Below are positions 1 through 64,000 of a stretch of DNA of 64,000 nt, in pieces. The notes under the pieces are model-generated. The model did not search any database, had not been told where the DNA came from, and saw only the letters and a program-made list of their open reading frames with translations. Made by a program: the position numbers and the translations under genes. The DNA is from Mycobacterium kiyosense. GTDB lineage: Bacteria > Actinomycetota > Actinomycetes > Mycobacteriales > Mycobacteriaceae. Location: NCBI GenBank assembly GCA_021654635.1, contig AP025179.1:558001-622000 (forward strand), given 5' to 3'. The first letter of the stretch is position 1. Every line of letters starts with the position of its first letter.

Positions 1-565
1 CGGTCCACGGTATCCAGCGGGTGCATGTCCAGCTCGGCGACCCGCATCAGGAAACGCGGGCCGGAAAATGCCTGCTTGTTCTCGTCGTGGTCACGGATGA
101 CGTGGCAGACGTTCTGGCACAGGAAGCACTCGATGCACTTGCGGAACTCCTGCGACCGCTGCACGTCGACCTGGGCCATCCGGTACTCACCCGGCTGCAG
201 ATCCTTCGGCGGCGTGAACGACGGGATCTCGCGGGCCTTCTCGTAGTTGAACGACACGTCGGTCACCAGGTCCCGGATCACCGGGAAGGTCCGGATCGGG
301 GTGACGGTGACGACCTCGTTCTCCTCGAACGTCGACATCCGGGTCATGCACATCAGCCGGGGCTTGCCGTTGATCTCCGCCGAACAGGACCCGCACTTGC
401 CGGCCTTGCAGTTCCACCGCACCGCGAGGTCGGGTGTCTGCGTCTGCTGCAGCCGGTGGATGACGTCGAGCACCACCTCGCCTTCGTTGACCTCGACGGT
501 GAAGTCGGCGAGCTCGCCGCCGTCCTCGTCGCCCCGCCACACCCGCATGCTCGCGTTGTAGGCCA

Positions 566-566
<1 letters not shown>
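1..566 (-). CDS. sdhB: Succinate dehydrogenase iron-sulfur subunit (Sdh1 SdhB), cut by window edge
   Basis: Partial: the 3' end lies beyond the left edge. The 188 visible residues read MAYNASMRVWRGDEDGG and carry the plant-type [2Fe-2S] ligands C53, C58, C61 and C73 (NCKAGKCGSCSAEING...MC), then the start of the [4Fe-4S]/[3Fe-4S] set at C144, C147, C150 and C154 (KCIECFLCQNVC). This is the electron-transfer subunit of complex II or fumarate reductase, passing electrons from the flavoprotein to the membrane anchor. It matches the Rv0247c type from memory. The start ATG overlaps the sdhA stop by one base (TAATG), so translation is probably coupled. Confidence 0.95.
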
Positions 567-2484
<1,918 letters not shown>

Positions 2485-2536
2485 GAAACCTCACTCAGCT
2501 TTTGGATATTCGTTCTAGATGTGGCCGAAGGGCTGC

Positions 2537-3358
2537 TCAGCCAACGAATCTGATGTCGTTGATCGTGCCGCTGGCCACCAACATGATGTAGAAGTCGGTC
2601 AGCATCAAAGTGCCGAGCGTGATCCACGCATACATCTTGTGCCGCTCGTTGATCTTGCTCACCTGGGTCCAGATCCAGTACCGCACAGGGTGTTTGGAGA
2701 AGTGCTTGAGCCGCCCGCCGGTCACGTGCCGGCACGAGTGGCAGGACAGCGTGTAGACCCACAGCATGATCACATTGCCGAGCAGGATCAGATTGCCCAG
2801 GCCGAAACCGAATCCGCTCGGGGAGTGGAACGCGACGATCGCGTCGTAGGTGTTGATCACCGAGATGATGCCGGCGATGTAAAAGAAGTACCGGTGGGTG
2901 TTCTGGATGATCAGCGGAAGCCGGGTTTCCCCGGTGTAGTGCACGCGCGGCTCGGCGACGGCGCAGGCGGTGGGCGACTGCCACACCGTGCGGTAGTAGG
3001 CGCCGCGGTAGTAGTAGCAGGTCAACCGGAACAACAGTAGGAACGGCAGCGTCATCGCCGCGAAGGGCAGCCACCACACATCCGGCAGGATCTGCGGCCA
3101 GAACTCGCTGGCTTCTGCCAGGCAGCCCTTGCTCACGCACGGCGAGTAGAACGGCGTGAGGTAGTGGTAGTCCTTGACGAAGTAGTGGTCCTGCTGGAAC
3201 GCGCGGGCGGTCGCATAGATCACGAACGCGGCGAAGCCCAGGTTGATCCGTAGCGGCTGTAGCCACCATTTGTCGGTGCGGAGCGTCTTCTGCGCGATGC
3301 GGGCGCGGGTTGGTGAAAAGACGCCTGAGTCAGAACGGCTCGCCGTTGGTGCGCTCAT
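2537..3358 (-). CDS. sdhC: Succinate dehydrogenase membrane anchor subunit (Sdh1 SdhC type)
   Basis: 273 residues with about five hydrophobic segments, beginning with an N-terminal soluble stretch (MSAPTASRSDSG). First gene of the operon, 52 bases before sdhA. It would carry electrons from the iron-sulfur subunit to menaquinone. It is the single long anchor typical of mycobacterial Sdh1 (Rv0249c type). The cluster C206-H207-x-C209-x-H211 (LSCHSCRH) sits at the end of a transmembrane segment. From memory, published work on mycobacterial Sdh1 reports a membrane-embedded Rieske-like [2Fe-2S] cluster in the anchor, and these residues are good candidates for it. Confidence 0.93.
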   Translation of the reverse strand: MSAPTASRSDSGVFSPTRARIAQKTLRTDKWWLQPLRINLGFAAFVIYATARAFQQDHYFVKDYHYLTPFYSPCVSKGCLAEASEFWPQILPDVWWLPFAAMTLPFLLLFRLTCYYYRGAYYRTVWQSPTACAVAEPRVHYTGETRLPLIIQNTHRYFFYIAGIISVINTYDAIVAFHSPSGFGFGLGNLILLGNVIMLWVYTLSCHSCRHVTGGRLKHFSKHPVRYWIWTQVSKINERHKMYAWITLGTLMLTDFYIMLVASGTINDIRFVG

Positions 3359-3450
3359 CTATTTGTGTTCCTCTTCGAACGGGCTGTAGGTCGAAGGGTA
3401 CACAGATAAGGCGCCCGCTACTCAGTCGGGCTTGCGGGCTGCTAGCTCGG

Positions 3451-3747
3451 TCAGGACCGGTGGTGACCCCCGACACCCTCGTCGTCGACATCGCGCCAGA
3501 ATTCGCTGTCGTACTGGGTGTCCGGAATGACGATCTTGTCGCCGGATTGGTGCACGGTGGCACGGGCGAGGTCCAATTCGGCAACGTCGCTGTCGAGTAA
3601 TTGGATGTCGCTGAGAATGCGGTCGGCGTCGATCACGATGCGACGCGTCGCCGGGTTGTCCCCGTACCGCGCCTTCAAAGAGCTCACGCAACGCCGCAGG
3701 CCGCCCATGAGGTCGTGCAGTTCGGTGAGTTCGGTGGTGGCGGACAA
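3451..3747 (-). CDS. Conserved mycobacterial protein of unknown function (Rv0250c type)
   Basis: 98 residues, MSATTELTELHDLMGGLRRC. No membrane segment or signal peptide. The middle is predicted helical (RYGDNPATRRIVIDADRILSDIQLLDSDVAELD) and the C-terminus is acidic. The start is a TTG preceded by GGGAG at 6 bases, which decides the start. It lies upstream of, and in the same direction as, sdhC, so it may lead the sdh transcript. I recognise it as the neighbour of sdh and hsp in mycobacteria, but no function can be read from it. Confidence 0.85.
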   Translation of the reverse strand: MSATTELTELHDLMGGLRRCVSSLKARYGDNPATRRIVIDADRILSDIQLLDSDVAELDLARATVHQSGDKIVIPDTQYDSEFWRDVDDEGVGGHHRS

Positions 3748-3872
3748 TCAATGCTCCCGGTGCTGAAGGTGTTACGGATCACAGTACGGTTTCCCGATAC
3801 TATCCGCAGTCCCGGCCGGGCGCCCGCCGCCGGGGGCCAGCGGGCGGGCGGCGGTCATTGCTTCCCGGGCCG

Positions 3873-3911
3873 ACGCAGAGTGGCCCCGACACTTGGCGGG
3901 GCCACTTGCGT
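3873..3911 (-). terminator. Hairpin terminator after the heat-shock gene
   Basis: A strong inverted repeat lies 11 bases past the hsp20 stop. Arms ACGCA-g-AGTGGCCCCG and CGGGGCCACTTGCGT pair over 15 bases with one bulge around an 8-base loop (ACACTTGG). There is no long T tract, as is usual in mycobacterial terminators. Confidence 0.7.
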
Positions 3912-3921
3912 CTGGGGTGGA

Positions 3922-4371
3922 CTACTTGGTGATCGCGATGCGCTGCGGCTGCGATCCCGCGTAGGCACCGGCTACCCGGACGGTGAGTACGCCCGCGTCG
4001 TACGACGCCGAGACGGCCTCGCTGGTGACGTGTGCCGGCAGCTGGAACGACCGGCGGAACGACCCGTAACGGATCTCGCGCAGGATGCGTCCGTCCTTGT
4101 CCTGCGAGTGCTCGTCGCGGTGTTCGCCGTGGATGACCAGACGCCCCTTCTCCAGCTCGACGTTGACGTCCTTCTCGACGTCCACGCCGGGCAGCTCGAG
4201 GCGCACCACCGCGTCATCGCCGTCCTTGACGATCTCGGCGGCGGGGTTGAAACCGCTGGTCGCGGAGGCGGATTCGGGGGCTAGCCAGCTCGCGGAGGCC
4301 GGGCCGAAAAAGTCCCGCAGCCACCGGTCGGTGTCCCACGCCGGACGTGACCACAAGGCGAGGTTGCTCAT
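3922..4371 (-). CDS. hsp20: Small heat-shock protein of the alpha-crystallin family (Acr2/Hsp20)
   Basis: 149 residues, MSNLALWSRPAWDTDRW. An N-terminal arm is followed by an alpha-crystallin domain from about residue 45 (FNPAAEIVKDGDDAVVRLELPGVDVEKDVNVELEKGRLVIHG) with the G-V-L-T-V-R signature near the end (DAGVLTVRVAG). An ATP-independent holdase of the cytoplasm, Rv0251c type. An upstream in-frame ATG at 4386 exists, but AAGGAG lies exactly 6 bases before the ATG at 4371, so the shorter start is chosen. Control is probably by HspR and a SigE/SigH-type sigma factor through the site at 4439-4465. Divergent from nirB, with a terminator hairpin downstream. Confidence 0.95.
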   Translation of the reverse strand: MSNLALWSRPAWDTDRWLRDFFGPASASWLAPESASATSGFNPAAEIVKDGDDAVVRLELPGVDVEKDVNVELEKGRLVIHGEHRDEHSQDKDGRILREIRYGSFRRSFQLPAHVTSEAVSASYDAGVLTVRVAGAYAGSQPQRIAITK

Positions 4372-4438
4372 GGATGACTCCTTCATCTTCGTTGTGAATC
4401 AGCTGTGTCCGACGCTGAGTTGGTCGGCTACCCGGTTA

Positions 4439-4465
4439 AACATGAGTCCCCTACGCTTAAGTTCC
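4439..4465 (-). promoter_or_regulatory. HAIR-like HspR operator within a SigE/SigH-type promoter of hsp20
   Basis: On the minus strand CTTAAGC-N7-ACTCATG (4461 to 4441) matches the HspR element CTTGAGT-N7-ACTCAAG at 11 of 14 positions with the exact spacer. GGAAC (4465-4461) lies just upstream and overlaps its first base, and GTT (4441-4439) follows 19 bases later, resembling the GGAAC/GTT elements of SigE/SigH promoters. A repressor on the HAIR would cover the spacer between -35 and -10. The promoter lies about 65 bases ahead of the hsp20 start. Confidence 0.65.
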
Positions 4466-4520
4466 ACCTGGGTGTTCGCCCAAAGCGAACGGATTCACAC
4501 CGGCAGTCCTCGGCGGTGAG

Positions 4521-4542
4521 GTCACCGTGACGAGGGCGTCAC
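4521..4542 (+). promoter_or_regulatory. Possible GlnR/NnaR-type site upstream of nirB
   Basis: GTCACCGTGAC followed by GAGGGCGTCAC contains one AC-N9-AC spacing (4530-4531 and 4541-4542), as in actinobacterial GlnR boxes, 45-65 bases before the nirB start. The match is weak. It is listed because nirBD is a known nitrogen-responsive target in mycobacteria. Confidence 0.2.
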
Positions 4543-4587
4543 ATTCCACGCGGCTTTCCGCAACATCGCCCTCCTACCGTCGTCCGC

Positions 4588-7098
4588 ATGCCCAGCACTG
4601 CCCGTCATGCGATCGTGGTCGGCCACGGCATGGTGGGCCATCGATTCGTCGAAGCCCTGCGTGCCCGCGACAGCGCCGGGTCCTGGCGCATCACGGTGCT
4701 GGCCGAGGAGTCCGACGCCGCCTACGACCGCGTCGGGCTGACCTCGTACACCGAGAGCTGGGACCGCAGCCTGCTGGCGCTGCCCGGCAACGACTACGCC
4801 GGCGACCAACTGGTACAGCTGCAGTTGAACACCAAAGTAGCCGAGATCAACTGTGCCGCAAAGACTGTCGTCACCGCCAAGGGTGACCGGTACGGTTACG
4901 ACGCGCTGGTGCTGGCCACCGGGTCCTATGCGTTCGTGCCGCCGGTCAAAGGGCACGATCTCCCGTGCTGCCACGTCTACCGCACCCTCGACGACCTGGA
5001 CGCCATCCGCGCCGCAGCGAGCCGTGCGGCGGATTCCGGTCGCGCCGGCTTGGTGATCGGCGGCGGCCTGCTTGGGCTGGAAGCGGCTAACGCGTTGCGC
5101 CAGTTCGGTTTACCTACGCATGTCGTCGAGATGATGCCGCGGCTGATGGCCCAGCAGATCGACGAGGCCGGCGGCGCGCTGCTGGCCAGGATGATCGGCG
5201 AACTCGGCATCGAGATCCACGTCGGGATCGGTACCGAATCGATTGAACCCGTTGACGATTCGTTCGCACAGGTGCGCCTGTCCGATGGCCAGGTCGTCGA
5301 CGCCGGAGTGGTGATCTTCGCCGCCGGCATCCGGCCCCGCGACGAGTTGGCTCGCGCCGCCGGTTTGGTGATGGGGGAGCGCGGCGGTGTGCTCACCGAC
5401 TCCGCTTGTCGCACCAGCGATCCCGCCGTCTACGCAATCGGCGAGGTGGCCGCGATCGAGGGACGGTGTTATGGGCTGGTCGGTCCCGGCTACACCAGCG
5501 CCGAGGTGGTGGCCGACCGGTTGCTGGACGGGGCCGCGGAATTCCCCGCAGCCGACCTGTCCACCAAACTCAAGCTGCTCGGCGTCGACGTCGCCAGCTT
5601 CGGCGACGCCATGGGCGTCACGCCGAACTGCCTCGAGGTCGTCATCAACGACGCGGTGAACCGCACCTACGCCAAGCTGGTGCTCTCCGACGACGCCAGG
5701 ACGCTGCTGGGCGGCGTGCTGGTCGGAGACGCATCGAACTACGGGGTGCTGCGACCGATGGTGGGCAGCGAACTACCCGGGGATCCGTTGGCGCTCATCG
5801 CACCCGCGGCGGAGGGGGGCGCCGCGCTGGGTATCGGAGCGCTGCCGGACTCCGCGCAGATCTGCTCCTGCAACAACGTCACCAAGGGCGATTTGAAATG
5901 TGCCATCGCCGACGGCTGCGCAGACGTGCCCGCGCTGAAGACGTGCACCGCGGCCGGCACCTCGTGCGGGTCCTGCGTACCGCTGCTCAAGCAACTGCTC
6001 GAGGCCGAGGGCGTGGAACAGTCCAAGGCGCTGTGCGAGCACTTCAGTCAGTCCCGCGCCGAGCTGTTCCAGATCATCTCGGCCACCGAGATCCGCACCT
6101 TCTCCGGCCTGGTGCAACGCTTCGGCTACGGAAAGGGTTGCGACATCTGCAAACCCGTCGTCGCTTCCATCCTGGCTTCCACCGGATCGGAGCACATCCT
6201 GGCCGGCGAGCAGGCCTCGCTGCAGGACTCCAACGACCACTTCCTGGCCAATATCCAGAAGAACGGCAGCTACTCGGTGGTGCCGCGGGTGCCCGGTGGC
6301 GACATCAAGCCGGAGCATCTGATCCTGATCGGGCAGATCGCCCAGGATTTCGGCCTGTACACCAAGATCACCGGCGGCCAGCGCATCGACATGTTCGGCG
6401 CCCGGGTGGACCAGCTGCCGGCGATCTGGAAACGCCTGGTCGATGCGGGCATGGAATCGGGCCACGCCTACGGCAAGGCGCTGCGGACCGTGAAGAGTTG
6501 CGTGGGCAGCGACTGGTGCCGCTACGGACAACAGGATTCGGTGCAGCTGGCGATCGACCTGGAACTGCGCTACCGGGGTCTGCGCGCGCCACACAAGATC
6601 AAGCTGGGGGTGTCGGGCTGCGCGCGTGAGTGCGCCGAAGCGCGCAGCAAGGACGTGGGAGTCATCGCCACCGAGAAAGGCTGGAACCTCTATGTCGGCG
6701 GCAACGGCGGCATGACGCCCAAACATGCCCAGCTGATGGCCAGCGACCTGGACACCGAAACGCTGGTGCGTTACGTCGACCGGTTCCTCATGTACTACAT
6801 CCGCACCGCGGACCGGTTACAGCGCACCGCACCGTGGCTGGAATCGCTTGGCCTGGAACATGTTCGCGAAGTGGTCTGCGACGACTCGCTGGGTCTGGCC
6901 GAGGAGTTCGAGGCGGCCGTGCGGCGCCACGTCGCCAACTACCGATGCGAATGGAAGGGTGTGCTGGAGGACCCGGATAAGCTGTCGCGGTTCGTCTCCT
7001 TCGTCAACGCCCCCGATGCCGTCGACGAGACGGTGCAGTTCACCGAACGCGCCGGGCGCAAAGTCCCTGTGCCCCTTGGCCTACCGCGGATCCGTTGA
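4588..7098 (+). CDS. nirB: Assimilatory nitrite reductase large subunit
   Basis: 836 residues. Reduces nitrite to ammonium in the cytoplasm with NAD(P)H. Order of domains: N-terminal FAD/NAD(P) oxidoreductase (IVVGHGMVGHRFVEAL, then LVIGGGLLGLEAANAL), BFD-like [2Fe-2S] domain (C426, C428, C460, C463), ferredoxin-like half domains, and the siroheme/[4Fe-4S] domain with C638, C644, C678 and C682 (SCVGSDWCRYG and SGCARECAEA). All ligands are present. The usual length of about 850 residues fits. No strong ribosome site is seen before the ATG at 4588, so the exact start is less sure. NirD follows after 13 bases. The siroheme genes nearby on the other strand supply its cofactor. Confidence 0.97.
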   Translation: MPSTARHAIVVGHGMVGHRFVEALRARDSAGSWRITVLAEESDAAYDRVGLTSYTESWDRSLLALPGNDYAGDQLVQLQLNTKVAEINCAAKTVVTAKGDRYGYDALVLATGSYAFVPPVKGHDLPCCHVYRTLDDLDAIRAAASRAADSGRAGLVIGGGLLGLEAANALRQFGLPTHVVEMMPRLMAQQIDEAGGALLARMIGELGIEIHVGIGTESIEPVDDSFAQVRLSDGQVVDAGVVIFAAGIRPRDELARAAGLVMGERGGVLTDSACRTSDPAVYAIGEVAAIEGRCYGLVGPGYTSAEVVADRLLDGAAEFPAADLSTKLKLLGVDVASFGDAMGVTPNCLEVVINDAVNRTYAKLVLSDDARTLLGGVLVGDASNYGVLRPMVGSELPGDPLALIAPAAEGGAALGIGALPDSAQICSCNNVTKGDLKCAIADGCADVPALKTCTAAGTSCGSCVPLLKQLLEAEGVEQSKALCEHFSQSRAELFQIISATEIRTFSGLVQRFGYGKGCDICKPVVASILASTGSEHILAGEQASLQDSNDHFLANIQKNGSYSVVPRVPGGDIKPEHLILIGQIAQDFGLYTKITGGQRIDMFGARVDQLPAIWKRLVDAGMESGHAYGKALRTVKSCVGSDWCRYGQQDSVQLAIDLELRYRGLRAPHKIKLGVSGCARECAEARSKDVGVIATEKGWNLYVGGNGGMTPKHAQLMASDLDTETLVRYVDRFLMYYIRTADRLQRTAPWLESLGLEHVREVVCDDSLGLAEEFEAAVRRHVANYRCEWKGVLEDPDKLSRFVSFVNAPDAVDETVQFTERAGRKVPVPLGLPRIR

Positions 7099-7111
7099 GC
7101 AAGGAGAAAAT

Positions 7112-7474
7112 ATGAAGACCGCCAATCAGGTGTGGACGACCGCCTGTGACTACGACCACCTGATCCCGGGCCGCGGTGTGGGTGTGCTGCTCGACGACGG
7201 CAGCCAGGCCGCGCTGTTTCGCCTCGACGACGGTTCGCTGCACGCGATCGGCAACATCGACCCGTTCTCCGGTGCGGCCGTGCTGTCCCGCGGCCTCGTC
7301 GGCGACCGGGGCGGCCGGACCATGGTGCAATCGCCAATCCTCAAGCAGGCCTTCGCACTCGACGACGGCAGCTGCCTGGACGACCCCAGCGTGTCGGTGC
7401 CGGTGTACCCGGTGCGGGTGACCGCCGACCGGCGCATCGAGATCGGCCGCCGCGCCGCGCGGATGGCCGCCTGA
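7112..7474 (+). CDS. nirD: Nitrite reductase small subunit
   Basis: 120 residues, MKTANQVWTTACDYDHLIPGRGVGVLL. A Rieske-fold protein (pattern FRLDDGSLHAIGNIDPFSGAAVLSRGLVGD...VQSPILKQAFALDDGSCLDD) in which the Cys-x-His/Cys-x2-His cluster ligands are absent, as is usual for NirD. It is a structural partner of NirB rather than an iron-sulfur carrier. AAGGAG at 7101-7106 is well placed before the ATG. A longer open frame begins at 6848, but that part overlaps nirB and is not real. Confidence 0.95.
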   Translation: MKTANQVWTTACDYDHLIPGRGVGVLLDDGSQAALFRLDDGSLHAIGNIDPFSGAAVLSRGLVGDRGGRTMVQSPILKQAFALDDGSCLDDPSVSVPVYPVRVTADRRIEIGRRAARMAA

Positions 7475-7485
7475 CCCGGGGCCGG

Positions 7486-7935
7486 TCAGTCGATCTTGCC
7501 GACCAGGTAGCGCTGCATCGTCGGGCCGATGGCGTCGACCAGCTGCTCCACCGTCATCGAGTGCATCGGTTCGGAACGCACCCCGTAGCGCATGATGCCG
7601 AGCCCCACCAATTGTGACGCGCACAGCGACGCCCGCACCGCCACCTTGTCCGCCCCCAGCATCTTCAGCAGCGGGTTGAACACCGGCCCGATGAACATGG
7701 ACTGCACGATCTCGGCGGTCTTGGAGAGTCCGGTCGATGCGATGGCGCTGGCGGCAAAGGGACCGCCGCCGGCGGCGTCCCAGGTGGTGATCAGCATGTA
7801 CAGCGTCCGGCGGCCTACCTGATTGACCGAACCGGTGACGATCCGGTCGATGAATTCCGGTGTGCCGAATGGTAAACGCAGCATCTTCGCTACGTCGTCG
7901 AGGAGCCCACGCGAGGGCTCTTCGTTACGGGCCAT
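7486..7935 (-). CDS. Orphan TetR-type C-terminal ligand domain without DNA-binding part (Rv0258c type)
   Basis: 149 residues, MARNEEPSRGLLDDVAKMLRLPFGTPEF. The sequence follows the C-terminal core of TetR-family regulators: LVGLGIMRYGVRSEPMHSMTVEQLVDAIGPTMQRYLVG is the typical last-helix pattern (l.RY.lR.eP......ll..lap.lqryl.g). No helix-turn-helix precedes it: upstream lies the 3' end of the chelatase gene, leaving only 31 bases. The family length in M. tuberculosis is also about 150, so the truncation looks ancestral rather than a local break. It could bind a ligand or dimerise with a full-length TetR, but that is inference. Convergent with nirD, 11 bases apart. Confidence 0.8.
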   Translation of the reverse strand: MARNEEPSRGLLDDVAKMLRLPFGTPEFIDRIVTGSVNQVGRRTLYMLITTWDAAGGGPFAASAIASTGLSKTAEIVQSMFIGPVFNPLLKMLGADKVAVRASLCASQLVGLGIMRYGVRSEPMHSMTVEQLVDAIGPTMQRYLVGKID

Positions 7936-7966
7936 GTTGCCAGGATTACCTGGATACCGGCAAAGA

Positions 7967-8677
7967 TCAAGCGTCCATGCGTTGCCGGCGGGGCTCTGTC
8001 GGCGCGGCGGCCGCGCGGAAACGGTGCGCGACAAGGCGCGCCAATCCGGCGTGGGTGCCCAGCGGAGGTGTCACCAGATCGGCGCCGCAACTGCGTAGCC
8101 GGTGCGCAAACAGGCCGTCGGCCAGCAGGTAGGAGGCGATCACCACACGGGCCGCACCCCGGCGGCGCGCGGCGTCCACAGCGTCGCGGATGTGCGGGGT
8201 ACCGACGGCGGCGAAACCGATGTCGACCCGCGACCCGGTGAACGCCGAGAGCGCCGCGGCGGCGTTGTGCAGGTCGGAGCGGGCCCGGTGATCCGAGGTG
8301 CCGGCCGCACCGAGAATCACCGAATCGCCGGGGCGCCAACCGGATTCCAGCAGAACCTGCCCCAATACGGCGGTGATCCGGCAGCCCGGCCCCAGCGCCG
8401 GAGCGACCCTGACGTCCGGGTGTCCACTGGCCGCGACATGGGCGGGCAGGTCGGTGCGGACATGGTAACCGCGAGACAGAAACGCCGGCACCACGATTGC
8501 GGGTTGACCGTCGTCGGGCAGCTGCGAAAGAACTTCGCTCGGGGTGGGGCCCAGCACGTCGACGAAGGCCACCTGGACGGTGCGGGGCAGCAGTCGGCTC
8601 ACCCGTGCCGCGAGATCGCCGACCATGGCCACGCCCGACGGGCGTCGGGTGCCGTGCGCCGTCAAGATCAGGTTCAT
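7967..8677 (-). CDS. CbiX/SirB-type sirohydrochlorin chelatase (Rv0259c type)
   Basis: 236 residues in two similar halves. The N-terminal half begins MNLILTAHGTRRPSG, with the active-site His in TAHG, and FLSRGYHVRTDLPAH holds the second conserved His. The second half repeats the fold (VILGAAGTSDHRARSD...ASYLLADGLFAHRL). The enzyme inserts iron or cobalt into sirohydrochlorin. Beside nirBD and with cobU/cobQ missing here, a role in siroheme for NirB is the better guess. Its ATG overlaps the nnaR stop (ATGA, 8674-8677), so the two are co-translated. Confidence 0.9.
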   Translation of the reverse strand: MNLILTAHGTRRPSGVAMVGDLAARVSRLLPRTVQVAFVDVLGPTPSEVLSQLPDDGQPAIVVPAFLSRGYHVRTDLPAHVAASGHPDVRVAPALGPGCRITAVLGQVLLESGWRPGDSVILGAAGTSDHRARSDLHNAAAALSAFTGSRVDIGFAAVGTPHIRDAVDAARRRGAARVVIASYLLADGLFAHRLRSCGADLVTPPLGTHAGLARLVAHRFRAAAAPTEPRRQRMDA

Positions 8678-9876
8678 GCGGCGTCGTGTTCGGTGTCCAG
8701 GGCCAGCCGGTATCCGCGCTTGACCACCGTCGCGATGATGTTCTTGTCGCCCAGCGCAGTTCGCAGTCGCAGCACCGCGGTGTCCACCGCGTGGGTGTCC
8801 GCGCCGTTGCCGGGCAGGACGCGCAGCAACTCGGAGCGTCCGACGACATCGCCTGGGCGATGGGCCAGCGCGCGCAGTATCGCCATACCCGAGGCCGATA
8901 TCGTCCGGACCGTGCCGTCGACCAGGACGCACGTTCCCCTGATGTCGACTACGTGTCCGGCGGCCTTCACGCTGCACGACCCCAGCGCCGGAAGTTCTTC
9001 GGCGATGTGGCGGGCCAAGGCGCCCAACCGCATTCGCGGCGGCGAGGAGGTCGGCACACCGCGTCTGATCAACGGTCGCGACGTCACCGGGCCGACACAC
9101 ATCGCGTGTACGCCGCCGCGCAGGGCGTCCAGCAACTGATCCTCGACGTCCAGCTCGCGGGAGCGTTCCAGCACCGCCGCGGCCGCCGGCGCCGAGGTGA
9201 AGCTGACCGCGTCGAACTGACGCCGCGCGATACCGGTCACCAGGCAATCGAAGTCACCGCCCAAAGGGGTTGGCTTCCAGCGGTATACCCGGATCGGCAC
9301 CACCTCGGCTCCCGCCGCGCACAGCCCGGCGAGGAATTCCGGGAATGGGTCCCAACCGTCGGCCGCGCCGTGCAGTTGGATGGCGATCCGCTTTCCCGAC
9401 ACGCCGGCGTCGAGCAGGTACTCGAAAACCTCTTGTGAGGACTCTGATTCCGGAGACCATTCCTCGCGCAGACCCGCTGCCCGCAGCGCCCCGGTCGCCT
9501 TCGGTCCGCGGGAAATGACCCGGGCCCCGGACAGGGCGCCGACGAGCTCGGTGGCCAGTCCCCATCCTTCGGCCGCGGCCACCCAGCCGCGAAAACCGAT
9601 GCCGGTGTGGGCGATCAAAATGTCTGGTGGGTCGGCGATCAATGCCTCGGTGTTGCTGTGCAGTTCGTCGTCGTCGGGCAGTGCGATCATGCTGATCGCC
9701 GGGGCGGCGAAGATCTCGGCGCCGTGCCGGCGCAGCAGCGCACACAGCTCCTCGGCGCGACGGGCCGATGTGACTGCGATCCGATAGCCGGCGAGTGGCA
9801 CAGACTTGGGCCGGGCCATCTGACTGTTATATGCCGCAGCGATTTCTGAAACGTTAACCGACAATTGCTGCGACAT
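8674..9876 (-). CDS. nnaR: HemD-like domain fused to a winged-helix DNA-binding domain; nitrate/nitrite regulator NnaR
   Basis: 400 residues from the ATG at 9876, which has GGCGAGGG just upstream; a second ATG at 9819 would give 381 residues, the length I recall for Rv0260c. Residues about 27-270 form a uroporphyrinogen-III synthase fold (IAVTSARRAEELCALLRRHGAE...VSFTSAPAAAAVLE). Residues about 300-395 are an OmpR/PhoB-type winged helix (ILRALAHRPGDVVGRSELLRVLPGNGADTHAVDTAVLRLRTALGDKNIIATVVKRGYRL). This architecture is that of NnaR, a partner of GlnR in nitrate/nitrite gene activation in mycobacteria. Followed by the chelatase with a 4-base overlap. Confidence 0.9.
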   Translation of the reverse strand: MSQQLSVNVSEIAAAYNSQMARPKSVPLAGYRIAVTSARRAEELCALLRRHGAEIFAAPAISMIALPDDDELHSNTEALIADPPDILIAHTGIGFRGWVAAAEGWGLATELVGALSGARVISRGPKATGALRAAGLREEWSPESESSQEVFEYLLDAGVSGKRIAIQLHGAADGWDPFPEFLAGLCAAGAEVVPIRVYRWKPTPLGGDFDCLVTGIARRQFDAVSFTSAPAAAAVLERSRELDVEDQLLDALRGGVHAMCVGPVTSRPLIRRGVPTSSPPRMRLGALARHIAEELPALGSCSVKAAGHVVDIRGTCVLVDGTVRTISASGMAILRALAHRPGDVVGRSELLRVLPGNGADTHAVDTAVLRLRTALGDKNIIATVVKRGYRLALDTEHDAA

Positions 9877-10443
9877 TGCCCTCGCCTGCGTTCCACGTCA
9901 CATCTCTGCGGCTCCGGAGCGGCCCTGCAGCGGCTTGGACAACCGGATCGGTCCGGCGAGCGGACACCGCGGCCCTGCGAAACATGGCGTAGCTGACCTC
10001 CCAGCAGATGGCAGACTCGCGACTGCCTTAATTTGGTTGCGCCACTGTTGGTTTCGATGCTCACATCGGCGGTGGTAGGCAGTCAAGCCAGCAGCCGCGA
10101 TATCGGCTGCCAGTTGCGTCCCAGTTCTCTGCAAGGTCACTGACAAAGCGACCTGGATCACACGCGGGCGAGTCGGACCGCTGCGCACTCTCATTGCACC
10201 CGCCGAAGCGGCGGCGTCCCAGGGGCACGTGCCATCGGGACCCGGACAGCGCGGCGAAATGGCTGCGCCAAAGCTGGTTTCGATGTTCTCGGCAGGTCGG
10301 CCCAGCGCGCCTTCCCGCCAATAGGGGGAGAAAATTTCATCCGCAAAATCCTCCAGGCGCGCTAGGGACGCGCCTCGTGCAGCGGGTCAAGGTGGGATGG
10401 CGCCTCGGTAACGTCATCCACCCAGCGAAGGGGATCGGGCACG
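9877..10443. other. 567-base intergenic region between nnaR and PE_PGRS
   Basis: No gene with a ribosome site or family signature is seen. It must hold the nnaR promoter on the left and the PE_PGRS promoter on the right. Two copies of a degenerate 32-base motif lie at 10031 and 10257. Short open frames here have no recognisable protein content. Confidence 0.5.
10031..10288. repeat. Pair of degenerate 32-base direct repeats
   Basis: Copies at 10031-10062 and 10257-10288 agree at 25 of 32 bases and share the core TGGTTTCGATG preceded by TGCGCCA. They are 226 bases apart in the spacer upstream of the PE_PGRS gene. Function unknown. Confidence 0.45.
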
Positions 10444-12241
10444 ATGTCGTATTTAACTGTTGCCCCTGAAGCACTTTGGTCGGCAGCGGCCGACGTGTCC
10501 GGTATCGGTTCCACCGTTCGTTGGGCAAATGCTGAGGCGGCAGCTCGGACGACGGCGCTGCTGCCCGCCGGCGCCGATGAGGTGTCGCTGGCCGTGGCGG
10601 CGCTGTTCTCCGGGCATGCCCAGGCGTATCAGCTTGTGTCGACTCGGCTCTCCGCGTTTCACGACCAGTTCGTCGAGGTCCTCGCTTCGAATGCGACCAC
10701 CTATGCCACCGCCGAGGCGGCCTTCGCGTCGCCATTGCGCCAGCTCCTCGACGTGGTCAACGCGCCCACCGAAGCACTGGTGGGCCGGCCGCTGATCGGC
10801 AACGGCGCGGACGCCGCACCGGGCTCGGGGCCAACGGCGGTGCAGGCGGAATCCTGCTGGGCAACGGCGGCAACGGCGGGTCGGGTGCGGACGGCCGGGC
10901 CGGGGGTGGCGGCGCGGCCGGGCTGATCGGCAACGGCGGCAGAGGCGGCACCGGCGGTGCCGGCGCAAACGGCGGCGCGGGTGGCAGCGGCGGATGGCTC
11001 TTCGGCCACGGCGGCCGCGGCGGCGACGGCGGGGCCGCGACGTCGATCGCCATGGCTGGTGGTCACGGCGGGGCGGGCGGCAATGCCGGGCTGTGGGGCG
11101 CGGGCGGTCGCGGCGGCCACGGCGGGGCTGGCATGGCCGGCGCGAACGCCCACAACCCGGCATCAACCACCGACCCGAACCTGACCGGCGCTTCCGGCCA
11201 CGATGGTCTCACCGACAAGGCCGGAAATCTCACCGCCGGCGATGGCGCATCCGGTCAACCAGGTGGCGCTGGCGTCAACGGCGGTAGCGGCGGTAGCGGC
11301 GGGAACGCCGACGCGACGCAGGGTAAGGAGTTGCCGGCGGCCAGAGCAGTCTCCGGCCGTGGGGGCGACGGCGGTGTTGGAGGTGCCGGCGGGGCCGACG
11401 GCGGTGACGGTGGGCAGGCCGGATACGCCCGCGCCCTCGGCGGCGCCGCGATCGCCGGGTCTGGTGGCAGCGGCGGCGTCGGCGGTGTGGGTTTGACCGG
11501 GCAGGGCGGTAGCGCCGGCGGCGCCGGCGGCGACGGGGGCCGCGGCGGGTTGCTGGTAGGCAACGGCGGCGACGGTGGCCACGGAGGTATCGGCGGCTTC
11601 GGCGGCAGCGGTTCCGCGGGTGGTGCCGGGGGCGCCGGCGGTGGGCACTCGTCCATCGACTCGGCCTCCACGAACGCCGCGTACAGTTCCGCCGGCAACG
11701 CCTACGGCGGCAACGGCGGATCCGGTGGCGACGGCGGCGGGGGCGGGCAAGGCGGCGCGGGAGCCGCCGGCGGAGCGGGCGGAAACGGCGGTGTCGGCGG
11801 GTGGTTGGTCGGCAATGGCGGGGCCGGCGGGCACGGGGTGCCGGTGGCGCCGGCGGCGGCGGCGGGTTCGGCGGCAACGGTGGGGACGGCGCTGCGGGCG
11901 GCACTGCCGGTAGTCCCGCCGGCGCTGCGGTCGGCGGCTCCGGCGGCGATGGTGGCGATGCCGGTCGTGGTGGCGACGGCGGCAACGGGGGCGAGGGTGG
12001 TCGGGCTGGTGCCGGCGCACGCGGCGGGTTGTTCGGCAGGGACGGTGCGGCGGGCAGCGTTGGGGACGGCGGCGCGGGCGGGACCGGCGGTTCGCGGGGT
12101 GGCGCGGGCAGCGGCGGGGCCGCCGGCGTGGGGTTGGGACCCAACCCGCACAACGGTTCCGCGGGATCAGACGGCGCCGCCACACCCGAGTTCGATGGGG
12201 CCAACGGCACTGACGGCAACGCCGGGGTCAAGCGCGCGTGA
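10444..12241 (+). CDS. PE_PGRS family protein (two frameshifts in this sequence)
   Basis: The PE domain fills residues 1-95 ([25 protein letters not shown]) with the type VII export signal YxxxE in [10 protein letters not shown], then a linker ([21 protein letters not shown]), then a long GGAGGxGG/NGG polymorphic domain ending DGNAGVKRA. The frame is broken by one missing G in the run 10827-10830 and one in 11835-11838. With both restored, PGRS repeats run uninterrupted to the TGA at 12241 and give about 599 residues. Likely exported by ESX-5 to the cell surface. It sits between nnaR and narK3, where M. tuberculosis has none as far as I recall, and ends one base from the narK3 stop. Confidence 0.9.
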
Positions 12242-12242
12242 A

Positions 12243-13643
12243 TTACACGTACGCCAAACTAGCGGCGGCGCGTACGGTGAGCGGCCTGCGCACGTAGATC
12301 AGCCACGTCAGCACCGAGGCGGCGATGTAGAAACCCACGAACGCCCAGAACGCCGAGGTGGCGGTTCCACTGCTCGAATACGATTGGCGGAGCGCGAGAT
12401 TGACCCCGACGCCGCCGAGCGCGCCGACGGCACCGGCAAGGCCGATCAGGGCGCCGGACATAGAGCGTGACCACAGCCGACGTTCGTTCTCGCTCAACGG
12501 GAGTGAGTGGCTGCGAGCCTCGAAGATCGACGGAATCATCTTGTACACCGAGCCGTTGCCGATTCCGGACAAGATGAACAGGGCCACGAATCCCGCGATG
12601 TAGCCGATCATCAGTGCGGCCGGCGCGGGCCCGGCGTGCTGCTCACCGAAAGTGCTTACACCGACCAGGATTCCGGCGGCCAGAATCATTCCGCAGAATG
12701 CGCCGAGGGTCACCCGGCCGCCGCCCACGCGATCAGCCAACCGGCCGCCGTACACCCTGGACAGTGAACCCAGCAGCGGTCCCAGAAAAGCGATCTGGGC
12801 GGCATGTAGCGATGCCTTGGCGGTGCTCTGCCCGCTGGCGACGAAGTTGATCTGCAGCACCTGCCCGAAGGCGAAGGAGAAGCCGATGAACGAACCGAAG
12901 GTGCCGATGTAGAGCAGCGCGATCAGCCAGGTGTGCGGCTCGGCCAGCACCGCGCGCATGGTGGTCATCTCGATGCGGTACTGCTGCAGGTTGTCCATGA
13001 ACACCGCGGCGCCGATACCGGCGACGGCCAGCAGCACCAGGTACACAGCGCAAACCCAATAGGGTTGGCGGTCACCGGCAGTCGCGATCACCAGCAGGCC
13101 GACCAGTTGGATCACCGGGACGCCGAGGTTGCCGCCGCCCGCATTCAGTGCCAGCGCCGCCCCCTTGAGTCGTTGCGGGTAGAAGGCGTTGATGTTGGTC
13201 ATCGAGGAGGCGAAGTTGCCGCCGCCGAGTCCGGCCAGCGCGGCGCAGGCCAAAAACGGCCACAGCGGCAACCCCGGGTTGGCCAGCAGAAAGATGCTGC
13301 CGACGGTGGGAATCAGCAGCACCAGCGCGGAGAAGACCGTCCAGTTGCGGCCCCCGAACTTCGCCGTGGCGAACGTGTAGGGGAAGCGCAGGCAGCCGCC
13401 GACCAGCGTCGCGGTCGCCCCCAGCAGGAACTTGTCGCCCGCGGAGAAGCCGTACACCGAAGCCGGCATGAACAGCACCATCACCGACCAGGTGGACCAG
13501 ATCGAGAAGCCCACGTGCTCGGCGGCCACCGACCAGATCAGATTGCGCCGCGCGACGAACTTGTTACCGCCTTCCCACGCCACCTCGTCCTCGGGATCCC
13601 AATCGGAAATGGTGTGCGAACGGCGCGCGAGCATGGCGGACAA
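12243..13643 (-). CDS. narK3: NarK-type nitrate/nitrite transporter
   Basis: 466 residues with about 12 membrane segments of the major facilitator NNP family. The nitrate signature is present in the form [22 protein letters not shown], and a second glycine-rich motif in [16 protein letters not shown]. Moves nitrate and/or nitrite across the cytoplasmic membrane, fitting with nirBD nearby. The start is a TTG with AGGAG 6 bases upstream ([11 protein letters not shown]); the ATG three codons later has no such spacing. Length matches NarK3 (about 469). The PE_PGRS gene converges on its 3' end. Confidence 0.92.
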
Positions 13644-13787
13644 GGGAGACTCCTAACGGGCTGCTGAAGACCTTGCCGGTGACGCTAGGAATCCTTTGTT
13701 GCCCGGGCGCTTCTGCGGGTGACGCCGACTGTGAACTTTCGCTCACCGCAGTACCGGAGGGCCTGTGAGGCCTACGTACCAGACCCT

Positions 13788-14330
<543 letters not shown>

Positions 14331-14365
14331 CTACCACCGCTGCGCGCCGGAGTTTCAGACGGGCG

Positions 14366-15235
14366 TCACGACCGCGGCCGCGCCCAGTGCATCCGCACGT
14401 ACTGGCCGGGCCGCACCTGGGCCGCCTTGTCGATGTCCTCGTCGATCACTACCCCGATCACGGGGTAGCCGCCGGTGATCGGGTGATCGGGTCCCAGGAT
14501 CACCGGTAACCCGCTGTGCGGCACCTGGATTGCGCCCCGGGTGGTGCCCTCGCTGGGCAGTTGCCGGTCCGGCCAGCGGTGCACGATGGGGCGCCCCTCC
14601 AGTCGCATGCCCACCCGGTCGCTGCGGTCCGAGGCCATCCAGACGGTGTGCACCAGGGCGTCCGGGTCGACGAACCAGTCGTCGCGGGGTCCGGGGATCA
14701 CCATCAGCTCGACGATGTGTTTTTCGATCGCGGCCACCGGTGCCTGGTCGAGTTCGGGGTACTCGTTGCTGTGTTCGCCGACCGGCACCACGTCGCCGGC
14801 CTGCAGCGGTAGCGGTCCGATGGCCGCCATCACGTCGTAGCTACGCGAACCCAGCACCGGCGTCACGCAGATGCCACCGCGCACCGCCAGGTAGCTGCGC
14901 AGCCCGGCCCGCGGCGTGCCCAGCGAGATCACCTCACCGTCGCGTACGTGCTGAATGCTGTTGGTGCCGAACATCTTTCCATTGACGGTCGGCTCGGTGT
15001 CGGCCCCGGTCACCGCGATGTCGAGGTCGCCGCCGCGCACCCGCGCCGAGAATCCGCCGAACGTCACTTCGACGGTGGCCCGGTCGTCGGGGTTGGCCAC
15101 CAACCGGTTCGCCAGGGTGTGGGATCGACGGTCGGCGGCCCCGGAGCGGCCGACGCCGAGGTGGGCCAGACCGGCCCGGCCGAGGTCCTGCACCACCGCC
15201 AGCGGTCCGGTGCGCAGGATTTCCAGCGTCGTCAT
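14366..15235 (-). CDS. pxpC: 5-oxoprolinase subunit C (PxpC/KipA family)
   Basis: 289 residues, [39 protein letters not shown], the standard opening of the biotin-dependent-carboxylase-like PxpC/KipA family. The conserved C-terminal part contains [33 protein letters not shown]. With PxpB and PxpA it forms the ATP-dependent prokaryotic 5-oxoprolinase (5-oxoproline to glutamate). AGGAGG lies 10 bases before the ATG. It directly follows pxpB. The large 5-oxoprolinase gene oplA that follows fecB2 in M. tuberculosis is absent here. Confidence 0.92.
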
Positions 15236-15249
15236 CGCGATCGATCCTC

Positions 15250-15915
15250 CTACGTCGCCCGGAACCGGACCCAGGTGCCGGGCGTGAGCAGCGCCGGATC
15301 GGGTTTGTCGATATCCCACAACACCGCGTCGGTGTGGCCGATCAGCCGCCAACCGCCGGGTGATCGGCGCGGATAGACCGCGCTGAATTCGCCGGCCAGA
15401 CCCACCGCTCCGGTCGGAACCGAGGTTCGCGGTTCGGCGCGGCGCGGCACCCGGAGTCGCTCGTCGCCGCCGATCAGGTAGGCGAACCCCGGCGAGAACC
15501 CGCTGAAGCCCACCCGCCAGCGGCTGCTGGTGTGGGCGTTGATCACCTGGGCGGTGCTCAGGCCGGTGAGTTCGGCGACCTCGGCCAGATCCGGTCCGTC
15601 GTAGACGACGTCGATGACGACGTCATCCGCGGGGTCGCCAGCATCGGGTTCGGTGGCGGGCACCACCCGTAATTTGCGCAGCCGCCGCCGGGTGGCAGCC
15701 TGAAAACGCGGCGCAGCCAGCTTCACCAGTACGGTCATCGAGGCCGGGACGATGTCGACGACACCGGGTAGCCGCGCTGCGTGCAACGCATCGGTCCAGG
15801 CCAGAACGTCGGCGGTGCTGTCGCATTGCAGCAGCAACGCGTGGTCGCCGTAGTCGAGTACGGTGCTGGTCACGACCAGGTCCCCCGGGATGTCGGTGAT
15901 CTCTGTCACACTCAT
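15250..15915 (-). CDS. pxpB: 5-oxoprolinase subunit B (PxpB/KipI family)
   Basis: 221 residues, [30 protein letters not shown]. The family signature is [62 protein letters not shown], summarised by its key element GFSPGFAYL near residue 150. It pairs with PxpC, 14 bases downstream. The ATG at 15915 is preferred over an upstream start at 15942 because homologues begin here. Cytoplasmic. Confidence 0.92.
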
Positions 15916-16004
15916 TACTCGACGGTAACTCCGCGAGCGCAAGCGGGCGAGGAACTTTCGAGCACTGCCAGAGCTGCCTTAACGAACGCTCAAGTCCGGG
16001 TCGG

Positions 16005-17011
16005 TCAGCCCAGGATTTTTGCCAGCTGTGGCGGCAGTTGGTCGGCGACCACCGGGTAGCTCAGTGGCGATGCGAAGGCGATCGCGCCGGCCAGGTCCTT
16101 GGAGGTGAAGACATGCCGTTTCTGCGCGGTCGCCTGGGAGGCCGCCACCTCGGGATCGGCCAGCAGCGCCTGCTCGTCGTCGGGGCTCTCCGTCGTCCAG
16201 ATCACCACGTCGGCGGAATCGAGCACCTCCTTGATGTGGTCGCGGGGGATGGCCGCGCGGTGGTCGGTGGCATAGGCGTTGATGCTGTCGGCAACGACGA
16301 GACCCATCTGCTCCAGGAATTCGGTCCGCCAGCCCGCCGTCGTCGCGACCACCGTGCCCTGCCACAGCCGGCCCTGCAGCAACAACGCTTTCTTGCCCTT
16401 CCAGGACGGGTTCTTCTGGCCGACGTCCTTGAACTTGCTGTCGACCGCGTCGACCAACGACTTCATCTGCGCGGACTGGAACACCGCCTGGCCGATCGTG
16501 GTGGCCTGGTCTTTCCACGGCTCGAAGAAGGCGTCGCCGTCGGACTGGGCGATGGTCGGGGCGATGTTGGACAGTTTCTGGTAGGTGTCGGCATCTAGGC
16601 CGGCGTTGGTCGCCACGATCAGGTCGGGCTTGAGACCGGCGATCTGGTCGACCTGGATCCCGTTCTCCAAATTGAGCAGAACCGGTTGTGCCGCAGCGAG
16701 TTTCGGCTGCGCCCAGGGCCAGACGCCGAAGGGCTGGTCGCCGAACCAGTTGGTCACCGCGATGGGTACCACACCCACGGCGAGCAGATCGTCCTGCTCG
16801 GTGTAACCGGCGCTGACCACCCGCTTGGGCGGTTCCTTGACGACGGTCTGACCGAACAGGTGGGTCACCGTCACCGCTCCACCGCCGGGCGATCCCGGCG
16901 CCGGCTTGGGAGCCCGAACATCCCGCCGTAACCGCCGCAGCGCTTGCGCCGAGCAGTCCCGCGGCCCCGACGACCTGCAAGAACCCCCCGCCGACTCCAT
17001 GCCTGCTGCAC
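16005..17011 (-). CDS. fecB2: FecB2-like periplasmic iron-siderophore/heme-binding lipoprotein (two frameshifts in this sequence)
   Basis: Corrected start is GTG at 17011, giving a twin-arginine signal (QQAWSRRGFLQVVGAAGLL) and a lipobox VTAGC, then the binding-protein body (VTHLFGQTVVKEPPKRVVSAGYTEQDDLLAVGVVPIAV...GIQVDQIAGLKPDLIVATNAG...ALLADPEVAAS). The frame is broken by one extra base in the C run 16984-16989 and one near 16894-16896. Correction gives about 334 residues, the size of the Rv0265c family. A solute-binding protein of the ABC-transport type anchored outside the membrane. No permease or ATPase is adjacent. Confidence 0.88.
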
Positions 17012-17060
17012 AGCAGGAGAGTATCGCGTGTCTTACCGGGCCGTCAGTTACGTGGCCTTA

Positions 17061-18302
17061 CTACTCGGAGGCACGTTTGGGTGAGTAGCCGTGCCAGGGT
17101 GAGTAATCGGCGATCAGTTCCTCCTGGGGCGGACGTAGCTCCGGTGGCACATGCTGCAGGTTGACCCGGATCCGGTACCAGATCGAACTGGGCCCGCGCA
17201 TCCCGTCGACCAGCACGTCGGCCGGATGCAGCCGCTCGGCCGCCGCGGGGTGGCGGCCGCGCCAGGTATCCAACGCGGCCATCGCCTCGTCCTTGGTCTT
17301 GGTTCGGGCGACTTCGATGAGCGGCATCGACGACACCCGCCTGCCGTCGGTGCCCTGCCCAGGCTTCCTCGCGCCCCGTGGCGCCTTCTCCGGCGGGCCA
17401 AGTTCCTCGGCCAGCGCCAGCAGCCGGTCCAGGCTGCCGGTGGTCGAGTCCATACCCGTCCACGGGTCACCCAGGTTGGCGAACCGGCTCGGCACGGTGG
17501 CCAGGGTGAACCGCTCCGGGCGGCAGCCGGCGACCTCGTCCCAGTGCAGCGGTGTGGACACCCGCGCATCCGGGGTGGCCCGCACCGAGTAGGCCGAGGC
17601 AACGGTGCGGTCCTTGGCGTTCTGGTTGAAGTCGACGAACACCCCTTCGCGTTCCTCCTTCCACCAGCGGCTCGTCGCCAGCTCGGGGACCCGGCGCTCA
17701 ACCTCGCGGGCGACCGTTTGCGCCGCCAGTCGCACCTTGCTGAACGGCCAGCGCGGCGCGATCCGGGTGTAGATATGGAAACCGCGTGACCCCGACGTCT
17801 TCGGCCACGCGGTCAGCCCGTGATCCTCGAGAACCTCGCGGGCCACCTGGGCCACGTCGACGATGCCCTGCCAAGAGACCCCGGGCATCGGGTCCAGGTC
17901 GACCCGCAGCTCGTCGGGGTGGTCGAGGTCGCCGGCCTGGACCGGGTGCGGATTGAGGTCCACGCAGCCCAGGTTGATCACCCAGGCCAGCCCGGCCGCG
18001 TCGTGGATGACGGCCTCGTCGGCGGACGTTCCGGACGCGTAGCGCAGGGTGGCGACGTCCACCCAGTCCGGGCGCTTAGCCGGTGCCCGCTTCTGAAAGA
18101 CCGCCTCCTCGGAGATGCCCTTGACGAAGCGCTTGAGGATCATCGGACGGCCGGCCACCCCGCGCAGCGCCCCCTCGGCCACCGCCAGGTAGTAGCGGAT
18201 CAGATCGAGCTTGGTGATGCCCGCGTCGGGAAAGACGATCTTGTCGGGGAGGGTGACGGTGACCTCGCGCCCGTCCACGTCCAGCGACACGGGTTTGGTC
18301 AT
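17061..18302 (-). CDS. Stand-alone LigD-type primase-polymerase (Prim-PolC, Rv0269c type)
   Basis: 413 residues. Archaeo-eukaryotic primase fold as in the polymerase domain of DNA ligase D: metal-binding DxD at D135/D137 (RVDLDPMPG), the SxGFH motif (KTSGSRGFHIYTRI) and the third motif DFNQNAKDRTVASAYSVR. No ligase or nuclease domain is fused. Family members carry out gap filling and RNA-preferring synthesis in excision repair or end joining. The C-terminal extension (residues about 305-413) includes a helix-rich stretch ending SPWHGYSPKRASE. Divergent from fadD2. Confidence 0.92.
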   Translation of the reverse strand: MTKPVSLDVDGREVTVTLPDKIVFPDAGITKLDLIRYYLAVAEGALRGVAGRPMILKRFVKGISEEAVFQKRAPAKRPDWVDVATLRYASGTSADEAVIHDAAGLAWVINLGCVDLNPHPVQAGDLDHPDELRVDLDPMPGVSWQGIVDVAQVAREVLEDHGLTAWPKTSGSRGFHIYTRIAPRWPFSKVRLAAQTVAREVERRVPELATSRWWKEEREGVFVDFNQNAKDRTVASAYSVRATPDARVSTPLHWDEVAGCRPERFTLATVPSRFANLGDPWTGMDSTTGSLDRLLALAEELGPPEKAPRGARKPGQGTDGRRVSSMPLIEVARTKTKDEAMAALDTWRGRHPAAAERLHPADVLVDGMRGPSSIWYRIRVNLQHVPPELRPPQEELIADYSPWHGYSPKRASE

Positions 18303-18370
18303 GGAAGTCGATGGTAATTACGTGGAAACCACTGGTCGTTTTGCGACCTCCGTCACATATGGTGAGGAAC

Positions 18371-20173
18371 ATGCCTAACCTCAGCGACCTGCCCGGCGTC
18401 GGAAAAATCCAGCAATACGTTGAACGCGGTGCCGCCGAACTGCACTACGTACGCAAGATCTTCGAGTCGGGCGCGTTCAAGCTGGAGTCGCCGCTCAAGA
18501 CCGCCACGATGGCCAGCGGCATCCTCAAATGGGGTGAATTCGGCATGTTGCCGGCGCTCAATGCCGCGCGCACCCCGGACCGGGCGGCATGCATCGACGA
18601 AGACGGCGAATTCAGCTACCGGGAGCTCGACGAGGCCGCGCACGCGGTGGCCAACGGGCTGATCGAGATGGGCGTCAAGGCCGGGGACGGTGTTGCGATC
18701 CTGGCGCGCAACACGCGCTGGTTCTTGATCGCCAACTACGGCGCCGCCCGCGTGGGCGCCCGCATCATCCTGCTCAACAGCGAATTCTCCGGCCCGCAGG
18801 TCAAAGAGGTCTCCGAGCGCGAAGGCGCCAAGGTGATCATCTATGACGACGAGTACACCAAGGTCGTCAGCAAAGCCGAGCCCGAACTCGGCAAGCTGCG
18901 GGCGCTGGGCACCAACCCGGACAGCGACGAGGACTCGGGCAGCACGGACGAGACCCTTGCCGAGCTGATCGAGCGCAGCAGCAAGGAGCCGGCGCCCAAG
19001 GCCGACAAGCACGCCTCGATCATCATTTTGACCAGCGGAACCACCGGCACCCCGAAGGGCGCCAACCGCAGCACTCCGCCGACGCTGGCGCCGGTCGGCG
19101 GCATCCTGTCGCATGTTCCGTTCAAGGCGAACGAGATCACCTCGTTGCCGGCGCCCATGTTCCACGCCCTGGGCTATCTGCACGCCACCATCGCGATGTT
19201 CTTGGGGTCCACGCTGATCCTGCGCCGTAAGTTCAAGCCGCCGCTGGTGCTCGAGGACCTGGCGAAGTACCAGGCGACGGCGATGGTCGTGGTGCCGGTG
19301 ATGCTGTCGCGGCTGCTGGACGCGATCGAGAAGATGGACAAGAAGCCCGACCTGTCCCACTTGAAGATCATCTTCGTGTCCGGATCCCAGCTGGGGGCCG
19401 AGCTGGCCACCCGTGCGCTGAAGGACTTCGGCCCCGTCATCTACAACATGTACGGCTCGACCGAGATCGCCTTCGCGACCATCGCCCGTCCCGAGGACTT
19501 GGAGAAGAACCCGGCGACGGTGGGACCGGTGGTCAAGGGTGTGAAGGTGAAGATTCTCGACGACAACGGTAAGGAGAAGCCGCAGGGCGAGGTCGGGCGG
19601 ATCTTCGTCGGCAACGCGTTCCCGTTCGAGGGCTACACCGGCGGCGGGCACAAGCAGATCATCGACGGCCTGATGTCGTCGGGCGACGTCGGCTATTTCG
19701 ACGAGGACGGACTGCTCTACGTCAGCGGCCGCGACGACGAGATGATCGTCTCGGGCGGTGAGAACGTGTTCCCGGCCGAGGTCGAGGACCTGATCAGCGG
19801 GCACGAACACGTGGTGGAGGCCACCGCGATCGGTGTCGAGGACAAGGAGTGGGGTCACCGGCTGCGCGCGTTCGTGGTCAAGAAGGAGGGCGCCGACCTC
19901 GACGAGGACGCCGTGAAGCACTACGTGCGGGAAAACCTGGCCCGCTACAAGGTGCCGCGGGAAGTGGTCTTCCTCGACGAGCTGCCCCGCAACCCGACCG
20001 GAAAGATCCTCAAGCGCGAACTGCGCGATCTGGACGTCGAGGACAAGGACAAAGCCAAGGACGAGGCCAAGAAACTCCAGGCAGAGGAAAAGGGTTCGGA
20101 CGAGGGCGGGTCCGATTCCGAGGACGCCAAGTCCGAGGTCGCCGACGGCGAGGACTCAGCCGACTCGGAGTAG
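18371..20173 (+). CDS. fadD2: Acyl-CoA ligase FadD2 with acidic C-terminal tail
   Basis: 600 residues, MPNLSDLPGVGKIQQYVERGAAELHYVRKI. An ANL-superfamily fatty-acyl-CoA/AMP synthetase: AMP-binding loop T221-G230 (TSGTTGTPKG), YGSTE motif, SGDVGYFDEDGLLYVSGRDDEMIVSGGENVFP, and the catalytic lysine near NPTGKILKRELRD. The ATG at 18371 has GAGG close upstream and matches family starts; an ATG at 18311 is too early. Rv0270 is about 560 residues as I recall. The extra length is a charged tail (DKDKAKDEAKKLQAEEKGS, then Ser/Asp/Glu-rich to the end), probably disordered. Activates fatty acids for beta-oxidation together with fadE6 nearby. Confidence 0.93.
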   Translation: MPNLSDLPGVGKIQQYVERGAAELHYVRKIFESGAFKLESPLKTATMASGILKWGEFGMLPALNAARTPDRAACIDEDGEFSYRELDEAAHAVANGLIEMGVKAGDGVAILARNTRWFLIANYGAARVGARIILLNSEFSGPQVKEVSEREGAKVIIYDDEYTKVVSKAEPELGKLRALGTNPDSDEDSGSTDETLAELIERSSKEPAPKADKHASIIILTSGTTGTPKGANRSTPPTLAPVGGILSHVPFKANEITSLPAPMFHALGYLHATIAMFLGSTLILRRKFKPPLVLEDLAKYQATAMVVVPVMLSRLLDAIEKMDKKPDLSHLKIIFVSGSQLGAELATRALKDFGPVIYNMYGSTEIAFATIARPEDLEKNPATVGPVVKGVKVKILDDNGKEKPQGEVGRIFVGNAFPFEGYTGGGHKQIIDGLMSSGDVGYFDEDGLLYVSGRDDEMIVSGGENVFPAEVEDLISGHEHVVEATAIGVEDKEWGHRLRAFVVKKEGADLDEDAVKHYVRENLARYKVPREVVFLDELPRNPTGKILKRELRDLDVEDKDKAKDEAKKLQAEEKGSDEGGSDSEDAKSEVADGEDSADSE

Positions 20174-20205
20174 CCGGCTGCGCTCGTTGCGCTTCGACTC
20201 GGAAT

Positions 20206-20544
20206 TCAGCGGCGGGCCTGGATCGCGCGGGTGATCTGGGCCGAGAGTTTGGGATCGACGAGCAACTGCTCGATGAGCGCGTTGATCACTTCTTGGCCGG
20301 TCACCCGCGCCACCCCGAGCCGGTCTGCGGCTTCGCGCTGCCAGATGTCCAGAGCCCGGTGGGTGCCCGGCAGCAGGTCGACGGTGCGGCGGGTCCGCTG
20401 GGTCCGTGCGGGTGGTTCGCGGCGCCGATGGTCGACGGTCGGCGACTCGCGCAGTGGGGGGACTTGGGGCCGGCGAAAGTTGGCAAACCGCTCCGTCGGC
20501 GCGCCGTCCTCGGCCTGCGACTGGTGGGTTGGGTTGATGCTCAT
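20206..20544 (-). CDS. Small protein resembling plasmid partition or RHH-type accessory proteins
   Basis: 112 residues, MSINPTHQSQAEDGAPTERF. A basic, proline-rich N-terminal half is followed by a compact helical domain: RTVDLLPGTHRALDIWQREAADRLGVARVTGQEVINALIEQLLVDPKLSAQITRAIQ. This resembles small proteins encoded beside ParA on mycobacterial plasmids (from memory; no search done). AGGAAGG lies 7 bases before the ATG. No ParA gene is adjacent, and its promoter lies in an AT-rich island unlike the rest of the window, so recent acquisition is possible. Convergent with fadD2. Confidence 0.6.
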   Translation of the reverse strand: MSINPTHQSQAEDGAPTERFANFRRPQVPPLRESPTVDHRRREPPARTQRTRRTVDLLPGTHRALDIWQREAADRLGVARVTGQEVINALIEQLLVDPKLSAQITRAIQARR

Positions 20545-20879
20545 GCGACGACCTTCCTGCCCGGGACGAGTCAGTAAGTCAGTGTAAGGGGCCAACCTTG
20601 GCATTGTCTGTGCATCATCAGAATAATTTGCTGCTAATCCGATAAAAACGATCTATTGAGACGATTTGTGGTGATGAGATAATGAGCTCAGTAGTTCAGC
20701 GAAATAGTAAATACACGGATCAGTACCCCATAATTGGTGGTTAGCAGGCTGCTGAGATCAGTATTGGTGCAGACGTTCAACAAATTTACAGGTCAGATAT
20801 TTCTATTTCGTATTGTTTGCCAACAGCATTTACGTATACCGTTTTCTTGGTCAGGTGGAAGATCGTGAAAGGGGTCCCC
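20545..20879. other. AT-rich intergenic island with divergent promoters
   Basis: About 335 bases at well below half GC, in a region otherwise near two-thirds GC, with many A/T runs (for example gataaaaacgatctattg). It separates the small partition-like gene (minus) from the secreted GHGWGG-repeat gene (plus). No coding frame with family content is seen. Such AT-rich tracts are typical targets of the xenogeneic silencer Lsr2. Confidence 0.7.
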
Positions 20880-21274
20880 ATGAGGTCATTGCGTTCGGTG
20901 CGTACCGCGGCAACCGGGGCCATCGGCGCCGGTGTGCTGGCTACCACTCTGCTGTTCGGTGGTCCGCTGTTCGGCGGCACTGCCGTGGCGCAGGCCGCGC
21001 CGCCCGGCCCGGCCGTCGTCGCACCGGCTCTGTCCGGTCCGCATGGCGCCGCGGACCTGCCCGAGCGCCCCGGGCACGGCTGGGGCGGGCACGGCGGGGA
21101 GGTCATGGCTGGGGTGGCCACGGTTGGGGCGGCCCTGGCTGGGGCGGCCACGGCTGGGGTGGCCACGGTTTGGGCTGGCGCCACGGCGGCTGGGGCGGCG
21201 GCGGTATGGGCCGCGGCGGCTGGTTCCCGGGCGGCTGGTGGGGTCACCGAAACTTGTGGAACTGGTGGTGGTGA
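20880..21274 (+). CDS. Secreted Gly/Trp/His-rich repeat protein (one frameshift in this sequence)
   Basis: Corrected length about 131 residues. The N-terminus MRSLRSVRTAATGAIGAGVL is a clear Sec signal peptide, with probable cleavage after AVAQA at A-P-P. A proline-rich spacer precedes repeats of GHGWGG/GPGWGG (about seven units) and the end GGWFPGGWWGHRNLWNWWW. One G is missing in the run 21096-21099; without it the reading leaves the repeat frame. AAAGGGG lies 5 bases before the ATG. Function unknown. The His/Trp repeats suggest surface or ligand binding, but nothing specific can be claimed. Confidence 0.75.
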
Positions 21275-21299
21275 ACCCGGCTGGGCGACGTCCCGCGGC

Positions 21300-23486
21300 C
21301 TAAGGGTCGCGGGGCAGGCCGAGCAACCGCTCCGCGATGATGTTGAGCTGCACCTCGGAGGTGCCGCCGTAGATCGTGGTGGCGCGGCTGGACAACAGGT
21401 AGTCGTTCCACTTGCCTTGCGGCTGTTCGGGATCCGCGATCACGGCGTCGGTGCCGAAGGACGACACCGCGAATTCGGCGTAGCCCTGACCGGTCCGCAT
21501 CGACAGCAGCTTGGAGATCGCCGCCGACGGCATCGCATCGCCACCGGCCAGCGTCAGCAGGGTGGAACGCAGGTTGAGCACCTTGGCGGCATGGCCTTCG
21601 GCGATCAGCTGGCCCGCGCGGTGCCGGGCGACCTGGTCGAACTGTCCGTCCCGGACGAACTCGACGAACGCGGGCAGGCTGGCCAGGAAGTTCAGGTCGC
21701 TGCCACCGATTGAAACCCGTTCGGCGGTGAGGGTATTGCGGCTGACCTCCCAGCCCCGGTTCACCTCGCCCAGCACATACTCGTCGGGCACGAACACGTC
21801 GTCGAGGTAGACGGTGTTGAAGAACTCCTGCCCGGTGAGTTCCTTGAGCGGCTTGACCGTCACGCCCTCGCTCTTCATGTCGAGCAGGAAATAGGTGATG
21901 CCGTTGTGTTTCGGAGCGTTCGGGTCCGTCCTGGCCAGCAGTGCGCCCCACTGCGAGAACTGCGCCGCGGTGGTCCAGATCTTCTGGCCGGTGATGCGCC
22001 AGCCGCCGTCCACCCGGGTGGCCTTCGTCGTCAGCCCGGCCAGGTCGGATCCGGCGCCCGGCTCGGAGAACAGTTGGCACCAGACCATTTCGCCGCGGAA
22101 GGTGGGGGGCAGGAAGCGCTGCTGCTGTTCCTCGGTGCCGAACGCGACGATGGACGGGATGATCCACGCCGCGATGCCCACCTGTGGCCGCTTGACCCGG
22201 CCGGCGGTGAACTCCTGGGCGATGATGACCTGCTCGACCGGCCCCGACGCCCGCCCCCACGGCTTGGGCAGATACGGCAGCACCCAACCCGCCTCGGCGA
22301 TCGCGACGGTGCGAGCGTCGCGGTCCATCTCCTTCAAGGCGGCGACCTCGGCCCGGATTTCGTCGCGCAGCTGCTCGGTTTCGGGATCTAAGTCGATGTC
22401 CACCGCGCGCATGCCGGTGGTGGTCGCGGTGTCCACCACCCGCTGCGGATACTCCGTGCTGCGGCCGAAGGAGGCGGCCAGCATCAGCGCCCGGCGGTAG
22501 TACACGTTGGTGTCGTGCTCCCAGGTGAAGCCGATGCCGCCGTGCACCTGGATGCAGTCCTGCGTGCAGCGCTGCGCCGCCGCCGGCGCCAACGTGGCCG
22601 CCACCGCCGCCGCGAACTCGATGTGCTCGCTGTCCTCGTCCAGCGCGCGGGCGGCGTCCCACACCGCGGCGGTGGCCCGCTCGGTGTCGGCGACCATCTC
22701 CGCGCACTTGTGCTTGATGGCCTGGAATTGCCCGATCGGCCGGCCGAACTGTTCGCGGATTTTGGCGTAACCCGACGCGGTGTCGGTGGCCCAGCGCGCC
22801 ACACCCACCGCCTCGGCCGACAGCAGTGTCGTCATCAGCGCGTGCGCGGCCGTCATGCTCAGGTTGTCCAGCACCATGTCGTCGCCGACCTCGACGGCGT
22901 TGGCGCGCACGTGCGCCACCGGACGCAGCGGGTCGACACTTTGCACCGGCTCGATCTCGAGTTGGTCGGCGCGCAGCACCACCCACTCCTCGCCACTGTC
23001 GATGGCCACCGGCAGCACCAGGATCGACGCCTGTGCCGCGGCGGGCACCGCCCGGACTTCGCCGCGGATCACCAGAACCTGGCTGCCTTCCGGCCCCTGG
23101 CGGGTGGCGGTCATGGTCGAATCCAGCGCGTAGGCGCCGATGGCCGCCCCCGAGGCCAGTTCGGCGAGTACCTCGGCCTTGGGGTCGTGTGCGGCGATCA
23201 ATGCGCTGGCGATCGCCGACGGCACGAACGGCCCGGGCACCGCGCCGTAGCCGAATTCGGCCAGCACGATGGCCAGCTCCAAGATGCCGTAGCCCTGGCC
23301 GCCAACCGATTCGGCTAGGTGCACGCCTTGCAGTCCCTGGTCGGCAGCGGCCTGCCAGTACGGCGGCGGGTTCTGCACCGGCGTCTCCATCGCCTCGTGC
23401 AGCACCTCCGAGGGCGCCACCCGCGCCACCAGGGACCGCACCGAGTCGGCCAGGGCTTGGTGTTCAGGGTTTATCGCGATCGGCAT
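21300..23486 (-). CDS. fadE6: Acyl-CoA dehydrogenase FadE6, double-domain type
   Basis: 728 residues made of two acyl-CoA dehydrogenase units. The first (residues about 1-360) has an incomplete core with AIKHKCAEMVADTERATAAVWDAAR and QVHGGIGFTWEHD. The second (about 375-728) is full, with CQLFSEPGAGSDLAGLTTKATR (FAD/substrate loop), WKITGQKIWTT-like WRITGQKIWTTAAQFSQWG and the end TTIYGGTSEVQLNIIAERLLGLPRDP. Oxidises acyl-CoA to trans-2-enoyl-CoA. Length equals that recalled for Rv0271c (about 731). Convergent with the secreted repeat gene. Confidence 0.94.
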   Translation of the reverse strand: MPIAINPEHQALADSVRSLVARVAPSEVLHEAMETPVQNPPPYWQAAADQGLQGVHLAESVGGQGYGILELAIVLAEFGYGAVPGPFVPSAIASALIAAHDPKAEVLAELASGAAIGAYALDSTMTATRQGPEGSQVLVIRGEVRAVPAAAQASILVLPVAIDSGEEWVVLRADQLEIEPVQSVDPLRPVAHVRANAVEVGDDMVLDNLSMTAAHALMTTLLSAEAVGVARWATDTASGYAKIREQFGRPIGQFQAIKHKCAEMVADTERATAAVWDAARALDEDSEHIEFAAAVAATLAPAAAQRCTQDCIQVHGGIGFTWEHDTNVYYRRALMLAASFGRSTEYPQRVVDTATTTGMRAVDIDLDPETEQLRDEIRAEVAALKEMDRDARTVAIAEAGWVLPYLPKPWGRASGPVEQVIIAQEFTAGRVKRPQVGIAAWIIPSIVAFGTEEQQQRFLPPTFRGEMVWCQLFSEPGAGSDLAGLTTKATRVDGGWRITGQKIWTTAAQFSQWGALLARTDPNAPKHNGITYFLLDMKSEGVTVKPLKELTGQEFFNTVYLDDVFVPDEYVLGEVNRGWEVSRNTLTAERVSIGGSDLNFLASLPAFVEFVRDGQFDQVARHRAGQLIAEGHAAKVLNLRSTLLTLAGGDAMPSAAISKLLSMRTGQGYAEFAVSSFGTDAVIADPEQPQGKWNDYLLSSRATTIYGGTSEVQLNIIAERLLGLPRDP

Positions 23487-23610
23487 TGGTCGCCTTCCCG
23501 TTGCTCTCGAGGCCGTTGCGGCCGGGCACCCTTTAAGCTAACAACCGGTCGGTTGGGGGCCAACGGTGGCCGACGGAGGCCCAGGCTGTCTCCCGGCTTC
23601 GGCGAGGCGG

Positions 23611-24720
23611 TCAGCCCCACCGCTTGCCGATCCACTCGGCGATGATGTCGGCCTGCTCGTCGCGGGCGCCCGGTGTGGTGAAGTAATGATCGGTGTCGAC
23701 GGCGGCCTGGGACTTGTCGGCGCCGGCCAGCCCGTCGTAGATGCGCTTGGCGTCCGACGGGAAGACGCCGGTGTCGGCCTCGGCGTTGATCACCAGCGCC
23801 GGGCAGGTGATGCGGGCCAGGTGCGGCTCGGCCCGGGTCTGCGCGGTGCGCAGGCTCCACATGCCCAGCCAGTTGCGCAGCGTGGTCGCGGCGGCGATAC
23901 CGCGGGCCGACCGGTTCGCCTGCACCGGCGTGCCGGCGTAGCACGAATTAGCTTGGCGCTTGGTAGGTTCGAGAGTCGGATCGACCATCCGCGGGTCGGC
24001 CCAGGTACGCATCACGGTGAACGGCCGATCGGAGAAACCCGCCGCCTTGACCCGTTCGAGCTCCGATTCGGCCCAGTCGGTGATGGCGTGATTGCGGGCC
24101 ACCTGCGCCGCTCGGTATCGCTGGACGAACTCCGGTGCGTACGGCGGCCGCTGGAAGAACAGATCCAGCTCCGGATCGGTTGCCACGGGGTCGTTTTCGT
24201 CGACGACGGCGCCGTCCATCCAGGCGGTCAGCACGTCGGGCCGTCCCGGGTGCGCGGCCGTGGCGACGTAGCCGTCGGCGGCGAGCAGCTCGGTCAACCC
24301 GTCGGCGGGCCGCATGCCCGCCAGCGGTGTCACGTTCGGGTCGACCGCTTGGGACTGGTAGGCCGACATCAACGATCCACCACCCGAATTACCCAGCAGA
24401 ACAACAGTTTCCACGCCGGCGATCTCGCGCAGCCAGCGCACGCCGACCCCGATGTCGACCAGCGCGTGGTCGAGCAGGAAACTACTCTCGAAGCCCCGGA
24501 ACCGGGTGTTCCAGCCCAGGAACCCGATCTCGCGGTTGGCCAGGTACTCGGCGATGTAGTGCTCGGAGAAGTCGATCTGGTAATGCGTGGCGATCACCGC
24601 CACCTTCGGACGATGCCCCGCGGCATGGTGATAGAGGCCCTGGCAGGGATGCCCGCCGGCACCGGCTCGCCCGGCGGTCGGCGACGGCAGCCCGATGAAT
24701 TCGCGAACGACGTCGGTCAA
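23611..24720 (-). CDS. Alpha/beta-hydrolase (Rv0272c type)
   Basis: 369 residues from a TTG start (TDVVREFIGLPSPTAGRAGAGGHPCQGLYHHAAG). Nucleophile elbow GNSGGGS (VVLLGNSGGGSLMSAYQSQ), a long cap region, and late ALVINAEADTGVFPSDAKR and a catalytic His in VDTDHYFTTPGARDEQ. Probably an esterase or thioesterase acting on an acyl substrate; the exact substrate is unknown. Its TTG overlaps the stop of the TetR gene in TTGA (24717-24720), so they are co-translated. The regulator upstream therefore likely controls it. Confidence 0.88.
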   Translation of the reverse strand: MTDVVREFIGLPSPTAGRAGAGGHPCQGLYHHAAGHRPKVAVIATHYQIDFSEHYIAEYLANREIGFLGWNTRFRGFESSFLLDHALVDIGVGVRWLREIAGVETVVLLGNSGGGSLMSAYQSQAVDPNVTPLAGMRPADGLTELLAADGYVATAAHPGRPDVLTAWMDGAVVDENDPVATDPELDLFFQRPPYAPEFVQRYRAAQVARNHAITDWAESELERVKAAGFSDRPFTVMRTWADPRMVDPTLEPTKRQANSCYAGTPVQANRSARGIAAATTLRNWLGMWSLRTAQTRAEPHLARITCPALVINAEADTGVFPSDAKRIYDGLAGADKSQAAVDTDHYFTTPGARDEQADIIAEWIGKRWG

Positions 24721-25352
24721 GAGCGACCCTCCTCGCTGTAAATGGCCCGGTAGTAGATGTTGGCCAGGGTCTGGATGCACGCTTGGTCGTCGGGCTCCGT
24801 GGACCGGGTGAGCTGGAGGTAGCAGAACTGGTTGAACATCGCCACGATCGCCTCGGCCATCAGCTGTGGGTCGTCGTCGGGGCAATAACCCTGCGCCTGA
24901 GCACGTCTGACCGATTCGGCGATGAAAGAGACTGGGATCGAGCACATCTGGGCCCAGTGTTCGGCGAAGTCGTCGCTGACCATCGCCAGCTGCGAGATGC
25001 TGATCACCTCGGCGAGACGGTGCCGGTAGGTGTGCCAGTGCGCGGCGGCGGCCTGGTGCGCACGGTCGCGCTCCGACAGACCGTGCTGGGTCACCGAGAC
25101 GGCGCGCTGGCCGGCTTCGTCGCGGAAGCGCAGCGCCCATTGGCGCACCATCGCCTCTTTGGAGTCGTAGTAGTTGTAGAACGACGCCGCCGACCGCCCC
25201 GCCTCGGCGGCGATATCGGCAATCGTCGTCGCCAGAATCCCCTTGCGTGCGATCACTTTTCGCGCGGCGGCGTCGATTGCGGCCTGGGTGCGCCGGCCAC
25301 GGTGGGTGGGAAGCCTGGGCAGAGTTTCGGAGTGGTCGGCCGCGCTCGTCAT
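24717..25352 (-). CDS. TetR-family repressor (Rv0273c type)
   Basis: 211 residues from ATG at 25352, with GGAGG 8 bases upstream; an earlier ATG at 25370 lacks support. N-terminal helix-turn-helix about residues 20-65 (AAIDAARKVIARKGILATTIADIAAEAGRSAASFYNYYDSKEAMV, in outline), followed by a helical ligand domain ending IYYRAIYSEEGRS. It lies head-to-head with the VOC gene, and the perfect palindrome between them is the likely operator, so it should repress both itself with the hydrolase and the VOC gene. Confidence 0.92.
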   Translation of the reverse strand: MTSAADHSETLPRLPTHRGRRTQAAIDAAARKVIARKGILATTIADIAAEAGRSAASFYNYYDSKEAMVRQWALRFRDEAGQRAVSVTQHGLSERDRAHQAAAAHWHTYRHRLAEVISISQLAMVSDDFAEHWAQMCSIPVSFIAESVRRAQAQGYCPDDDPQLMAEAIVAMFNQFCYLQLTRSTEPDDQACIQTLANIYYRAIYSEEGRS

Positions 25353-25368
25353 GTCACGCACCTCCCAC

Positions 25369-25398
25369 AAACCTGAATCTGATGTTAGATTCAGGTTT
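25369..25398. promoter_or_regulatory. Perfect palindromic TetR operator between Rv0273c-like and VOC genes
   Basis: Two exact 12-base arms, AAACCTGAATCT and AGATTCAGGTTT, flank a 6-base spacer (GATGTT). It lies 17 bases from the repressor start and 25 from the VOC gene start, where it would block both promoters. Confidence 0.85.
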
Positions 25399-25422
25399 GG
25401 ATCTTAGGTAGGGAGGCGGGCG

Positions 25423-26002
25423 ATGATCAAGCCGCACAACACCAACACCGAGTTCGAGCTCGGCGGCATCAACCACGTCGCCCTGGTGTGTTCGGACATG
25501 GCGCGCACCGTGGACTTCTACAGCAACATCCTGGGTATGCCGCTGATCAAGTCGCTCGATCTGCCCGGGGGTGCGGGTCAGCACTTCTTCTTCGACGCCG
25601 GCAACGGCGACTGCGTCGCATTCTTCTGGTTCACCGAGGCCGCCGACCGGGCCCGGGATCAGTTCGCCCGGGGCGCTGCCGGGGCTAGGCGACATCACCA
25701 GCGCGGTGAGCACGATGAACCATCTCGCCTTCCACGTGCCGGCGGACAAATTCGACGCGTATCGGCAGCGGCTGAAGGACAAGGGGGTGCGGGTCGGCCC
25801 GGTGCTCAATCACGACGAGAGCCCTATGCAGGTGGCGGCGACGGTTCATCCCGGCGTCTACGTGCGGTCTTTCTACTTCCAGGATCCCGACGGCATCATG
25901 CTTGAGTTCGCTTGCTGGATAAGGGAATTCAATGAAGCCGACACCCCGGCGGTGCCCAAGACCGCGGCCGACCGGCGGCCGCCGGTGGCCGTCGGCCACT
26001 AG
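25423..26002 (+). CDS. Glyoxalase/VOC-superfamily protein (one frameshift in this sequence)
   Basis: Starts MIKPHNTNTEFELGGINHVALVCSDMARTVDFYSNILGM with GGGAGG 6 bases upstream. Two beta-alpha-beta-beta-beta units, with metal-ligand positions His in GINHVAL and MNHLAFHV and Glu in DGIMLEFACW. The frame breaks near 25649-25657 (GGGCCCGGG) where one base is extra; correction joins the halves at ADR-GISSPGALPGLGDITSAV and gives 192 residues, the size recalled for Rv0274. An extradiol-dioxygenase or lyase fold; substrate unknown. Divergent from, and likely controlled by, the TetR repressor. Confidence 0.88.
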
Positions 26003-26027
26003 CCGTCGAGTGTGACAGTCTTCGGGT

Positions 26028-26576
26028 GTGACACAGCACATCCTGAGCGAAGAGCAGATTGCGGCGCTGTCCCCGGCGCAGCGCAAGGAGCTGATCTCGC
26101 GGCTCGAGCAACCGTTGAGCGAGCTGGTCGAACCCGCCGAGCTGGGTCGGCGGCGGCGGATCAACCTCGGGCTGATCGTCAGCGGTTCGATGGCCCTGGT
26201 GCCCTGGATCGGGTACCTGTCGATGACGCTGCCCCCCAACTACGTCGCCCACAACTGGCCGGCCACCTGGGTGGGCTTCGACATCCTGCTGGTCGGGTTC
26301 ATGCTGGCGACTGCCGTGCTGGGTTTCCTGCGCCGGCAGTTGCTGCTGCTGACCGCATTCACCAGCGGGGTGTTGCTGATCTGCGACGCCTGGTTCGACC
26401 TGATGACCGCCGGGCCCGACGACGTGTGGCTGTCGGTGGTCACCGCGTTGCTGATCGAGGTGCCGATGGCAATGTTGCTGATCAGCGGTGCGCAGCGCAT
26501 CATGCGGATCACCCTGATGCGTCGCTGGCTCCTGGATCCGGGGATGCGCCTGTGGCAACTTCCGCTTTTCCCTTGA
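26028..26576 (+). CDS. Four-helix membrane protein of unknown function
   Basis: 182 residues from GTG (MTQHILSEEQIAALSPAQRKELISRLEQPLSEL). A soluble helical N-terminus of about 45 residues precedes four hydrophobic segments (LGLIVSGSMALVPWIGYL; WVGFDILLVGFMLATAVLG; LLLLTAFTSGVLLICDAWF; VVTALLIEVPMAMLLI). No catalytic motif seen. Its 3' end overlaps the convergent TetR gene by 68 bases. It may follow the VOC gene on one transcript, 25 bases apart. Not a member of the M. tuberculosis order I recall at this spot. Confidence 0.8.
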   Translation: MTQHILSEEQIAALSPAQRKELISRLEQPLSELVEPAELGRRRRINLGLIVSGSMALVPWIGYLSMTLPPNYVAHNWPATWVGFDILLVGFMLATAVLGFLRRQLLLLTAFTSGVLLICDAWFDLMTAGPDDVWLSVVTALLIEVPMAMLLISGAQRIMRITLMRRWLLDPGMRLWQLPLFP

Positions 26577-27222
26577 GGCCGTACAGGCCCGGGCTGGTCA
26601 ATTCGCTCACCAGCAACGTCAGCTGATCGACCAGTTCGTCGGGCGCCAGCCTGACGCTGCCGTCCAGCCAGGCGCTGATCGCCTGACCTACGCCACCCAC
26701 CGCGAAGTGCGCGCCCATGTTGAGCCGCTCGTTTGCTGAGATGTGCAGCGCTCCGGCGGCGTACTGCCCGGACAGCACCGCGAACAACGCGGTGGACTCG
26801 GCGCGTTTGCGGATCACCATCGGATCGGAGAGTTGGGTGCTGAACACCAGGCGGCCGACCCGGGGATCGTCGGAGATGGTGTTCACGATGTAGGCCATCC
26901 CGGCTCGGGTCTGTTCGGCTACCGGCGCGGCCAGCACCGCGGCCTGGGTCTTGCCGGCCAGATCGGCGATGATCCAGTCGAAAACCGCCCCGATGAACTC
27001 GTCTTTCTCGGAGAAGTTCTCGTAGAAGTATCTGGTCGCCACGCCGGCTTCCTGACAGATCGCGCGCACCGTGACCGCGGACAAGTCCTTCTGGACCGCG
27101 CCGAGTAGCTCGAGGCCGGCCGCGAGCAGCTTTCCGCGGCGTTCGGCGAGGCGCGCTGCGGCGTCCACTCCGCGGTAAGGTCGCGTGCTCGCAGCTGCGT
27201 GATCGGAACCCATGGCCCCCAT
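26509..27222 (-). CDS. TetR-family repressor (Rv0275c type)
   Basis: 237 residues from the ATG at 27222 (MGAMGSDHAAASTRPYRGVDAAARLAERR); another ATG lies 9 bases on. Helix-turn-helix in residues about 45-75 (AVTVRAICQEAGVATRYFYENFSEKDEFIGAVF). The C-terminal domain includes MGAHFAVGGVGQAISAWLDGSVRLAPDELVDQLTLL. It is divergent from the DUF2236 gene, whose expression it may control. The last 23 codons overlap the 3' end of the membrane-protein gene on the other strand. Confidence 0.9.
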   Translation of the reverse strand: MGAMGSDHAAASTRPYRGVDAAARLAERRGKLLAAGLELLGAVQKDLSAVTVRAICQEAGVATRYFYENFSEKDEFIGAVFDWIIADLAGKTQAAVLAAPVAEQTRAGMAYIVNTISDDPRVGRLVFSTQLSDPMVIRKRAESTALFAVLSGQYAAGALHISANERLNMGAHFAVGGVGQAISAWLDGSVRLAPDELVDQLTLLVSELTSPGLYGLKGKAEVATGASPDPGASDASG

Positions 27223-27309
27223 CTTGACAGCACGGGTGGGCACCGACAAACATCTGGAAACGAATGTTAACAGAATTTGCGGACCCGGCAGGGCGAGAAG
27301 GGTCGTTGG

Positions 27310-28218
27310 ATGGCAACTCCTGAGATGAGTCAGGACCTGGTTCGGCACGTCGAACGGGCGGTCGCAGAACCGGCCCGATCCGGGCGAACCCGGCGGCTGT
27401 GGGGGCCGAGCGTTGACGACGGGATGATGGGGGTCGCGCTACTGGCGGGGCCCGCCAACGTGATCATGCAGCTCGCGCGGCCCGGCGTGGGGTACGGAGT
27501 GATGGAGAGTCGCGTCGAAAGCGGACGTATCGACCTGCATCCGATCAAGCGGGCACGCACCACCTTCACCTACCTGGCTGTGGCCACCGCCGGCACCGAC
27601 GCGCAGAAGGCGGCCTTTCGCCGCGCCGTGAACCGGGCGCATGCGCAAGTCCGTTCCACGCCCGACAGTCCCGTCCAGTACAACGCCTTCGACCCCGAAC
27701 TGCAGCTCTGGGTTGCCGCCTGCCTCTACAAAGGGGGGGTCGACGTCTACCGGACTTTCGTCGGGGAGCTCAGTGAAGAAGACGCCGAGCGCCACTACCG
27801 CGAGGGGATGGCGCTGGGCACCACCCTGCAGGTGCCGCCGGAGATGTGGCCGGCCGACCGCGCCGCGTTCGACCGTTATTGGCAGGAGTCGCTGGCCAAG
27901 GTGCACATCGACGACGCCGTCCGTGAGTACCTCTATCCGATTGCGGTCGCGCGGATTAAGCGGCTGCCCCTGCCCGGTTTGCTGACCGTGGTCCCGGAGA
28001 GCCTTGCCCTGCTGATCACCAGCGGCTTTCTGCCGCAACGGTTCCGCGACGAGATGGGTTTTCCCTGGGACGAGCGCCGACAACGCCTGTTCGACCAGCT
28101 GATGATGGTGGTGCGGATCAAGAACGGGCTGATGCCGCGGTTCGTCCGCCACTTCCCGTTCAACGTGCTGCTGTGGGACCTCGATCGGCGCATCAAGGCC
28201 GGTCGACCGCTCATCTGA
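27310..28218 (+). CDS. DUF2236 family protein, MpaB/latex-clearing-like oxygenase (Rv0276 type)
   Basis: 302 residues, MATPEMSQDLVRHVERAVAEPARSG, with GAAGGG 7 bases before the ATG. Family features are the early GVALLAGPANVIMQLARPGVGYGVMESRVESGRIDLHPIKRARTTFTYL and the middle FDPELQLWVAACLYKGGVDVYRTF. Members of DUF2236 include heme oxygenases of the latex-clearing and mpaB types, but the substrate here is unknown. A TetR repressor is divergent from it. Confidence 0.88.
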   Translation: MATPEMSQDLVRHVERAVAEPARSGRTRRLWGPSVDDGMMGVALLAGPANVIMQLARPGVGYGVMESRVESGRIDLHPIKRARTTFTYLAVATAGTDAQKAAFRRAVNRAHAQVRSTPDSPVQYNAFDPELQLWVAACLYKGGVDVYRTFVGELSEEDAERHYREGMALGTTLQVPPEMWPADRAAFDRYWQESLAKVHIDDAVREYLYPIAVARIKRLPLPGLLTVVPESLALLITSGFLPQRFRDEMGFPWDERRQRLFDQLMMVVRIKNGLMPRFVRHFPFNVLLWDLDRRIKAGRPLI

Positions 28219-28221
28219 GTT

Positions 28222-28252
28222 TCTCCCGGACCTGACGCCGGCAGTCCGGAGA
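28222..28252 (+). terminator. Hairpin terminator after the DUF2236 gene
   Basis: TCTCC-c-GGAC and GTCCGGAGA pair over nine bases with one bulge around a 12-base loop, 3 bases past the stop codon. No T tract. Confidence 0.55.
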
Positions 28253-28290
28253 GGACTTGCGCGGCGACGCACAGTGGTGTCGAATAGCTG

Positions 28291-28310
28291 ATAATGAAAA
28301 TCATTCTCAT
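28291..28310 (+). promoter_or_regulatory. Zur (zinc uptake regulator) box before the PPE gene
   Basis: Contains TGAAAATCATTCTCA (28295-28309), close to the mycobacterial Zur consensus TGAAAATCATTTTCA, centred on the perfect inverted repeat AATGA-aaa-TCATT. It lies about 20 bases before the PPE start, consistent with zinc repression of this first ESX-3 transcript. Confidence 0.85.
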
Positions 28311-28329
28311 CTATTCGCGGGGGTGAGCG

Positions 28330-29934
28330 ATGCTGATGTGGATGGCGTCGCCGCCCGAAGTGCATTCGGCGCTGCTCAGTAGCGGCCCGGGCCCGGGCTC
28401 GTTGCTGTCGGCCGCGGCCGCCTGGTCGTGGCTGGGCTCCGAGTACACCGAGGTCGCCGACGAACTCGTCACGGTGCTCGGTGCCGTGCAGGGCGGAGCC
28501 TGGCAAGGACCGAGCGCCGAACAGTACCTCGCCGCGCACGTCCCCTACCTGGCCTGGCTGACGCAGGCCGGCGCCAACAGCCTGACCGCGGCCGCCCAGC
28601 ACGAAACCGCCGCCGCCGCTTACACGACGGCGCTGGCCGCCATGCCCACGCTGGCCGAACTGGCCGCCAACCACGCCATCCACGGGGTGCTGGTGGCCAC
28701 CAACTTTTTCGGGATCAACACCATCCCGATCGCGCTCAACGAGGCCGACTACGCCCGCATGTGGGTTCAGGCGGCCACCGCGATGGCAACCTACGACACC
28801 GTATCCGGTGCCGCGCTGGGGGCCACGCCCCAGAGCAGTGCGGCACCGCAGATCGTGCTCGCCGAAGACGACCATGACCATGACGACCATGACCATGAGG
28901 AAGAGCACGAAGGCGAGGACGGTCACGAAGACCACGATCACGGGGACCCCACTGCGCTCGACTACCTCGTCGCGGACCTGCTCCGGCTGGTGACAAACGG
29001 GCAGATCGACTGGGATCCCCTGGAAGGCACCCTCAACGGCGTGCACATGCACGACTACGCCGATGCGACGCAACCGCTGTGGTGGGTGGCCCGCTCGCTG
29101 GAATTCGGCCAGCAGTTCCAGACGTTCGTGCAGCAGCTGTTCACCAATCCCGCCGCGGCGTTCGAGTACCTGGTGGAGCTCGCCGAGTTCGACTGGCCGA
29201 CCCACGTCGCGCAGGCGCTGCAAGCCGTCGGCCAATCCCCGCAGTTGCTGGCGGTGGCGATCAGCGGAGCCATCGCCAACCTGGGGTCGCTGTCGGGCCT
29301 GTCGGGCCTGGCGGGTCTGGGGGCGATCCAGCCCGCGCTGCCGCCCGCGATCGTGCCGCCGGCGGCCGCGGCGCCGACATTGCCTGCGGTCGCGTCCTCG
29401 GCCCCCTCCGTCGTCGCATCGGCCGCGCCCGCAGCGCCGGCCACGACGGCGCCGACCATGACCAGTTCGGTCAGCAGCGCCGCCCCGGCCCCGCCCCCGG
29501 CTCCAGCTGGGGCCGGGTTCGGCTTCCCATTTCTGGTGGGTGGCGGTCCCGGCGTCGAATTCGGGTCGGGGATGAGTGCCGCCGCCGGCGCCAAACGCTC
29601 GGCGTCGGAGCCCGACTCGGCGGCCGCGGCGGCCGCGGCAGAAGCCCGCGCGGCGGCCCGCCGGCGCCGGCGCGGGCGCACCACGCAGCGCGGCCACGGC
29701 AACGAGTTCGTGGACATGAACATCGACGTCGACCCGCAGTGGGACGCCCCGGACGCACCCGAACTCGTCGCGGTGGCCTCCGATCGCGGCGCCGGAAACC
29801 TCGGTTTTGCCGGCACGGTTCGCAACGAGCCGGCCGCTGACGCCGTCGGGCTGGCGACGCTTGCGGACGATGAATTCGGCAGTGGCCCAACGGTACCCAT
29901 GCTGCCCCAGTCCTGGGAGACGGACCACCGCTGA
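28330..29934 (+). CDS. PPE family protein of the ESX-3 locus with His/Asp-rich insert (PPE3 type)
   Basis: 534 residues, [23 protein letters not shown]. The PPE helical domain (about 1-175) has the WxG turn ([12 protein letters not shown]) and the conserved [21 protein letters not shown]. Next comes a metal-binding-looking segment of about 30 residues ([19 protein letters not shown], then GHEDHDHGD) at about 178-206. Then an alanine/proline-rich linker and a basic stretch ([18 protein letters not shown]), ending with the GNLGFAGTV and [14 protein letters not shown] motifs shared by the other PPEs here. Likely exported by ESX-3. The His/Asp segment together with the Zur box suggests zinc binding, which is inference. 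Confidence 0.9.
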
Positions 29935-29963
29935 CCACCCGGCGGACGCGTAGAGTCGGTCGG

Positions 29964-30866
29964 GTGCGAAGTGAACGTGACACCTGGGACATCACCACGA
30001 GCGTCGGTTCGACGGCGCTGTTCGTCGCGACCGCTCGGGCGCTGGAGGCCCAGAAGCCCGAACCGCTGGTGGTCGACCCGTACGCCGAGATGTTCTGTCG
30101 CGCCGTCGGTGGCACCTGGGCCGACGTGCTGGACGGAAACGCGCCCGACCACGAGCTGAAGAGCGACGATTTCGGTCAGCACTTCGTCAACTTCCAGGCC
30201 GGCCGCACCAAGTACTTCGACGCATATTTCGAGCGTGCCGCGGCGGCCGGTGCCCGGCAGGTGGTGATCCTGGCCGCCGGCCTGGACTCCCGGGCCTACC
30301 GGCTGCCGTGGCCGGACGGGACGACGGTATTCGAGCTGGATCAGCCGCAGGTGCTCGAATTCAAGCGGCAGGTGCTGGCCGAGCACGGCGTGCAACCGCG
30401 AGCGCAACGACGCGAAATCGCCGTCGACCTGCGCGACGACTGGTCGCAGGCGTTGCAGGACAACGGCTTCGACTCCACCAAGTCTTCCGCCTGGATCGCC
30501 GAGGGACTGTTGATCTACCTCCCGGCCGCCGCGGAGGAGCAGCTGTTCACCGGCATCGACGCGCTGGCCGCCCCGGGCAGCCACGTCGCGGTGGAGGACG
30601 GCGCCCCGCTTCCGCCGGATGAGTTCGAGGCCAGGATCGCCGAGGAGCGTGCCAACCCGGACCGCGGCCGGCGCCCGTTCTTCCAACTGGTCTACAACGA
30701 GCAGTGCGCGCCGGCCGCCGAATGGTTCGGTCAGCACGGCTGGACGGCGATCGGCACGCCGCTCAACGACTACCTGCGCGAGGTGGGCCGGCCGATCCCG
30801 GGGCCGGATTCGCAGGCGGCGGCGATGTTCGCCCGCAACACGCTGGTCAGCGCGACCAAACCGTGA
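29964..30866 (+). CDS. SAM-dependent methyltransferase, leucine-carboxyl-methyltransferase-like family (Rv0281 type)
   Basis: 300 residues from GTG ([30 protein letters not shown]). Typical of the large mycobacterial putative-methyltransferase group: [11 protein letters not shown] at the start, [16 protein letters not shown], the SAM loop [29 protein letters not shown], and [19 protein letters not shown]. Substrate unknown. It lies 29 bases after the PPE gene and probably shares its Zur-controlled transcript. Confidence 0.9.
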
Positions 30867-30957
30867 TGCCGCCGTCCAGGTAGGAGTTTCCTGTGCGGCT
30901 GGCAGGAATTCTCGGTGCTCCGGGAACTACCCCAGTGCGGGCACCGACAACTAATAC

Positions 30958-32428
30958 GTGCCGGTCTGGATGGCGTTCCCACCCGAGACCCACTCGGCCC
31001 TGCTGAACACCGGGCCGGGTCCTGCCGGGCTGCTCGCGGCCGCGCAGGCCTGGAACTCGCTGAGTTCGGAGTACACCGCGGTGGCCGACGAACTCGCCGC
31101 CGTGCTGGCGGCCGTGCAGTCCGGCGCCTGGGACGGTCCGACCGCCGCCCGGTACGCGGCGGCGCACGGGCCCTACCTGGCGTGGTTGCAGCGCTCCGCT
31201 GTCACCAGCGCAGCGGCGGCCGCCCGGCACGAGGCTGCCGCGACGGCGTATGTCGCGGCCCTGGCCGCCATGCCGACCCTGGCGGAGTTGGCCGCCAACC
31301 ACGCGACGCATGCCGCGCTGCTCGCCACGAACTTCTTCGGGATCAACACGATTCCCCTCGCGGTCAACGAGGCCGACTACGTCCGGATGTGGATTCAGGC
31401 GGCCGGCACCATGACCGCGTATCAAGCGGCTACCGATGCCACCGGCGCTACCGCGGCGCCGGCGTCGGCGGCCGATCCGGCTCCGCAGATCGAGGCGGCC
31501 GACGACGGTGACACCGACGACGGAGACGACGATGGCGGCATCGTCGACAACGACGGCGGCGACCCGACGCAATTGAGTTGGTGGCTGAATCGCGTCACCG
31601 AGATCACCGACACCCTGGCCAGGGACATCGAGGAGTTTCCGGAGAATCCGTCGGCTGCCCTCGCGCAGCTGGACAACGACCTGCCGCTGCTGGTGGCCGA
31701 CGAGATCGGGCATGCGGGCGAGGCGATCAGCACCTTCCCGCAGCTGCAGCCGCCCGTGCCGCTGGCGCTCGGGCTACCGCCGGCCGGTCTCGGCTTGGCC
31801 GGCCTGGCCGGTCTGGGCGGGCTGGCCGGGATCGGTGCCGGCAACCCGCCGGCGGCCGTGCCGGTACCGGTGTCACCGGCGGCCGGTCCGCCCGCGACGG
31901 CGGTTCTCCGCTCGGCACGGGTGCCGCAACCCCGCGCCGGCGCCGACACCGGCGCCGTCCAGCGCGCGCCGGCCCCGGCCAGCACGGCGTCCCCGCCCCC
32001 GCCGCCCCCGGCGCCGCCGGGTGCGGGGGGCCGGTTACCCCTATCTGGTCGGCGGGCCGGGAATGGGCGCCGGCTCGACGGCGAAGTCCAGCGCCGGCCG
32101 CAAAGCCGCCGAGCCGGATGCAGCCTCTGCACCGGCGGTCGTTACCGCAGCCGCGAAGGAACAGGCCCGCGGGCGCCGGCGCCGCCGGGCGGCCGTGCAG
32201 GATCGCGGCCATCGCTTCGAGTACCTGAGCGCCGATCCTGAGCCGGACGCTGCGCCGGTGGCATCGGAGCGGGGCGCGGGACCGCTGGGATTTTCCGGGA
32301 CGGTCGGCGCCGGGACGGCTGCAGCTGCCGGGTTGGCCGCACTGCCCGGCGACGAGTTCGGATCGGGACCGGTGGTGCCGATGCTGCCGGAGACCTGGCC
32401 GCCACCGACACCCGAGGAGCAGAGATGA
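30958..32428 (+). CDS. Second PPE family protein of the ESX-3 locus (one frameshift in this sequence)
   Basis: Starts at GTG ([24 protein letters not shown]); an ATG three codons on is possible. PPE domain with WDGP turn and [21 protein letters not shown]. The insert after it is Asp-rich without His ([14 protein letters not shown]). One G too many in the run 32025-32030 breaks the frame; removing it restores [15 protein letters not shown], the basic stretch [19 protein letters not shown] and [14 protein letters not shown], giving 489 residues. It is a paralogue of the preceding PPE gene, not present between Rv0281 and Rv0282 in M. tuberculosis as I recall. Confidence 0.85.
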
Positions 32429-32444
32429 GCCCCCAAGTTGTTAA

Positions 32445-32459
32445 TGAAAATCATATTCA
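32445..32459 (+). promoter_or_regulatory. Zur box upstream of eccA3
   Basis: TGAAAATCATATTCA differs from the consensus TGAAAATCATTTTCA at one base. It lies 166 bases before eccA3, in the leader that also holds an IdeR-like site, so the main ESX-3 operon would be repressed by both zinc and iron. Confidence 0.8.
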
Positions 32460-32573
32460 GTAAGCTGCTGAACCAGTTCGCCCGCAATCGTGGCGAGCCG
32501 GAGAAATGCTGGTCAGCCGTGGTCAGGACGGGAGCAATTGTGGCGTACAGCACCCAATTGACCGCCTCGACAG

Positions 32574-32592
32574 TTAGCTTAGGGAATGCTAA
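32574..32592 (+). promoter_or_regulatory. IdeR (iron-dependent regulator) box upstream of eccA3
   Basis: TTAGCTTAGGGAATGCTAA matches the iron box TTAGGTTAGGCTAACCTAA at 14 of 19 positions, with the outer half sites best kept. Ends 33 bases before eccA3. Iron repression of this operon is established in M. tuberculosis. Confidence 0.65.
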
Positions 32593-32625
32593 CTTCGTGG
32601 GGCTAATGACAGGCAAACTTCGCCA

Positions 32626-34512
32626 ATGGCGATCGTGACATCAGGGGACGGCAGGCGCGTGGAACGCGGTGACATAGGCATGCTGGCGGCTCAACCCCGC
32701 GCATCCCGACCGGACGGCAGGGTGGACGAAGACGTGATCAGCAGGTTTGCCACCTGCTGCCGCGCCCTGGGCATCGCGGTATACGAGCGGCAGCGCCCCG
32801 CCGACCTGGATGCGGCCCGATCCGGCTTCAGCGCACTGACCCGGGTCGCGCACGAACAGTGCGACGCGTGGACCGGTCTGGCCGCTTCCGGCGACACCTC
32901 CAAGCGGGTGCTGGAGCAGGTGTCGCGCACCGCGGCCACGGCGGGTGTGCTGCAGCGCCAGGTGGAGCTCAAGCCCGGCGCGCTCGGGTTCCGCTACGAC
33001 ACCGGACTGTATCTGCAGTTCCGGGCCAGTACGCCGGACGACTTCCACCTCGCCTACGCGGCCGCGCTGGCATCCGAGGGGCACTTCGCCGAAGCCAACG
33101 ACATCGTCACCCGCATCGCCGAACGCCGGCCGAAGTCGCGCGAAGCCCGCTGGATCTCCGTCGTCATCAACTACCGCGCCGAGCGCTGGTCGGACGTCGT
33201 CAAGCTACTGACCCCGATCGTCAACGACCCCGACCTCGACGAGGCCTTCGCGCACGCGGTGAAGATCGCCCTGGGCACCTCACTGGCGCGACTGGGCATG
33301 TTCGCTCCGGCGTTGTCCTATTTGGAAGAACCCGAGGGGCCCATCGCCGTGGCCGCCGTCGACGGCGCGCTGGCCAAGGCGCTGGCGCTGCGCGCGCACG
33401 TGGACGAAGAAGCGGCCAGCGACGTGCTGCACGAGTTGTATGCCGCGAACCCGGAAAACGAAGAAATCGAGCAGGCGCTGTCCGACCCGACCTTCGGGAT
33501 GGTCACCACCACCGCGGCGCGCATCGAGGCCCGCACCGACCCGTGGAATCGCGACACCGAACCCAGCGACGCCGACTTCGTGGACCCCGGTGCCCGGGAG
33601 CGCAAAGCCGCCCTGCTGGCCGAAGCGGAGGTGGCGCTCAACGAGTTCATCGGCCTGGACGAAGTGAAGAACCAGGTATCGCGACTGAAGAGTTCGGTGG
33701 CCATGGCGGTGCTGCGACAGCAACGCGGATTGACCGTCGCCCAGCGCACCCACCACCTGGTGTTCGCCGGCCCGCCCGGAACGGGTAAGACCACCATCGC
33801 CCGTGTGGTCGCCAAGATCTATTGCGGCCTAGGCCTTTTGAAGCGGGAGAACATCCGTGAAGTGCATCGCGCCGACCTGATCGGCCAGCACATCGGTGAG
33901 ACCGAGGCCAAGACGAACGCGATCATCGACAGCGCGCTGGACGGTGTGCTGTTCCTGGACGAGGCGTACGCGCTGGTGGCCACCGGCGCCAAAAACGACT
34001 TCGGGCTGGTGGCCATCGACACACTGCTGGCGCGCATGGAGAACGACCGCGACCGGCTGGTGGTCATCATCGCCGGGTATCGCGCCGACCTGGACAAGTT
34101 CCTCGACACCAACGAGGGTCTGCGGTCCCGGTTCACCCGCAGCATCGACTTCCCGTCCTACCAGCCTTCGGAGCTGACCGAGATCGCGAATCTCATGGCG
34201 CAGCAACGGGATAGCGTGTTCGAGCCGGCCGCGCTCGCCGACATGCAGAAGCTGTTCACCCACCTGGCCGAGACCTCGTCACCCGACAGCAACGGCATCG
34301 ACCGGCGCAGCCTGGACATCGCCGGCAACGGCCGGTTCGTTCGTAACATCGTCGAGCGCTCGGAGGAAGAGCGCGAATTCCGGCTCGATCATTCCGAGCA
34401 AGCCGGCACAGGTGAATTCACCGATGAGGAATTGATGACAATCACCGCACAAGACGTCCGCAACACCGTGGCTCCGCTGCTGCGCGGTCTCGGACTTTCG
34501 GTGCCCGCATGA
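32626..34512 (+). CDS. eccA3: ESX-3 AAA+ ATPase EccA3
   Basis: 628 residues. The N-terminal half is made of TPR-like helical repeats (AHEQCDAWTGLAASGD, AAALASEGHFAEANDIVTRIAERRPKSREARW). The C-terminal half is a CbxX/CfqX AAA+ domain with Walker A G382-T389 (GPPGTGKT), Walker B VLFLDEAYALV and sensor VVIIAGYRADLDKFL. Cytosolic; proposed to work on ESX substrates or chaperone complexes such as EspG3 with PE/PPE. First gene of the operon and overlapping eccB3 by ATGA. No good ribosome site precedes ATG 32626, but the start MAIV...VERGDIGM matches homologues. Confidence 0.96.
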   Translation: MAIVTSGDGRRVERGDIGMLAAQPRASRPDGRVDEDVISRFATCCRALGIAVYERQRPADLDAARSGFSALTRVAHEQCDAWTGLAASGDTSKRVLEQVSRTAATAGVLQRQVELKPGALGFRYDTGLYLQFRASTPDDFHLAYAAALASEGHFAEANDIVTRIAERRPKSREARWISVVINYRAERWSDVVKLLTPIVNDPDLDEAFAHAVKIALGTSLARLGMFAPALSYLEEPEGPIAVAAVDGALAKALALRAHVDEEAASDVLHELYAANPENEEIEQALSDPTFGMVTTTAARIEARTDPWNRDTEPSDADFVDPGARERKAALLAEAEVALNEFIGLDEVKNQVSRLKSSVAMAVLRQQRGLTVAQRTHHLVFAGPPGTGKTTIARVVAKIYCGLGLLKRENIREVHRADLIGQHIGETEAKTNAIIDSALDGVLFLDEAYALVATGAKNDFGLVAIDTLLARMENDRDRLVVIIAGYRADLDKFLDTNEGLRSRFTRSIDFPSYQPSELTEIANLMAQQRDSVFEPAALADMQKLFTHLAETSSPDSNGIDRRSLDIAGNGRFVRNIVERSEEEREFRLDHSEQAGTGEFTDEELMTITAQDVRNTVAPLLRGLGLSVPA

Positions 34513-36124
34513 GCAAGAACGAGTCCGAAGGGGAGTGGGCGGACGATCGGCGGTCGTTCGCCTCCCGGACCCCGGTCAACGAGAACCCGGACAAGGTGGA
34601 GTACCGGCGTGGTTTCGTCACCCGCCACCAGGTGACCGGCTGGCGGTTCGTGATGCGGCGCATCGCCTCCGGAATTGCGTTGCACGACACCAGAATGCTC
34701 GTCGAGCCGTTGCGCAGCCAGTCGCGTGCGGTGTTGATGGGGGTGCTGCTGCTGGTCACCGGTCTGCTTGGGTGCTTTGTGTTTTCGTTGATCCGGCCCA
34801 ACGGGCAGGTCGGCAACAACGTGGTGCTCGCCGATCGGTCCACCGCCGCGCTGTATGTGCGGGTGGGCGACCAGTTGCACCCGGTGCTCAACCTGACCTC
34901 CGCCCGGCTGATCGCCGGTCAGCCCGTCAACCCCACGACGGTCAAAAGTGCTGAGCTGGACAAGTTTCCGCGTGGCAACCTGGTCGGAATCCCGGGTGCT
35001 CCGGAGCGCATGGTGCAGAGCACCTCGCGCGACGCGGACTGGACGGTATGTGACGGGGTCACCGGGCAACCCGGGCGGGGCGCGCGCAGCACGGGCGTGA
35101 CGGTGATCGCGGGCCCGCTGCACAGTGACGGCGCCCGGGCGTCCATGGTCAGTTCGAAGCAGGTGATCCTGGTCGACGCCGCCGCATCGGGCGGCGAGGG
35201 CACCTGGTTGCTCTGGGAGGGCAAGCGCAGCCGGATCGACCTGGCCGACCGCGCCGTCACCAACGCGCTGGGCCTGGGCACCGACGTGCCCGCGCCACGG
35301 CCCATCGCCTCAGGCCTGTTCAATGCCATTCCGGAATCCCCACCCCTGGCGGCGCCGCCCATCCCCAACGCCGGGAACCCGGCCGGCTTCGCGGTGCCCG
35401 CGCCGATCGGAGCGGTGGTGGTGTCCTACGCGGTGGACCGGGCCGGAGCGGACAACTTCTACGCGGTGCTGCCGGACGGCCTGCAGCCGATCTCACCGGT
35501 GCTGGCGGCGATCCTGCGCAACACCAACTCCTATGGCCTGCAACAGCCTCCGCGGCTGGCTGCCGACGAGATCGCCAAGCTGCCGGTGTCACGACTGCTG
35601 GACACCTCGCGCTACCCCGCGCAGCCGGTGACGCTGGTCGACGCCGCCGGAAATCCGGTCACCTGCGCGTCCTGGAGCAAGCCCAACGGTGCGGCGACGA
35701 GTTCGCTGACCCTGCTGTCCGGCTCGGCGCTGCCGGTCGCCGAGGAGTCCGGCCGGTCGAGTTGGTCGGCGGCGGCGCGAAAGTCGCCCTGACGCCCGGC
35801 ACCGGCTATTTCACCCAGACCGTCGGCGGGGGAGCGGCCGCACCGGCCACCGGATCGCTGTTCTGGGTGTCGGACACCGGCGTGCGCTACGGCATCGACA
35901 ACGAGTCGGACCGGTCCAGGGGCCAGTCGGGTTCCAACGGACAGGGCAAAGCCGTTGAGGCGCTTGGCCTTACCTCGCCGCCGCTGGCCATACCGTGGTC
36001 GATCCTGTCCTTGTTCGCAGCAGGCCCGACGCTGTCGCGCACCGATGCGCTGCTGGCGCATGACGGTTTGCCGCCGGACAGCCGGCCGGGTCGTCCGGTA
36101 TCCGCCGAAGGGGAGCCCCGATGA
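34509..36124 (+). CDS. eccB3: ESX-3 membrane component EccB3 (one frameshift in this sequence)
   Basis: Starts [18 protein letters not shown] cytosolic N-terminus, one membrane segment at about 75-96 ([21 protein letters not shown]) and a large periplasmic repeat domain ([42 protein letters not shown]). One base is missing near 35749-35752 (TCC then CGGCCGGTC): the correct reading continues [30 protein letters not shown] to GEPR. Corrected length is 538 residues, equal to that recalled for Rv0283. Core part of the ESX-3 membrane complex. Overlaps eccA3 and eccC3 by 4 bases each. Confidence 0.95.
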
Positions 36125-39100
36125 GCAGACTGATATTCGAGGCGCGCCGGCGGCTGGCGCCGCCCAGTGCCCGCAAGGGCACCATCACCATCGAGGCGCC
36201 ACCGGAGCTGCCGCGGGTGATCCCGCCCTCGCTGTTCCGGCGTGCCATGCCGTATCTGATCGGCATCCTGATCGTGGGCATGATCGTCGCCCTGTTCGCC
36301 ACCGGCATGCGGGTGATCTCGCCGCAGACGCTGTTCTTTCCGTTCGTGTTGCTGTTGGCGGCCACCGCGCTCTACCGCGGCAACGACAACAAGATGCGCA
36401 CCGAGGAGGTCGACGCCGAACGGGCCGATTATCTGCGTTACCTCTCGGTGGTCCGGGACAACATCCGCGCCCAGGCGGCCGAGCAGCGCACCGCGGCCGA
36501 GTGGTCGCACCCGGAGCCCGAGGCGCTGGCCGCGGTGCCGGGGTCCCGACGGCAGTGGGAGCGGGACCCGCATGACCCCGACTTCCTGGTGCTGCGGGCC
36601 GGTCGGCACTCCGCACCGCTGACCACCGCGCTGCGGGTCAACGACACCGCCGACGAAATCGATCTGGAACCGGTGTCGCACAGCGCATTACGCAGCCTGC
36701 TCGACACGCAGCGCACCGTGCGCGATGTGCCGACCGGAGTCGACCTGACGAAGCTGTCCCGCATCACGGTCATTCCCGGCGCGGGCGCCGGCCAGGCAGA
36801 GGTGCGCGGCGCGGTGCGCGCCTGGATCGCCCAGGCGGTGACCTGGCACGATCCGACGGTGCTCGGGGTGGCGCTGGCCAGCCGGGACCTGGAGGGCCGC
36901 GACTGGTCCTGGCTGAAATGGCTACCGCACGTCGACATTCCCGGTCAGGTCGACGGCGTCGGCCCGGCCCGCTACCTCACCACCGACCCGGACGACCTGA
37001 TCGACCTGCTCGGGCCGGCCATCGAGGACCGCCCGGCCTTCACCGGACGGCCGGTGGATGCCTTGCGGCACTTGCTGATCGTGGTGGACGACCCCGGCTA
37101 CGACCTGAACCTCTCGACGCTGGCGGCCGGGCGCGCCGGCGTCACGGTGCTGCACATCTCGGCCACCCCGCCGAACCGGGAGCAGTACTCGGACCCGGAG
37201 AAGCCGATCCTGCAGGTGGCGGGCGGGGCCATTCAGCGTTGGCAGACCCGGGGGCTGGCAGCCGTACATCGACGCCGCCGACCAGTTCGGTGCCGACGAG
37301 GCCGCGCACCTGGCGCGGCGGCTGTCCCGCTGGGACTCCAACCCCACCCACACCGGGCTGCGCTCGGCGGCCACCCGGGGCGCCAATTTCACCACCCTGC
37401 TGGGCATTTCGGACGCATCCCGGCTCGATGTGCCCGCGCTGTGGTGTGGGCACCACGCAGCCGGGACGAAGAGCTGCGGGTCCCGATCGGCGTCACCGCG
37501 ACCGGTGAGCCGCTGATGTTCGACCTCAAGGACGAGGCCGAAGGCGGCATGGGGCCGCACGGGCTGATGATCGGTATGACCGGTTCCGGCAAGTCGCAGA
37601 CCCTGATGTCGATCCTGCTGGCGTTGCTGACCACGCACTCAGCCGACCGGCTGATCGTCATCTACGCCGACTTCAAGGGTGAGGCGGGCGCCGACAGCTT
37701 CCGCAACTTCCCGCAGGTCGTCGCGGTCATCTCGAACATGGCCGAGAAGAAGTCGCTGGCCGACCGGTTCGCCGACACGCTGCGCGGCGAGGTGGCCCGG
37801 CGCGAGATGCTGTTGCGTGAGGCCGGTCGCCGCGTGCAGGGCAGTGCGTTCAACTCGGTGACCGAGTACGAGGCGGCGCAGGCGGCGGGCCACGATTTGC
37901 CGCCCATTCCAACGCTTTTCGTGGTCGCCGACGAGTTCACCCTGATGCTGGCCGATCACCCGGAGTACGCGGAGTTATTCGACTACGTGGCGCGTAAAGG
38001 GCGCTCGTTCCGTATCCACATCCTGTTCGCCTCGCAGACGCTGGACGTGGGCAAGATCAAGGACATCGACAAGAACACCTCCTACCGGATCGGTTTGAAG
38101 GTGGCCAGCCCCAGTGTGTCCCGCCAGATCATCGGGGTCGAGGATGCCTATCACATCGAATCCGGCAAGGAGCACAAGGGAATCGGGTTCCTGGTGCCCG
38201 CACCGGGTGCCACCCCGATCAAGTTCCGGTCCACCTACGTCGACGGTATCTACGAGCCCCCTCAGACTGCGAAAACACTTGTGGTGCAATCTATTCCGGA
38301 GCCAAAGCTGTTCACCGCAGCAGCGGTGGAGCCCGATCCGGGCATGGTGATCGCCGGTGGTGAGGAAGACGAGCCGATCGGCCCGCCGCGCAAGCTGATC
38401 GCGACCATCGGCGAGCAACTGGCCGGCTACGGACCGCGAGCGCCGCAACTGTGGCTGCCCCCGCTGGACGAACCGATCCCGCTGACCGCGGTGCTGGCCC
38501 GCTCCGGGATACAGCCGCGGCAGTGGCGCTGGCCGCTCGGCGAGGTCGACAAGCCGTTCGAGATGCGCCGCGACCCGCTGGTGTTCGACGCCACCTCGGC
38601 GGCCGGCAACATGGTCATCCACGGGGGTCCGAAGTCCGGAAAGTCCACTGCGCTGCAGACCTTCATCATGTCGGCGGCCAGCCTGCACTCCCCGCGCGAG
38701 GTCACCTTCTACTGCCTGGACTACGGCGGCGGACAGCTGCGTGCGCTGGAAGATCTGGCCCACGTCGGCACGGTGGCCTCGGCGCTGGAGCCCGAGCGCA
38801 TCCGCCGTACCTTCGGTGAGCTGGAGCAGCTGCTGCTGTACCGCCAGCACCGCGAGGCGTTCCGCGACCGTCCCGGCAACGGCCAGGGTGTCGCGCCGCA
38901 GGACGACGGATTCGGCGAGGTGTTCCTGGTCATCGACAACCTGTACGCCTTCAGCCGCGACAACACCGACCAGTTCAACACTCGAAATCCGTTGCTGGCC
39001 AAAGTGACCGAACTGGTCAATGTCGGCCTGGCCTACGGCATCCACGTCGTCGTCACCACGCCGAGCTGGCTGGAGGTGCCGCTGGCCATGCGCGACGGGC

Positions 39101-40140
39101 TAGGGCTGCGTCTCGAGCTCAGGCTGCACGACGCGCGGGACAGCAACGTGCGGGTGGCCGGTGCGCTGCATCGCCCGGCCGAAGCCGTCCCGCACGATCA
39201 GCCGGGCCGCGGCCTGACCATGGCCGCCCAGCACTTCCTGTTCGCCGAGCCGCAACTGGAGCAGATCGCCGAGATCAACGCCCGCTACCCGGGCCAGGTC
39301 GCGCCGCCGGTCCGGTTGCTGCCCACCAACCTGACACCGGCCGCGGTCGGCGCGCTGTATCGGGGACCCGAGCAGATCGTGATCGGCCAGCGCGAACAGG
39401 ACCTCGCGCCGGTGGTGCACGACTTCCGCGAGCACCCGTTGCTGATGGTGTTCGGCGACAGCAAGTCGGGTAAGACCACGCTGCTGCGCCACATCATCCG
39501 CACCATCCGCGAGAACTCCACCGCCGACCAGGTCGCCTTCACCGTGCTCGACCGGCGACTGCACCTGGTCGACGAACCCCTGTTCCCGGACAACGAGTAC
39601 ACGGCCAACATCGACCGGATCACCCCGGCGATGATCGGCCTGGCCAACCTGATCGAGTCACGCCGGCCGCCGGCCGGTCTGTCGCCCGCCGAACTGTCGC
39701 GGTGGACGTACCAGGGCGGCCCCGACAGCCACACCCACTACCTGATCATCGACGACGTCGACCAGGTCCCGGACTCGGCGGCGACCAGCGGTCCGTACGT
39801 CGGCCAGCGTCCCTGGACCCCGCTGATCGGGCTGCTCGGTCAGGCCGCCGAGCTGGGGCTGCGGGTGATCGTCACCGGTCGGGCGTCTGGGTCGGCGCAC
39901 GCGTTGATGACCAACCCGCTGCTGCGCAGGTTCAACGACCTGCAGGCCACCACGTTGATGTTGGCCGGTAACCCGCAGGACAGCGGGAAGATCCGTGGTC
40001 AGCGGTTCAGCCGGCTGCCGGCCGGCCGGGCCGTGCTGCTGTCCGACAGCGACGACCCGACGTACCTGCAGTTGGTCAATCCGCTGGTCGGTGCGGCCTC
40101 GATTATTGGTGATACGCAACAGGAGGGAAGTCAGTCATGA
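36121..40140 (+). CDS. eccC3: ESX-3 FtsK/SpoIIIE-type motor ATPase EccC3 (internal out-of-frame stretch)
   Basis: 1339 codons. Two N-terminal membrane segments (about 41-90), a DUF domain, then three ATPase domains with Walker A loops at G485-S492 (GMTGSGKS), G835-S842 (GGPKSGKS) and G1112-T1119 (GDSKSGKT). It drives export of EsxG/EsxH and PE/PPE substrates. The frame stays open, but residues about 377-442 are read wrongly: an extra G in 37250-37254 shifts the frame, and a second change near 37440-37450 (TGGTGTGGGC) shifts it back. The other frame there reads [20 protein letters not shown], the family sequence. Overlaps PE5 by ATGA. Confidence 0.95.
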
Positions 40141-40445
40141 CGTTGCGAGTGGTTCCTGAAGGATTGGCCGCCGCCAGCGCCGCGGTGGAGGCGCTGACGG
40201 CCCGGTTGGCCGCCGCGCATGCCAGCGCGGCGCCGCTGATCACCGCGGTGGTACCGCCGGCGGCGGACCCGGTGTCGCTGCAGACCGCCGCCGGGTTCAG
40301 CGCGCAGGGCGAGGAGCACGCTGCGGTGGCGGCCCAGGGCGTCGAGGAACTGGGTCGGGCCGGCGTCGGCGTCGGAACGGCCGGAGCCGGCTACGCGGCC
40401 GGTGACGCCGCGGCCGCTGCGACCTACGGGATCGCGGGCGGCTGA
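40137..40445 (+). CDS. PE5: PE family protein of ESX-3
   Basis: 102 residues, [30 protein letters not shown]. Two-helix PE domain with the export motif YxxxD ([14 protein letters not shown]) at the C-terminal end. No PGRS or other extension. Forms a heterodimer with PPE4, encoded one base further on, and is exported by ESX-3. Starts inside the eccC3 stop (ATGA). Confidence 0.96.
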
Positions 40446-40446
40446 C

Positions 40447-41988
40447 ATGACCTCCCCACTGGGGCCGATCTGGGTTGCTTCGCCGCCCGAGGTGCATTCG
40501 GCGTTGCTGAGCAGCGGGCCGGGTCCGGCGTCGCTCACCGCGGCCGCCGGTGCCTGGAGCGCGCTCAGCGCCGAATATGCTTCGGCTGCAGCAGAACTGG
40601 ACGGCCTGGTGGGGGCGGTTGGCGCGGGCGCCTGGCACGGGCCGAGCGCCGAACGGTACGTGGCGGCGCATCAGCCGTACTCGGCGTGGCTGCGACAGTC
40701 CAGCGCCGACGCCGCCGGCGTGGCGGCCCAGCACGACGTCGCGGCGACCGCGTACACCGCGGCGCTCGGGGCAATGCCGACGCTGGCGGAGTTGGCCACC
40801 AACCACCTGGTGCACGGCATGCTGGTGGCGACGAATTTCTTCGGCATCAACACCATCCCGATCACCCTCAACGAGGCTGACTACCTGCGGATGTGGCTGC
40901 AAGCCGCGACCACCATGGCGCTGTACCAGGCGACTGCGGGCGCCGCGCTGGCCTCGGCCCCGCGCAGTACCGCCGCACCGACCGTGCTGAGTCCGGGTGC
41001 GCAGGCCACGGATCTGTCGCAGACCGGCGCGGCGGCAGCTGCCGCTGACTCCAACCCGCTGAACAGCATCATCGACGCCATCGTCGCCGCACTCGAGGCA
41101 TACGTGAAGGCGCTGCCCTACGGCGACGAGCTCTGGTATTTCCTGACGCACCCCGTCGAGCAGATCTCGCAGATGATCGTCGACTTCATCCAGAACCCGT
41201 ACGCGGCTTTGGTCACCTGGGGCCCGCTGCTTTTCTGGCTCGGGTACCAGGCCTTCTTCCAGCCGGTCGGTTGGGGCACCTGGGGGACCGTGCTCAGCGC
41301 GCCGCTGTGGGCGCCACCGCTGTTCGCGGTCGGACTGGCCAGCCTGGCATTTCTCGGACTGATCAACTTCGACACCGTCCCCGATCTGCCCGCGGACGCC
41401 GAGGTTTCGGTGCCGCAGCCGCAACCTCGGACCTTCTCGCTCGCCGCACTCGGTGCGCCGGCGCCCGGTCCCGCCGGGGCGCCGGTTTCGGCGACCGGAG
41501 CGGGTGCGCCCGCCGGTTCGGCGCCGGCGCCGGCAGTGCCGGCGGCCACCGGGTTGGCCTACGCGGTGGCCGGACCCGACGACTGGGGCCCGGGCCTAGG
41601 TCCGACGGTCGGCGGCCGCACCGGCGCCAAGGCGCCCGCCGCGACTGTTCCCGCCTCCGGCGCGGCGGCGGCCAGCAGTGCCGCGGCGCGCGCCAGGCGG
41701 CGCCGGCGAGCACCGCTGCACGACCACAGCGACGAATTCGTGAATGCCGACCTGGACGTCGATCCCATCTGGGAGGACGGCGCGCAGGCTTCGGAACGGG
41801 GCGCCGGAACGTTCGCCGGCACCATACCCCGAGAGACCCTGTCCCGGGCGGCCGGTCTGACCGCATTGGCCGGCGACGAATTCGGCGGTGGCCCACGGAT
41901 GCCGATGACGCCGAGCACCTGGGAGCAGGGACGAGAGGAAAGGGGGCCGGAAAGTCAGCGAGACGACTTACCGCGTAACGGTCGGTGA
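40447..41988 (+). CDS. PPE4: PPE family protein of ESX-3
   Basis: 513 residues, [29 protein letters not shown], the same length as recalled for PPE4 of M. tuberculosis. PPE domain (1-175) with WHGP turn and [21 protein letters not shown], where EspG3 would bind. The middle is hydrophobic ([38 protein letters not shown]), then a proline/alanine linker, a basic patch ([18 protein letters not shown]) and the closing motifs GTFAGTIP and [14 protein letters not shown]. Partner of PE5. Confidence 0.96.
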
Positions 41989-42036
41989 TGAAGTTCTGAT
42001 TCGCAGGAATCGCAAGAAGATTGGAAAGGGAGAATT

Positions 42037-42330
42037 ATGAGTTTGTTGGATGCTCATATTCCGCAGTTGGTGTCGTCGCAGGCGGCGTTCGGCGCCAAGG
42101 CGGGGTTGATGCGGCACACGATCGGGCAGGCCGAGCAGGCGGCGATGTCGGCGCAGGCGTTTCACCAGGGTGAGTCCGCGGCGGCGTTTCAGGCGGCGCA
42201 CGCCCGGTTCGTGGAGGTCGCGGCGCGGGTGAACACGTTGCTGGACATCGCGCAGGCCAACCTCGGTGATGCCGCGGGTACCTATGTGGCTGCCGATGCC
42301 GCGGCCGCCTCGACCTACACCGGTTTCTGA
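42037..42330 (+). CDS. esxG: ESAT-6-like secreted protein EsxG
   Basis: 97 residues, [34 protein letters not shown]100 family with the variant turn AFHQGES in place of WxG, and the type VII signal YxxxD ([12 protein letters not shown]) in the C-terminal tail. AAGGGAG lies 4-5 bases before ATG. Forms a 1:1 complex with EsxH, which ESX-3 exports. Confidence 0.97.
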
Positions 42331-42358
42331 GCCGGTCTGTTACCAGGGAGGATCACGC

Positions 42359-42649
42359 ATGTCGCAGATCATGTACAACTACCCGGCGATGCTGGCGCAC
42401 GCCGGGGACATGGCCGGTTACGCGGGCACGATGACGGGGCTGGGCGCCGACATCTCCGCCGAGCAGGCCGCCTTGCACAGTGCCTGGCAGGGTGACACCG
42501 GGTTGACGTATCAGGCCTGGCAGGTGCAGTGGAACCAGGCCATGGAGGATCTGGTGCGGGCGTATCAGTCGATGGCCAGCACCCACGAAGCCAACACGAT
42601 GGCGATGATGGCCCGCGACCAGGCCGAAGCCGCCAAGTGGGGCGCCTGA
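42359..42649 (+). CDS. esxH: ESAT-6-like secreted protein EsxH (TB10.4)
   Basis: 96 residues, [26 protein letters not shown] motif at W43-G45. Helical hairpin partner of EsxG; in M. tuberculosis it inhibits host ESCRT and is needed for iron acquisition. From memory, the M. tuberculosis complex binds zinc through H14, H70, H76 and E77. Here H14, H76 and E77 are kept but residue 70 is Gln ([10 protein letters not shown]), so the site may be weakened. GGGAGG precedes the start by 8 bases. Confidence 0.97.
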
Positions 42650-42669
42650 GCGCTCAGCCGAGTTGATGG

Positions 42670-43578
42670 ATGTCGATGGACTCCAGGCCCAATGCCGTTG
42701 AGCTGACCGTCGATCAGGCGTGGTTCATCGCGGAAACTGTTGGGGCGGGCAGTTTTCCGTGGGTACTCGCGATCACTCCACCGTATCGCGACAGTGCCGA
42801 ACGAACCGCGTTCTTCGACCGTCAGCGCGACGAGCTGACCCGGATGGGGTTGGTGACGCCGGACGGCGTCATCAACCCGACGGTCGCAGAGTGGATCAAG
42901 CTGGTCTGCTTCCCGGACCGCTGGCTCGACCTGCGTTACCTGGGACCCGCCCGTCCCGGCAGCGCGGGCGCCGCGGACATGCTGCGCGGCATCGTCGCGC
43001 AACGCGCCGGCGCGGCCGGGCGGGACGCCCGGTCGTTCGCCGGGCCGGCCACCGTGGTCGCGTTGCGCAGCGCGCAGCTGATCACCTTCACCGCGATGGA
43101 GATCGACGACCCGCGCGCGCTGGTTCCCGTACTGGGCGTCGGCCTGTCGCAGCGGCCGCCGGCCCGATTCGAGGAATTCAGCATGCCGACCCGGGTCGGC
43201 GCACGGGCCGACGAGCGGCTGCGCTCGGGCGCGCCGCTCGCGGAAGTCCTTGACTACCTTGGTATTCCGGCTTCGGCGCGACCGGTGGTGGAGTCGGTGT
43301 TCACCGGGCAGCGCAGCTACGTCGAAATCGTCGCGGGTTGCAACTGCGACGGCAGGCACACCACCACCGAGGTGGGCCTGAGTCTGATCGACGCCCCCGC
43401 GGGGCGGGTGCTGGTGAGCCCGACCCGCGCGTTCGACGGCGAATGGGTCTCGACGTTCGCCCCCGGCACCCCGTTCGCGACCGCGGTCGCGATCGAACAA
43501 CTGACCTCCTACCTGCCCGACGGACAGTGGTTCCCCGGCCACCGGTTGTCCCGGGACTTCTCCGCACAGACCACGTAA
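42670..43578 (+). CDS. espG3: ESX-3 PE/PPE chaperone EspG3
   Basis: 302 residues, [35 protein letters not shown]. EspG fold; the conserved core includes [38 protein letters not shown] and [24 protein letters not shown]. In the cytosol it binds the tip of PPE proteins (here PPE4 and the two upstream PPEs) and delivers them to ESX-3. Starts could be either of two ATGs two codons apart. Its stop lies inside an 18-base tandem repeat. Confidence 0.95.
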
Positions 43579-43634
43579 TCCGAACCGACCACATAATCCG
43601 AGCCGACCACGTAATCCGAACCGACCACATAAGT
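43569..43634 (+). repeat. 18-base tandem repeat, about 3.6 copies, after espG3
   Basis: Unit GACCACRTAATCCGARCC repeated from 43569. Copies 1 and 3 have CACGTAA with GAA, copies 2 and 4 CACATAA, so a 36-base higher-order repeat is visible. The first copy contains the espG3 stop codon TAA. Confidence 0.85.
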
Positions 43635-43707
43635 AGCCGAATAAGAAAGAGAGCACGATGTTCCAGCAACGGCCCCGACGCCACACCCGGCTTGATTGGG
43701 AGGTCCG

Positions 43708-45126
43708 GTGACGTCCGGGACCGTCATGCCCATTGTCCGCGTCGCCATCCTCGCGGACAGTCGCCTGACGGAGATGGCCCTGCCCGCCGAGTTGCCGCTG
43801 CGCGAAATCCTGCCTGCGGTGCAGCGGTTGGTGGTTCCCGCGGCCGGCAACGGTGACGCCGGCGAGACCGGTGCCGCCGCACCACATCTGAGCCTGGCGC
43901 CGATCGGGGGTGCGCCGTTCAGCTTGGACGCCAGCCTGGACACCGTCGGCGTGGTCGACGGCGATCTGCTCGCGCTGCAACCGGTGCCCGCGGGCCCGGC
44001 CGCGCCGGGCATCGTCGAAGACATCGCAGATGCCGCCATGATCTTCTCCACCTCGCGGCGAAACCCTTGGGGCCCAAGGCATATCCAGCTCGGAGCTCTC
44101 GCCGCGGTGATCGGTGTGACGCTGCTGGCCACCGGTCTGGCGGTGGCGCACCGGGTGGCTACCGGCGCCCTGGTCGGCCTGGTCGCGGCCAGTGTTCTAG
44201 CCGCGCTGGTCGCGATCATCGGCTTGTTGACCACCGCTCGCTCGCCGCGCACCGGGATCCCCTTGTCCATCACCGCCCTGGCGCCGATCGGGGCCGCCCT
44301 GGCCTTGGCGGTGCCCGGCAGGTTCGGCGCCGCACAGGTGCTGCTGGCCGCAGCGGGCGTCGCCGCCTGGTCGCTGGTGGCGCTCATCGTGCCCAGCGCG
44401 GAGCGCGAGCGCGCGGCGGCGTTCTTTACCACCTCGGCGGTGGTCGGCGTCGTGATCGCACTGGCTGCCGGTGCCGAATTGCTCTGGCAGCTACCGATTC
44501 TCACGCTGGGCTGCGGGCTGATCGTGGCGGCGCTGTTGATCACCATCCAGGCGGCGCAGCTCTCGGCGCTCTGGGCGCGGTTCCCGCTGCCGGTGATCCC
44601 GGCGCCGGGTGATCCGACCCCGGCACCGCCGTCGTTGCGGGTGCTCGAAGACCTGCCGCGGCGGGTGCGGATCGGCGACGCGCACCAGAACGGGTTCATC
44701 GCCGCCGCCGTGCTGCTCAGCGTGCTGGGTTCGGTGGCCATCGCGTTGCGTCCCGAGACGCTGAGCGTCGCGGGCTGGTATGTGGTCGGCGCCACCTCGC
44801 TGGCGGCCACGCTGCGTGCCCGGGTGTGGGATTCGGCCGCCTGCAAGGCGTGGCTGTTGACGCAGCCGTTCCTGGTGGCCGGCGCGTTGCTGGTGTACTA
44901 CGCCGCGACCGGGCGCTACGTCGGTGCGCTGGTCGCGGTGGCGGTGCTCGCCGTACTGGTGCTGGCGTGGGTGGTGGTGGCACTGAACCCCGGCATCGCG
45001 TCGCCGGACAGCTACTCGCTGCCGCTGCGCCGGCTGCTGGGCTTCGTCTCCGCGGGCCTGGACGCATCGCTGATTCCGGTGATGGCGTTTGTGGTCGGAT
45101 TGTTCACCTGGGTGCTCAATCGATGA
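43708..45126 (+). CDS. eccD3: ESX-3 membrane channel component EccD3
   Basis: 472 residues from GTG at 43708 (VTSGTVMPIVRVAILADSRLTEMALPAE), with GGGAGG just upstream; this gives exactly the length recalled for Rv0290. N-terminal ubiquitin-like domain of about 100 residues, then about 11 membrane segments, the cytosolic loop APGDPTPAPPSLRVLEDLPRRVRIGDAHQ included. Dimers of EccD line the membrane part of the secretion complex. The last base pairs overlap mycP3 (ATGA). Confidence 0.95.
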   Translation: MTSGTVMPIVRVAILADSRLTEMALPAELPLREILPAVQRLVVPAAGNGDAGETGAAAPHLSLAPIGGAPFSLDASLDTVGVVDGDLLALQPVPAGPAAPGIVEDIADAAMIFSTSRRNPWGPRHIQLGALAAVIGVTLLATGLAVAHRVATGALVGLVAASVLAALVAIIGLLTTARSPRTGIPLSITALAPIGAALALAVPGRFGAAQVLLAAAGVAAWSLVALIVPSAERERAAAFFTTSAVVGVVIALAAGAELLWQLPILTLGCGLIVAALLITIQAAQLSALWARFPLPVIPAPGDPTPAPPSLRVLEDLPRRVRIGDAHQNGFIAAAVLLSVLGSVAIALRPETLSVAGWYVVGATSLAATLRARVWDSAACKAWLLTQPFLVAGALLVYYAATGRYVGALVAVAVLAVLVLAWVVVALNPGIASPDSYSLPLRRLLGFVSAGLDASLIPVMAFVVGLFTWVLNR

Positions 45127-46556
45127 TGCGTGCCGGATCAGCTTGCCTCGCAGCGGCTTTGGCCTTCTCTCAGGTCGCTCTGCAGGCTGGCGCGGTGGGA
45201 ACGGCTGCCCGGGCGGCGGCGATCAGTCCGCCGGTGGTGGATGCCGCCGCACCGCCGCCCACCGGCGCTGTCGGACCCGTGGCACCGATGGAACAGCGCG
45301 GCCAGTGCAGCGTCTCCGGGGTGATCCCCGGCACCGACGCGGGCGCGCCCACACCCAGCCAGGGCATGCTGAATCTGCCTGCGGCGTGGCAGTTCTCCCG
45401 CGGCGAGGGCCAACTGGTGGCCATCATCGACACCGGGATCCGGCCCGGCCCGCGGCTGAACAACGTCGACGCCGGTGGTGACTTCGTGGAGTCCACCGAC
45501 GGCCTGACCGACTGCGACGGGCACGGCACCCTGGTCGCCGGGATCGTGGCGGGCCAGCCCGCTCCGCCCGGTCAGGAAGACGGGTTCGCCGGCGTCGCGC
45601 CGGCCGCGCGGCTGCTGTCCATCCGCGTGACGTCGGCCAAATTCTCACCGCGCACACCCGGCGGTGACCCGGCCACCGCGCGGGCCGCGATCGACATCGA
45701 GTCACTGGCCCGGGCCATCGTGCATGCGGCCGACCGCGGTGCCCGGGTGATCAACATCTCCGCCGTCACCTGCCTGCCCGCCGACCGGCCGGTCGACCAG
45801 GCCGCACTCGGTGCCGCCATCAAGTACGCCGCGGTGGAAAAGGATGTGGTCATCGTGGCCGCCGCCGGCAACACCGGGCCCACCGGCTCGGTCGCCGGGG
45901 GCACCTCCTGTGACTCCAACCCGCTCACCAATCTGAGCCGGCCCGCCGACCCCCGCAACTGGGCGGGTGTCACGTCGGTGTCGGTGCCGTCCTGGTGGCA
46001 GCCCTACGTGTTGTCGGTGGCCTCGGTGGGGCCGGACGGCCGACCCTCGAAATTCACCATGGCCGGTCCGTGGGTGGGCATCGCGGCGCCCGGCGAGGGT
46101 ATCGCCTCGGTGAGCAACGCCGACGGCGGTGGCCTGGCCAACGGGCTACCCGACGACCACCAGCAGCTGATTCCGCTCAGCGGCACCAGCTATGCCGCCG
46201 GCTACGTCTCAGGGGTGGCGGCGCTGGTCCGCGCCAAGTACCCGGCGCTACCGGCGACCGAAGTGGTGCGCCGCATCACCGCCACCGCGCAGAACGGCGC
46301 ACGGGACCCGTCCAACCTGGTCGGCGCCGGAACGGTGGACCCGGTGGCCGCCCTCACCTGGCAATTACCTGCCGCGGCCGGGCCGACGGACAGTCGCGCC
46401 ACGGTCAAACCCGTCACCGTCCCGCCGCCGCCCGCGGCCAAGGACACCACCCCGCGCAACGTCGCGCTGGCCGGAGCCGGCCTGCTGACCTTGCTCGTCA
46501 TTCTCACCGCAGCGACGGTGGCGACTGTACGCCGCCGGAAGGAGCCCACCCCGTGA
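45123..46556 (+). CDS. mycP3: ESX-3 membrane-anchored subtilisin-like protease MycP3 (mycosin)
   Basis: 477 residues: signal peptide (about 1-33), then a subtilase domain with D103 (VAIIDTGI), H134 (DGHGTLVAG), oxyanion N250 (AAAGNTGP) and S356 ([12 protein letters not shown]), then a proline-rich linker and a C-terminal membrane segment ([26 protein letters not shown]). Caps the ESX-3 complex from the periplasmic side and is required for secretion. Starts ATG at 45123 inside the eccD3 stop and ends in GTGA overlapping eccE3. Confidence 0.96.
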
Positions 46557-47592
46557 GCCAAACCCTCAGCGGCGTACCGAAACCGGGCGTCGGCCGGATC
46601 ACCCTGGCCTTGCTGGCCGTGGTGCCCGCGGCAATGGCGTACCCGTGGCAGTCCACCCGGGCATACTGGCTGATCGGCATTGCCGTGGCGGTGCTGATCC
46701 TGTTGCTCGGTTGCTGGCGCGGACTGTTCTTCACCACGATCCTGCGCCGTCGGCTGGCCATCGTCGGCCGCGGCGGGCGCCCGGCGCCCGACCCGGATGC
46801 CGACACCCGCGGCACGGCCCTGGTGCGGATCGGGGCGGCGCCCTCGGAATCCGACGTGCTGCCCCTGCCGTTGATCGCGGGCTATCTGGACTGCTATGGC
46901 ATTCGCGCCGACAGTATCCGAATCACCAACCGGGACACCGCATCCGGGCGCCGCGAGACGTGGATCGGCCTGACCGTCTCGGCGGTGGACAACCTGGCCG
47001 CGCTGCAGGCACGCTCGTCCCGCATCCCGCTGCACGAGACGGTCGAGGTGGCCGCCCGCCGGTTGGCTGACCACCTGCGCGAGATCGGCTGGGACGCAAG
47101 TACCGTCGCGCCCGAGGACGTTCCGGAGCTGCTAACCACCCAGTCCGGCAAGGCGGGCCGCGAGACGTGGCGCGCGGTGCAGCAGGGTTCGTCGGATTAT
47201 GTTGCGGCATATCGGGTTACCGTGGATTCGGCGCTGGCCGACACGTTGAGCCGGGTACGGTCGCAGCCGGCGCGCGAAATCTGGACGGCACTGGAGATCG
47301 CGCCGGGCGATGGCGGCGCGCCCTACACCGTCGCGGCCGCGGCAGCGCTGCGCACCGACGCCGCGCCCGCCGGTTCGGCGCCGACGGCCGGGCTCACCCT
47401 GGAACGCGGCAATCAGGGGCCGGCGCTGGCGGCCCTGGACCCGTTGTCCACCCGGCGGCTCGACGGGCACGCCGAGGCGCCCGCGGACCTGCTCGCCAAC
47501 CTGGACTGGCCCACACCGGCTGCGGGGGCGGCGCACCGCGCGCCCGACAGCGAGGCCGCGACCCAGGTCATCGCGGTGGGGGGGGAAAGTAG
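46553..47592 (+). CDS. eccE3: ESX-3 membrane component EccE3 (stop lost by one frameshift in this sequence)
   Basis: Starts GTG at 46553 with AAGGAG 8 bases before ([31 protein letters not shown]). Two membrane segments (about 15-60) and a cytosolic domain ([50 protein letters not shown]). At the run of eight Gs (47578-47585) one G seems missing: with nine, the frame ends VIAVGGGK and TAG at 47590-47592, giving 346 residues near the usual 331. As written the frame stays open through to 49822, which is not a real protein. Confidence 0.9.
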
Positions 47593-47614
47593 GACCGCAG
47601 TCGTACCTGAAACG

Positions 47615-48829
47615 TCAGTCGTACATGAACTGGTGCAGGAACGGCGTCATCCGGCGCAGGTAATCCAACTGGCTCACATGCAGCACGTGGCTGCCGGGGA
47701 ACCAGTGCAGCGCGCACCGGTCCCAGTGCTCCCACAACGACACCGCGTGCGACGGCGGCGCCATCCGGTCGCCCAGGCCGGTGATGATCATCCGCCGGTT
47801 CTTGGGCAGCAGCGGACGGTAGTTCAGCGGCCCGTGATAGGCCAGCCCGGCCAGCAACTCCTGCCGGCTGATGCCGGTCAAACGCAGTCCCAGGGAGAAC
47901 AGCGTGCTGGCCGGAAACCACTCTTCGAACAGGTCGCCCGGGGTTACCACCGGACAGTTGGGGATGACCGCCTCGAGGCGATCGTCGACCGATGCCACCA
48001 GCGCCGAGGTGTAACCGCCCAGCGACAGACCGGTCAGCGCGATCCGCTCGACACCGGTGCCCTGCAGGTAGTCGATCACCGAACGAAAGTCGTGCACCGC
48101 CTGCGCCATCGCCTCGGCGAACACGCTCATGCCCCCGGCGAAATAGCCGTAACCGCTGAAAGGCGAATACCGTTCGGCGCGCTTGCCGTGAAAAGGCAAG
48201 GTGTACAACAACACGTCGTAGCCGGAGCGGAAATACCAGGGCAGCGAGAAGAACAGGCCGTTGAACAGATAGGACGAGCCCATGAAACCGTGGATCACGC
48301 ACAGCGTCGGGCGTGGGCCGTCGTCGTGACGCCAATGCTGTGCGTGCACGATGTTGTTGGCGGACAACGCACTCCACCGCTTACGCAGCGCCGGGTTGAC
48401 GGCGCGGAAGCTGCTGGGGAACGCGATGTTGTCGATGGCGGCCAACGCGACCCGCTCGATGAGCCGGCTGGGTTGCCGGGTCACGTTCGTGGGCGGCTCC
48501 GTGGGCGCCGGGAAGGACTTGCGCGGATCGTGTTCGGCGCCGAGTTCGGCGTAGAACCTGAGGTTGTCGCGCTCGCTGCCGGAGTTGACCCGGCGCACGT
48601 TGGCGCTGATCACCGCCGGTGCCACCGTGGTGGCCAGCAGCGAGGACGCCGTGGTACGCAATGCGACGTCGCTGATCGCCGACGCCTCGACAACCAGGCG
48701 CTGCCGAATCGACAGCGCCGAGCGCGGTGGCAGACCCTCGGTACCGGCGTCGCCGCCGGGCACGTCGGGAATGGGCAGCGGCGGGGTGATCGGATCGGCC
48801 TCGCCGGCCACCTCCGAGGTCTCAGACAT
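47615..48829 (-). CDS. Alpha/beta-hydrolase (Rv0293c type)
   Basis: 404 residues, [26 protein letters not shown]; a GTG one codon earlier is possible. Helical N-terminal part of about 170 residues, then the hydrolase core: oxyanion region [12 protein letters not shown], nucleophile elbow [13 protein letters not shown], and late catalytic His in [12 protein letters not shown]. No signal peptide. Convergent with eccE3, 22 bases from its corrected stop. Substrate unknown. Confidence 0.88.
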
Positions 48830-48935
48830 CACGCCGATCGTAACTCGCCGCCGACGTCGATCGCAGCAGAAGTGGGTCGGATGCCCGGTATGTCAGCCCC
48901 ATTGGTAAGCACCCGGCGGGGTCCGGTAATACGGT

Positions 48936-48972
48936 TTGTCAAGGTTCGAAAAGGATTCGACAAGGACTTGTC
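48936..48972. promoter_or_regulatory. Palindromic half sites in the spacer before tam
   Basis: TTGTC at 48936-48940 and GACAA at 48959-48963 form one inverted pair, and GACAAG-GA-CTTGTC (48959-48972) another. They lie between divergent Rv0293c-like and tam genes. A regulator site is possible; none is identified. Confidence 0.3.
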
Positions 48973-49036
48973 AGGGAAACCGGGTAAGCGCCCGAGGGCC
49001 CTGACGACGAGCAGGTGTAGATCAGGAGGATCGAAT

Positions 49037-49822
49037 ATGTGGGATCCCGACGTCTACCTGGCCTTTGCCGATCACCGCAGCCGTCCGTTCTACGACCTGA
49101 TCTCGCGGGTCGGCGCGGACCGGGCGCGCCGCGTGGTCGACCTCGGTTGCGGTCCCGGCCACCTCACCCGGTACCTGTCCAAACGCTGGCCCGGCGCCCG
49201 GGTCGAAGCGATCGACAGTTCCCCGGAGATGGTCGCGGCCGCCCATGAGCGGGGTATCGAGGCCACCGTCGGCGACGTGCGCAACTGGAAGCCGCAGCCG
49301 GACACCGACGTGGTGGTCAGCAACGCCGCGCTGCACTGGGTGCCCGAGCACTCCGATCTGCTGGTCAAGTGGGTCGAGCAGTTGCCGTCCGGGTCCTGGC
49401 TGGCCATCCAGATGCCGGGCAACTTCGAAACGCCGTCGCATGCCGCGGTGCGGGCGCTGGCACGCCGTGAGCCCTACGCAAAGATCATGCGGGACATACC
49501 GTTTCGGGTCGGATCGGTGGTCCACCCGCCCAAGCATTACGCCGATCTGCTGATGGACGCCGGCTGCCGGGTGGACGCGTGGGAGACCACCTACCTGCAC
49601 CAGTTGACCGGCGAGCACCCGGTCCTGGAGTGGATCACCGGTACCGCGCTGGTGCCGGTGCGCGACCGCCTCGACGACGAGAACTGGGAACAGTTCCGCG
49701 CCGAACTCATCCCACTGCTGGACGACGCCTACCCGGCCCGGGCGGACGGCACCACCATCTTCCCGTTCCGGCGGGTCTTCATCGTCGCGCAGGTCGGCGG
49801 TGGCCGCGGCCCGGACGCTTAG
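49037..49822 (+). CDS. tam: Trans-aconitate 2-methyltransferase
   Basis: 261 residues, [26 protein letters not shown], the same length as Rv0294 as I recall. SAM-binding loop [30 protein letters not shown], then [13 protein letters not shown]. Methylates trans-aconitate, an inhibitor of aconitase, in the cytoplasm. AGGAGG at 49024-49029 sits 7 bases before ATG. Its last four bases overlap the 3' end of the sulfatase gene. Confidence 0.95.
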
Positions 49823-51228
49823 CCGGGGCTGACCTCGTCTTCGATGCCGCGGTCGGTCGCGATGGCCGATCTGCTGGTCGGTGTCGTGTGATGGATCTGT
49901 AGATACGTTTCGGTGTAGCGCACCGCGATGCGGGTGCCGGCGAACTCCGACGGGATCACGTCGCCGGTGCGTTGCCGCCAATCATGCAGTCGCACAGCGA
50001 GATCGGCGGCAACGGCATCGACTTCCAGGGCGTCCAGGGTGTCCAGCGTGCCGTCGAGCAGGTTGGTGGTCTCGGTCGGGTCGGCACGCAGGTCATACAG
50101 TTCGCGCTCGGGCCGCGGCGCCTTGATGAACGGGGCGACGGCCAGCCCGGACGGGCTTTCCTCGATGTCCCACGGCAGGTCCAGCAGTGGCCGCGGCACA
50201 TAGTTCTCGATGTAGCTGTATTCCTTGGTGCGGATTGCCCGAATCGGGTCGAACGAGTCGTGGTAGGTCTTCGTGGTGTACACGTGGTCGCGAACCGGCT
50301 CCGTCGCCTCGGTGGCCAGCAGCGCCTGCGCATGCGAGACGCCGTCGATGTCGTCGGGCACGGCGACGCCGAGCAGGCCCAGCAGTGTCGGCAGCAGGTC
50401 GACACCGCTGAACAGCTCGTCGTAGACGCGGGGCGGGCAGGCCAGTTTCGCGGGCGGCCGGATGATCAGCGAGATGCCGGTGCCGGCGTCGTACAGGGTG
50501 GATTTCGCGCGGGGGAACGCCGGGCCGTGATCGGTGAAGAACACCACCCAGGTGTTGGCGTCCAGTCCGGTTTCGGCGAGGGTGTCCAGCATGGTGCCGA
50601 CCGCGGCGTCGGCGGTGGCGATGGATCCGTAGAAGTCGGCGAGGTCGCTGCGCACCTCGGGGGTGTCGGGCAGGTAGTTGGGCAGCTGCACGGCCGAGCT
50701 GTCGGCTGGTTCGTACCGGTCGTGCGGGTACGGGCGGTGCGTCTCGAAGAAGCCGGCGGTCAGCAGGAAGGGCTGCCCGGACAGATCGGGTGCGCTGTTG
50801 TGCAGCCATTCGCCGACCTTGTCGACCACGTATTCGCAGTACGAGTTCGACACGTCGAATTCGTCGAAGCCCAGACGCTTAGGGTAGGACGTTTCGTGTT
50901 GCATCCCGAAAAGTGCTGAATACCAACCTGATTCGTGCAGAATCTGCGGAAGGGTGCGAACGCCGGCGCGGTATTCCCAGCCGTGGTGGGCCAGCCCGAT
51001 CAGCCCGTTGCCCTGCGGGTAGCGACCGGTGAACAGCGACCCGCGCGACGGCGAGCACAGCGGTGCGGTGGCATGGGCCCGGGTGCACAGGATGCCTTCG
51101 GCGGCAAGGCGGTCCAGCCGCGGGCTGGAAACGTCGGGGTGACCGTAGGCGCCCAGGTAGCGCCCCAGGTCGTGCCAGTGCACCAGCAGGATGTTGGTCG
51201 GGTCGTCACTCGTTGCCTCAATGCTCAC
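49819..51228 (-). CDS. Sulfatase (Rv0296c type)
   Basis: 469 residues, [39 protein letters not shown]. Type I sulfatase: the formylglycine site is C58-S-P-S-R62 in [25 protein letters not shown], and metal ligands lie in HWHDLG and [23 protein letters not shown]. No signal peptide, so cytoplasmic. Cleaves sulfate esters; the natural substrate is unknown. Its start overlaps the 3' end of the BluB-like gene by 11 bases. Confidence 0.93.
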
Positions 51229-51892
51229 CGTCTGCCACCTCTTTCACCATCCCCCATCGGTTCTCCGATACGAACTCGCTCAGCGGCCGGGCCGCCGCCC
51301 AGCCGTCCAATTCCAGCGCGGGCCGGTCCGGGAAGTCGGGCACCGGACCCACGCACAGCACCGCCACCGGCTCGGCACCGACAGGCATTTCCAGCAGGTC
51401 GGCCAGCCGCCGCGGATCGAACAGCGACACCCAGCCCATCCCCAAACCCTCCGACCGGGCCGCCAGCCACAGGTTCTGGATCGCGCACGACACCGACGCG
51501 AGATCCATCTGCGGCAACGTGCGCCGCCCGAAGACGTGCTGTTCGCGGCCCTCGCACAGCGCCACCACCAGCAGCTCGGCGCACTCCATGATGCCTTCGA
51601 CCTTCAGCGCCAGGAATTCGTCCCCCCGTGGGCCCAGGGCGGCGGCGGTGAGCTTGCGTTCGGCGTCGACGACGGCGTGAATGCGGCGGCGAAGCTGGTG
51701 GTCGGTGATGCGCACGAAGCGCCAGGGCTGCATCAAGCCCACGCTGGGTGCGGCATGGGCCGCTTGCAGTAGACGTGCCAATACCTCCTCGGGGACGTGG
51801 CCGTCCGGGCAGAACCGGCGCATGTCCCGTCGTTCGGAGATCACCCGATACACGGCGCGACGTTCCGCTGCGGTGAACGCGTGCTCGGTCAC
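51218..51892 (-). CDS. bluB: BluB-like nitroreductase, probable 5,6-dimethylbenzimidazole synthase (Rv0306 type)
   Basis: 224 residues from GTG (MTEHAFTAAERRAVYRVISERRDMRRFCPDG). Nitroreductase fold with FMN-binding RRDMRRF, the BluB-typical APSVGLMQPWRFVRI, and MDLASVSCAIQNLWLAARSEGLGMGWVSLFDP. BluB cleaves FMN with oxygen to make the lower ligand of cobalamin. Lies 24 bases after the Rv0307c-like gene and overlaps the sulfatase. Confidence 0.85.
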   Translation of the reverse strand: MTEHAFTAAERRAVYRVISERRDMRRFCPDGHVPEEVLARLLQAAHAAPSVGLMQPWRFVRITDHQLRRRIHAVVDAERKLTAAALGPRGDEFLALKVEGIMECAELLVVALCEGREQHVFGRRTLPQMDLASVSCAIQNLWLAARSEGLGMGWVSLFDPRRLADLLEMPVGAEPVAVLCVGPVPDFPDRPALELDGWAAARPLSEFVSENRWGMVKEVADGEH

Positions 51893-51916
51893 CCGGCCAT
51901 CGTAGGAACGTGACGG

Positions 51917-52399
51917 TCAGGGACTGTAGGTGACACCCACCGCCCGGAACACATATTCGGCCGGCACGTCGAAGTGCAGTGATCGCCGCGGCAGCCGAGC
52001 CAGCACGTCGGCTCCGATGGTGTCCTTGAAGTGCAGCGAGAGATGGCCGTGGAACCGCTCGTCGACGGCGGCGGTGTCCAGGTCGAGTTGCAGCCCCGTC
52101 GCGGAGATCTCGGCGGTGGCGGCTCCGCTGTTCGCCTCGTCCCAGCGCACGTCCACGGCACGCCCGGCGAGCTTGGGCACCACCGAGAGCGTCGCGAGCA
52201 CCCGCTGCGAGGTGAACGCCAGCGCGCCCACGTAGCTGGCGATGCTGCCCTGGGACCGCAGCCCGGGTATAGCGCCGCTGAACCGCCGGGTGACCGGGAT
52301 CGATTCGGCGAGATGGATCAACCCCTCTTCCTCGACCTGGCTGCGCAGATCTGCAGGCAATTTGCCGACGCCGAACAACTTCCGAACAATCACCGCCAT
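51917..52399 (-). CDS. Conserved mycobacterial protein of unknown function (Rv0307c type)
   Basis: 160 residues, MAVIVRKLFGVGKLPADLRSQVEEEGLIHLAES, the length recalled for Rv0307c. Mostly beta-strand with a pattern of a PH-like or lipocalin-like barrel (ASYVGALAFTSQRVLATLSV...LHFKDTIGADVLARLPRRSLHFDVPAEYVFRAVGVTYSP). No signal peptide or catalytic motif. Divergent from the PAP2 gene. Confidence 0.85.
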   Translation of the reverse strand: MAVIVRKLFGVGKLPADLRSQVEEEGLIHLAESIPVTRRFSGAIPGLRSQGSIASYVGALAFTSQRVLATLSVVPKLAGRAVDVRWDEANSGAATAEISATGLQLDLDTAAVDERFHGHLSLHFKDTIGADVLARLPRRSLHFDVPAEYVFRAVGVTYSP

Positions 52400-52456
52400 G
52401 ACGCCAGTATGGGAGCGTTTCCGCGACGGTGCACCGATTCGGCTCTCGGTGCGCCC

Positions 52457-53115
52457 ATGACCCGCCCCTTCGTGGCGGCCGGCCGCCTGGCTGGCCGTCG
52501 CCGCGGTCGCGCTGTACGCCGTGTTGTGGGTGGGGCACCGCCAGAACTGGGGCTGGCTGCACGACTTCGACTGGATGCTGTTGACCCCCGCGCATGACAT
52601 CGGCGTCAAGCACCACGGCTGGGTGCGGTTCTGGTACCTGGTGTCGATCGTGTTGGGGCCCGTCCCGCTGCGGGTGCTCGGGCTGGTGGCGGCCGCGGCC
52701 GCGCTGGTGCGGCGACAGCTGCGGCTGGCGCTGCTGGTGCTGCTCGGTGCGGTGCTCAGCGGCCTGGTGACGTGGGTGGCCAAAGGCCTGGCCGGACGGC
52801 CGCGGCCGGCGACCGCACTGGTTGCGGCGGCGGAGACGTCGTTCCCGTCCGGGCACGCGCTGGAGGCGACGGCGGGTGTGCTGGCGTTGCTGACCTTTCT
52901 GTTGCCGCTGCTGACGGCGCGCTGGCTGCGGACCTCGGCGATGACGGCGGGGGGCGCTGAGCGTGTTCACCGTCGGGGTCGCCCGGGTGGCGTTGAATGT
53001 GCACCATCCCTCGGACGTGGTCGCCGGTTGGGCGCTGGGCTACGTCTTCTTCATGCTCTGTCTGTGGGTGTTGCACCCCACGCCATCACGGCGGCGTGAC
53101 GCAATCGGGCCTTAA
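52457..53115 (+). CDS. PAP2-type membrane phosphatase (Rv0308 type; two frameshifts in this sequence)
   Basis: Corrected length 218 residues: MTRPFVAAAAWLAVAAVALYAV then about six membrane segments. Phosphatase motifs: KGLAGRPRP, SFPSGHALEATAGV, and after correction RVALNVHHPSDVVAGWALGYVFF with the catalytic His and Asp. One extra base near 52477-52484 (GGCCGGCC) and one extra G in 52949-52954 break the frame. Read uncorrected, the last motif would be lost. Dephosphorylates lipid or prenyl phosphates in the membrane. Confidence 0.85.
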
Positions 53116-53158
53116 CCTTTACTTGACCCTCAGGTTGGTGCCGCCTGACGATGAAACG

Positions 53159-53827
53159 ATGCGCCGACTGGTAACTCTGTTGTGTGCCTTGGGCAGTGCA
53201 CTGGTGTGCGCCGTGGGCGCGGCCGCACTCTCGGCGCCGGGGGCCGTAGCCGCCGGCAACCCGTGGTTCGCGAACTCCGTTGGCAATGCGACGCAAGTGG
53301 TTTCGGTGGTCTCCACCGGTGGATCGAACGCCAAGATGGACATCTATCAGCGCACCGCGGCCGGCTGGCAGACGCTGAAGACCGGGATTCCCACCCACGT
53401 GGGCTCGGCCGGCATGGCGCCGCAGGCCAAGAATGGTTATCCGGCCACCCCGATGGGTGTCTACAGCCTGGACTCCGCATTCGGCACCGCACCCAATCCC
53501 GGCGGCGGTCTGCCGTATACCCAAGTCGGACCCAACCATTGGTGGAGCGGCGACGACCACAGTCCCACCTTCAACACCATGCAGGTGTGTCAGAAGTCCC
53601 AGTGCCCCTTCAACACCGCGGAAAGCGAGAACCTGCAGATCCCGCAGTACAAGCACGCGGTGGTGATGGGGGTCAACAAGAACAAGGTGCCCGGCGGCGG
53701 CGCCGCATTCTTCTTCCACACCACTGACGGCGGCCCCACCGAGGGCTGCGTGGCCATCGACGACGCCACGCTGGTGTCGATCATCAAATGGCTGCGGCCC
53801 GGAGCGGTGATCGCGATCGCGAAGTAG
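53159..53827 (+). CDS. Secreted L,D-transpeptidase-like (YkuD-fold) protein (Rv0309 type)
   Basis: 222 residues, MRRLVTLLCALGSALVCAVGAAALSAPGAVAAGNPW: signal peptide with cleavage after AVAAG. The catalytic pattern H187-x9-C197-x3-D (FFFHTTDGGPTEGCVAIDD) fits the YkuD domain HxxxxxxxxxS/TxGCxxxxD. Two further Cys (VCQKSQCPF) may form a disulfide. Probably acts on peptidoglycan outside the membrane, though this subgroup is not proven to cross-link. Confidence 0.88.
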   Translation: MRRLVTLLCALGSALVCAVGAAALSAPGAVAAGNPWFANSVGNATQVVSVVSTGGSNAKMDIYQRTAAGWQTLKTGIPTHVGSAGMAPQAKNGYPATPMGVYSLDSAFGTAPNPGGGLPYTQVGPNHWWSGDDHSPTFNTMQVCQKSQCPFNTAESENLQIPQYKHAVVMGVNKNKVPGGGAAFFFHTTDGGPTEGCVAIDDATLVSIIKWLRPGAVIAIAK

Positions 53828-53834
53828 GGCTTTC

Positions 53835-54329
53835 TCAGCCCGTCAGGTCCGCGCGGGCGCGGCCCGGCTTGACGTTGAAATTCAGACCCGCCACCGACAT
53901 CGTCGCCTCGTAGGTGCGGTCGTAACCGGTTGCGCTGATCCGCCATCCGTCGGAGGTGCGCCGGTACTGGTCCCGGTAGAACGCGGCGCCGATCAGCATG
54001 AAGTCGAACTCGGCCACGATGACCCGGTCCTGCAGATACCAGATGCCCGAGGCGGTGTCGCCGCTGACGGTGATCTCCGGGTGCGTCACCCGGTGTTCGG
54101 TGACCACGCCGGGGCCCATCGCCGAGCTCAGGTACTCCACCAGGTCCTTGCGGTTGTCGAAGTGCAGTTCCTTGCCCAGCGACGACCCGTAGGCGCCGAC
54201 GATGTCTTCGGTCATGGTCTCGGCGAAGTCGTCCCAGTGCTTGGTGTCCATCGCGCGCAGGTAGCGGTACTTGACCTGTTTGATCGCTTCGATGTCGGCG
54301 ATCCGGGCTTGCGCATATTCAAGGCTCAC
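53835..54329 (-). CDS. SnoaL/NTF2-like protein (Rv0310c type)
   Basis: 164 residues from GTG at 54329 (SLEYAQARIADIEAIKQVKYRYLRAMDTKHWDDFAETM). A single NTF2-fold cone domain as in SnoaL_4: helical start, then strands (DNRKDLVEYLSS...VTEHRVTHPEITVSGDTASGIWYLQDRV...GWRISATGYDRTYEA). Such proteins are cyclases, dehydratases or binding proteins; function here unknown. A longer frame upstream to 54467 lacks family content. Convergent with the transpeptidase gene. Confidence 0.85.
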   Translation of the reverse strand: MSLEYAQARIADIEAIKQVKYRYLRAMDTKHWDDFAETMTEDIVGAYGSSLGKELHFDNRKDLVEYLSSAMGPGVVTEHRVTHPEITVSGDTASGIWYLQDRVIVAEFDFMLIGAAFYRDQYRRTSDGWRISATGYDRTYEATMSVAGLNFNVKPGRARADLTG

Positions 54330-54568
54330 CCAGTCATTGCAGCACACCGAATCGTCGTCGATGCCGCCGGGGAGCAAACTCTGCGCCAACGCCCGACGCG
54401 CCCGAAACGTCGCTCGGGGCGGTATGTCAAGAGAGGCGAAGGTACCTTTTTGATGACGACACGGCATCGAGCCGGTACCAATGACATTGGGGCCGAACCG
54501 TATTCGGGTGGTCCGCGGCTATGGTTAACGCGCTGGCTACCGACCGCATCGACGAAAGTATTGGCTCT

Positions 54569-56533
54569 ATGTACGACCCGCTGGGGTTGTCGATCGGGAC
54601 CATGAACTTGGTCGCGGCGGCGAACGGAGGTTCTCCGGTCATCCGTCGTGCCGTGCTCACCCTGTATCCACACTGCGCCCCGAAACTTGTTGCATCCCAG
54701 ATGACTTCGGATGCAGCCCAGCTCGGTGTTCCGATGACCGGGTTCGTGGAACGGATCGGCGACTCCGTCGCGCTGATCTCACCCGACGGTGCCGCGCACG
54801 ATCCCGACCTGCTGACGGTCGAGGCGCTGGATGCGATGGTCGTCGCTGCGGGCGCGGACTCCAGTTCCTCGGAGATCGCGATTGCCGTTCCCGCACACTG
54901 GAAGCCGGCCACCGTGCAGGCGTTGCGCGATGCGCTTCGAACACACGTCGGCTTCGTCCGCAGCGGGATGCCGCCGCGCCTGGTCACCGACGCGACCGCG
55001 GCGTTGACCGCGGTGCGGGCCGAGACCGAGGTCCCGTCCGCAGGGGTGGTGGGCCTGCTGGACTTCGGCGGCTCCGGGACCAGTGTCACGCTGCTGGAGA
55101 TCAAGGACGTCGACGATGAGGTCGAACCACTCAGCGCCACAATGCGTTACGAGGAATTCTCGGGTAACCAGATCGACCATGAGCTGCTGCTGCACGTGTT
55201 CGAAACGGTGGGCCATCAGGACGCCGACCCGACCAGCACCGCCGCGGTCGGTCAACTCAACCGGCTGCGGATCGAGTGCCGCGAGGCCAAGGAGCGGCTG
55301 TCCGTGGACGCCGTCACCGAACTGGCGGTTGATCTTTCGGGCACCAGCACCGTCCTGCAGCTCAGCCGGGACAAGCTCGAGGACCTGATCTCCGACCGGC
55401 TGACCGGGTTCATCTACGCGTTCGACGACATGCTGGCCCGCAACCACTCCTGCTTCGCCGATCTCGCCGCCCTGGTCACCGTGGGTGGCGGGGCTAGTAT
55501 TCCGCTTGTGGCCCAGCGTCTTTCGGTGCACACCCGGTTGCCGATCCTGACCGCAACGCAGCCGGTGTGCGCCGCGGCGCAGGGTGCGTTGCTGCTGGCC
55601 GCTCGCGGTGAGCTGCTCGACCTGCGGACCCGGGCTTCGATCGGTCTGATGGCCCGCACGGCCGCCGGCATCGACGTGCTGGACCCGCCGGGGGGCGATC
55701 TGCTGGTGATCGACCACGATGCGCTCACCGATCGCGAGTTGGCCTGGTCGCAAACCGAATTCCCGGAGATCCCGACACGCTTCGAGGCCGATCCCTACCA
55801 CGAAGACGGCGCCTGCTTCTCGATGCGGCTAAACCTGATCGACCCGCCCAAGGAGCCGCCGTGGCGACGCTTCCGGGTTTCGCAGGTGCTGATCGGGCTG
55901 TGCGCCACGGTGGCCATGACCGCGATCGGAGGCGTGGCGATCACGCTGACCGCCATCGAGCAGCGGCACACCCCCACCAAGGCCCCGACCGCGCCCAGTG
56001 TGGCGCCGCCGACGTCGTTGCCCGCCGCCGTGCTGCCCACCGGCGCGCCACCCACCGCCGTGCCCCCAGCCCGATCGAACCGAGCCCGCTGCCGCCGCCG
56101 ACCGAGGTGCCCAGTGCTGCGGCGCCGACCAGAGTGGAGACGCCGCAGCCACCCCGCCGCCACCGCCGCCCCGACCCAGCAGATGACGACCACGCGACCC
56201 GCGCCACCGGTGACCACGACCCGGCCGCCGGTCGCCACGACACCGGTGACCACCCCGCCGCCGGTTGAGTCGCCCACCCCGACGGAGTCGCCGAGCGCTG
56301 CGGAGGCGCCGACCACCTCGGAGCCGTCACCGGTGCGGATGACCACCCAGTGGTTGCATGTGCCGTTGATCCCGGTCCCGATCCCGATCCAGGTGCCGGC
56401 GAATCAGGCTCCGGCGAATCAGGGCCCGGTCAACCAGTACCCACAGAATCAATACCCGCAGAACCAGTACCCGCAGAATCAGTGGCCCCAGGAGGGTCCG
56501 CAGAACCCGTTCGCCGGCGTCGGCAGTCCGTGA
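54569..56533 (+). CDS. HSP70/actin-fold membrane protein with proline-rich outer tail (Rv0312 type; compensated frameshifts)
   Basis: About 655 residues corrected, MYDPLGLSIGTMNLVAAANGG. Residues 1-430 follow the HSP70/actin fold: phosphate-1 LSIGTMN, phosphate-2 GLLDFGGSGTSVTLLEI, adenosine motif LVTVGGGASIPLVAQRL...GALLLA. One membrane segment follows (VLIGLCATVAMTAIGGVAITL), then an outer Pro/Thr-rich region and the motif QWLHVPLIPVPIPIQVP with NQYPQ repeats at the end. Three C runs (56063-56067, 56152-56155, 56169-56172) each seem to lack one C; together they restore frame, so only the proline-rich part is misread (ARSNRARCRRRPRC). Not a canonical DnaK: no substrate-binding domain. Confidence 0.85.
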   Translation: MYDPLGLSIGTMNLVAAANGGSPVIRRAVLTLYPHCAPKLVASQMTSDAAQLGVPMTGFVERIGDSVALISPDGAAHDPDLLTVEALDAMVVAAGADSSSSEIAIAVPAHWKPATVQALRDALRTHVGFVRSGMPPRLVTDATAALTAVRAETEVPSAGVVGLLDFGGSGTSVTLLEIKDVDDEVEPLSATMRYEEFSGNQIDHELLLHVFETVGHQDADPTSTAAVGQLNRLRIECREAKERLSVDAVTELAVDLSGTSTVLQLSRDKLEDLISDRLTGFIYAFDDMLARNHSCFADLAALVTVGGGASIPLVAQRLSVHTRLPILTATQPVCAAAQGALLLAARGELLDLRTRASIGLMARTAAGIDVLDPPGGDLLVIDHDALTDRELAWSQTEFPEIPTRFEADPYHEDGACFSMRLNLIDPPKEPPWRRFRVSQVLIGLCATVAMTAIGGVAITLTAIEQRHTPTKAPTAPSVAPPTSLPAAVLPTGAPPTAVPPARSNRARCRRRPRCPVLRRRPEWRRRSHPAATAAPTQQMTTTRPAPPVTTTRPPVATTPVTTPPPVESPTPTESPSAAEAPTTSEPSPVRMTTQWLHVPLIPVPIPIQVPANQAPANQGPVNQYPQNQYPQNQYPQNQWPQEGPQNPFAGVGSP

Positions 56534-56736
56534 TCTGCAGTCTGGTCCGCCGGCGGTAGCCGTTCCGTTCGAGCTGCATATGAATCTGCCGTTCCGCCCG
56601 TCGTGCGCGAGTAGGGTTTGAGCTGGCAAACTAGATAACGCCAGCTGAACCGTCGACGGTGGACCGCGCGGCACTGGGCATGCCACGACGGACCGCCTAG
56701 ACCCCGTCAATAGCTCGGACTGGGGTTGGAGGGGTT

Positions 56737-58187
56737 ATGGACATCGTGCTCGGGATATCGATGGAGCCCGCAGCGGTCCGCATGGTGCTGATCGAGGGAG
56801 CGAACGCCGACGGCGTGACGGTCGAGGACGACAGCATCGAACTGTCGTCCGGCTCCTCGGGTGCAGGCGGTGCCGTGGCAACGCAGGCGGTCGCCGCGCT
56901 GATCGGCACCCAGGAGGGCGCCGCCGAAAGTGGCTACCGGCTCACCTCGACGGGGGTGACCTGGACCGACCCCGGTCAAGTCGGCGCGCTGCGTGCCGAA
57001 CTGGCGGCCCGCGAGGTCGGCAACGTCATGCTCGTCTCGCCGCTGCTGGCCGCCGCCGCGCTGGCGCAGACCGTCGGATCGGCGCTCCATTACGCGCACC
57101 TGGCAATGCTGTTCGTGGAGGCCGAGAGCGCGACGTTGGCGGTGGTCGACGTCGCGGACGGATCCATCGTCGACTTGCATCGGCGGGCGCTGCGTTCGAG
57201 CTCGCCGGCTGCGGAGCTGGTGACGATGATCGCCGGGCTCGACGCGCCGGCATCGCGTGCCGACGGCGTGTTTCTGGTGGGATGCGGGGTGGACATCGTC
57301 GGCCTCAAGCCGGCCCTCGCGGCCGCGACGTCGTTGGTGGTCAGCGTGGCCGAGGAGCCGGAACTGGCGTTGGCTCGGGGTGCGGCGCTGGCCTCGGCGA
57401 ATGCGCCCCTGTTCGCGGCGTCGACCGCGGCGCTGGCATATGCCCTGGACCCGGGCACCGGAGAGGTGAACCCGCACGCGCTGACGCCGAGCTACCTGGA
57501 CGTCTGTGCGGCAGCCGGGGTGGCCGAAAACGCGCTGGCCTACAGCGCCGTGGACGACGACGCGTACACCACAGCCATGACGCCCGGCGCAAGCAGGCGT
57601 CGGCCGGTGGTGTTGCTGACCGGCGCCGCGGCCGGGATCGCCGCCGTGGTGGGCGGAATGCTGGTGGTGTCGCTGGCCGGAGATGTCCGACCGACCGCGG
57701 CGCAACAGCCGAACCACCCGGAATTCGTTCAGACGCCGGCGGTTCAGGCGCCTGCCACCGAGTTGCCGGCCCAGGTGTTGGGCCCGCCCCGAATTCGGTG
57801 CCGGAAGCCGCGCCGGCGGCCCCGGCGGCCCCGCCGCCGACCCCGATCGCCGCGCCCCGACCCCGGCCGCCCAGCCGGCCGCGCCGTCCCCGCCGGTGGT
57901 AGCGCAGCAACCGCCGCAGACGGTGACCAAACCGGCCCAGGCGCCGGCGAACCTGGCCCCCGCAGGCAACCCACCCGGCAGGCGCCCGCGCCCGTGCAGA
58001 CACCCGCGCCGGCGGCCGCGCCGCAGCCGTCGGCACCGCCCGCCGCACCGGCTCCGCCCGCGCCGGCGCCCGCTCCGGCAGCCCCGCCCATGACGATGTA
58101 CCTGCACTTGCCGTTCGTGTCGATCCCGATTCCGATCAACCCGCCCGCGCCGCCGGCACAGCCCCACCGCCCGCGCCGGGTCAGTGA
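56737..58187 (+). CDS. Paralogue-like HSP70-fold membrane protein, DUF7159 type (four frameshifts)
   Basis: Starts MDIVLGISMEPAAVRMVLIEG. The soluble part (about 1-280) keeps weak actin-fold landmarks: phosphate-2-like AMLFVEAESATLAVVDVAD and adenosine-like VFLVGCGVDIVGLKPALAAATSLV...ALARGAALAS. One membrane segment (PVVLLTGAAAGIAAVVGGMLVVSLA) and a Pro/Ala-rich outer part follow, ending MTMYLHLPFVSIPIPINPP. Single Cs seem missing in 57787-57790, 57855-57858, 57974-57976 and 58162-58165; correction ends the gene PAPGQ at TGA 58187 with about 484 residues. As written it would run on in frame into the next gene, which has its own ribosome site. Confidence 0.75.
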
Positions 58188-58260
58188 GGGCACTTCGTGG
58201 CGGATCCACCCGGTCGAGCGCACACTGGCAGTAACGCTTTTTGAGTTGCTAGGAGGTCGC

Positions 58261-58671
58261 GTGAGCGGCAGTGGATCTTCAGGTGGCGGGTTCGGCTTCG
58301 ACCCCGACGATTTCGACCGGGTGATCAGGGAAGGCACCGAGGGCCTGCGTGACGCGTTCGAACGGATCGGCCGGTTCGTCGGCGCGCCGGGCGCGCGGCC
58401 GGGCTGGTCGGCCATCTTCGAGGACCTCACCCGGCGACCTCGTCCGGAGCCCGAAACCACCGGCGAGGCCGGTGACGGCGTGAGGGCCATCTACACCGTC
58501 GACGCCGACGGCGGTGCCCGCGTCGAGCAGGTCTACGCCACCGAACTCGATGCGCTGCGGGCCAACAAGAACAACACCGACCCCAAACGCAAGGTGCGTT
58601 TTCTGCCGTACGGGATCGCGGTCAGCGTGCTCGACGACGTGACGGACGATTCAGCCGACACCCCCGAATAG
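58261..58671 (+). CDS. Small acidic conserved protein (Rv0313 type)
   Basis: 136 residues from GTG (SGSGSSGGGFGFDPDDFDRVIREGTEGLRDAFERIG), with AGGAGG 4 bases before it. N-terminal glycine/serine-rich start, an amphipathic helix, and the closing domain AIYTVDADGGARVEQVYATELDALRANKNNTDPKRKVRFLPYGIAVSVLDD. No signal or membrane segment, so cytosolic. Always near the HSP70-like gene in the mycobacterial order I recall, suggesting they act together. Confidence 0.82.
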   Translation: MSGSGSSGGGFGFDPDDFDRVIREGTEGLRDAFERIGRFVGAPGARPGWSAIFEDLTRRPRPEPETTGEAGDGVRAIYTVDADGGARVEQVYATELDALRANKNNTDPKRKVRFLPYGIAVSVLDDVTDDSADTPE

Positions 58672-58765
58672 CGTCATTGCGGCCGGCTGCGCGCTTCCGG
58701 GTCATCCTGCGGGTTCTACGCAGAGTTGCTCCCACAGACGTCACCCGGGCGAATAGGCTCGCCTG

Positions 58766-59779
58766 GTGCCCGAACTGCCGAATCGCCAAATCCTGTTGCG
58801 CCGCCGCCCTACTGGGCTCGTGCAGCCCGACGACACCGAGTTGGTCACCCGGCCGGCACCGCGGCCCGCGGCCGGGGAAGCGTTGCTGCGCACCACCTAC
58901 GTGGGTCTGGACGCGGCTGTGCGGACCTGGCTCGATGACCAGCCCAGCTACCTGCCGCCGGTGCAGATAGGTGAGGTGATCCGAGCCGCCGGGATCGGTC
59001 AGGTCGTCGAATCCCATTGCGACGCTTACGCTGTCGGGGACATCGTCACCACGCTCACCGGGTTCCAGGAATACGTCATCATCCGGGACGACTTGTTCAG
59101 CACACCCATTCCGGGCGAGGACGACCAACTGGCGATCATGTCGGTGTACGGCCCGACGGGTGCCACCGCCTACTTCGGGATGACCGACATCGGCCGGCCG
59201 CAGGCCGGGGAGACGGTGGTGGTCTCGGCCGCGGCGGGCGCCACCGGATCGGTGGCCGGGCAGATCGCCAAGATCGCCGGGGCGCGGGTGGTCGGCATCG
59301 CCGGTGGGCCGCAGAAGTGCCGGGCTGTGGTGGAGGACTTCGGATTCGACGCGTGCATCGACTACAAGAACGACGACCTGGTGGCCGCGCTCAAGGAACA
59401 TTGCCCGCGCCGCGTCGACGTCTACTTCGACAACGTGGGCGGACCGATCCTGGACGCGGTGCTCGGCCGGCTGGCCCAGAAGGCCCGGGTGGTGCTGTGC
59501 GGCGTGATCTCCAGCTACCTGACCGGCGAGCACCCGGGACCGGCCAACTACGTCAACCTGCTCTCCAAAACCGCACTCATGCAGGGATTCAACGCGCTCG
59601 ACCAATGGGGCCGTTTCGACGAGGCGTTCGCCAACCTGCGCCAGTGGGAGAGCGAGGGGAGGCTCAAACACCGCCAGACCATCTACGACGGGATCGAGTC
59701 GTGCGTCGATGCCCTCAACGGACTGTTCACCGGCGCGAACATCGGCAAGACGCTGGTCAAGCTCAGCGATGCCGGCTGA
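58766..59779 (+). CDS. NADP-dependent oxidoreductase, zinc-free MDR family (CurA/2-alkenal reductase type)
   Basis: 337 residues from GTG (PELPNRQILLRRRPTGLVQPDDTELVTRPAPRP). GroES-like N-terminal domain with YVGLDAAVRTW, then a Rossmann domain with VVVSAAAGATGSVAGQIAKIAGARVVGIAGGPQKC and FDACIDYKNDD. The motif YFDNVGGPILDAVL is typical of the CurA/PTGR group, which reduces the double bond of enones or alkenals. No zinc Cys set. Appears as an extra gene relative to the M. tuberculosis order. Confidence 0.9.
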   Translation: MPELPNRQILLRRRPTGLVQPDDTELVTRPAPRPAAGEALLRTTYVGLDAAVRTWLDDQPSYLPPVQIGEVIRAAGIGQVVESHCDAYAVGDIVTTLTGFQEYVIIRDDLFSTPIPGEDDQLAIMSVYGPTGATAYFGMTDIGRPQAGETVVVSAAAGATGSVAGQIAKIAGARVVGIAGGPQKCRAVVEDFGFDACIDYKNDDLVAALKEHCPRRVDVYFDNVGGPILDAVLGRLAQKARVVLCGVISSYLTGEHPGPANYVNLLSKTALMQGFNALDQWGRFDEAFANLRQWESEGRLKHRQTIYDGIESCVDALNGLFTGANIGKTLVKLSDAG

Positions 59780-59891
59780 GGTGCGTTCCGGCACAGGTCA
59801 GTAACTACCCGGCTGGCCTGACCTGCTGCTACATCGCGACGCACGGCCTATAGTCCGCGGCGCGCCAATTGGGCTGATATCGTCCCTTGCC

Positions 59892-60773
59892 ATGCCACAG
59901 ATGGACCGTCGCCAAATGATCATGATGGCGGGTTTCGGCGCACTGGCAGCCGCGATCCCGGCGCCGCTGGCGGGGGCCAGCCCGTCCCGACCGGCCGCGC
60001 CTTCCGGCCCAGCCCCAGTGCCGGCCGCCCCGGCCGCGGGCGCCGCGGGGTCGTTCCTATGGCATGACGAGTTCGACGGGCCGGCCGGCTCGGCGCCCGA
60101 TCCGTCGAAGTGGGCGATCTCCAATTTCCGGACACCGATCCGCAATCCGGTCGACTTCGACCAACCGCAGTTCTGGGGCCAGTACCGGGACAGCCGCCAG
60201 AACGTCTTCCTGGACGGCAACTCAAACCTGGTGCTGCGCGCCACCCGGGATCACAGCGGCACCTTCGGCGGTCTGGTACACGGCCTGTGGCGTGGCGGTG
60301 TCGGGACCACCTGGGAAGCCCGGATCAAGTTCAACTGCCTCGGCCCCGGCATGTGGCCCGCGTGGTGGCTGTCCAACGACGACCCCGGCCGCAGTGGCGA
60401 AATCGACCTCATCGAGTGGTACGGCAACGGCACCTGGCCGTCGGGCACCACGGTGCACGCCAACCCGGACGGCACCGCGTTCGAGACCCACCCGATCGGC
60501 GTGGACGGTAACTGGCACAACTGGCGGGTCCGCTGGGACGTCACCGGGATGTACTTCTGGGTCGACTACGCCGACGGCGCAGCCCCGTACTTCTCGGTGC
60601 CGGCGACCGGGATCGAGAACCTGGACGAGCCGATCCGGGAGTGGCCGTTCAACGACCCCGACTACACCGTCTTCCCGGTCCTGAACCTGGCGGTCGGCGG
60701 GTCCGGCGGCGGTGACCCGGCCGCCGGCAGTTACCCGATGGACATGCTGGTCGACTGGGTGCGCGTCTTCTAG
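59892..60773 (+). CDS. Secreted GH16 beta-1,3-glucanase (Rv0315 type)
   Basis: 293 residues. The N-terminus MPQMDRRQMIMMAGFGALAAAIPAP is a twin-arginine-like signal, followed by an Ala/Pro spacer and a GH16 laminarinase domain (FLWHDEFDGPAGSAPDPSKWAISN). Catalytic E170-I-D172-L-I-E175 (SGEIDLIEWYGNG) and substrate-cleft MWPAWWLSNDD. Hydrolyses beta-1,3-glucans outside the cell; length equals Rv0315 (about 294). Its stop codon lies in the first copy of a 21-base tandem duplication. Confidence 0.94.
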   Translation: MPQMDRRQMIMMAGFGALAAAIPAPLAGASPSRPAAPSGPAPVPAAPAAGAAGSFLWHDEFDGPAGSAPDPSKWAISNFRTPIRNPVDFDQPQFWGQYRDSRQNVFLDGNSNLVLRATRDHSGTFGGLVHGLWRGGVGTTWEARIKFNCLGPGMWPAWWLSNDDPGRSGEIDLIEWYGNGTWPSGTTVHANPDGTAFETHPIGVDGNWHNWRVRWDVTGMYFWVDYADGAAPYFSVPATGIENLDEPIREWPFNDPDYTVFPVLNLAVGGSGGGDPAAGSYPMDMLVDWVRVF

Positions 60774-60806
60774 TTCGTCAGGTACGTCTTCTAGTTCGTC
60801 AGGTAC
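60765..60806. repeat. Exact 21-base tandem duplication holding two stop codons
   Basis: The same 21 bases (GTCTTCTAGTTCG...) occur at 60765-60785 and 60786-60806. The CTAG in copy 1 gives the glucanase stop on the plus strand; the CTAG in copy 2 gives the stop of the small secreted gene on the minus strand. Confidence 0.95.
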
Positions 60807-61021
60807 AGATACCACAGACCGTCGGAACCCTGACGGCAGTCGAAGTGGGTGTAGGCGCCGTCGTTGTGCGTGATCTCGACGTGCGGTCCGTCCACCTGGC
60901 AGGCCGCCTGCGTCGCATAACTGCCTTCCACCTGCACTTCGTCGGCGTTGGCCAGGCCGACCGCGGTGGTCATCAACCCGCCGGCTGCCAAGAGTATGCC
61001 GGCGGCGACAACGGTTCTCAT
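60791..61021 (-). CDS. Small secreted protein of unknown function
   Basis: 76 residues, MRTVVAAGILLAAGGLMTTAVGLANADEVQVEG: a signal peptide with cleavage after ANA. The mature part of about 50 residues has two Cys (AACQVDGPHVEITHNDGAYTHFDCRQ) that could pair, and ends LWYLYLTN. GGAGGGGAG lies 7 bases before the ATG. The family is common in mycobacteria, to my knowledge without assigned function. Convergent with the glucanase. Confidence 0.8.
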   Translation of the reverse strand: MRTVVAAGILLAAGGLMTTAVGLANADEVQVEGSYATQAACQVDGPHVEITHNDGAYTHFDCRQGSDGLWYLYLTN

Positions 61022-61118
61022 CGCTGATCTCCCCTCCCTGATCTTGCAGTGCTGAATAGCCCGCGGCGGCCGCGCCGAAACCCTGGGCATCAGTCATGCT
61101 CGAACATATGATCGATCA

Positions 61119-61433
61119 ATGGGACGGCTGGCGTCGATCGGTTACAACGGACAACCGCTACGCGGCCCGTTCCGCGTGGTTCGTCCGCCGGTCCCGGTTC
61201 TGGTCGACCTGACGGTGCTGTTCCCGCGTGAGCCACACCGCTCGGGCCGCTACCACCCCAACGGACTGCAGCTGCACAAGGTGGTCGAGGGCACACTGAG
61301 CTGCTGGGGCATCTGCGAGCAGGGCGACTGGTGGGGGCTGGTGACCTATCCGGTGGAGTTCGGGGCCAGGCGGAAGTCCGTCACCCACTGGGTGCCGGCC
61401 TGGACGTTGCGCCGCAAAGCCGATCCGCCGTGA
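61119..61433 (+). CDS. Hypothetical protein, 104 residues
   Basis: MGRLASIGYNGQPLRGPFRVVRPPVPVLVDLTVLF. Tryptophan-rich second half (LSCWGICEQGDWWGLVTYPVEFGARRKSVTHWVPAWTLRRK) that looks like a compact beta domain. No signal or membrane segment. I do not recognise it. Codon use and clean spacing between neighbours support it as a gene; no convincing ribosome site is seen. Confidence 0.6.
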   Translation: MGRLASIGYNGQPLRGPFRVVRPPVPVLVDLTVLFPREPHRSGRYHPNGLQLHKVVEGTLSCWGICEQGDWWGLVTYPVEFGARRKSVTHWVPAWTLRRKADPP

Positions 61434-61452
61434 ATCGGCATACAGTCGTCTC

Positions 61453-62076
61453 GTGCCCCACGAGGCCATGACGGAGTTTCTGGTCACGACGACGGTCCAC
61501 GTGCCCGACGGCACCGCCCCGCAGCAGGTCGCCGAGTTGCGGGCGCGCCAGGCCGCGACCGCACACCGGCTCGCGACGGACGGACATCTGCTGCGGTTGT
61601 GGCGCCCACCCGGTCAATGGCGCACGATCGCGTTGTGCTGCGCCGAGGGTGAGGATCAGCTCGAGCGGTTGCTGTCCGCGATGCCGCTGCGGATCTGGGG
61701 GACCGACGAGATCACCGCGCTGGGCGTCCAGCCCGACGATCCGGCCGTTACGGGCGTGGTCGGACGGCCGGGCAAGGGCCCGGAATTTCTGGTCACGACG
61801 ACGGTCACGGTGCCCTCGGACACCCCGGCATCCGCCGTGGAGCACGAGTACGCCCGGGCGCCCGGCCGGGCGCGCGAGCTGGCCGAGCGGGGACATCTGG
61901 TGCGGCAGTGGGCCCTTCCCGTGGGGCCGGACGGTCCCCGGACGCTCGGTCTGTGGCGGGCGCGCGACCCCGGCGAGCTGATGGCCATCCTCGAATCGCT
62001 ACCTCTGTCGGGCTGGATGACGATCGAAACGACGCCGCTGAGCCCCCATCCCGACGACCCGATCCGGCTGCGCTGA
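61453..62076 (+). CDS. Tandem muconolactone-isomerase-like (YciI/MIase fold) protein
   Basis: 207 residues. Two related ferredoxin-like domains of about 95 residues. Each opens with FLVTTTVxVPxxT (residues 8 and 115) and contains ELAxxGHLxRxW plus LxSLPLSGW/LSAMPLRIW. Muconolactone isomerases are single-domain decamers, so this is a duplicated and fused form. Start GTG 61453 is used; ATG 61468 is an alternative. Activity unknown. Confidence 0.8.
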   Translation: MPHEAMTEFLVTTTVHVPDGTAPQQVAELRARQAATAHRLATDGHLLRLWRPPGQWRTIALCCAEGEDQLERLLSAMPLRIWGTDEITALGVQPDDPAVTGVVGRPGKGPEFLVTTTVTVPSDTPASAVEHEYARAPGRARELAERGHLVRQWALPVGPDGPRTLGLWRARDPGELMAILESLPLSGWMTIETTPLSPHPDDPIRLR

Positions 62077-62107
62077 CCGCCGCGGGCCGCCGGTTAAGGT
62101 TGGGCTG

Positions 62108-63598
62108 ATGAACCGGCGGCCCGTGCGACCACTGCGCAGCATCAGACAGATCACCCGCGGGCTGGGTGCCCTCGACCGCGAGTTGTTCGAGGTGGTCGCC
62201 GAGTCGCCCACCCCGCTGCTCGACAAGGTGATGCCCCCGTTGACCCGGGCGGCCGACCACTCCAAGCTGTGGTTCGGCATCGCCGCGGTGCTGCTGGCGT
62301 CGGGTAAGCACTCCGCGCAGCGGGGCGCCGTCCGCGGTGTGCTGTCGCTCGGCGTCACCAGCTTGTTCGCCAATCAGGTCGCCAAGCGGATCCGCACTCG
62401 CCAGCGTCCGCTCTACGACTCGGTGCCGCTGGTCCGGCGGGCCCGCCGCCGGCCCACCTCCAACTCGCTGCCGTCCGGGCACTCGGCCAGCGCCGCCGCG
62501 TTCGCGATCGGGGTGGGGCTGGAGAACCCGCCACTGGGGTTCGGGCTGTCGCTGCTGGCCGCTCTGGTCGGGATATCGCGGGTGGCAACCGGTGCGCACT
62601 ATCCGGGCGACGTGTTGGCCGGGTTCAGCATCGGCGCCGGCATCGCCGTGCTGGGTGGCCGCTTGGTGCCGCCGATCGTGGAGACCTCGCTGCCCAAAAC
62701 CGAACCGCTTCGGGTGGATACGCCGCAGCGGCCCGACGGTTCGGGTGTGGTCCTGGTGGTGAACCCGGCGTCGGGCAGCGGCACCGGGGCCCGGGTCATC
62801 GAGCAGGTGCGGGCCGAGTTGCCGGCGGCCGAGATCGTGGAATTGCAGGCCAGTGACGACGCGACCGAGGTGCTGCGCCGGGCCGCGGAGCGCGCCGAAG
62901 TACTCGGGGTCGGCGGCGGCGACGGCACCGTGTCCGCGGCGGCCGCGGTCGCCGTCGAGGCGGGCCTGCCGCTGGCCGTCTTTCCCGCCGGCACGTTCAA
63001 CCACTTCGCCAAGGACCTCGGTTGCGACACCGTGGCCAAGACGGTGCAGGCGATCCGGCGCGGCAGTGTGGCGTGCGTGGACCTGTTGTGCCTCAACGAC
63101 AGTCAGATGGTGGTCAACACCGCGAGCATCGGTGCGTACCCGGCGTTCGTGCGGCGCCGGGAGAAGCTGGAGAAGCGCATCGGCAAGCCGCTGGCCGGGT
63201 TCTACGCGATGCTGCGCACGCTGCGCAACGAGCGGCCGGTCCGCATCCGCTACGACAACAAGACGCTGCAGACGTCGTTGTTCTTCGTGGGCAATTCCCT
63301 TTATCTGCCAACGGGATTCGCGCCGGCTCGGCGCACCCGGATGGACGACGGCCTGATCGACGTGCGGATCCTGGAAACGGGCCGTCGGCTGGCGCGAACC
63401 AGGATCATCGCCGCGCTGGCATTCGGGCGGCTGCTGCGCAGCCCGCTCTACCACGAGATGCAGGTGCCGGAGTTCAGCTTCACCGCGGTGGACGGTCCCA
63501 CCGTCATAGCCCACGACGGGGAGGTGGGCGAGGAGTACACCGAGGCCACCTTTATGTCGAAGTATCGGGTGCTACCGGTGTTTCGGCCGCTGCGTTGA
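62108..63598 (+). CDS. PAP2 phosphatase fused to diacylglycerol/sphingosine kinase-like domain
   Basis: 496 residues. Residues about 1-200: PAP2 membrane phosphatase with KRIRTRQRP, SNSLPSGHSASAAAFA and RVATGAHYPGDVLAGF. Residues about 215-496: lipid-kinase catalytic domain with VVLVVNPASGSGTGARV, the nucleotide loop LGVGGGDGTVSAAAAVA and FPAGTFNHFAKDLG. Both halves keep their motifs. Such a protein could dephosphorylate one lipid and phosphorylate another, or recycle diacylglycerol and phosphatidate or polyprenyl carriers; this is inference. Convergent with the AraC gene, overlapping by 47 bases. Confidence 0.88.
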   Translation: MNRRPVRPLRSIRQITRGLGALDRELFEVVAESPTPLLDKVMPPLTRAADHSKLWFGIAAVLLASGKHSAQRGAVRGVLSLGVTSLFANQVAKRIRTRQRPLYDSVPLVRRARRRPTSNSLPSGHSASAAAFAIGVGLENPPLGFGLSLLAALVGISRVATGAHYPGDVLAGFSIGAGIAVLGGRLVPPIVETSLPKTEPLRVDTPQRPDGSGVVLVVNPASGSGTGARVIEQVRAELPAAEIVELQASDDATEVLRRAAERAEVLGVGGGDGTVSAAAAVAVEAGLPLAVFPAGTFNHFAKDLGCDTVAKTVQAIRRGSVACVDLLCLNDSQMVVNTASIGAYPAFVRRREKLEKRIGKPLAGFYAMLRTLRNERPVRIRYDNKTLQTSLFFVGNSLYLPTGFAPARRTRMDDGLIDVRILETGRRLARTRIIAALAFGRLLRSPLYHEMQVPEFSFTAVDGPTVIAHDGEVGEEYTEATFMSKYRVLPVFRPLR

Positions 63599-64000
63599 GC
63601 GTTGAGCCGCAAGGGAACTCGCTTCCGTGCCGACGGTACGCCGACGGCGGCCGGCCCCAGGCGCCCCGGAAGGCGCGGGTGAACGAGCTGGCGCTGTCGA
63701 ACCCGACCCGGGTTGCGACCTGCAGCACGCTCAACTCGGGATCGGCGAGCAGCGCGGCGGCTCGCATCAGGCGTGCTTGCCGGGTGTAGTCGCGCCAGGT
63801 CATGCCCAGCTCGCGGCTGCACAACCGGCGCAACGAGCGGGGGGACATGCCGGCCTGCCGGGCCGCCTCCTCGATGGTGATGTCGGACAACGCATTACGC
63901 GTGTGTCTGAGTGCCGCGCCAAGTTGCGGGTGCGCGGTGGTGGGCAGGCTGAACGGGCTGCGCGTTTCCAGCAGTTCGGTGAGAAGTTCGGCGAAGCAGT
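63552..64000 (-). CDS. AraC-family transcription regulator, partial (5' end beyond window)
   Basis: Open to the right edge (FAELLTELLETRSPFSLPTTAHPQLGAALRHTRNALSDITIEEAARQAGMSPRSLRRLC). The C-terminal double helix-turn-helix is complete: ITIEEAARQAGMSPRSLRRLCSRELGMTW and LSVLQVATRVGFDSASSFTRAFRGAWGRPPSAYRR. The N-terminal cupin-type ligand part lies outside. The 3' end overlaps the lipid-kinase gene on the other strand. Confidence 0.9.
   Translation of the reverse strand, partial: CFAELLTELLETRSPFSLPTTAHPQLGAALRHTRNALSDITIEEAARQAGMSPRSLRRLCSRELGMTWRDYTRQARLMRAAALLADPELSVLQVATRVGFDSASSFTRAFRGAWGRPPSAYRRHGSEFPCGSTLNAAAETPVAPDTST

What the first reader, a model, noticed from the sequence alone, without database searches (positions are those of the whole stretch)
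54569..58671. Two adjacent HSP70-fold membrane proteins with a shared outer H-P-PIPI motif, plus a small partner
Both proteins read as: cytosolic actin/HSP70-like fold, one membrane segment, proline-rich outer tail, then a near-identical end motif (WLHVPLIPVPIPI in one, YLHLPFVSIPIPI in the other). The second has a much decayed nucleotide site. Having an active-looking and a degenerate copy side by side with the Rv0313-type cytosolic protein suggests a membrane-spanning complex in which ATP state inside is coupled to an outer tail that docks on the wall or a partner. I know of no described system of this kind.
Basis: partly seen in the sequence, partly recalled or inferred. Interest (0 to 1): 0.7.

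Follow-up and report, generated by a model that had tools for sequence, protein, structure and literature searches.

The report
Mycobacterial envelope tethers with two conserved ends
Two neighbouring mycobacterial membrane proteins, one with an Hsp70-like head and one with a worn-out relative of that head, share a short motif on the inner side and another on the outer side of the membrane, which suggests a family of envelope-spanning tethers that I found no description of.

Summary
ORF A (54569-56533): Hsp70 nucleotide-binding head, one membrane segment, Pro/Thr tail, WLHVPLIPVPIPI. ORF B (from 56737): DUF7159 head with a predicted actin/Hsp70-type fold and lost nucleotide motifs, one membrane segment, Pro/Ala tail, YLHLPFVSIPIPI. 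The core motif occurred 66 times in 3.04 million six-frame residues, by my reading only in A- or B-type tails. DUF7159 ORFs beside an A carry it in 20 of 20 cases, others in 1 of 29, that one with A cut by the contig edge.

'Headless' proteins keep [LFQ]AWS, membrane segment, linker and outer motif without an Hsp70 head; in two genomes they are the only motif carriers I found. I read this as a two-ended envelope tether with exchangeable heads. A lacks two catalytic Hsp70 residues, so 'active-looking' is too strong. The Rv0313-type gene is not a constant partner. What each end binds is unknown; FhaA and MtrA literature points to polar envelope growth.

The parts
54569..56533 (+). ORF A, Rv0312/MSMEG_0692-type: Hsp70-like head, LAWS motif, one membrane segment, Pro/Thr tail, outer motif, Q/N/P-rich end
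   Evidence: start MYDPLGLS conserved in relatives
54569..55604 (+). A head: Hsp70 nucleotide-binding-domain fold
55739..55750 (+). A cytosolic motif LAWS
   Evidence: 44 of 44 in alignment A1; 120 of 120 relatives
55889..55957 (+). A membrane segment, basic residues on its N side
   Evidence: sequence; helix in model
56351..56389 (+). A outer motif WLHVPLIPVPIPI
56069..56171 (+). A tail stretch that differs from a close relative and reads Arg-rich: frame slips, not mended
56737..58180 (+). ORF B: DUF7159 head, LAYS motif, one membrane segment, Pro/Ala tail, outer motif; end approximate, uncertain because of frame slips
56737..57408 (+). B head: actin/Hsp70-type fold, nucleotide motifs lost
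57535..57546 (+). B cytosolic motif LAYS
57607..57678 (+). B membrane segment, preceded by RRR
   Evidence: sequence
57790..57990 (+). B tail stretch with frame slips, not mended
58099..58137 (+). B outer motif YLHLPFVSIPIPI
58251..58256 (+). AGGAGG ribosome-binding-like sequence of the Rv0313-type gene
58261..58671 (+). Rv0313-type small protein (R); linked to A and B in some species only

Best explanation
A and B are two versions of one envelope-spanning tether. Shown by sequence or model: an actin/Hsp70-fold head, an LA[WY]S motif in the low-confidence stretch before the membrane, one membrane segment with basic residues on its N side, a Pro-rich linker mostly of about 95-160 residues, and an outer [WY]LxxPxxxxPIPI motif followed by a polar or Pro-rich end. 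Inferred: LA[WY]S binds a partner of the growth machinery; the linker reaches into or through the periplasm and wall; the outer motif docks on one common partner there. The head adds nucleotide-dependent control: A probably binds ATP but is poor at hydrolysis, B probably binds none and acts as a fixed counterpart, and headless forms act as the bare tether. A and B compete for, or jointly occupy, the same two binding sites. The most likely process is polar cell-envelope growth.
For: Outer motif in 119 of 120 A and 101 of 120 B relatives; most of the 19 B misses are truncated, fused or multi-domain entries. No third motif protein found in the own genome; the five off-target hits were fetched and read. 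B carries the motif beside A in 20 of 20 cases, otherwise in 1 of 29. LA[WY]S in 120 of 120 A and 106 of 120 B against 6 hits in 1,283,632 residues of other frames, one of the six being a headless protein. Nine headless proteins, seven in alignment A3 and two more (L201, L202): all keep AWS (LAWS 5, QAWS 2, FAWS 2), a membrane segment and the YL..P..P.PIPI motif. In genomes G134 and G139 the one Hsp70-like relative found lacks both LA[WY]S and the outer motif, so the headless protein is the only motif carrier found. Linkers of similar length but different composition: A 125 +/- 8, B 135 +/- 9 in 16 pairs. M. smegmatis MSMEG_0692 (Rv0312 orthologue) was detected in FhaA complexes and not in controls, with MviN, CwsA and MSMEG_0317/PgfA (PMC11898655, section 5 read). 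Rv0312 is marked 'MtrA regulon', as are ripA and ripB (PMC11126594, passages). A YkuD L,D-transpeptidase-type gene lies upstream.
Against: No binding partner is known for either end. The FhaA data are formaldehyde crosslinks under overexpression and may be indirect. I did not verify that MSMEG_0692 itself carries the motif. Linker lengths of A and B do not covary (Spearman 0.23, p 0.39, 16 pairs), so no precise shared ruler. LA[WY]S could simply be inherited by A and B from a common ancestor. Headless genes are uncommon (3 of 60 genus genomes among the loci read). The tails were found in only part of 60 genus genomes at E 0.05 (B tail 19, A tail 34, with weak and cross hits), and the motif and LA[WY]S in none of 23 A-like loci from other genera. 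Of the longer ORFs in hand, overlapping places included, 18 of 71 B-type and 26 of 92 A-type lack LA[WY]S, the latter mostly other genera and true chaperones.
Confidence: 0.47

Rival explanations
1. The outer motif is an anchoring or threading element: a Pro-alternating hydrophobic strand that lies in, or passes through, an outer-membrane pore and exposes the polar end at the surface, rather than docking on a receptor.
For: Hydrophobic strand of about 13-18 residues with Pro at alternate places, followed by a polar Q/N/P/Y-rich end in most A and in seven headless proteins.
Against: B has only a short Pro-rich end after it, and two headless proteins end 5-6 residues after the motif. No structure of this part was predicted or found.
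Confidence: 0.19
2. A and B are parts of one hetero-complex with the Rv0313-type protein, in which ATP on A drives the outer tail.
For: Co-directional A-B-R order in 18 of 65 loci with enough upstream DNA, plus the window.
Against: R without intact A or B nearby at 38 of 65 loci, A-R without B at 7, B-R without A at 2; A-like and R co-occur in 40 of 121 family genomes, A-like alone 19, R alone 19, neither 43. A lacks catalytic residues.
Confidence: 0.12
3. The shared outer motif of B is a copy of A's tail by recombination between neighbours and says nothing about function.
For: Motif in B only beside A; A with the motif is also found without B.
Against: The wording differs consistently (A mostly MTTxW or MTTxY, B mostly xxxYL[HR]xPF) and is kept in B of species as far apart as M. 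celatum and M. gordonae, so it has been maintained since.
Confidence: 0.13

Closest known systems
Hsp70/DnaK family (PF00012), in particular the atypical Hsp70 Ssz1
   Different: No substrate-binding domain; Asp of phosphate 1 is Ser, catalytic Lys not kept; membrane segment and outer tail instead
DUF7159 (PF23717)
   Same: B is a member by Pfam score over its cut-off
   Different: Pfam gives no function; members not beside an A lack the outer motif, bar one at a contig edge
MreB/FtsA/PilM/RodZ-type cytoskeletal systems (comparison from general knowledge)
   Same: Actin-type fold working at the inner face of the membrane; MreB, FtsA and PilM are among B's structural matches
   Different: Here the head is covalently joined to the membrane segment and outer tail; no filament evidence
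TonB-type envelope connectors (comparison from general knowledge)
   Same: Single membrane segment, Pro-rich linker, outer docking element
   Different: No TonB domain in the Pfam lists for A and B, a large head on the cytosolic side; ExbB/ExbD not searched

Membership tests
Hsp70 (A) | Hsp70 nucleotide-binding-domain sequence and fold | tested here: met
Hsp70 (A) | Catalytic residues (Hsc70 D10, K71, E175, D199, T204; numbering recalled) | tested here: not met
   S for D10 in 44 of 44, K at the K71 column in 2 of 44, D for E175 in 44 of 44; D199 kept 44 of 44, T204 column T 41 and S 3 (columns set by alignment with the genome's own DnaK; counts)
Hsp70 (A) | Substrate-binding domain | tested here: not met
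   Residues 348-429 low-confidence, then membrane helix; Pfam match ends at profile 372 of 599
DUF7159 (B) | Pfam model over curated cut-off | tested here: met
   36.9 bits against 27
Actin/Hsp70/sugar-kinase superfamily (B) | Fold | tested here: met
Actin/Hsp70/sugar-kinase superfamily (B) | Nucleotide-binding motifs | tested here: not met
   No GT after phosphate 1; no DxG at phosphate 2; adenosine-side glycines 182 and 184 kept. Judged by eye, not from a bound structure
TonB-type connector | TonB C-terminal domain | tested here: inconclusive
   No Pfam TonB hit in A or B up to E 1; the tail was not folded
TonB-type connector | ExbB/ExbD motor | not tested
   No dedicated search made
FhaA/elongasome complex | Physical association | not testable with these tools
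   Only the published crosslink list for MSMEG_0692

The most novel reading that the evidence does not exclude
Mycobacteria have a modular transenvelope connector: one chassis (LA[WY]S, membrane segment, Pro-rich linker, PIPI motif) carrying an Hsp70-type, a pseudo-actin-type, or no head, through which a nucleotide-controlled cytosolic state is passed to a common receptor in the outer wall or mycomembrane at the growing pole, a functional counterpart of TonB or RodZ that was not recognised because its ends are short motifs in disordered sequence.
Probability: 0.17. Interest if true: 0.88.

Novelty: new variant of a known kind. Interest (0 to 1): 0.64.

Why it matters
How mycobacteria physically connect the cytosolic growth machinery with the distant mycomembrane is, to my knowledge, open. 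Proteins with two conserved short ends and a variable linker give named sites to test on both sides. The Rv0312-type gene is already listed among FhaA crosslink partners and in the MtrA regulon, but I found no paper that describes its architecture (searches, in an open-licence library only).

Tried and rejected
A tail-to-tail alignment test with BLOSUM62 was useless because proline matches dominate; it was replaced by information-weighted identity, where one of five pairs was not significant (44 of 500 shuffles). Correlated A/B linker lengths (a shared ruler) were sought and not found. The five off-target hits of the tail searches in the own genome were fetched and read; none has the motif. 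Rv0311, beside A in some other species, is not at this locus; a 72% homologue lies at 3.13 Mb, so it was dropped as a part. The Rv0313-type protein was considered as a subunit and judged optional. Sequence search of B against solved structures gave nothing significant. A family missing from the fold lists is not taken as evidence.

Limits. The motif counts come mostly from loci fetched as relatives, from overlapping places and related species, so the Fisher value (7e-13) overstates significance. One search used ORFs of at least 330 aa in 123 of the sequences then held; one of the 29 unlinked rows is a second reading of the same gene (L007 and L008), leaving 28 distinct. Own-genome motif searches had limited sensitivity: B's tail found A's only at E 0.11. 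Of the genus-wide tail hits I read the 24 fetched loci. Some of the 106 B hits of LA[WY]S lie at the end of the head, not in the linker. The protein searches scored only about 8000 candidates each and listed at most 120. The two B entries read as fusions with R (P0128, P0136) were not followed. One B linker value of 20 residues is probably a wrongly placed membrane segment.

This raised confidence in the tether from 0.45 to 0.47 and lowered the threading rival from 0.20 to 0.19.
Full report
What is there. The window lies at 558001-622000 of a 6.35 Mb single-contig genome; 55% of the B ORF is matched at 100% identity by a partial M. kiyosense protein. A (54569-56533) and B (from 56737) run in the same direction, 203 bases apart, followed by the Rv0313-type gene R, which has its own GTG at 58261 behind AGGAGG. 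The listed 644-aa ORF is B and R in one frame. The tails of A and B contain stretches where the reading frame slips. Relatives in other species read through, so intact copies exist. I left the sequence as it is.

Outer motif. In the 120 best relatives of each, the core motif is present in 119 A and 101 B. The 19 B misses include truncated entries, two fusions with R, four entries with other domains and one variant wording. A six-frame scan of the 161 sequences held at that point, 3,040,706 residues, gave 66 hits, all A- or B-type tails by reading. Searches of the whole own genome with the A and B tails gave no third protein with the motif; the five off-target hits were fetched and are unrelated. 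In five A/B pairs the best-scoring 16-residue window between the two tails was always the motif; shuffles reached it 1, 0, 44, 0 and 0 times of 500. DUF7159-type ORFs beside an A carry the motif in 20 of 20 cases; those not beside an A in 1 of 29 (28 distinct), and that one (L033) has the end of A at its contig edge. Among the paralogues read in six other genomes and the own genome, those other than the Rv0312-type A and its linked B end differently.

Inner motif. Every one of 120 A relatives has LAWS between head and membrane; 106 of 120 B relatives have LA[WY]S, a few of them at the end of the head. Other frames of 150 residues or more gave 6 hits in 1,283,632 residues, one of them a headless protein. 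Most A-type paralogues of the genus without the outer motif keep LAWS (exceptions read: L123, L214, L215), while 23 of 23 A-like loci from other genera lack it. B paralogues are mixed: 24 of 42 long B-type ORFs without the outer motif have it, overlapping places included. So the inner motif marks the wider mycobacterial family and the outer motif a subtype.

Headless proteins. A hit in genome G168 is a 253-265-residue ORF with LAWS, a membrane segment, a Pro/Thr linker and MTTAYLRVPFVPVPIPIKVP, with no Pfam domain and no Hsp70-like stretch in the surrounding 12 kb. The same genome has a full A elsewhere. The protein database gave six more, 241-277 residues, 50-62% identical to it. Across these seven the invariant columns gather in AWS, the membrane region and the outer motif. 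Two further ones, in G139 and G134, have FAWS and MTTEYLRIPL[VI]P[IV]PIPI, ending within a few residues of the motif, with no Hsp70-like stretch in the forward frames of the fetched locus. In these two genomes the only Hsp70-like relative found, 38% identical to A, lacks LA[WY]S and the outer motif, and no other motif carrier was listed. So the head can be lost while both ends stay. Three of 60 genus genomes have a headless gene among the loci I read.

Order and distribution. Of 80 loci fetched by R, 65 have at least about 3.9 kb upstream: 18 read A-B-R, 7 A-R, 2 B-R, and 38 have neither in intact form within the limits used. Of the 38, M. lepromatosis (L020) has fragments of A and B, and L068 has A about 5 kb away. 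In 121 family genomes, at the E-value limits used, A-like proteins occur in 59, B-like in 8 and R in 59; A-like and R share 40. Apart from one weak hit, B-like proteins were found only in the window's genus. R is therefore not a constant partner.

Linker. In 16 A/B pairs the stretch from membrane to motif is 125 +/- 8 residues in A (Pro/Thr) and 135 +/- 9 in B (Pro/Ala); in the seven headless proteins measured it is 93-113. Fully extended, 130 residues could reach about 40 nm (general knowledge), enough for the mycobacterial wall. Lengths do not covary.

Mechanism. I take A, B and the headless form as one tether type with two conserved ends. The cytosolic end probably joins the growth machinery: the M. 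smegmatis orthologue of Rv0312 was detected in at least four of five FhaA pull-downs and no control (PMC11898655, section 5 and passages read); Rv0312 is marked MtrA regulon together with ripA and ripB (PMC11126594, passages); in M. avium paratuberculosis the Rv0312 and Rv0309 orthologues stand together in the FurA table with values of -10.89 and -9.24 (PMC4319475, passage). The Rv0309-type gene upstream is a YkuD L,D-transpeptidase by Pfam. None of this names a partner for either motif. The outer end most likely docks on a wall or outer-membrane protein; threading through a pore is the main rival.

Novelty. Database names call A an Hsp70 family protein and B a DUF7159 protein of unknown function. 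In the library searched I found no description of the architecture or motifs. The library lacks most subscription papers and preprints.

Noticed in passing
L007, L008 (own genome 645.6 and 647.6 kb); L140-L141 (genome G069): Tandem DUF7159 genes downstream of a dcd-like gene; in another genome five DUF7159 genes lie within 30 kb, some with Gly-rich ends instead of the outer motif.
   Followed up: partly
L020: M. lepromatosis keeps the Rv0313-type gene but A and B only as fragments.
   Followed up: no
L097-L119: Hsp70-like membrane proteins in other genera of the family end in Gly/Val-, Pro/Ala- or Ser-rich sequence without LAWS or the outer motif.
   Followed up: partly
L160 (own genome 3.13 Mb): The Rv0311-type gene, next to A in several species, lies far away in this genome.
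   Followed up: partly
P0185, P0208, P0209, P0213: Metagenome proteins listed with both DUF7159 and ABC-ATPase domains.
   Followed up: no
L004, L008: Tails of two paralogues in the same genome also turn Arg-rich, as in A and B, which may point to indel errors in GC-rich repeats of this assembly.
   Followed up: no
53159-53824; 59892-60770: YkuD L,D-transpeptidase-type protein upstream of A, and a glycosyl hydrolase family 16 protein downstream.
   Followed up: partly
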